A DNA stretch of 25,272 nt from positions 1-25,272 of the IMG/VR virus record IMGVR_UViG_3300042691_042930; one strand, written 5' to 3'. Of this stretch, positions 1 through 25,272 are shown piece after piece. The notes beneath the pieces are model-generated. The model was not told where the DNA came from, searched no databases, and saw only the letters and a program-made list of their open reading frames with translations. How positions within the stretch are numbered: position 1 is the stretch's first letter; every line of letters begins with the position of its first letter. This stretch comes from a virus. The position numbers were made by a program, and so were the translations under genes.

Positions 1-2
1 CT

Positions 3-320
3 GAGTTTGATTCTTCATCTGCGCTTTTTGCTGGTGATGAAAACAAGATGGAGAAGATCTGGAAGCAGCAGCATGCCCTACAGCCGTTTGTGGCACCAGA
101 AAGCTTCAAGAGCTATGATGAGCTAAAGAAGCGTCTGTATGATGTTCTTGGTGGAGATATTCGTGGAACTACTCCAACAGCCTCAAAGACAGCAGAGGAT
201 CTTGAGGAGAGCGACTTCCGCGAGAAGGCACCATCTGGTAAGCAGAAGAAGCCAATTCGAGCAGAAGAAGAATCGGATGAGGAAATTGATCCAATGAAGC
301 TTTTTGAAATGGAAAGTTAA
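3..320 (+). CDS. 32: gp32-like single-stranded DNA-binding protein, C-terminal part (5' end outside window)
   Basis: The frame is open from base 3, upstream of the first ATG at 48, so this is the end of a longer gene with 105 residues visible. The visible part aligns with the end of the T4 gp32 core: an SALFAGDENKMEKIW stretch corresponds to the T4 segment around FLNQSAIPN, and FKSYDELKKRLYDVLGG corresponds to T4 FKSFEELNTKFGQVMG. A low-complexity linker follows, then an acidic tail (EEESDEEIDPMKLFEMES). In T4 the acidic tail recruits replication and recombination partners while the core coats single-stranded DNA. The zinc-binding OB-fold core must lie upstream. The gene ends just before a hairpin terminator and converges with the tail cassette. 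It is the only non-structural gene here. Confidence 0.88.
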   Translation, partial: EFDSSSALFAGDENKMEKIWKQQHALQPFVAPESFKSYDELKKRLYDVLGGDIRGTTPTASKTAEDLEESDFREKAPSGKQKKPIRAEEESDEEIDPMKLFEMES

Positions 321-323
321 AAT

Positions 324-350
324 GAAAACCCGCTCAAAAAGCGGGTTTTC
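324..350. terminator. Bidirectional intrinsic terminator between convergent genes
   Basis: A perfect 11-base-pair stem (GAAAACCCGCT paired with AGCGGGTTTTC) closes a 5-base loop, CAAAA. On the plus strand it is followed by TTTTAT, and on the minus strand by ATTTTAA. It fills the 32-base gap between the gp32 stop (320) and the tape-measure stop (353), so it can end transcripts from both directions. It is the most GC-rich short element in the neighbourhood. Confidence 0.9.
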
Positions 351-352
351 TT

Positions 353-3300
353 TTATCCAATCTTGGTTCTCCACTCAGGTATCTTAAATGTTTTATTGAA
401 AAAATCATTCATAGAACCAGATCCACCATAAATTGAACCAACATTATTTTGACCCTGAGTTGTGTCTGGCATACTTAACATAGGTCTTGGTTCTGATTGA
501 GGTGCTGATGCTTGTATTCTAGTTTCATTTGTTGTTTTTTCTAATGTATTAATCACTTTTGTTAAAGTTTTCATTATTTCATTAGTTTCACCCATTGATG
601 ACATTTTTGTATCTACTGTATCAAGATTAGAATTTGATATATTTTTTTCAATTTTTACATTATTTGTGTCTTTTACTTCTTGTATGAAATTTCCAAATTC
701 TTTCGATTTTTCGAGTGGAACTACGGCTTCATTTTCATGAAGATATGCAACTGTTGGTGTTTTTACATATCCACCTTGTCTCAATGCAGGCAAGGCATTT
801 GAAGTTTTTGAAAAAGAAGATTTTGATGTAACTATTTTAGAATCATTTGTTGTTTTTGAAGAATCTATGTTTATCATTTTCATCATAGATGAATTATTTT
901 TATTTGTTTTTCCTAGTTTATTCACAACTCTACTGTAAAATTTTTGATTTATTTCAGATAACACATCATTTGATGGCAAGAATGTATGATCAAAATCTAT
1001 ATTTTTTGATGTATTTTTATATTCTGTTAGTTGATTTACATTGGTATTAGATTTTTTATCTAAATTTAATTTATTTGTGGAATTATTTTGATTAAAATTA
1101 TTTACTTCTTGTAAATTATTGTTGTCGATTATATTGGAATTTAAATTGTGTGTATTTAATTTTTCAATTGTTGATAAACTATTATTATTGGCATGTTCAG
1201 CATTTTTATTTAAAATTATGCTTTTTGACAATAAAGCATTTACTATTTTTTTCTTATTTAATATATTATTGTTTGATTGTTTAGAAAGTAAATGAGTTTT
1301 ATTTAATTTATTATTTGTATTTTGATGTATTAATTTTTCTGCTTCTTGATAATTTTTTATGATGCTCTGGTCAATATTGTCATAGTTTAAATTTTTATTA
1401 GCATCTATATTTTTTTCTTTTTTTACATTTTCTATATTAATTGTATTTTTATCATCGTGAGTAGTAGATTTCCCTATTCCATACTCTTGGTATATTTTTA
1501 AAAATAAATTTTTATTTTTTGGAGAAAAATTTATAAGAGCTTTATTGTCTATTGTAGATGTTTTATGCAAAGAAGTGGAAGCAGATTTTAAATTTTGTAT
1601 TGTTTTTTGTATAGGGAACAATATATTTTCATTCAATAATGCATTTTTTTCATTTTTTAAATTTTTTGTTGATGCAAAATTATTTTCAGTTGATGTAATC
1701 GAATTGTTTTCAGTTGGCGGAATCAAACTATTTCTATTACTTGATGAATATATGATGTTATTTTTTAACAGATGAACTTCACCAGAATTTTTATCATCAA
1801 AATTAAAATATCTTGGTGATTGATTGGTTGTTGTGTTGAAATCGTTATTACTTTTTATCTCATTGTTTTCAATTTTATTATTATTGAGTGATTTATTTAC
1901 TCTCGGAGTTATAAAATTAAACAATTTATTTTTTATATTTTTTCTATCTACTGTTAGTTTTTTAATTTGTGAATTCTTTATGTTATTGTTTAATTTATTT
2001 TCTTTTGATAAATAACTATTTTTAAAAGTATTCTTATTGGTTAAAAATAATATATTTTTATTTTGTTTTGGCAAATCAATTTTTTTTGAATCTATTATTG
2101 AAATATTTTTTAATGGTGATTGTTTTTTGTTTTTAGTTTCAATATATTTTTGTGTTAAATATAATAAATTTCTATTTTCTAAATTATTATTTTTATCGAC
2201 AACCAGAGTTTTTTCGTTTTTGTTACTAATATTATCTGCAATTAATGTTTTTTCATTAGTTGTTATAATTTCTTTTTGTAATTCAAATGATGGTTGTTGT
2301 TTTGATAAAATAAATTCATTGCTTGCTTTATTATTCACCATATCAGATCTATCTGTCTGAATATTTAATATAGAATTTTTATTGTTTTCCTCAGATGATT
2401 GTATACTTGATGGATTTTGTGTATTTAAGGAGATTATTTTCGAATCTTTATTATCTCTTATATTAACTGCTGTTTCTGTGTTCGCATTTATCTTTAGTGA
2501 AGAATTTATATTTTCTGTTTTTAGATTTCTTGCATTGTTTTTTACAGCTGTGTCATTATTATTTTGCTCATTATGTCTAGTTGCACTCTGATTATTAATA
2601 TTTTTTTCATCTGAGCTGCTATTTGAAGAATTCAATTGGATATTTGAGATTTTATTTGATGTATTTGGTGAATTTACATTCTTTGAACGTACATCGATTT
2701 TATCTCCATTTTGCTCAGCTATGCTATTTGACAGGGAATTGTAATTATTTACATTATTTTTTATTACTTTATTTTCATCTGAATTATTCGATATGTTCTT
2801 TGAATTCGAAATCTCATCAAATTTTTGATTTGTAATTTCTTCTCTATTTGAATTGTACAGAGAATTTTGATTGTAATTTGAATCTTTATATGATGATTGG
2901 TTTGTGGTTTTTTTATTTAAATTAAATACTGGATTATTTTTTGTGATATTGATAAATTTAAATGAATAGTTTGAGTTATTTTTGTTTCCAAAAATAGAAT
3001 TATTGTTCTGTGAATAATTTGAATTATTTTTTATGGACGAAGTAAGATCATTTTTGTTAGAAATGTTTCCGATGCTTTCAATATTCTCTTTTATTGAATT
3101 TAAATTATCCTTTAAAATGTAGTTTACCAGAGAATAATCATCTAATTTTTTTTGAATCTGAAAATCTATGAATTTATTGATGTTATCACTGTTGGATTTT
3201 CTTATTGAAGAATGCTTTTTGACCGGAGTTATCTCAGTCTTCAGTTCCTCTTTTTTTTCATTTTTATATTGTTCTGTGTTTATCGGAGTTTTCTGAAACT

Positions 3301-3391
3301 TATTATCCAATAAAGAACCATTTAGGATATTTTTTAGTTTTTCCTTTAGCTCAGTCTTGTCGGATTGTTCTTGTGATTTTATGATTTCCAT
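353..3391 (-). CDS. Putative tail tape-measure protein, Asn/Ser/Lys-rich, 1012 residues
   Basis: Probable tail-length ruler. Near the C-terminus (about residues 873-896) it carries GGYVKTPTVAYLHENEAVVP, which matches the Gly-Gly...Pro-Thr...Glu-Ala-Val-(I/V)-Pro-Leu signature common in tape-measure C-termini. It is the last gene of the minus-strand cassette, directly after the tube gene and the frameshifted chaperone pair, which is the canonical place for a tape measure. Residues from about 100 to 850 are dominated by Asn, Ser, Lys and Ile, with few hydrophobic stretches and no obvious membrane helices, so it looks disordered or extended rather than a long regular coiled coil. The N-terminal 30 residues and the last ~150 look more ordered. 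T4 gp29 has 590 residues. The start ATG overlaps the end of the preceding short frame by 13 bases, and there is no strong ribosome-binding site. Sequence similarity outside the C-terminal motif is not recognisable to me, so the call rests on that motif plus position. Confidence 0.7.
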   Translation of the reverse strand: MEIIKSQEQSDKTELKEKLKNILNGSLLDNKFQKTPINTEQYKNEKKEELKTEITPVKKHSSIRKSNSDNINKFIDFQIQKKLDDYSLVNYILKDNLNSIKENIESIGNISNKNDLTSSIKNNSNYSQNNNSIFGNKNNSNYSFKFINITKNNPVFNLNKKTTNQSSYKDSNYNQNSLYNSNREEITNQKFDEISNSKNISNNSDENKVIKNNVNNYNSLSNSIAEQNGDKIDVRSKNVNSPNTSNKISNIQLNSSNSSSDEKNINNQSATRHNEQNNNDTAVKNNARNLKTENINSSLKINANTETAVNIRDNKDSKIISLNTQNPSSIQSSEENNKNSILNIQTDRSDMVNNKASNEFILSKQQPSFELQKEIITTNEKTLIADNISNKNEKTLVVDKNNNLENRNLLYLTQKYIETKNKKQSPLKNISIIDSKKIDLPKQNKNILFLTNKNTFKNSYLSKENKLNNNIKNSQIKKLTVDRKNIKNKLFNFITPRVNKSLNNNKIENNEIKSNNDFNTTTNQSPRYFNFDDKNSGEVHLLKNNIIYSSSNRNSLIPPTENNSITSTENNFASTKNLKNEKNALLNENILFPIQKTIQNLKSASTSLHKTSTIDNKALINFSPKNKNLFLKIYQEYGIGKSTTHDDKNTINIENVKKEKNIDANKNLNYDNIDQSIIKNYQEAEKLIHQNTNNKLNKTHLLSKQSNNNILNKKKIVNALLSKSIILNKNAEHANNNSLSTIEKLNTHNLNSNIIDNNNLQEVNNFNQNNSTNKLNLDKKSNTNVNQLTEYKNTSKNIDFDHTFLPSNDVLSEINQKFYSRVVNKLGKTNKNNSSMMKMINIDSSKTTNDSKIVTSKSSFSKTSNALPALRQGGYVKTPTVAYLHENEAVVPLEKSKEFGNFIQEVKDTNNVKIEKNISNSNLDTVDTKMSSMGETNEIMKTLTKVINTLEKTTNETRIQASAPQSEPRPMLSMPDTTQGQNNVGSIYGGSGSMNDFFNKTFKIPEWRTKIG

Positions 3392-3564
3392 GTTTTATTC
3401 TTGGTTTTTTCTTTTTCTACGTCTGCTTTTAATTGCTCTATAAAGACATCTCTTTCCCAGGGCAACATGGTTTCAAGATCACTCAATGAATATCTATAGT
3501 GCTTAGTCAGTATATACATTATCTCAAAATAATTTTTGAGCGATATATGACTAAGGGTTAGGAA
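3379..3564 (-). CDS. 61-residue -1-frame extension (tail assembly chaperone 'T'-type domain), made by frameshift from the gp26-like gene
   Basis: This short frame has no conventional start. Read from the slippery run it encodes FLTLSHISLKNYFEIMYILT... through LSDLETMLPWERDVFIEQLK to a Lys/Glu-rich end, stopping with TAA at 3381-3379 inside the tape-measure start. The pattern (aromatic helix, then HYRYSLSDLE, then LPWERD) resembles the small proteins that commonly sit between a tail chaperone and a tape measure in myophages. The first ATG in frame (3519-3517) falls inside the first helix and would remove its beginning (NYFEI). No ATG, GTG or TTG lies between the in-frame stop above the slippery run and that ATG. 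A -1 slip at the end of the gp26-like gene would give a 289-residue fusion (228 + 61). Independent translation from 3519 as a 46-residue protein is the alternative. The frame is seen directly; the chaperone role is inferred from position and architecture. Confidence 0.68.
   Translation of the reverse strand, partial: FLTLSHISLKNYFEIMYILTKHYRYSLSDLETMLPWERDVFIEQLKADVEKEKTKNKTWKS
3502..3555 (-). promoter_or_regulatory. Two-tier RNA stem-loop downstream of the slippery site
   Basis: On the minus strand CTTAGTCATATAT (3555-3543) pairs with ATATAcTGACTAAG (3515-3502), giving 13 base pairs with one bulged C. Nested inside is a 7-base-pair hairpin, CTCAAAA (3540-3534) with TTTTGAG (3529-3523), and loop ATTA. 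The stem begins 8 bases after the slippery heptamer, within the usual 5-9 base spacing for stimulators of -1 frameshifting. The pairing is visible in the sequence; its stability and activity are not known. Confidence 0.6.
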
Positions 3565-4247
3565 AAAAAATCCTTAATTCCTCTTAGAGTTAATTCTCTG
3601 ACCTCCCCATCCTTTGTCCTATACTCGACATTTATTTCGAGGGTTGGCATATTTTCAAAAAAATTTATTATTTTTTCATATTGAGAACTAGTGAGACTTT
3701 CTAAAAATTCTATTATTTCCTTTTTGGTAAAATTTTTAGTTTCTGCTTTTTCACTTTGATCTTCGAAATGTGTTATACAATTGGCAAGAAGATCGTTTAT
3801 ATCTCCAGTATCATCAATTAAATCTTTGATAGTTGGATATTTCATATACAAATTAAATCCAGGCATCAGTTCAATTACATCAATTTGATTTTTTATATTT
3901 AACTGAATGGCATTTAAATCAACACCAACAACATGCGACTCGTTAGTTATTGGGCAAATTATTCTTGGATTGATAATTTCACCTACAGATTTAGATCTTA
4001 ATTTTAAGAAAGCATATTCCACTTCAAATAATGGAACTGTTGAAAAATCAATTTGGCCCTCAAAACAGACATTTAAAACTTCTATTATTCCATTATAGAT
4101 TTCAGCCTGTGATGATGTTTCCTCTAAAATTAGAAGTTTTTTTTCTTCTTTGACAAGAAATGGTCTAAATTTCTTTTTTAATTTTGAATATGGCAATTCA
4201 CATTCATATCTCGGTAGAGAGTCAATCATTATATTCTTTAAATTCAT
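3558..4247 (-). CDS. 26: gp26-like T4_baseplate-family protein; probable tail assembly chaperone
   Basis: This 229-residue protein carries the family hallmark near its N-terminus (KKKFRPFLVKEEKKLLILEE, about residues 24-43), followed by mostly helical sequence and a C-terminal strand-rich end (LEINVEYRTKDGEVRELTLR). T4 gp26 has 208 residues and is traditionally called a baseplate hub subunit. Here the gene lies between the tube and tape-measure genes and ends in a slippery T run that leads into a second frame. Those are features of the tail assembly chaperones that load on the tape measure during tail assembly (lambda G and GT). I infer that role, which does not exclude a baseplate location. 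The start ATG has a good AAAGGA ribosome-binding site 8-13 bases upstream in the 13-base gap after the tube gene. Confidence 0.8.
   Translation of the reverse strand: MNLKNIMIDSLPRYECELPYSKLKKKFRPFLVKEEKKLLILEETSSQAEIYNGIIEVLNVCFEGQIDFSTVPLFEVEYAFLKLRSKSVGEIINPRIICPITNESHVVGVDLNAIQLNIKNQIDVIELMPGFNLYMKYPTIKDLIDDTGDINDLLANCITHFEDQSEKAETKNFTKKEIIEFLESLTSSQYEKIINFFENMPTLEINVEYRTKDGEVRELTLRGIKDFFS
3564..3570 (-). promoter_or_regulatory. Slippery heptamer T TTT TTT for -1 ribosomal frameshifting
   Basis: In the gp26-like reading frame the last codons are GAT TTT TTT TCC TAA, so the heptamer fits the X XXY YYZ rule with both tRNAs able to re-pair after a one-base backward slip. It lies one codon before the zero-frame stop. 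The -1 frame is then open for 61 codons. There are eight consecutive T on the coding strand (3570-3563). Confidence 0.7.
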
Positions 4248-4260
4248 TTAATTTTTTCCT

Positions 4261-4938
4261 TTAATCTTCATTTATGCTACTAAAATCAATTATACCGCCA
4301 GATGCTACTCGTAGATTATAATATTTTCTATATGCAAAATTAACAACATATGTCGAGTAGCCGGTGTTATCTGCACTTAGAGATATTGGTAATAATGACA
4401 GTGGATATGCTTCATCTAAAACTGTAGTGGATGTAAACTTTCCAGTTTGTGTTGAATCTGTTTGGTCTGCATCCTTTGCCAAAGTTCCTATGTAGATTTT
4501 ACCGACATAACTGGAATATGGTCTAGCAGCTTCCTGATAGAATGAACTATAACTTCCTTTATTTATGATGTAATCCATCCATTTTTCAAAAAAGTTTCTT
4601 TCGGCAAAATCCTCATATATTACGAAAGACATGGTTACTTCATCATATTCGTGCATTACAGGAACTTTTCGCTTGGTTCCCCACAACGACTCCGGTTGTC
4701 CTGCTGTATAAGTTGCTAGAGCTCTTTGTGGTAGATTAACTTCAGAGGGATATGTAATAAATGATTCTCCAGTAGAATTTAAGTCATTTGGCGACACAAA
4801 TTCCACTATATATCTACTTGCCATCTGAGGACCACCACGTCTTACTATGGATGCCCTTAGATTTGAAACACTTCTTGGTACAAAATTATCAGGTACTTGC
4901 GGAAATCTTACCAGTGATGCTGATGGAAATAGTGACAT
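4261..4938 (-). CDS. 19: gp19-like tail tube protein
   Basis: This 225-residue protein has the features of T4-type tube monomers: a beta strand ending in YPSEVNLPQRALATY, then VPVMHEYDEVTMSFVIYED, then FFEKWMDYI (the conserved Phe-Phe...Trp helix), and a last strand of the form YSTYVVNFAYRKYYNL. Tube monomers stack as hexamers inside the sheath and surround the tape measure. T4 gp19 has 163 residues, so this one has extra N-terminal and loop sequence. The start overlaps the gp4 stop by one base (TAATG), suggesting translational coupling, and AAAGAGA lies just upstream. The next genes are the chaperone and the tape measure, as expected for a tube gene. The related initiator gp54 shares this fold and is the main alternative. 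Confidence 0.75.
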   Translation of the reverse strand: MSLFPSASLVRFPQVPDNFVPRSVSNLRASIVRRGGPQMASRYIVEFVSPNDLNSTGESFITYPSEVNLPQRALATYTAGQPESLWGTKRKVPVMHEYDEVTMSFVIYEDFAERNFFEKWMDYIINKGSYSSFYQEAARPYSSYVGKIYIGTLAKDADQTDSTQTGKFTSTTVLDEAYPLSLLPISLSADNTGYSTYVVNFAYRKYYNLRVASGGIIDFSSINED

Positions 4939-5372
4939 TAGAAAATCTCTTTTTCTGTTAAAATTACAAATTTTATTTCATTTTTTTTGCAAAATTCTTT
5001 TGCCGCTTGCCATTTTGCTTCATTTATTTTATATGTCTTTAGATTTTTTGCGTAAGTTCTCTTAGAAGTATTTTCTGTCAATATAGGCTCCTTGGTTTGT
5101 TTATATGGTTTTATCTCTATAAGCATGACTGATACGGTATTATCTTTATTTCGTTTTTCCAATAGAAAATCTGGTATATAGAAGTGTAATAATCCATCTA
5201 TTGGAGATTTGTACGGAATTTGTATTTTTTCAAATGCCCACCGTAAAATATTTTTATTTTCATCTAAATATTTACAGAATTTTCTTTCCCACAAGGAACG
5301 ACATAAAATCTTTGAGGGATCGCCTATATATTTTGATGTATTTTTAGGAACAAACCTATTCTTATACGCCAT
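4938..5372 (-). CDS. 4: gp4-like head completion nuclease (PD-(D/E)XK / TnsA-like fold)
   Basis: This 144-residue protein aligns along its length with T4 gp4 (gp50/65), a protein needed to complete heads before tail joining. It opens with FVPKNTSKYIGDPSKI and has RSLWERKF, then IPYKSPIDG, HFYIPDFLLE and LIEIKPYKQ. The residues expected to form a TnsA-like nuclease site are present: Glu29, Asp68, Glu86 and Lys88. I chose the ATG at 5372 because the family begins at this point. An ATG at 5450 would add 26 hydrophobic residues that overlap the divergent gene. No clear ribosome-binding site precedes the start. It is the first gene of the minus-strand unit and overlaps the tube gene by one base. 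In T4, gene 4 lies next to gene 53, and the same neighbourhood is kept here across a strand switch. Confidence 0.88.
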   Translation of the reverse strand: MAYKNRFVPKNTSKYIGDPSKILCRSLWERKFCKYLDENKNILRWAFEKIQIPYKSPIDGLLHFYIPDFLLEKRNKDNTVSVMLIEIKPYKQTKEPILTENTSKRTYAKNLKTYKINEAKWQAAKEFCKKNEIKFVILTEKEIF

Positions 5373-5377
5373 AAAAT

Positions 5378-5385
5378 TATTTATC
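5378..5385 (-). promoter_or_regulatory. Candidate late promoter for the minus-strand tail cassette (GATAAATA)
   Basis: In the 23-base gap between the two divergent transcription units the minus strand reads GATAAATA, one base from the T4 late consensus TATAAATA. It is very close to the gp4 ATG, so a transcript starting there would be almost leaderless. Chance occurrence in such AT-rich DNA is a real possibility. Confidence 0.3.
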
Positions 5386-5395
5386 AGAAAAAAAC

Positions 5396-6250
5396 ATGCT
5401 AGTTCAACAAATATACCCACTAGATCCAAAATTAAGAAACGAAATTCCATTATGGCTAAAGTTTAGAGCTTTTGAATATGTTGGCTTTGCTGGAAGATTT
5501 GTAAATGCCGGTGGGAGTATTGATGGGGTTATGCCAGCTCCACCCAGAATGCTTGCTCAGTTGTATGTTCCTGCACCGACTTTGCTAACCAGCGGTGTGA
5601 ATAATAAATTTAACGAGTCTCCGGTTAAGACAATATTCGATAGCCTTGCTGGCTCTTTAAGTTCTATTGGTAAAATGACTGGAGTTGATGCTTTAGGTAA
5701 AGTTGGATCTGCTATTGGTGTAGCTAGAAATTTTGCTGAATTGTTTTATACTCTTGGTGGATATTTTTTAGATATTGTTCCACCAGATTTCAACGATAAT
5801 ATCTATGCTGGAACAAGTAAAAGAATATTTAAATTTCAATTAGTATTGCCATGTTTAACTGACGATGACTCGTTTGCTGCATTTGCTCTAGGTAGGGCAT
5901 TTGAGGCACTAAGCGTTCCTTATACTGGTGGAAGTGTTCTAACATTCAAACATCCCCCCATGTGGGGCTTTGGCGTTGGACCTGGGACTGGTCCTTTTAT
6001 TGATTATACATGGCTAACAGATCCACAGTTATGTTCTTTGGCATCGGTTGCAGTTAATAGATCAGCTCCAGATGGAGGTTCCTACGCTGTATTTACAAAA
6101 TATGGACTAAAACCATCTGTTACAACAATCAGTTTACAATTTGTAGAAATAGAACCAATATACAGATTAAATGGATCTTTAAATATGATATCCAGATCAC
6201 AGGCATTAGCAGCGGTACAAAACACATCATCAGAAGGAATTTTTGGATAA
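5396..6250 (+). CDS. 48: gp48/gp54-like baseplate tail-tube cap or initiator protein
   Basis: This 284-residue protein starts with QIYPLDPKLRNEIPLWLKF and has a Gly/Ala-rich helical middle (about residues 80-125). The second half has tube-like beta strands: KRIFKFQLVLPCLTDDDSFA, a helix with GRAFEALSVPYTGG, HPPMWGF, an LCSLASVAVNRSAPDGGSYA segment and a final VTTISLQFVEIEPIYR strand. In T4-type phages gp48 and gp54 form rings that link the baseplate hub to the first tube ring. I cannot decide firmly between the two. The N-terminal segment and neighbouring gp53 favour gp48. It is the first gene of the plus-strand baseplate unit, with no strong ribosome-binding site, and its stop overlaps the gp53 start (TAATG). 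Confidence 0.65.
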   Translation: MLVQQIYPLDPKLRNEIPLWLKFRAFEYVGFAGRFVNAGGSIDGVMPAPPRMLAQLYVPAPTLLTSGVNNKFNESPVKTIFDSLAGSLSSIGKMTGVDALGKVGSAIGVARNFAELFYTLGGYFLDIVPPDFNDNIYAGTSKRIFKFQLVLPCLTDDDSFAAFALGRAFEALSVPYTGGSVLTFKHPPMWGFGVGPGTGPFIDYTWLTDPQLCSLASVAVNRSAPDGGSYAVFTKYGLKPSVTTISLQFVEIEPIYRLNGSLNMISRSQALAAVQNTSSEGIFG

Positions 6251-7233
6251 TGTATTTTAATTCTTTTCCATTAACAAAATATACAATCAAAGGAAAAACT
6301 GAAAATGTTTTAGATATTTTCAGAAGAGTTGCTTTATTAAAAGAAAAAACAACCGCATATTTTGATCTAATAGTCACAGATAGCGATACCATAGAAACTC
6401 TTGCGGAAAAATATTATGGCGATGCAAATTTATCTTGGATAATAGCTTTAACAAATGACATTATTGACCCAGTAAATGAATTTCCAATGTCTAGAATGAC
6501 TTTAACTCAATTATATAATACAAAATATTCAGGAGATATTCTATATTTTGAAGAAAATTTAAATTTACAAGATGGTGATATTTTAATAAAAGTCAATGAT
6601 GGTACAAGTTTATCATTAAATCCGGATAATTTAATTGCTGGAAATTTAGATACAACAAAATATTGTTTTGTATCATCATATAATAATGAATTTCGTTTTG
6701 CGCGAATAACAAATGCTAGTTATATAATTCAACCAAATAATTTATTTGCTGCGTTCAGAAAAATTAATAATACATTAACTTTATTACCTTTTTTGAAGAG
6801 TTTTTCTGCTGGGGAAGCAAATCAAAGTGTTTGTGTGTTTACTGCATTGAGAAAAGATAAATATTTAAATTCACCACAATATTTTTATAATTCTTCAAAT
6901 AGTAAAATAATATCACCATATCAAATATGGAAATTGGTAAGTGGCTTAGCAACAATAGAGGAAGATTATATTAGCATAGAAGCAACCGGAATTTATAATA
7001 CTATTGGTAATGATAATGCTTTTAGAAGATCGTTATTATATCGTTATATGAATCAACAATCTGTAGTTAATTTATCTGCTTTTACATTAAAGCAAGATAT
7101 AGAAGCCAAAAATGAAAAATTTAGAACAATAAAAATGCTCCCAATTGATGTGATACCAAAATTTTTGGATACATTCACAGAATTGATGACAAAACGTGAT
7201 ACTAGATCTAGAATAATTAGTATAAAGGAATGA
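6250..7233 (+). CDS. 53: gp53-like baseplate wedge protein
   Basis: This 327-residue protein has the gp53 signature at residues about 38-80: AYFDLIVTDSDTIETLAEKY, YGDANLSWIIALTNDIIDPV and then FPMS. That is a LysM-like module which in T4 gp53 helps lock neighbouring wedges around the hub. T4 gp53 has 196 residues. Here the extra sequence is a middle region (about 100-260) of strands and Asn-rich loops before a helical C-terminus ending ELMTKRDTRSRIISIKE. AAGGA precedes the ATG, and the start shares one base with the stop of the upstream gene. The following gene starts two bases after its stop. Position next to gp4 and before the hub and gp6 agrees with the T4 order. Confidence 0.85.
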   Translation: MYFNSFPLTKYTIKGKTENVLDIFRRVALLKEKTTAYFDLIVTDSDTIETLAEKYYGDANLSWIIALTNDIIDPVNEFPMSRMTLTQLYNTKYSGDILYFEENLNLQDGDILIKVNDGTSLSLNPDNLIAGNLDTTKYCFVSSYNNEFRFARITNASYIIQPNNLFAAFRKINNTLTLLPFLKSFSAGEANQSVCVFTALRKDKYLNSPQYFYNSSNSKIISPYQIWKLVSGLATIEEDYISIEATGIYNTIGNDNAFRRSLLYRYMNQQSVVNLSAFTLKQDIEAKNEKFRTIKMLPIDVIPKFLDTFTELMTKRDTRSRIISIKE

Positions 7234-7234
7234 T

Positions 7235-10200
7235 ATGGCTGGTAATTATCCATTTGCGGTAGACTCTTTAAAATCCATTAAAATACAGAAATCAGATGGA
7301 TCTGGTGAATTTAATGTATTTCCATGGGAAGTTAATTCTTTATCTCCACTGATATCTTTATCGATAGATGAAAATCTATTCAATCCATTAATGAGTGGAA
7401 CTTTGATAGTTAAGGATGTTGGAGACTGGTCGAATGAATTAAATTTAAAAACATTTGATCAACTTTTTATATCTTTTGTATCAAAGCGAAGAGGAATAGA
7501 ACTTGATGGAAATATTTCTGGATCTGTCTTATCTACAAATAACCTTATATTTGAAATTACGAATATAAAAAATACAGTAAACCTTGCAAATCAAGCATTT
7601 CAAAATGGCCTTGAAAATACAAAAGTCATAACGATTGAATTCGTAAGCAAAAGTATAATATCAAAAGAATTATTATCATCTTTACTTGGAGATGAAAATT
7701 TTATTGGTCCAATTGCAAGTAATAGCAATGTAAATGTAACTTTAGATGGAGAAGAAAGCCAGTCTATAACAATGACTGGATTCAATTCTTATATTCAAGA
7801 AAAGCTCGGAATGAGTATCGATGCTGATCCAACTTTTAATTATTGTTATCTAAAAAGAAATAATGTTTCATATCCATGGGGAAAACTAAAAGGTCAGCCA
7901 ACAATATTACAGACTCTACAGTATTTGTCTGAAAATGCAGTTGATTCTGAGAATAGTGCTTCTGTAAACTACCTTTTCTGGCAGGATCTTGATGGATTTC
8001 ATTTTAGATCAATATCTTCATTAATTGCAGACAACAATCAACAAGAAACAAGTTTTACATATAATTTTAGTGATGTAGAGTTATTTACTACCACTATTCA
8101 CAGCTTTGAGACATTAACTGAATTTGATGAGTTTAAACTTATAAATTCAGATGTATATTTTTCTTGGTACGAAAGATTTACTCCAGATTTTTCTGATCCA
8201 TATGCAGATTATGTAGACTCTACGGTTGCATTAAAGAAACAAAAAATATCATATAATGGAATGACAGCATATGGAGAATATCCACACATAGAATCTGGTG
8301 GAGTGTTAAATGAAGAATTGATGGTTGATAATGAAATTAAATTTCCGGAAAGTCGTAGAAAAGATGACGACATTTACGGATTTTTCTCAAAAAATAGATA
8401 CAATACTCCACATCCAGTCGATTGGGAATATCTTGGAATATCTGCTGATACTAGATTATCCAATGTGGTATGGCAAACACAATACGATATTGATGATCAA
8501 GTAAAGCCAGAATTGGTATATGCATATGATAAATTAATAAGAAAAGCTTCAGAAAAGAATCGTGAAAATTATGTAAATTTGAAAAATGCAAAGAGAAAAT
8601 GGGAAGTTTTTAGATGTGGAGCTTGCTGTACGAATCAACTTGGTGGAACAGCAGATCAAGCGATCATAGCAAATATTCAGAATAATCCAGGTGATTATGT
8701 TTACTATTTTGGTCCAACTGGAATTTTTGGAAATCTTCAAGTGGAAGGCTATGGTGTAGTTGCAGCTGGTGCGTTTTCAGATGCAGTTAATTTTATTCGT
8801 GGTCTTACTGGAGTAACGAACGGATTAACATATGCATATGATTTAAATTCAGAACCTTATAATCAAAACATAGAACAATTTTATTATTTAAAACGAAATT
8901 TAGATGCTTTAACTGGTGACTTGGATGGAGCAATTAATCAATATACTGTAGATTTAAATAGTATAAATTCAGTTATTGGTAAAATGCGTGATTTATTAGA
9001 TAAAATACCAACATGGAGACAGGAAGCAATAAATCTTGCGTATAATAACTTAACTCCAAATTTTATTCAAACTTGCAATTATCGTGGAATAGGAAGAACG
9101 CAGGAGGAAAATGAAAATCCAACTCTTGCTACTCATGGTCCAGGAACTGGAAATTGTTCATGTAGACCATCTCTTGGTGGTAATTTACTCGCAAGTGACA
9201 TTAATTATTTAACAAAAATACCAGAAATTAGAAATGCATCTAGTTACGATTTATATACATCTGGTATTGGTATAAGACCATTTGACCACTATATTCCAAA
9301 CAATGATCAAAATGTATCTAGGTATGTTTCTGCATTTCATCACATAAGAGCATTTTCTGAAAACAATGACAGAACAATAAATTCAAATACACGGTATACA
9401 CGCGGTGCGAAATTTGTTTTTGGTATACACGTAGATAACTGTTTAGATGATGTTTTATTTGATTATTATGATGAACCATGGGATCCAAGAGATACACCAA
9501 GCTATACACAAATGAAAAAACTTCCGTTATATGTAAATTTATCATATGATAATCCCCAAAAAATGATAAATGGTGCTCCAGAATTCAACGGATACGCAGA
9601 TCTTTTAATTAAAATACCAAAAATAAACAATAGAGGTACGAATGAATTTGATACAGTATCTGGTGCATATTTGTATTGTTCTTCTCTGAGACAATATGCA
9701 CTAACATCATATGATGGTATACTCTGTGGTATATTAGAACTTTGTAATTCGCCAAAGTTGTCTGAGAAAGAAGCATGGGAATTGCCTTTTATTAAGCCAC
9801 CATGGTTGTATGAATGTAGTAAAACAAAATTAATAGCTGGTAATTATTATAGAACAACTGAATCACTGGATATTCCCAAGGATATTTCCGCGGATCTTGG
9901 AAACAACTCATTTGCCGTGGGCTTATTTAATCTTAAAGGTTTATTGATTACACAAGTTTTTAATATTTTAGATTTTGACAATGTATCCCAATCTTCTGAT
10001 GTCCGTTCTCAAGATTCAAGAACTTTATCTGAAATGTTAGATGCTGGAGTTGCTTGGTGTGGTACATGTCTTGACCCAATATCTTTAGTTGTAATAGAAA
10101 AAGAATATGAAAAGGTATATAAACAATTAACAGTTAAAAAATTGGTATTGGAAAAAATAATTGAACGGTTAAATACCTTAAAAAATAAATTTGAAAATTT

Positions 10201-12865
10201 ATATAATGAATACATGGACAGAAAGGCATTTTTTATATCGAAAGATCCATTCGATCCTGGTGTAACTGGAAATATAGTAAATAAAAGATCTCCTCTATGT
10301 CTGACACAAAATATAAAATCTATAAAACGTAAACCTATTCGTGGAAGTAGATATGAAATTCTTGCAAAAAGATACGGGGTTACAGCTGGGCTATCTGGAG
10401 ATTTACCAAGAACAGCTGGTGAATATTTGTATAAAATATATTTTGATGATGATGACGATAGAAATATTGGAATAACGGGAAATCATCCATATTATGATCA
10501 AAAATATAAGTCCTTTGGAACAGACGAAGATGGAATTACACTAGCATATGCTACAAAAGATGCGTTTGATGTCGAATATTATTCAATAGATCCATATTAC
10601 TATGATGATGATATTGGAAGAGTTTGGACACAGCCATTTGGAGATTATAGTGTTGGTTTATATTACAGTGGTCTTGAAAATGAATCAGAAATATCAGATA
10701 CGGTATCAAATGAAAGATATTCTATACCAACTCCAATAAGAGTGAGAAATAATTTAAGATATCCATCTACACCAGTATTAGAAACGACTTTATCTGAAAA
10801 TTTAAGTTTTCAGACTTTAAAAACTTTAACATCAACGTCGAATAAATTTAATTCGCCAACAGGCAAACCACCATCTATTAAAAAGGAAGAAATAAGTTCA
10901 TATGTTCGCATTGAATTTATGGAGCCAATTGGTCTTGATAGACTTGCAGATTTTCCTTCCGGATTTGTCAGAGATGCTGGAAGTGAATATTTTTTACCGT
11001 ATATTGTACAGATAACACCTGGGCCACATGGAAGACAATCTATTCAAAGTCATGTTGCTGTTATTGGGATAGACCCGTATGGATTTGACGTTGCTGTAAA
11101 GAAAATAAAAACTAAAAATAATTATAACGATTATAAAGATTGGGGATATTACTGGTGGCATACACCTGTCAATAAATTAAGAATACAAAATAAAACTAAA
11201 GATATTTCAGAAATGTCTTTATGGGCCGAAAAATCGTTTGATAATGAGTTTAGTTATTTTCAAAATTCTGGGCCTTTATTTTATGATGTGGGGCATGATT
11301 TTTCTGAATACAATGATTATGTTGCTGACGCATTAAGGTTTGGTTCCCAAAATGGACAAATTTATCCGGGTGATAGAACCAGTGGTGCTTTTTTTAGTGC
11401 GGCTACGGTTCGGGACGTTCCAACATCTTCAATTAAAAGTTTTTATAATATTCCATTATCTGACTCGTACAATAATCCCAGTAACACTGACAGCTATTAT
11501 ACAAATAATATTTCTCCATATATTAATTTTGAAAGATTAGATGAAGTAGATATATTAAGAAATACAAATTTATCAAGCGATGTAAATGAAATAAGAGAAA
11601 CTAATAATATAAAAATTCCAAAATCTACATTTGATAGATCACTTAGATCATATCAATACGGCTCATATGAATTGTTATCTTCTCATTCGCATTATAATAT
11701 AAGACGAAGTTGGTATGATTTTGGATTTCCGTCTAGAACTTATCTTAAAGTGCAGCTAAGAAATTTTGCAAATGCAAATAACCAAATTTTTGGTTATGAG
11801 CCAGAAACAGTATTTTTTGGTTATGATATAACATTCTTTGGAGGAAATGACTTACTTGGTAATGATGGCAGTGAAATTGAAATTGCATCATCACAACAAC
11901 TCACAGATTTGCTAGATTCTTTAAATTTTACAACATTAATATACGATAACGCTGATATTGCTGGAAATAATTTGCTAAACACATTAAAAGAAGATAGCTT
12001 TAATTCTTTAAATCCAGATATAGAAAAATTATTCAGTGATGATATAGAGCACGCATTTAATGCTGACTTCTATTTATATAAACCGGGATTATTATCATCT
12101 CAAGTGTGGATGTACGATATATTTGGAGAAACCGAATATGGTCTTGTAAGTCCACCAACACTTCCGCCAGAATATGACAATTTTGACAATAATTTTTCTG
12201 CGCAATTTGTTGTTTTTGGTCAAACTGTAAGTGAAGCAAATATTTGTAAAAAACTCGGAATCAAATGTATTAGTCCAAATGGATATGTAAATAATATTGG
12301 ATGTGAGCCAAATGATCCATATTGTGAATGTTCCGGAAAGACTGTAATTCCAAAAGTACGTGAACCTTCATATAAGGAATTGGCTATTGCATTCAATAAA
12401 ACAAAGGAATGTGAACTGATAAAAGATGTTCTTGGGGAAGAATACCTTGGTTGCATTTTATCAGATGATCAAAATGTAATTTCTTGCAATTGCCCAGAAC
12501 AAGGAGAAAAATTCAAGGATCTGTTGGCTACTATAAGAACACACTCGACATTCTACAGCACACCACCAGAGACTCCTCTTAGGAGAAATGCACAGATGAT
12601 GCTCTTTAATGCACAAAGAGCCATGATGATGATATTCCCAAATGACGAATTAAAAATAGGAACCATATTGACAATAAATAAACCAAATCCATCCTCCGAT
12701 TATGCAAATAAATATGAAAGAGTAAGTGGAAAATGGATGGTGACTGGAATTTCAAGAATATTCAAGTCAGCGAATATTGAACATATGATAGTTTCATTAA
12801 ATAGAGATTCAACGCAGCTAGGATCGTCTACTTCAGCTACGACATATGGAAGAGATATATTTTAA
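7235..12865 (+). CDS. Giant gp27-like baseplate hub protein with a ~1,400-residue insertion
   Basis: This 1876-residue protein has a gp27-like frame at both ends. Residues about 1-380 contain FNPLMSGTLIVKDVGDW, two barrel-like regions and VNYLFWQDLDGFHFR, which matches the T4 gp27 segment KFVFVWQDIMGVNM. Residues about 1770-1870 contain LRRNAQMMLFNAQRAMMMI, a LKIGTILTIN strand and WMVTGISRIFKSANIEHMIV, matching the gp27 end. Between them lie unrecognised sequence, Cys clusters (461/464/465, 641/643, 942/945 and nine Cys between 1671 and 1753), a coiled coil at about 950-1000 and acidic DDDDD near 1070. T4 gp27 has 391 residues, so this is nearly five times larger. It occupies the position held by gp5 in T4 (53-5-6), but I see no lysozyme or spike repeat. 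AAAGGA lies before the ATG. The hub role is well supported; the insertion has no assigned function. Confidence 0.8.
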   Translation: MAGNYPFAVDSLKSIKIQKSDGSGEFNVFPWEVNSLSPLISLSIDENLFNPLMSGTLIVKDVGDWSNELNLKTFDQLFISFVSKRRGIELDGNISGSVLSTNNLIFEITNIKNTVNLANQAFQNGLENTKVITIEFVSKSIISKELLSSLLGDENFIGPIASNSNVNVTLDGEESQSITMTGFNSYIQEKLGMSIDADPTFNYCYLKRNNVSYPWGKLKGQPTILQTLQYLSENAVDSENSASVNYLFWQDLDGFHFRSISSLIADNNQQETSFTYNFSDVELFTTTIHSFETLTEFDEFKLINSDVYFSWYERFTPDFSDPYADYVDSTVALKKQKISYNGMTAYGEYPHIESGGVLNEELMVDNEIKFPESRRKDDDIYGFFSKNRYNTPHPVDWEYLGISADTRLSNVVWQTQYDIDDQVKPELVYAYDKLIRKASEKNRENYVNLKNAKRKWEVFRCGACCTNQLGGTADQAIIANIQNNPGDYVYYFGPTGIFGNLQVEGYGVVAAGAFSDAVNFIRGLTGVTNGLTYAYDLNSEPYNQNIEQFYYLKRNLDALTGDLDGAINQYTVDLNSINSVIGKMRDLLDKIPTWRQEAINLAYNNLTPNFIQTCNYRGIGRTQEENENPTLATHGPGTGNCSCRPSLGGNLLASDINYLTKIPEIRNASSYDLYTSGIGIRPFDHYIPNNDQNVSRYVSAFHHIRAFSENNDRTINSNTRYTRGAKFVFGIHVDNCLDDVLFDYYDEPWDPRDTPSYTQMKKLPLYVNLSYDNPQKMINGAPEFNGYADLLIKIPKINNRGTNEFDTVSGAYLYCSSLRQYALTSYDGILCGILELCNSPKLSEKEAWELPFIKPPWLYECSKTKLIAGNYYRTTESLDIPKDISADLGNNSFAVGLFNLKGLLITQVFNILDFDNVSQSSDVRSQDSRTLSEMLDAGVAWCGTCLDPISLVVIEKEYEKVYKQLTVKKLVLEKIIERLNTLKNKFENLYNEYMDRKAFFISKDPFDPGVTGNIVNKRSPLCLTQNIKSIKRKPIRGSRYEILAKRYGVTAGLSGDLPRTAGEYLYKIYFDDDDDRNIGITGNHPYYDQKYKSFGTDEDGITLAYATKDAFDVEYYSIDPYYYDDDIGRVWTQPFGDYSVGLYYSGLENESEISDTVSNERYSIPTPIRVRNNLRYPSTPVLETTLSENLSFQTLKTLTSTSNKFNSPTGKPPSIKKEEISSYVRIEFMEPIGLDRLADFPSGFVRDAGSEYFLPYIVQITPGPHGRQSIQSHVAVIGIDPYGFDVAVKKIKTKNNYNDYKDWGYYWWHTPVNKLRIQNKTKDISEMSLWAEKSFDNEFSYFQNSGPLFYDVGHDFSEYNDYVADALRFGSQNGQIYPGDRTSGAFFSAATVRDVPTSSIKSFYNIPLSDSYNNPSNTDSYYTNNISPYINFERLDEVDILRNTNLSSDVNEIRETNNIKIPKSTFDRSLRSYQYGSYELLSSHSHYNIRRSWYDFGFPSRTYLKVQLRNFANANNQIFGYEPETVFFGYDITFFGGNDLLGNDGSEIEIASSQQLTDLLDSLNFTTLIYDNADIAGNNLLNTLKEDSFNSLNPDIEKLFSDDIEHAFNADFYLYKPGLLSSQVWMYDIFGETEYGLVSPPTLPPEYDNFDNNFSAQFVVFGQTVSEANICKKLGIKCISPNGYVNNIGCEPNDPYCECSGKTVIPKVREPSYKELAIAFNKTKECELIKDVLGEEYLGCILSDDQNVISCNCPEQGEKFKDLLATIRTHSTFYSTPPETPLRRNAQMMLFNAQRAMMMIFPNDELKIGTILTINKPNPSSDYANKYERVSGKWMVTGISRIFKSANIEHMIVSLNRDSTQLGSSTSATTYGRDIF

Positions 12866-12883
12866 GTAAAGAAGAGATTATAA

Positions 12884-14650
12884 ATGCCAGCATATCCAAA
12901 TCAAACACCAGATCTAGGAAAATTGAACTTTAATGAAATAAAGGATAGTTTAAAGAGCTATCTTAAAAATCAAGATTCATTGAAGGATTTCAATTTCGAG
13001 GGATCAATAATGCAGACATTATTGAATGTATTGGCATATAATACGTACTATTATGCATTTTATGCCAATATGGTGTCGAATGAAGTCTATCTGGATTCTG
13101 CCCAAAGAACTGATTCTGTCGTATCACTGACAAAACCTCTTGGTTATTTTGTTCCTTTCAGATCATCCGCGAAAGCCACCGTCAATGTTTTTGGTTTATT
13201 GGATGATATTCCAGAATTTGCACAGTTTTATGGAAAAAATCCAGATGGATTAATTTATTCTTTTTATACATTAAAATCATACCAGCAGTTTGACAGTGAT
13301 GCGGAGAACGTCGAGATCTATGAAGGAAAAACAATTAAAGTTGATTTTGATGTAACTAATTCATTTGATGAGGTATATCAAAGATTTTTCATCGCTGAGC
13401 CAGAAATAGATATTAGAAGTCTAAAGGTAAAAGTTCAAACAAATGGACAACTTGACCCAAATTCAAATAAAGATCTATGGATTTTAGCCGATGATCTCGG
13501 AAATGAAACAATAGCAAATCAAAATATTTATTATCTTGAACGTGGAAATAATGGATTATATGTTTTATTTGGAAAGACAAATTCACTTGGTAGATCCGTT
13601 AATGCTACTGCTGATCGAATCTATATAAGTTATTTAACTTCAAGTGGAAAAGTTGCAAATGATATTGTTGAATATTCATTCGTATCTCCAACTAGTATAG
13701 CGGGAAATATTTCAATTGGTTTGGTAGAAAAATCCGTTGGTGGATTGAATGATCCAAATCTTGATTTTGTAAAATTCGTAGCCCCAAAAACATTCTCATC
13801 ACAAAACAGAGCAGTTACAAAGGATGATATTAAAGCGTTAGTATCTCCTTTTTTTACTTCTCAGTCTGAGTATAATGTTTTTGGTGGTGAAGAAATATTT
13901 CCCCAGATGTATGGTAGAGTTTTCTTTACAGCTGATTTAGATCCCAATAATCCAGCCCAATCGCAACAAATCCAACAAATTACAGATGCAATACGTTCTA
14001 AATGTGTCGTCACTGTGATTCCAGAATTTGTTCAATCTAAATTTATCAACATAGAACAAAGAGTTAGTTTTTCTTTAACACCAACAAAATTTTTCAATGA
14101 AAGTGAAAAAAAGCAACTAAGAAATTCTATAAAAAATATATTAAATTCTGAATTTGATACACAAGGCTCTTATAATTATTCTTTTAATTCCGAAGATGCA
14201 GCTAATAGAATAAAATTAATTTATAAAGATGTACTAATTGAACCAATTGATTTTTCTATATTTTATAGAAATACATTTTTTGGTGGTGGTACAATATTAG
14301 TGGATTTAGAGAATGAGCTTGATGTACCATTTTTTACAAATGTAGATATTACTGAAGATTTTATAGGTGAAAGTGGATCATTGATAAAATTAGTATTATA
14401 CGTAAATGCAAATCAAAATTTGTTTAGTTTTATACAATTAAAAACTTTTGAAAAACAATCTAATGGTTCGTATTCTGAAATTCAATCATCATATGGTCGT
14501 GTAAATATAAAAAGAGGAATAATAGAAATAAACAATTCTAGAAATACTTCTGAGCCAATAACAATAGCTGTAAATTTTAAGAATAAATATTTTGTATCCA
14601 ATTTAAATAATAAAATTAGATTTAGAACAACATCTGTAGAATACAAGTAA
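12884..14650 (+). CDS. 6: gp6-like baseplate wedge protein (J family)
   Basis: This 588-residue protein opens with the clear gp6 pattern: FNEIKDSLKSYLKNQDSLKD, FNFEGSIMQTLLNVLAYNTY, FYANMVSNEVYLDSAQRTDS and VSLTKPLGYFVPFRSSAKA. This helical region contacts the hub. The middle holds the ring-forming J-like core, including NRAVTKDDIKALVSPFF and YGRVFFTADLDP. In T4 two gp6 copies per wedge form the inner iris of the baseplate that opens on contraction. T4 gp6 has 660 residues, so this is slightly short. A purine-rich AAGAAGAGA site lies 6-14 bases before the ATG. It follows the giant hub by 18 bases and is followed after one base by the next gene. Confidence 0.88.
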   Translation: MPAYPNQTPDLGKLNFNEIKDSLKSYLKNQDSLKDFNFEGSIMQTLLNVLAYNTYYYAFYANMVSNEVYLDSAQRTDSVVSLTKPLGYFVPFRSSAKATVNVFGLLDDIPEFAQFYGKNPDGLIYSFYTLKSYQQFDSDAENVEIYEGKTIKVDFDVTNSFDEVYQRFFIAEPEIDIRSLKVKVQTNGQLDPNSNKDLWILADDLGNETIANQNIYYLERGNNGLYVLFGKTNSLGRSVNATADRIYISYLTSSGKVANDIVEYSFVSPTSIAGNISIGLVEKSVGGLNDPNLDFVKFVAPKTFSSQNRAVTKDDIKALVSPFFTSQSEYNVFGGEEIFPQMYGRVFFTADLDPNNPAQSQQIQQITDAIRSKCVVTVIPEFVQSKFINIEQRVSFSLTPTKFFNESEKKQLRNSIKNILNSEFDTQGSYNYSFNSEDAANRIKLIYKDVLIEPIDFSIFYRNTFFGGGTILVDLENELDVPFFTNVDITEDFIGESGSLIKLVLYVNANQNLFSFIQLKTFEKQSNGSYSEIQSSYGRVNIKRGIIEINNSRNTSEPITIAVNFKNKYFVSNLNNKIRFRTTSVEYK

Positions 14651-14651
14651 A

Positions 14652-15836
14652 ATGATATCTGGTTATTTAAACAACAGTATAAAAAATATAAATCATACTT
14701 TAATTGATTTTCTTGATTCTATTGGTGATGAATATAATGAAACTTTTTCAGAAAGATTAGCATTAGAAATTGATATAAATCAATCATCTTTTGATCAAAC
14801 AACTTGTGGGTCAAATTATGATATATCAAGATTAATACCTTCTTGGGTTGTAGCGGAAAAAAATGCAAGAGAACAAAACGGAGAAACTAATGTAATTTCT
14901 GTTTTTGATTTTCTTCAAAAATATTACGATTGGCTTTATTGTGATAATGAAAGTGGTGCTCAGTATTCTCTTGCTAATAATTTTTTAGACATGATCGATG
15001 TTGAAAAAACAAGAGAAGAATTTTTAAAAAGAATTTATAGTGTGTATTTTAATTCATTTCCATATGATAAAATCAGGAACGATGGAACAATAATTTTTGA
15101 TCTTCAAAGAGCTAGAGATTTCATAGTTGGTATAAAGAAAAATCTTCATGGAAGAAAAACAAATATAGAAGCAATAAATTATTTTTTTACTAGATTATTC
15201 ACAGTATCTGAAGAAGATGTTCTTGTATATTATCCAAAAGTTGATATTATTCGATTAAATGGTGGTATATTTAATAATGAATATTTTAATTTTATTTCTG
15301 CTACTGGAAATTATTATAATACGAGTACCCTTGGTTCTGGTTTGAATATCTCAAGATTTCAGGATAATGATTGGTTTCACGATTGGTCTTATTTAATTTA
15401 TCTTGGAACAACACAAGAAAATACAAACTTAAGAGATGCATATGTTAAATCTTTACATCCAGCTGGATTGCGTCTTATATTTGGAAAACAGCTCAGTGAC
15501 TATCAAGGTCCGGGAATTAGTGATGACGATAGTAGAGTGTGTGAATATCCACTGCTTAAAAACTATGCTCCTTATTCTATGACTATGGAATATGCACAAA
15601 TTGGTGTTCATTATGGTATAACATTATATGGAATAACTGGATGTTCTGGTTGTGATGGATCGTATAGAACACCACCAGCTACTGGATTTACCGGACCTGT
15701 TTACGTATTCCCAACGTGGACTGGAACAATAAGCGGATCTAAATTTTTTGATATAAATATCAGTAGTTTTATAGAATTGTGCTATACACCTGGTTTCACA
15801 AGTCCAAACGAAAATAAATCCTGTAGTAACTGTTAA
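14652..15836 (+). CDS. Baseplate wedge protein in the gp7 position, gpI-like
   Basis: This 394-residue protein is not confidently recognised by sequence. It has a helical first half with VFDFLQKYYDWLY (about 95-107) and the segment LQRARDFIVGIKKNLHGRKTN followed by AINYFFTRLF (about 156-188). This resembles the 'short helix, basic turn, G/KT, helix' pattern of P2-type gpI and of proteins that follow gp6 in T4-like phages. In T4 gp7 pairs with two gp6 copies in each wedge, and the gene lies between 6 and 8, as here. T4 gp7 has 1032 residues, so this would be a minimal version. The C-terminal 80 residues are Gly/Thr-rich with CSGC (331-334), Cys380-ish and a terminal CSNC (391-394). No strong ribosome-binding site is visible, and the one-base gap from gp6 suggests coupling. 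Confidence 0.55.
   Translation: MISGYLNNSIKNINHTLIDFLDSIGDEYNETFSERLALEIDINQSSFDQTTCGSNYDISRLIPSWVVAEKNAREQNGETNVISVFDFLQKYYDWLYCDNESGAQYSLANNFLDMIDVEKTREEFLKRIYSVYFNSFPYDKIRNDGTIIFDLQRARDFIVGIKKNLHGRKTNIEAINYFFTRLFTVSEEDVLVYYPKVDIIRLNGGIFNNEYFNFISATGNYYNTSTLGSGLNISRFQDNDWFHDWSYLIYLGTTQENTNLRDAYVKSLHPAGLRLIFGKQLSDYQGPGISDDDSRVCEYPLLKNYAPYSMTMEYAQIGVHYGITLYGITGCSGCDGSYRTPPATGFTGPVYVFPTWTGTISGSKFFDINISSFIELCYTPGFTSPNENKSCSNC
15752..15759 (+). promoter_or_regulatory. Candidate internal late promoter (TATAAATA)
   Basis: An exact match to the T4 late-promoter consensus lies in sense orientation near the end of the preceding gene, 81 bases upstream of the gp8-like start. It encodes part of that protein (Ile-Asn-Ile), so it may be coincidental in AT-rich coding sequence. 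Confidence 0.25.
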
Positions 15837-15839
15837 AAC

Positions 15840-17579
15840 ATGCTAAACAAATCAAATATATTAAAGGACTATCTAAACAATATTGGTACAAAAAACCAAT
15901 TGTTTTTCCTCTTTGGCCATATGCCAACACCAAGCACAAGTAATACATCACAAAGTGCAATTGATTCATGGAAAAATTCTGAGATGTCTTATAAAGTTGG
16001 CAGAAGGGACTCGATTGCAGTAGTTCCTGCTAATATATGGAAAAGTGGATATGTTTATGATTATTGGAAAAGTAAACAAATAAATACTGGAAATTACTAC
16101 GCCCTAAACAAAACAAATAATATAGTTTATCTTTGTATTTCAAATAATTCATTAGATAGAAAAGATCTATCTATGAGCAGTGCCTCAACACAGATACCAA
16201 ATCATGAATATGGTATCAAAAAATATAAAGATGGTTATTCGTGGCTTGCCTTATACAGGATAACCACTGATATGAATAGATTTTTGAATAATACATGGAT
16301 GCCAGTTATTTCTTTTGACGACTACAGGCAAACAAATATTTCAAAATACAATTCTGCTGAAAAATTTTGCCCACAATCACAAGCGTCTACTGTTTACTGT
16401 GGAATATACTTCAAAGAAAATACTCAAATAGAAACTACTTCTGGAACATTTACAACATATGAAAAGGGAACTTTATATACATCAATTAGAACCGAGTGCC
16501 AAAAATGTTATTATCTATTTGAAAATGATGATAGATATGAAACTTTAGCATATGTTTCTTCAACTGATGTTTTAAATTCAATAACAATAAAAGATAAATT
16601 TGATCAAATTGAAGAGTTAGTCTCAACTAATCAAATTTCAACATCATCACCATATTATTCATTGTATCAAATGTCAAAAAATGGACTAGAAGATGGGGCG
16701 ATTGTATCTGCGATGTTGGATTTAACTGGATTTGATACTGCAAATCTTGTTGTGGATACACCAAATCCAGAAATCACAGTATCAAGTTCTTCTGGTTCTG
16801 GTGCAAAATTAATATTTACAACATATGTAAATTTAGATGGTGAAAATATCATAAACGGTGTTTCTCTCATAACAAATGGAAGAAACTATAAAAATCCAGT
16901 ATTGTCTATAAACTATTCAATATTTCCATACCTTACATCCACACAAGTTGATGAGTTGATTTCTTCAATTGAAGTTAATGTAGATAATCTAGATGGATTA
17001 AATTTCGACCCTATTTCTGCGCTATCCGCAGAAAACATAATGTTTGATATACGTGTTGAAACAAATGTTTTAAAACAACAAAATCTTTCTATTCCAAGAA
17101 AAATAAATTTTTATGCATTGGTTGAAAATCCAATTGAAATTCTTGATGATACAATTGAAATAGTTGCTGGATCTCAATATGGAAAAGATGATACTTACAT
17201 TGAAAAAACAACAGCAAAGGTAAAATTAACTGCAACCCCAACAATATTGGATCCAGAGGAAGAATTGTCAGGGACACTGACATTAGTTGATGGTCGAGTT
17301 GTTCAAAATGTAAATGTACTTGGTGTTGAAGTTGCTGGGGCAACAACTTCAGCAGAATTAAATAATTTCAACTATGTTGATATCGATGAAATATCAACTG
17401 TAACCATAGATTCCGTAGTATATACTGTTGACGAAGTAGTATATAAGCCATCATTTAAACAATATTCTGGTAAAATTGCACAAACAAAAACTTTTACTAA
17501 TGATTTAAAATTTGGAAATGCAAATACGGATTCTGAAAATACAAGAATATTTCGCATAAATATTGTAAAGGGATTTTAA
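15840..17579 (+). CDS. 8: gp8-like baseplate wedge protein
   Basis: This 579-residue protein has an N-terminal third that follows T4 gp8: YLNNIGTKNQLFFLFGHMP, a DSWKN and GRRDSIAVVPANIWKSGYVY segment (T4: LPSMLDAVIPRRDW), then NNIVYLCISNNS and GYSWLALYRI with LNNTWMPV (T4: GDGYVWEYLFEI...IVVPW). gp8 forms the outer wedge in T4. Four Cys at 177, 187, 220 and 223 (the last two as ECQKC) could form a metal site. T4 gp8 has 334 residues. The extra C-terminal half is beta-rich and acidic, with unknown role. It starts three bases after the previous stop, with no clear ribosome-binding site. Its stop is followed immediately by the next ATG. Confidence 0.75.
   Translation: MLNKSNILKDYLNNIGTKNQLFFLFGHMPTPSTSNTSQSAIDSWKNSEMSYKVGRRDSIAVVPANIWKSGYVYDYWKSKQINTGNYYALNKTNNIVYLCISNNSLDRKDLSMSSASTQIPNHEYGIKKYKDGYSWLALYRITTDMNRFLNNTWMPVISFDDYRQTNISKYNSAEKFCPQSQASTVYCGIYFKENTQIETTSGTFTTYEKGTLYTSIRTECQKCYYLFENDDRYETLAYVSSTDVLNSITIKDKFDQIEELVSTNQISTSSPYYSLYQMSKNGLEDGAIVSAMLDLTGFDTANLVVDTPNPEITVSSSSGSGAKLIFTTYVNLDGENIINGVSLITNGRNYKNPVLSINYSIFPYLTSTQVDELISSIEVNVDNLDGLNFDPISALSAENIMFDIRVETNVLKQQNLSIPRKINFYALVENPIEILDDTIEIVAGSQYGKDDTYIEKTTAKVKLTATPTILDPEEELSGTLTLVDGRVVQNVNVLGVEVAGATTSAELNNFNYVDIDEISTVTIDSVVYTVDEVVYKPSFKQYSGKIAQTKTFTNDLKFGNANTDSENTRIFRINIVKGF
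17555..17562 (+). promoter_or_regulatory. Candidate late promoter CATAAATA ahead of the fibre region
   Basis: CATAAATA lies 17 bases upstream of the ATG at 17580, with an AAAGGGA ribosome-binding site between them. It is one base from the T4 late consensus. It is inside the last codons of the gp8-like gene, as is common for compact phage genomes. It could provide separate late expression of the fibre-region genes. Confidence 0.35.
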
Positions 17580-18284
17580 ATGGCTGTAACACCGTTCGGA
17601 ACTCTACCTCTGCAATCTGGAACATTTTTGTCCAGATTATCTCGCTTTATGCAAAGAGGGGTAAATTATGCCGCAACCGGATTTAAACCTGGATATGCAC
17701 TTCAAGCAGCAGAATTAAATGAAATACATGAACAAAATCTTGTATATCAAACATTAAGTAACCGTTCGCTTTATAATTGGAGAGTTTACGATGTCAACTC
17801 AATTCCATATTGGGATGGAACTACTCCGTATGATCCAGCAAATATTGTAATTACTACTAATGGAAATCAAGTAACAATCAAATTTTCACCTAGTTGGTTC
17901 TATCTAATAGATAGCACTTCTACAAATTCAAGTAATAGTGGTTTTGGATTTTGGGTAAACACAATAGAAGAAAAAACTATTATAGTCACACCACCAGCTG
18001 CTGGTGCCACCATACGTTATGGATTTAACTATGAAATAACTACAATTGGTGTAGATCAGGATAGCTCTTTAAAAGATGAATCAAATTCATTGATAGCTGG
18101 AATTACAGTCCCAGGTGCAGATAGAATACAAATTAAAAATATTTCTCTTGTACAAAGACAAGGATCTTTTACAAAATTTTCTGAAATATTTGCTGCAAGA
18201 AGACTTACAGGATCAAACACATATGCACTGTATTGGCCTTATTCAAATTATTCCAAAAAAATAACTACTGATATCCCAGTATAA
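17580..18284 (+). CDS. Small virion protein with PGYALQAAELNEI motif, probable baseplate or fibre connector
   Basis: This 234-residue protein is of unknown exact function. Residues about 28-55 (NYAATGFKPGYALQAAELNE) resemble a motif at the N-terminus of many phage baseplate-associated proteins, where a hallmark 'P-G-x-x-L-Q-x-x-E-L-N-E' helix anchors the protein to the virion. The rest is beta-rich, with a Ser/Asn loop near 120 and a segment RIQIKNISLVQRQGSFTKFS. It lies immediately after gp8, where T4 has gp9 (288 residues, the long-fibre socket), but no gp9 similarity is evident to me. It has a strong AAAGGGA ribosome-binding site, and the ATG directly follows the previous stop. Confidence 0.55.
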   Translation: MAVTPFGTLPLQSGTFLSRLSRFMQRGVNYAATGFKPGYALQAAELNEIHEQNLVYQTLSNRSLYNWRVYDVNSIPYWDGTTPYDPANIVITTNGNQVTIKFSPSWFYLIDSTSTNSSNSGFGFWVNTIEEKTIIVTPPAAGATIRYGFNYEITTIGVDQDSSLKDESNSLIAGITVPGADRIQIKNISLVQRQGSFTKFSEIFAARRLTGSNTYALYWPYSNYSKKITTDIPV

Positions 18285-18300
18285 TAAAGAGTAAATAATC

Positions 18301-20676
18301 ATGGCAATAGATAGAGATACGGTAATAACTTCACTTGGGCAAAATGATTCATTTTATGATTGGTTTACTAAAGAAAATGAATTCATAATACCAAAGTTAA
18401 ATGCCATAAACACATATACCGTAGAGGGTGGTGATGGAATCACTGCCCCAATTGCAATCACCGGAAAAGCAACAATAAGTCTAAGTGGAAAGGTTGATGG
18501 TGGAATATCATTTAATGGTCCGGTTTATTTTAACAATTTTGTCTCTGTTCCAAATATTGCCATCAGAGTAACTGGAATAACGAGTGGTTCATCTGGTTAT
18601 ACTCTAGGAACTCCAGTCAGAGTATTCTATGATATTGTAACCAACAAGCAGACATATGAACCAGCAAGAGGAAATGATCCAGATCAAGCCGAAGTCATGG
18701 GCCTCATATCAAGCCTTGATTCATCTGGCGCATATGTTACTGTTCTTGGTCAGGTAACTGGAAATTTTTCCAATATAAACACACGTGGAGTTGGTTTAAC
18801 TGCTGGTTGGATATATTTTCTTGATCCTGGAACTACAGGATACATCACAGATGTTGAACCAAATCAAACTGGTCAGGTTTCTAAACCAGTTCTAATGGGA
18901 CTTACTGGTAATGTTGGTGTAGTGCTTCAGATGCGTGGAAATTATCTAAATTCTGAAGGATTTACTGGTGGAACTGGAGCTTTTGATAGAATCATAATAA
19001 ACACAGGTAATACCGACATTGAAACTTCCACATCTATTAATATTGGAACAAGTGTTTCATTGACGAGATTTGCCAGCGTTTCGCGAGCTGCACTTACTGC
19101 TCTCGGCTATGAAATATATGGTGGTATTGCTGGAAGTGATATTCCAACGACACATGGAATAATTGCAACAATGAGTCCGCGAGATTTATCCTGGACATCG
19201 GGTGGCGTGTCTGGTGTCGTAACAATTTCAGATGGAGACTGCCTTGGAATAGTAACTGATATATTCACCATTGGAGGTCAGTCATTTATTGAAGTTGGAT
19301 TGCACGGATATACAGATGCTTTAAGTAGTTATTCAACTGGAACATACTATATAAATCCATCATTCTCGGCAAATGCCCCAACTGTAAATTCACAATATAC
19401 AACCATAGAATCTTCAAAATGCGCGTTTATAAAATATTCTTCAAATGGAGCAATAATTGTAAACAAGACCACCTCTGGGTCAACACAAAGATCTGGAGAA
19501 TTATCTGGTTATAATACTTATGTGACAACTTCCGGTTTGACTGGTGGATTGAACCAAGGAACAAATTATCTTGTTAATGGAAATTTTGCCGTTTGGCAAC
19601 GTGATTCGACTGGAAGAGGAAACGCCTACACAAACACAGGGTCTTTGGTCTTTGCTGACATGTGGAGAAGACATGATGACGTGACTGGTAGTGATGGAAC
19701 AAAGAGTTATTCCATAATTAGAGCTGAATTTGATGAATATCAATCACAAATAGAAGGTAATCCACAATACTATCTAACAGTGCAGGCTCTTGGATTATCT
19801 GCAATCGGATTGAGTGGAGCTACTGGTTATTATGATGACTATGATCATATGATGATAGGTCATGTTGTTCCGGGGGCCAAAAAATTTGATATGAATAATC
19901 TTATAGTCAAATTTTATGGAAAAGTTTCTGCCAATACTTATCCAGTGGATGTATATCTCAGCAGATATACTGGACTATCTTTGATTAATTATACAAAGCT
20001 TGGAACCGCAAATCTAACGGCTAATTGGCAACCATTTGTTTTCAATAAGACAATTCAGCCACTTGCGAATGAAGGTATAGATATTGATCTGGATGATGAC
20101 TACTGTGAAATCGGAATAGATCTCATTCCATTAATGCAACAGGCAAATATCAGTGGAATAACATTGGGACAAAGCCTAACGGTTGATGTTGCTTCCTTTG
20201 TTGCCACGGTTGGAACTGCAACCCCGGTTGCAATATACGAAGAGTACAATGATCAATTGAAATATTGTCAGCAATTCTACTATACAAATTACTCAAAGAA
20301 TCAGGAAATTGGCTCTATAACAATGTCTGATGTTACATCACCAACATCAAATGTTGAGTCATTCTTCATACAGCCTAACAAGACATGCAGTTTCTACAAA
20401 TGGCCAGTTGAGATGCGTATAGCTCCAACCGTGCAATTGTATTCACCATTGTCAGGTATTCAGAATGATGCATATAATAAAACAATATCTTTGGACATGA
20501 GAAATACATCAGGAACACTTGGCTATGGTGATGCTGTCAGATCAGCTCCAATTGGACAATCGACTATAGAAGCAAACTCCTACCAAAACGGATATAAAAT
20601 ATGTGTGAATAATGGATATGTCAACTACGATGAAGTATATTTTAATATAACAGCAAACGCTGATTTCAGCATATGA
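18301..20676 (+). CDS. Tail fibre / receptor-binding virion protein, 791 residues
   Basis: The N-terminus (SFYDWFTKENEFIIPKLNAI, about residues 17-36) is the type of short helical anchor seen in fibre-like proteins of T4-related environmental phages. Residues about 101-215 form a beta domain related to the one duplicated in the next two genes (AEVMGLISSLDSSGAYVTVL...GWIYFLD...SKPVLMGL). A second, weaker copy is at about 265-395 (DCLGIVTDIF...FIEVGLHGYT...TYYIN). From residue 423 a jelly-roll-like domain begins with NYLVNGNFAVWQRDSTGRG and FADMWRR, a pattern common in phage and carbohydrate-binding tail proteins. The C-terminal 150 residues are beta-rich. It probably contacts the host surface. 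A 16-base gap with AAAGAG precedes the ATG. No catalytic motif was seen. Confidence 0.65.
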   Translation: MAIDRDTVITSLGQNDSFYDWFTKENEFIIPKLNAINTYTVEGGDGITAPIAITGKATISLSGKVDGGISFNGPVYFNNFVSVPNIAIRVTGITSGSSGYTLGTPVRVFYDIVTNKQTYEPARGNDPDQAEVMGLISSLDSSGAYVTVLGQVTGNFSNINTRGVGLTAGWIYFLDPGTTGYITDVEPNQTGQVSKPVLMGLTGNVGVVLQMRGNYLNSEGFTGGTGAFDRIIINTGNTDIETSTSINIGTSVSLTRFASVSRAALTALGYEIYGGIAGSDIPTTHGIIATMSPRDLSWTSGGVSGVVTISDGDCLGIVTDIFTIGGQSFIEVGLHGYTDALSSYSTGTYYINPSFSANAPTVNSQYTTIESSKCAFIKYSSNGAIIVNKTTSGSTQRSGELSGYNTYVTTSGLTGGLNQGTNYLVNGNFAVWQRDSTGRGNAYTNTGSLVFADMWRRHDDVTGSDGTKSYSIIRAEFDEYQSQIEGNPQYYLTVQALGLSAIGLSGATGYYDDYDHMMIGHVVPGAKKFDMNNLIVKFYGKVSANTYPVDVYLSRYTGLSLINYTKLGTANLTANWQPFVFNKTIQPLANEGIDIDLDDDYCEIGIDLIPLMQQANISGITLGQSLTVDVASFVATVGTATPVAIYEEYNDQLKYCQQFYYTNYSKNQEIGSITMSDVTSPTSNVESFFIQPNKTCSFYKWPVEMRIAPTVQLYSPLSGIQNDAYNKTISLDMRNTSGTLGYGDAVRSAPIGQSTIEANSYQNGYKICVNNGYVNYDEVYFNITANADFSI

Positions 20677-20683
20677 GGTAAAC

Positions 20684-21184
20684 ATGCCATCAGCAAGTAA
20701 TACAAGCAATAGCTCAAACATAAGATCATCAGAACTAAAGATTTCTGTACAGAAATCTTCGGATGGTTCAAGATTGATAGTTAACATAAAGAACAATCCT
20801 ATTGGATTGATTCCAACTGGACTTACTGGTGGGGATGTAATTCGCTATGATGTTGCCACAGCAGGATACACCAAGTCCGTGGCAACAAGTCTAGCAACAT
20901 CTGAAGTTTTTGGTGTTGTTGAAAGTCTAGATGGGGACGGATCTATAAATGTAGTCACATATGGATCTATAAATTATCCAGAAGATAGACTGATAAACAT
21001 TGCTGGACCTAACTTTGGTGGAAATGATATTTATTTTTTGAGTGATAATTTTCCAGGAAAACTACAAAACACAGCACCATCATCTATAGGATATGTCGTA
21101 AAACCAGTCTATCAAACTGCTCCGCATGGGGAATATACTGGGACTATAGTAAATTACGTTGGATATTCGATAATTTTAAATTAA
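20684..21184 (+). CDS. Small beta-rich virion protein, single copy of the duplicated domain
   Basis: This 166-residue protein has a Ser/Asn-rich N-terminus (about 1-20), a strand pair (ELKISVQKSSDGSRLIVNIK), and then a domain at residues 50-161 containing GDVIRYD, SEVFGVVESLDGDGSINVV, LINIAGPNFGGNDIYFLS and KPVYQTAPHGEYTG. The same domain opens the next gene, and a distant relative is in the upstream fibre. Its role is not known. A decoration, fibre-tip or fibre-adaptor protein would fit the location. The GAGG ribosome-binding site overlaps the stop codon of the fibre gene, 4 bases from the ATG, so translation is probably coupled. Confidence 0.6.
   Translation: MPSASNTSNSSNIRSSELKISVQKSSDGSRLIVNIKNNPIGLIPTGLTGGDVIRYDVATAGYTKSVATSLATSEVFGVVESLDGDGSINVVTYGSINYPEDRLINIAGPNFGGNDIYFLSDNFPGKLQNTAPSSIGYVVKPVYQTAPHGEYTGTIVNYVGYSIILN
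20831..21166 (+). repeat. Duplicated domain, copy 1 (336 bases, 112 residues)
   Basis: This segment and 21321-21656 are the same length with no gaps. By hand count 65 of 112 encoded residues are identical, and similarity is visible at the DNA level (for example GAAGTTTTTGG near 20903 and 21393). They are in adjacent genes in the same orientation, so tandem gene duplication is the simplest explanation. Confidence 0.8.
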
Positions 21185-21188
21185 AAAA

Positions 21189-23348
21189 ATGGCTCTGGAT
21201 AAAAATAATTCTACTATACGAAAACAAACCAAGATATTTAGCATAGATGATAGCACAAAATTTTATGCTAGAATAATGGTCAAAATCAGTCAAAATTTGA
21301 TTGATTCATCTATAACAGTTGGAGATGTAATAAGATATGATACAGTATCTAGACATTATGTTAGATCATTTGCTGACACATCTACAAACTCAGAAGTTTT
21401 TGGTATTGTTGAAAGTATAGACGAAGATGGATCTGCAAATATTGTCACAAATGGATCAATAAATATAAATTCCTCTAAATTAATAAATATTTCTGGAGCA
21501 AATAGCGGAGGAAATGATGTATATTTTTTGAGTGGAATAACATCTGGTAAGCTACAAAACTGTGGTTCGACATTCCCAGGACATATAGTAAAACCATTAT
21601 ATCAAATAGCACCACATGGTGATTATACTGGTGTTTTTAGAAATTATCTTGGATATCCAAATCAAAGTGGAACACAAGAATTATTGGATGAAAATTTCAT
21701 CGTAGCATTTAACACACCTATCACAAGAGCTTTGATTTTTAATCCAGCCAAACAAACATTTAGCGTAAAACAAGCGACTTTTTCATCATCCGCATCAACA
21801 TTTACATTTACGCTACTATATGAGAGTAGCATTTTTAATATTCAAACAGAAAATTTAGACATTGTTGATTTTTTGTATAATGAAAATTATGATGCAAAAA
21901 TATCGGATGATGGTAGACATATTTTAATATTTGCCAAATTAACTAATAAAGTATATTACATATACATAGATCCAAATGATTCTAATACTTTTAAATTAAA
22001 AAGTATAATAAATGTAAATCTTCCTGGAACTCCAGAAGATAAAATATGGGATGCAGACCATGAAATTGGTTCATTTGTTGTATCTACACGTGCTGTGAAT
22101 GTAAATCCATCATCAAATGATGTAAGACATCTATCCCCATCAGTTTCTTCAAAAATAAAATATTATAAAAGAAATATATCCACATCAAATCCATTCAAAT
22201 GGAAAAAAATTCATGAGAATCATGCGTTTGGATTTAATAAAGATAATAAAAGCGATTCTTTGGATTTGCCTACTGCCGTTACCAGCGATTCTGTTTTATA
22301 TACAAGTGGTGTCTACAGGACAAATGATATTAGATGTCGTCGTAAAAATTACACAATGTCATCTATAGCTTTAAAAGAAGATCAAGTTTCTTATAAGTCT
22401 AGGGAAAGCACCTTACAGTTACCGAGATATAGCTCTATAAATTTACCATCAGATGTATTGACAAATATAAACTTAATTGGATTAACTGGATCTATACTAA
22501 CAACATCAAATAGTGCTCTGGATGAAATCTATATTCGCAATTATTCAGAACAAAATAGATCATATGCTTTGAATGGCCACAATAAATCATTTTTAATTAA
22601 TTATAGAGATGGTAATGACGAATACCATGAAGATCATTCGTTTAGATCCATGTATGGATTTCTTCCAACTCGTCATGTTTATGGTCCAGTGATTCCAGCA
22701 GGTATTGGGTTAACAGCATTTAGCTCACCAACTGGTGGTAATGAAACAAATTATTTAAATTTTGTTCGATTTGGACCAATGATTGGTGGTGTATATACAG
22801 AAATAATTGCTCCGGTTGAAAACATATCATCCAGTTCTTACACTACCTCACTTACATCAAGTCCATCTTCAGATGATATTTGTGTAGTTGCAAAATTATA
22901 TAATTTTTATCAAACAAATGAAAAAAGATTAATTGTTTATAAATATCCGTTTTATGCCAATATCACAAATACCGTGTGTGATTATTTTTCTTGGTTTCCA
23001 ACGGTATCCCCACCCGGATTAAGGCCATTAGCTATAAATGCTACCAGTGGAAAAGAAATATATGGATATTTGAAACATTTTAAGACAACGGATATAACAG
23101 AATTAAATTCCATGAACCATATAAAAATTTTTGGTGATACTATAAGAAGTTTCATATTCACTACAAGCTATGTTATTGTTTTATTACAATCAGATTCATC
23201 TTTTATTAAAATAAATTTAAATCAAGATTTTACAAAATCAAAACATTTTTACACAACTCTGAATAATTTTTTTATGTTAAACTCAAAGATTTATAGATAC
23301 AACTCAACCTCACAATCATTTGATTTACAACAAACAATAAATCTATAA
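21189..23348 (+). CDS. Large fibre-like virion protein with duplicated N-terminal domain and possible beta-propeller region
   Basis: This 719-residue protein has an N-terminal ~160 residues that repeat the architecture of the whole preceding gene: a short leader, a strand pair and the 112-residue domain (residues 45-156). The following ~560 residues are not recognised. About 210-270 contain KISDDGRHILIFAKLTNKVY, a blade-like 'S-D-D-G-R-x-I-L' strand pair, so a beta-propeller or similar fold is possible. About 470-540 hold a Gly/Pro-rich part (RHVYGPVIPAGIGLTAF). The likely picture is a shared virion-attachment domain with a different distal part, perhaps for receptor binding. It starts four bases after the previous stop in an A-tract with no clear ribosome-binding site. 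The stop is four bases before the next ATG. Confidence 0.6.
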   Translation: MALDKNNSTIRKQTKIFSIDDSTKFYARIMVKISQNLIDSSITVGDVIRYDTVSRHYVRSFADTSTNSEVFGIVESIDEDGSANIVTNGSININSSKLINISGANSGGNDVYFLSGITSGKLQNCGSTFPGHIVKPLYQIAPHGDYTGVFRNYLGYPNQSGTQELLDENFIVAFNTPITRALIFNPAKQTFSVKQATFSSSASTFTFTLLYESSIFNIQTENLDIVDFLYNENYDAKISDDGRHILIFAKLTNKVYYIYIDPNDSNTFKLKSIINVNLPGTPEDKIWDADHEIGSFVVSTRAVNVNPSSNDVRHLSPSVSSKIKYYKRNISTSNPFKWKKIHENHAFGFNKDNKSDSLDLPTAVTSDSVLYTSGVYRTNDIRCRRKNYTMSSIALKEDQVSYKSRESTLQLPRYSSINLPSDVLTNINLIGLTGSILTTSNSALDEIYIRNYSEQNRSYALNGHNKSFLINYRDGNDEYHEDHSFRSMYGFLPTRHVYGPVIPAGIGLTAFSSPTGGNETNYLNFVRFGPMIGGVYTEIIAPVENISSSSYTTSLTSSPSSDDICVVAKLYNFYQTNEKRLIVYKYPFYANITNTVCDYFSWFPTVSPPGLRPLAINATSGKEIYGYLKHFKTTDITELNSMNHIKIFGDTIRSFIFTTSYVIVLLQSDSSFIKINLNQDFTKSKHFYTTLNNFFMLNSKIYRYNSTSQSFDLQQTINL
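21321..21656 (+). repeat. Duplicated domain, copy 2 (336 bases, 112 residues)
   Basis: Ungapped partner of 20831-21166. The best-conserved parts are GDVIRYD, SEVFG(V/I)VES, GGND(I/V)YFLS and APHG(E/D)YTG. The segment between residues 8 and 23 of the copy has diverged most. Confidence 0.8.
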
Positions 23349-23352
23349 TACC

Positions 23353-25272
23353 ATGATAAATAAAACATTAACAGGATTATCAATATTAGATTATAATGCG
23401 GCAACTGATTTACCATCAGCGATTAATGATACTTTTGTCACAAAATCGGAAACTAATTTAACAATATCATTATCATTATTAAATTCATTAACTGGAATAA
23501 GTTTGAATTCTGGCAACATAGCAAATCATAAACTATTCATTAGAATTTATAATTCAAATCTTACCACAATCTTAGACGAAAAAATATTTGATCTTGATGA
23601 TACTAATTTATTATCATCATTTCTTTATGTAAATATTAAATCTTTAACAGATTTATATGATAATGAAAAATTATTTTTATCTATGACAAATAGTGAACTA
23701 AGAAAATTATATAAAAGTTATAAAATAGTCTTTAGGGTATATACAGGAACACTGACAAATCAAACTTCTATATTAAATACAGATATAGTTCAAGATTTAA
23801 ATTTTGTGGTAAATACATTTCAAAGTGGACCATACGATGTTGCATTCGAACACTTGGATTTATGTAGTCCATCCGATTTTACGACTTCGGAAAGAATTGC
23901 AATATTTGAAAAAAATCCAATGATCATGGGAGTTGAGTCTGTTCGTTCGTTTTATTCTGAAAATTGCCAAGATAAAATGCCTCTCATTGTTTATTGTCAT
24001 GGAAATAATCAGTCAACGGAAGGATTTGATAGCTTTTTATCTCAATTTGCATCCTATGGATATTTTGGTATAAGTGTCAATTTGGATCAGGGTGGTGATG
24101 TAGTCCCAAATACATATTATGTTTTAAACTTAATCGATCATTTTAAGAAAAATATATTGAAAATAAAATCTGGTTTTTTTGACAATAAAATAGATTTTAA
24201 TAAGATAATATTGTGTGGATTAAGTCGCGGTGGACTTGCCATTGAAACAATTGCTACTAGATTGAAACGAAAAAATTCTACGTTTTCACAGTTTAATGGA
24301 AATAATCTAACTATAGAATATAATGATTTAAAATGTCTCGTTTCTATTGGTGATGTAAATCTTACTGGAGTTGGTGTAGATGGAATAGTTGCAAATGAAA
24401 GTGTATTTAGTAATGCAATATCCCCCACAGAATCCGAATTATCATATTTTTCCACAGATCATGATATACCATTAGTTAAAATTTGTGGATTTAATGACAA
24501 TCAAACTCTTAATGTTATGTTTCCGCATACTCTATTGTATCCAGGATTTTGCTATTCAAACAGATTAAATTACTTGGATAAATATGTTTTATTATCTTAT
24601 GGGGCACACAATGATTTAATAGACCACACAACAAGATCTGAAGAAAAAGCTTTTAGTACAGGTGCAAATCAGTTAAATGTGAATAATCTTAATTTAAATT
24701 CGTTTAGACATCCACTCAATGAATTTATCTCTACTTTATTGTATTTTTTTGCAACCAACATTTTTGATTCCAATAAATTAAAAAAATTAAGATTCATAAC
24801 ACCAAAAAAGCAAAGAATAAATTATTTAACAAAAGATGATACTCTAGATAGCGTATATCATCTATTTTTTCCTAAAAATGACGATATTCTTTATCATATT
24901 GATAATTTTTCTGGAATAACTTCAAGTCTGGCAGGAATTACTGGATTTACATTCAATAGCCCATTACCTTTTACATACGATTATTGTGTGGATTCTACTG
25001 TCTATGATCAAACTTCAGTTGTTCCAGTGAATCAATTATATTTGGATTTACTTAAAGAGTTGAAAGTAATAGGTGGAAAACACAATAGTATCTTTTTTAT
25101 TGACACAACTGACAATGATACATTCAATGGTGTATTGTTTAATTCATATAGATCTTTATTTGTTCCAATAGAATCAAATATATCATTTGGCTATACATTC
25201 AATAATATAATTACTTTGTCTGAAAACAACTATATTGGTCTAAAAGCATCTCAAGTTTACATGTATGGGACA
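23353..25272 (+). CDS. Tail-associated alpha/beta-hydrolase (putative esterase), 3' end outside window
   Basis: An uninterrupted frame of 640 codons runs from the ATG to the end of the window without a stop. Residues about 1-200 are beta-rich and unrecognised. An alpha/beta-hydrolase domain follows at about 205-480: LIVYCHGNNQSTEGF (His216-Gly217 oxyanion turn), FASYGYFGISVN, the nucleophile elbow GLSRGG with Ser291, KICGFNDN with candidate acid Asp382, and YGAHNDLID with candidate base His419. Spacing and order fit the Ser-Asp-His triad of dienelactone hydrolase / esterase-like families. Another ~160 or more residues continue beyond. There is no signal peptide, and the gene follows fibre genes by four bases, so a virion component that deacylates host surface polymers is the best inference; the substrate cannot be read from sequence. 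No ribosome-binding site is obvious. Confidence 0.72.
   Translation, partial: MINKTLTGLSILDYNAATDLPSAINDTFVTKSETNLTISLSLLNSLTGISLNSGNIANHKLFIRIYNSNLTTILDEKIFDLDDTNLLSSFLYVNIKSLTDLYDNEKLFLSMTNSELRKLYKSYKIVFRVYTGTLTNQTSILNTDIVQDLNFVVNTFQSGPYDVAFEHLDLCSPSDFTTSERIAIFEKNPMIMGVESVRSFYSENCQDKMPLIVYCHGNNQSTEGFDSFLSQFASYGYFGISVNLDQGGDVVPNTYYVLNLIDHFKKNILKIKSGFFDNKIDFNKIILCGLSRGGLAIETIATRLKRKNSTFSQFNGNNLTIEYNDLKCLVSIGDVNLTGVGVDGIVANESVFSNAISPTESELSYFSTDHDIPLVKICGFNDNQTLNVMFPHTLLYPGFCYSNRLNYLDKYVLLSYGAHNDLIDHTTRSEEKAFSTGANQLNVNNLNLNSFRHPLNEFISTLLYFFATNIFDSNKLKKLRFITPKKQRINYLTKDDTLDSVYHLFFPKNDDILYHIDNFSGITSSLAGITGFTFNSPLPFTYDYCVDSTVYDQTSVVPVNQLYLDLLKELKVIGGKHNSIFFIDTTDNDTFNGVLFNSYRSLFVPIESNISFGYTFNNIITLSENNYIGLKASQVYMYGT

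Follow-up and report, generated by a model that had tools for sequence, protein, structure and literature searches.

The window (the whole 25,272-nucleotide stretch of viral DNA analysed here) contains a gp26-family gene that directly precedes a tape measure gene, as in chaperone gene pairs of the lambda G/GT kind, together with a reading frame in the -1 register whose end overlaps the first codons of the tape-measure ORF, which starts with the ATG at 3391. All of these features lie on the minus strand, on which the preliminary description was silent, and are collected in Table 1.

Table 1. Coordinates of the gp26 locus and its proposed frameshift signal in the window.
Feature	Position	Strand	Remarks
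gp26-family gene (T4_baseplate, PF12322)	3558..4247	-	229 aa, the short product; proposed to be the short form of a tail assembly chaperone
Slippery heptamer T TTT TTT, in gp26 phase	3564..3570	-	seen in the sequence; inside a T8 run at 3563..3570
SD-like element AAGAGGAA	3578..3585	-	3' end of its GAGG core lies 9 nt ahead of the heptamer
Stem-loop, candidate stimulator	3502..3555	-	8 nt 3' of the heptamer; the -1-frame ATG at 3519 falls within it
-1 frame extension (gp51 domain)	3379..3564	-	61 codons plus stop; predicted long product, 289 aa
Tape measure protein gene	353..3391	-	phrog_15478 'tail length tape measure protein', E 9e-7

The 3' end of the gp26 ORF reads AGA GGA ATT AAG GAT TTT TTT TCC TAA, with the stop codon at 3560..3558. 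The -1 frame runs from the TTC at 3564 to a stop at 3381..3379; upstream it is closed by a TAA at 3576..3574, one codon ahead of the heptamer, and no ATG, GTG or TTG occurs in it before the ATG at 3519, which would give a 46-aa product. A fusion across the heptamer is predicted to have 228 + 61 = 289 aa, with the junction peptide ..GIKDFFFLTLSHISLK. The preliminary description had the heptamer in the right phase at the end of gp26, the -1 frame open for 61 codons to a stop inside the tape-measure start, the segment NYFEI upstream of any usable start codon, and predicted products of 229 and 289 residues; the sequence bears out all of this, coordinates included.

The window gp26 matches PF12322 with an E value of 7e-49 (166.9 bits vs the Pfam cut-off of 24.5), over residues 12-228 of the protein and positions 2-218 of the 219 in the model, and it also matches phrog_150 (baseplate hub; E 3e-52). 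This is the one PF12322 match in the window, a 25-kb fragment, and the long form is not encoded there in a single frame. The -1 frame matches phrog_634 ('baseplate hub assembly catalyst', gp51; E 2e-13, profile positions 67-114 of 121), and a tblastn search with it found 237 phage records, chiefly cyanophages, including annotated gp51 genes; in those records the gp51 region is labelled gp51 or hypothetical protein, or is unannotated. GenBank records of cyanophages annotate gp51 inconsistently: it is absent in S-WAM1 and ACG-2014h and has differing internal starts elsewhere, and it is joined to gp26 in none of the records (our loci L002, L003, L006, L008, L009 and L170, and other named phage records).

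Some other genes of the window are worth recording. The tape-measure-like protein is extremely rich in Asn, Ser and Lys and of low complexity over most of its 1012 residues, and its profile match is restricted to residues 866-937. At 7235-12865 (plus strand), directly after a gp53-like baseplate wedge gene, a protein of 1876 aa is encoded that has no Pfam match. The large protein encoded at 23353-25272 (plus strand) carries the motif GLSRGG, and its match to a chlorophyllase-like family (PF07224, E 0.005) is weak and below the cut-off; it is possibly a tail protein with a serine hydrolase domain.

The AlphaFold2 model of the window gp26 is confident (mean pLDDT 91.5). Residues 1-88 of the model matched the HK97 chaperone (2ob9_A) at rank 2 with a middling Z of 7.4 (rmsd 5.0, 86 aligned residues), and in Foldseek the E value was 1.8. 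The predicted N-terminal fold is consistent with the role of a tail assembly chaperone, without being proof of it. The model of the gp51 domain was of medium confidence (pLDDT 69) with weak fold matches, and no solved structure matching T4 gp51 by sequence was found.

Conservation of the slip site was examined through two IMG/VR searches, one by way of the gp51 domain and one with gp26 only; since the latter was seeded with gp26 only, its result was not presupposed. The window gp26 alone found no relatives as a query, and alignment queries were needed. The gp51 domain lay in the -1 frame of gp26 in 87 of 87 loci from the gp51-domain search, and an in-phase heptamer with a -1 gp51 frame was present in 80 of 80 loci from the gp26-only search. 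The preliminary description had proposed this test of the T-run and the -1 frame in relatives, and its reading passes it. Only one of the 166 survey loci, that of Pseudomonas phage Cygsa01, lacks the heptamer. Deduplication at 90% nucleotide identity left 140 loci, window included, all of which have an in-phase T TTT TTN (TTTTTTC in 127, TTTTTTT in 11 and TTTTTTA in 2), the heptamer having been required for inclusion in the survey set at the cost of one locus; as an internal control, other Phe-Phe pairs of the same genes take a slippery form in 5/140. The same arrangement is found, for example, in S-RS29, S-CRM01, Stenotrophomonas phage YB07, Aeromonas phage PX29, Ochrobactrum phage OC, Vibrio phages D480 and C48C1, HTVC008M, avDM12, and SRB7757. 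A third search, seeded with an Ackermannviridae-type gp26, gave 73 loci with the heptamer and five scored as lacking it; the five are three Ackermannviridae-type loci and two of cyanophage type that end too soon to score but show TTTTTTC.

The slip site is also conserved at synonymous positions. In a codon alignment of 138 genes (231 codon columns; mean wobble entropy 1.46 bits), wobble entropy is zero only at the codon before the Phe-Phe pair and at the first Phe, and the former, despite its invariant wobble base, encodes differing amino acids (Ser in 87/138). The window is AT-rich and T8 runs are common in it (six seen vs 17.6 expected by chance), which would suit a chance T-run between ordinary overlapping genes with no function, but the probability of this is negligible given the conservation in 140/140 loci vs 5/140 in the internal control and the invariant slip-site wobble bases. 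A T8 run alone is ordinary; its phase and position, together with their conservation, are not chance.

We then considered how the gp51 domain could be translated. Conservation of the -1 frame starts at the slip site (FFRIALSHDSLENYF...), and the proteins align without a break from the slip-site Phe-Phe onward (window, FFFLTLSHISLKNYFE; relatives such as FFRIALSHDNLENYFQ). Past the gp26 stop, variation peaks at the third positions of the -1 frame. If the domain were a separate small protein of 46 aa that begins at ATG 3519, through reinitiation or through coupling to the gp26 stop, one could explain why GenBank annotates distinct gp51 genes in several cyanophages, and why an ATG overlaps the gp26 stop in Dickeya phage Ds23CZ, Vibrio phages YC and 1.244.A, and Pseudomonas phage Cygsa01. 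However, conservation begins about 17 residues ahead of ATG 3519; in 47 of the 140 loci the -1 frame lacks any ATG, GTG or TTG between its upstream stop and the end of codon 12; and the ATGs of the -1 frame have a mean SD pairing of -0.8 kcal/mol, weaker than the background of -1.3 (gp26 starts, -3.6). In the window, ATG 3519 moreover lies in the stem of the hairpin. A separate protein would leave the invariant heptamer unexplained, and we regard it as very improbable.

The sequences flanking the heptamer were examined for stimulatory elements. In the relatives, GGAGG stands about 10 nt upstream of the heptamer. The Glu codon at position -5 is GAG in 77 cases vs GAA in 26, while elsewhere the counts are 948 vs 2319 (p 6e-21), and pairing with the anti-SD is -7.0 kcal/mol vs -5.4 in synonymously shuffled sequences at that position. 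As judged from these sequences, the SD-like element is under selection at synonymous sites in the relatives. That of the window forms a predicted anti-SD duplex of -5.9 kcal/mol. Downstream, the 69-nt fold containing the stem-loop of the window has an energy of -15.8 kcal/mol (z -4.9; 0 of 200 shuffles as low), and 14 of 2699 GC-matched windows fold equally well, some of which may overlap the stem-loop site itself. The corresponding stretch of the relatives is slightly more structured than control stretches (mean z of -1.4 to -1.7 vs -0.2 to -0.5). No downstream structure common to the 140 sequences was found by RNAalifold, so that of the window may be peculiar to its lineage or incidental; Rfam has no family at the site (the best, a chance match to SNORD46 on the other strand, has E 0.23).

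Slippage of RNA polymerase on the T8 run would provide another route, by which a share of the mRNAs would carry an extra U and the -1 frame would be reached by normal translation. Bacterial polymerases are known to slip on runs of eight T, such as the window has; but 129 of the 140 loci have only six T, yet use the same -1 frame, and it is the codon phase X XXY YYZ that is conserved rather than the length of the run. Selection on the SD-like element also fits a ribosomal event, and slippage of the polymerase has in our view an even slighter probability than a separate gp51 protein.

The gp26 gene of the window, from a T4-type phage, is therefore very probably a gene for tail assembly chaperones with a programmed -1 ribosomal frameshift that would give a short and a long product, as the preliminary description had read it, and this reading is supported by the conservation and the invariant wobble bases of the slip site. 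The evidence for it is drawn from sequence, namely the anatomy of the locus, the conservation of the slip site and the -1 frame, the selection on the upstream element, the homology of the predicted long product to T4 gp51, and the position of the gene. We infer from it a shift of some efficiency, to which the SD-like element and the hairpin would contribute, and a chaperone function of the products. Most ribosomes would stop at the gp26 stop codon and release the 229-aa protein. A fraction would pause at the U-run, aided by the SD-like element about 9 nt upstream and the hairpin 8 nt downstream, and the two Phe tRNAs on U UUU UUU would there move back by one nucleotide; these ribosomes would read on, in the -1 frame, into the gp51 domain and make a gp26-gp51 fusion of 289 aa. 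If the products act as lambda gpG/gpGT do, the short form in many copies and the long form in few may coat the tape measure and recruit tail tube subunits.

T4 gp26 and gp51 are hub assembly factors, and gp51 is absent from the virion. Both are listed as hub assembly chaperones in a passage of PMC3004832. T4 gp51 (249 aa) contains PF12322 over residues 1-201, followed by the gp51 domain in a single frame, and T4 gp26 has the PF12322 match only; thus T4 gp26 corresponds to the short form, and T4 gp51 to the long form, of the product of the window gene. T4 uses two homologous genes, separate and divergently oriented, and no frameshift, whereas the window has one gene and a -1 frame. Krischvirus ECD7 and Providencia phage PSTRCR_127 have the T4-like arrangement. 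Among 16 records in which PF12322 genes were counted, T4 and ECD7 have two, and the 11 frameshift-type records (sampled complete genomes) and three Ackermannviridae-type records have one each. In an unrooted protein tree, which sets no direction of change, a branch with 100/100 support separates T4-type gp26 and gp51 together from the rest, as would fit an origin of the T4-type pair by duplication in that lineage.

Among the findings that the preliminary description had set against its reading were a separate small gene with its own start and loss of the T-run in close relatives; one such case is seen, only in the distinct Ackermannviridae-type clade. These phages have no X XXY YYZ heptamer, yet their gp51 domain is still in the -1 frame, and their conserved part starts at about 'FHLxFExDLLSYF', at NTT TTC A.. 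(loci L175, Serratia phage 2050H1; L260, Klebsiella phage Magnus; L261, Salmonella phage SenASZ3; and L262, L263, L264, L174 and L005). Magnus, SenASZ3 and 2050H1 have ATT or ATC at the gp26 stop and no start codon ahead of the conserved part, and some others of this type have an ATG overlapping the gp26 stop. A slip of one tRNA on TTC and a non-AUG start are both possibilities for their -1 form.

The preliminary description had supposed that the arrangement was undescribed for the T4_baseplate family, and in this it was probably wrong. Vladimirov, Gautam and Davidson (2022, Virology 566:9-15), as represented in passages of PMC10885494 and PMC12846349, identified chaperone genes of T4-like phages. 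In a passage of the PRFect paper (PMC10885494), they are cited for some T4-like phages that do without frameshifting and have two copies, one short and one long and fused, and a passage of PMC12846349 credits them with slippery sequences of poly-T in TAC-N genes of phages of this type. Going by these passages, their genes are apparently the same as that of the window, the gp26/gp51 identity following from the description of short plus fused copies, and this kind of feature has therefore already been reported. The excerpts of the related literature that we found mention neither the SD-like element nor the window genome. The window gp26 shares at most 39% identity with the phages in the tree, and the window is a new, diverged member of this already reported kind.

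The frameshift would explain why 'gp51' of cyanophages is unannotated or given arbitrary starts, since it would have no gene of its own and would be the C-terminal part of a frameshift product that corresponds to T4 gp51. It also ties the old genetics of T4 genes 26 and 51 to the lambda G/GT chaperone model, and provides a slip site that is conserved and simple to test, in marine phages of an abundant group. Three strategies may be distinguished: a putative dnaX-like three-part signal in cyanophage-type T4-like phages (a selected SD-like element, U UUU UUY, and candidate lineage-specific hairpins), two homologous genes in the T4 type, and a -1 long form without a canonical heptamer in the Ackermannviridae type. 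We would give an even chance to this proposal, in which the three would form a natural series of ways to make the same two proteins.

The signal of E. coli dnaX consists of an SD-like element about 10 nt upstream, a heptamer, and a stem-loop a few nt downstream. The window gene has the same layout, with a U-run where dnaX has A AAA AAG; in the relatives the stem-loop is not kept as a single structure. Within the T4-like phages, the window has U UUU UUU vs the common U UUU UUC of its relatives. A conserved -1 frameshift of long-tailed phages was reportedly described by Xu, Hendrix and Duda in 2004. In lambda, many short and few long copies (gpG and gpGT) coat the tape measure, according to a passage of PMC5009743. 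The window gene shares with gpG/gpGT its place just before the tape measure gene, a predicted -1 shift near the 3' end, and a predicted long form that is the short form plus a C-terminal domain. Unlike lambda, the tail is contractile and of the T4 type and the sequence family is PF12322; the predicted N-terminal fold has only a weak likeness to HK97 gp13.

Follow-up and report, generated by a model that had tools for sequence, protein, structure and literature searches.

The window analysed here is an IMG/VR virus record of 25,272 bases, and its last open reading frame (ORF) encodes a protein that almost certainly has an alpha/beta-hydrolase fold. We consider it fairly probable that this protein is an active serine esterase, nearest to the PETase/cutinase, chlorophyllase and PAF-acetylhydrolase group, which is built into a T4-like phage tail and acts on the host surface at adsorption. 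A PETase/chlorophyllase-type enzyme conserved across an uncultured T4-like clade together with a co-travelling partner would broaden how T4-type tails acquire catalysis, and the hydrolase family would provide new ester-cleaving enzymes.

The window starts with the end of an ssDNA-binding protein gene, followed on the minus strand by genes for a tape-measure-like protein, the hub, the tail tube and head closure. The plus strand then carries genes for a tube-cap-like protein, a wedge subunit, a 1876-aa tail protein, gp6, a wedge-like protein and several large proteins, with the hydrolase ORF in last place (Table 1). In PHROG comparisons, gp6, other wedge, hub, tube and head-closure genes were found together, confirming the T4-type tail context that the preliminary description of this DNA had assumed. 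A tblastn search with gp6 matched 1257 of 50,697 phage records, all at less than 60% identity, and the best matches among sequenced phages were cyanophages and Caulobacter phage Cr30. With gp6 certain and every match below 60%, we place the phage among the T4-like viruses, at a long distance from those sequenced. The 1876-aa tail protein had zero tblastn matches in the 50,697 phage records. Against genome contigs, gp6 matched one MAG contig named Erysipelotrichaceae with 30% identity, too distant to assign a host. No Rfam families or tRNAs were found in the window, and the T4-type late-promoter word TATAAATA is not enriched there (3 observed versus 6.4 expected). A further contig, IMGVR_UViG_3300010354_011363 (L002:8267-9538), ends inside a gp6 gene whose product is 98% identical to that of the window, so that the two records represent one phage lineage.

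Table 1. Features of the window and of related or comparable loci
Feature	Location	Strand	Remarks
Tail protein, 1876 aa	7235-12865		phrog_350
gp6 baseplate wedge subunit	12884..14650	+	phrog_219, E 1.3e-80 (PHROG)
Baseplate-wedge-like protein	14652..15836	+	phrog_17744; fused to partner homologue in G052
Small gene, 166 aa	20684..21184	+	sister copy of the partner's N-terminal domain
Partner gene, 719 aa	21189..23348	+	about 560 aa behind an N-terminal copy of the small-gene domain
Alpha/beta-hydrolase tail-region protein	23353..25272	+	640 codons, ATG start, 3' end outside the window
N-terminal extension, aa 1-159	23353..23829	+	NDTF motif and conservation throughout the family; without known relative
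Alpha/beta-hydrolase domain, aa 160-486	23830..24810	+	
Oxyanion-type HG, H216-G217	23998..24003	+	kept in 8/10
Nucleophile S291 in CGLSRGG	24223..24225	+	invariant 9/9
Acid D382 in GFNDN	24496..24498	+	invariant 9/9
H419 in GAHND	24607..24609	+	invariant 9/9
C-terminal extension, start only	24811..25272	+	complete only in relatives
G052 fusion, 1057 aa	L102:4769-7942		first ~435 residues match the wedge-like 14652-15836 product; C-terminal half is a partner homologue
S-RIM14 protein, 573 aa	L111:34939-36660		YHYH (Pfam 1.4e-39) plus C-terminal alpha/beta-hydrolase-like domain; annotated hypothetical
YHYH plus alpha/beta-hydrolase-like proteins of T4-like cyanophages	L112:5110-6882, L113:5101-6864		adjoin baseplate genes; annotated hypothetical
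ACG-2014h protein, 974 aa	L114:4288-7212		subtilase (Pfam 1.5e-20) joined to hydrolase-like domain; tail-fibre-like gene alongside

The assignment to the alpha/beta-hydrolases, first made by inspection of the ORF, held up in profile and structure comparisons. A family profile built from eight homologues matched PDB entries for alpha/beta-hydrolase/PETase (2.2e-9; 9k0h/9hl5), PAF-acetylhydrolase (3.9e-6) and lipase (4.6e-5), and the window protein alone matched solved alpha/beta-hydrolases at 5.7e-4. The window protein falls below every curated Pfam cut-off, scoring 16.1 bits with Chlorophyllase (PF07224) against a gathering cut-off of 26. Chlorophyllase reached E 0.01 or better in five of the eight members, of which only L094 was seen above curated cut-offs (37.2 versus 26 bits for Chlorophyllase and 26.7 versus 20 for PAF-AH_p_II). 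One of the eight matched phrog_789, 'esterase/lipase', in PHROGs (7.9e-5).

Structure prediction had been proposed as a check on the placement of the catalytic residues, and here a homologue was modelled in place of the window protein, whose own single-sequence AlphaFold2 model reached a pLDDT of 33 and was unused. The model of L012, a 46% identical homologue, was built on ten sequences and has a mean pLDDT of 61.7. For most of the core from residue 198 to residue 332 the values are 70-91, and around the acid and the histidine they are about 56-60. Its S293, D389 and H426 come after strands ending at 292, 386 and 422, which is the order of the fold, and we infer the triad geometry from these positions in the model. 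Foldseek comparison of this model with the PDB returned 890 chains at E 0.001 or better, headed by PETases, cutinases and a chlorophyllase. VIA-align gave Z 20.9 with GlacPETase (233 residues, 3.2 A) and Z 20.3 with wheat chlorophyllase (245 residues, 3.5 A). The phage protein therefore shares the core fold and the Ser-Asp-His order with the PETase/cutinase, chlorophyllase and PAF-acetylhydrolase group (9hl5, 8x6v, 8fjd, 3d59), and the nucleophile-elbow region of the solved structures aligns with the phage family by sequence profile. Unlike that group, it adds about 160 N-terminal and about 245 C-terminal residues and has 91 residues between nucleophile and acid; its identity to the solved structures is 12-17%. 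In a viral structure library, several minor tail or tailspike proteins align with the homologue model over about 155 columns. A C-terminal sandwich domain shared with these proteins was considered and dropped, the matched part of the model being unreported.

The proposed triad of Ser291 (in GLSRGG), Asp382 and His419 had been picked from one sequence. We found these residues as described, and all three are invariant in the nine sequences, the window included, that span their positions, so that independent data now back the triad. Only 18 of the 295 columns between 192 and 486 are invariant. Within this range, one Asp out of 17 (D382) and one His out of 7 (H419) are invariant, as are three Ser out of 26, S291 among them; the chance of three random columns all being invariant is about 2e-4. 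Mean column identity in the hydrolase alignment is about 41%. The nucleophile motif is GxSxG in eight of nine sequences, and L011 has GLSMSG, with Ser replacing a Gly. The oxyanion motif noted earlier fared less evenly: HG at 216-217 is retained in eight of ten sequences and is replaced by PG in L093 and by RA in L097, variants that speak against a uniform oxyanion hole across the family. Taken together, the invariant triad, the PDB profile matches and the homologue model at Z of about 20 indicate a true alpha/beta-hydrolase, which is probably catalytically active.

The hydrolase ORF runs to the window end with its stop codon absent. Both extensions mentioned in the preliminary description are real. 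Full-length relatives of the close clade are 752-796 aa long, and the window protein is accordingly short of roughly 115-120 C-terminal residues. In relatives, the C-terminal extension measures about 245 aa counted from a conserved ID.F and is strand-rich in the homologue model; it has no sequence relative in PDB or Pfam. Profiles of the N-terminal extension, the C-terminal extension and the partner gave nothing convincing against PDB. The N-terminal extension is a candidate virion-attachment region. A crude hydropathy check revealed no signal-like N-terminus, in agreement with the earlier claim that a signal peptide is absent.

We then collected homologues of the hydrolase. No relative came up when viral contigs were scanned with the window protein, with its domain or with the partner alone, and relatives were therefore reached through gp6 and then through alignments. 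Full-length homologues with 33-49% identity are present in four of nine gp6-found records. Homologues were also found in five of 50 further records, which were chosen from 72 and include two (L018 and L020) found through the hydrolase itself. The family set comprises ten sequences (G002, G003, G004, G005, G010, G011, G013, G019, G052 and the window), and all nine homologues come from uncultured phage records. The G011 sequence stops before the nucleophile, G010 lacks the N-terminus, and the G052 homologue is 818 aa long. No match to the window protein, L014 or L097 was found by tblastn in the 50,697 phage records (E 0.01-0.1), and L094, searched in the same records with E up to 1, gave five weak matches (E 0.1-0.6). 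A genome-contig scan with the family alignment (A1) found no relative. Plasmid matches of L014 in Rhizobium, Agrobacterium and Curtobacterium (30-32% identity over 98-115 aa, E about 1e-3) were taken as general hydrolase similarity. The dN/dS values of the hydrolase are 0.28 (G003/G010) and 0.23 (G002/G005), and that of a third pair is 0.38 with dS near-saturated, showing that the protein is constrained by purifying selection.

The gene upstream of the hydrolase, which we call the partner, ends 4 bases before the hydrolase ORF on the same strand. The preliminary description had placed the hydrolase directly after fibre genes. The adjacency stands; the partner has no family or database hit, and only its first ~155 aa are paralogous to the product of the small gene (51-54% identity), so that the word 'fibre' reflects position. 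The remaining residues of the partner look propeller-like by eye. Of the ten records, G010 starts within the hydrolase gene; in the other nine, where the upstream side is visible, the hydrolase gene stands a few bases behind a partner homologue of the same orientation, which in G052 is part of a fusion. A scan with a partner alignment identified seven loci, every one in a hydrolase-carrying record. Where the record continues in the close clade, the hydrolase is followed by a collagen-like/Cys-rich gene, about 960 aa long where complete. At L093:1-1486 and L092:1-1485 (minus strand), this gene encodes a protein in which a GPQG stretch resembles collagen and GACC repeats are rich in Cys, and in several relatives two or three related genes stand in tandem behind it.

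We examined 80 gp6-bearing loci, 43 of which have an ORF like the small gene. At the junction after this ORF, the partner and the hydrolase are found in seven loci (eight with the window), a collagen-like gene follows directly in 26 loci of distant relatives, and 10 loci end or turn earlier. The pair is present in 8/8 close loci and absent from 26/26 distant junctions, some of which are near-duplicates (such as L037-L039). This presence at some junctions and absence at others suggests that the partner and the hydrolase were inserted here as a pair. In most relatives lacking the hydrolase, a single longer gene, of about 370-500 aa, takes the place of the tandem of small gene and partner. In G052, the gene order is rearranged: the partner homologue is fused to a wedge-like protein, the hydrolase again comes next after the fusion, and a homologue of 15840-17579 follows. 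This covalent joining of the partner to a wedge-like protein is the best evidence for virion mounting, short of proof.

The mounting on the tail proposed earlier thus finds support, and that support is gene order; on this basis, we regard the hydrolase as likely to be a virion component, and we infer that it would be attached to the tail through the partner. An active esterase outside the particle, made late, set free by lysis or retained in the cell, with envelope debris or nearby cells as its target, would agree with a hydrolase N-terminus that has no recognised anchor domain. However, we judge this unlikely, given the 4-base, same-strand spacing among structural genes, the travelling of hydrolase and partner together in both gene orders, the fusion to a wedge protein in G052 and the lack of any export signal in the hydropathy check. 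More tentatively, the partner and hydrolase genes could constitute an enzyme module that can be transplanted onto T4-type baseplates. The partner would then be an adaptor that displays the hydrolase at the attachment surface and whose N-terminal plug is exchanged between lineages, being a fibre-region domain copy in the clade of the window and a baseplate-wedge protein in G052. If true, uncultured T4-like phages could use such modules to acquire and relocate catalytic tail parts while leaving the enzyme as it is.

For a tail-borne esterase, we envisage that the N- and C-terminal flanks and the upstream partner would hold the hydrolase on the baseplate or fibre apparatus, that the Ser291-His419-Asp382 triad would attack an ester via a covalent acyl-enzyme, and that the mounted enzyme would take off acyl groups or break ester linkages at the surface of the host as the phage adsorbs. 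We lean slightly towards an acyl ester of the envelope as the substrate; our guess at the likeliest candidates is the O-acyl groups that envelope or capsule glycans carry, or else lipid of the envelope. It is doubtful that such a tail-borne enzyme acts instead on a polyester, wax or storage lipid in the extracellular surroundings of the host. The nearest solved structures, those of PET hydrolases, cutinases, chlorophyllase and PAF-acetylhydrolase, point that way, but these families take their names from substrates used in the laboratory or found in cells, a fold match is silent on substrate, and sequence identity is 12-17%. Finally, an inactive protein using the alpha/beta-hydrolase fold as a receptor-binding domain is very unlikely, since, although non-catalytic relatives of alpha/beta-hydrolases exist and the family shows both the loss of the oxyanion HG in two of ten members and the Ser-for-Gly change in L011, the catalytic residues are invariant at a mean column identity of about 41%, and no other Asp or His in the domain is conserved throughout.

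We compared the hydrolase with known tail-borne esterases. SGNH/GDSL enzymes have their nucleophile in a GDS(L) block, which is absent from the hydrolase: S291 lies in GLSRGG, and the fold search leads to PETase-type structures. In passages of PMC11126041, the phage tail esterases described are SGNH enzymes carried by tailspikes, from phages whose hosts are in culture; those of Aristophanes (gp41), nACB2 (gp166) and Vi-type phages are tail-borne and strip acyl groups from host glycan, as is proposed here. Predicted triacylglycerol hydrolases attached to virions are mentioned for Cellulophaga phages in a passage of PMC5380687 citing Pires et al. 2016. The three family proteins searched at E 0.01-0.1 had no match in the 50,697 records, and none of the five weak matches of the fourth (E up to 1) is to Cellulophaga, in a collection that may or may not include those Cellulophaga phage genomes. 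A cyanophage 'carboxylesterase', T4-GC438, was set aside, its length of 135-429 bp in passages of PMC3037559 being far shorter than the hydrolase gene. Our searches of the open-licence PMC literature turned up no report of a T4-type tail with an alpha/beta-hydrolase.

A match in the viral structure library led us to the cyanophage protein A0A1D7SKQ1 (S-RIM14), which we take, from its length, to be the 573-aa gene product. Its C-terminal domain has LLHGAGG, GSSNGG, NTND and AGHN motifs by eye, with Abhydrolase_2 matched at merely 0.017, and its gene has a giant structural gene on one side and a gp9-like gene on the other. This hydrolase-like domain was matched in 65 of the 50,697 records, all named Synechococcus phage or cyanophage, and in three of four inspected (S-RIM14, S-SSM4 and ACG-2014d) it shares this placement, beside baseplate genes. 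The earlier remark that an alpha/beta-hydrolase is unusual on a T4-type tail was therefore overstated. The Ser, Asp and His are kept in four aligned copies of the cyanophage domain. As in the window, the S-RIM14, S-SSM4 and ACG-2014d proteins place an alpha/beta-hydrolase-like domain in a T4-like baseplate block, but kinship is not detectable (hhalign probability of 3% between the S-RIM14 protein and the window family, A4), and the cyanophage domain, unlike the window hydrolase, is fused to YHYH. YHYH is predicted to be a tail-associated metal-dependent hydrolase in passages of PMC7824862, which make no mention of an alpha/beta-hydrolase fused to it. Because the two families are not detectably related, alpha/beta-hydrolases may have entered T4-type tails more than once. 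The ACG-2014h protein has a subtilase instead of YHYH, together with other neighbours, and it also shows a sub-threshold copper-binding match.
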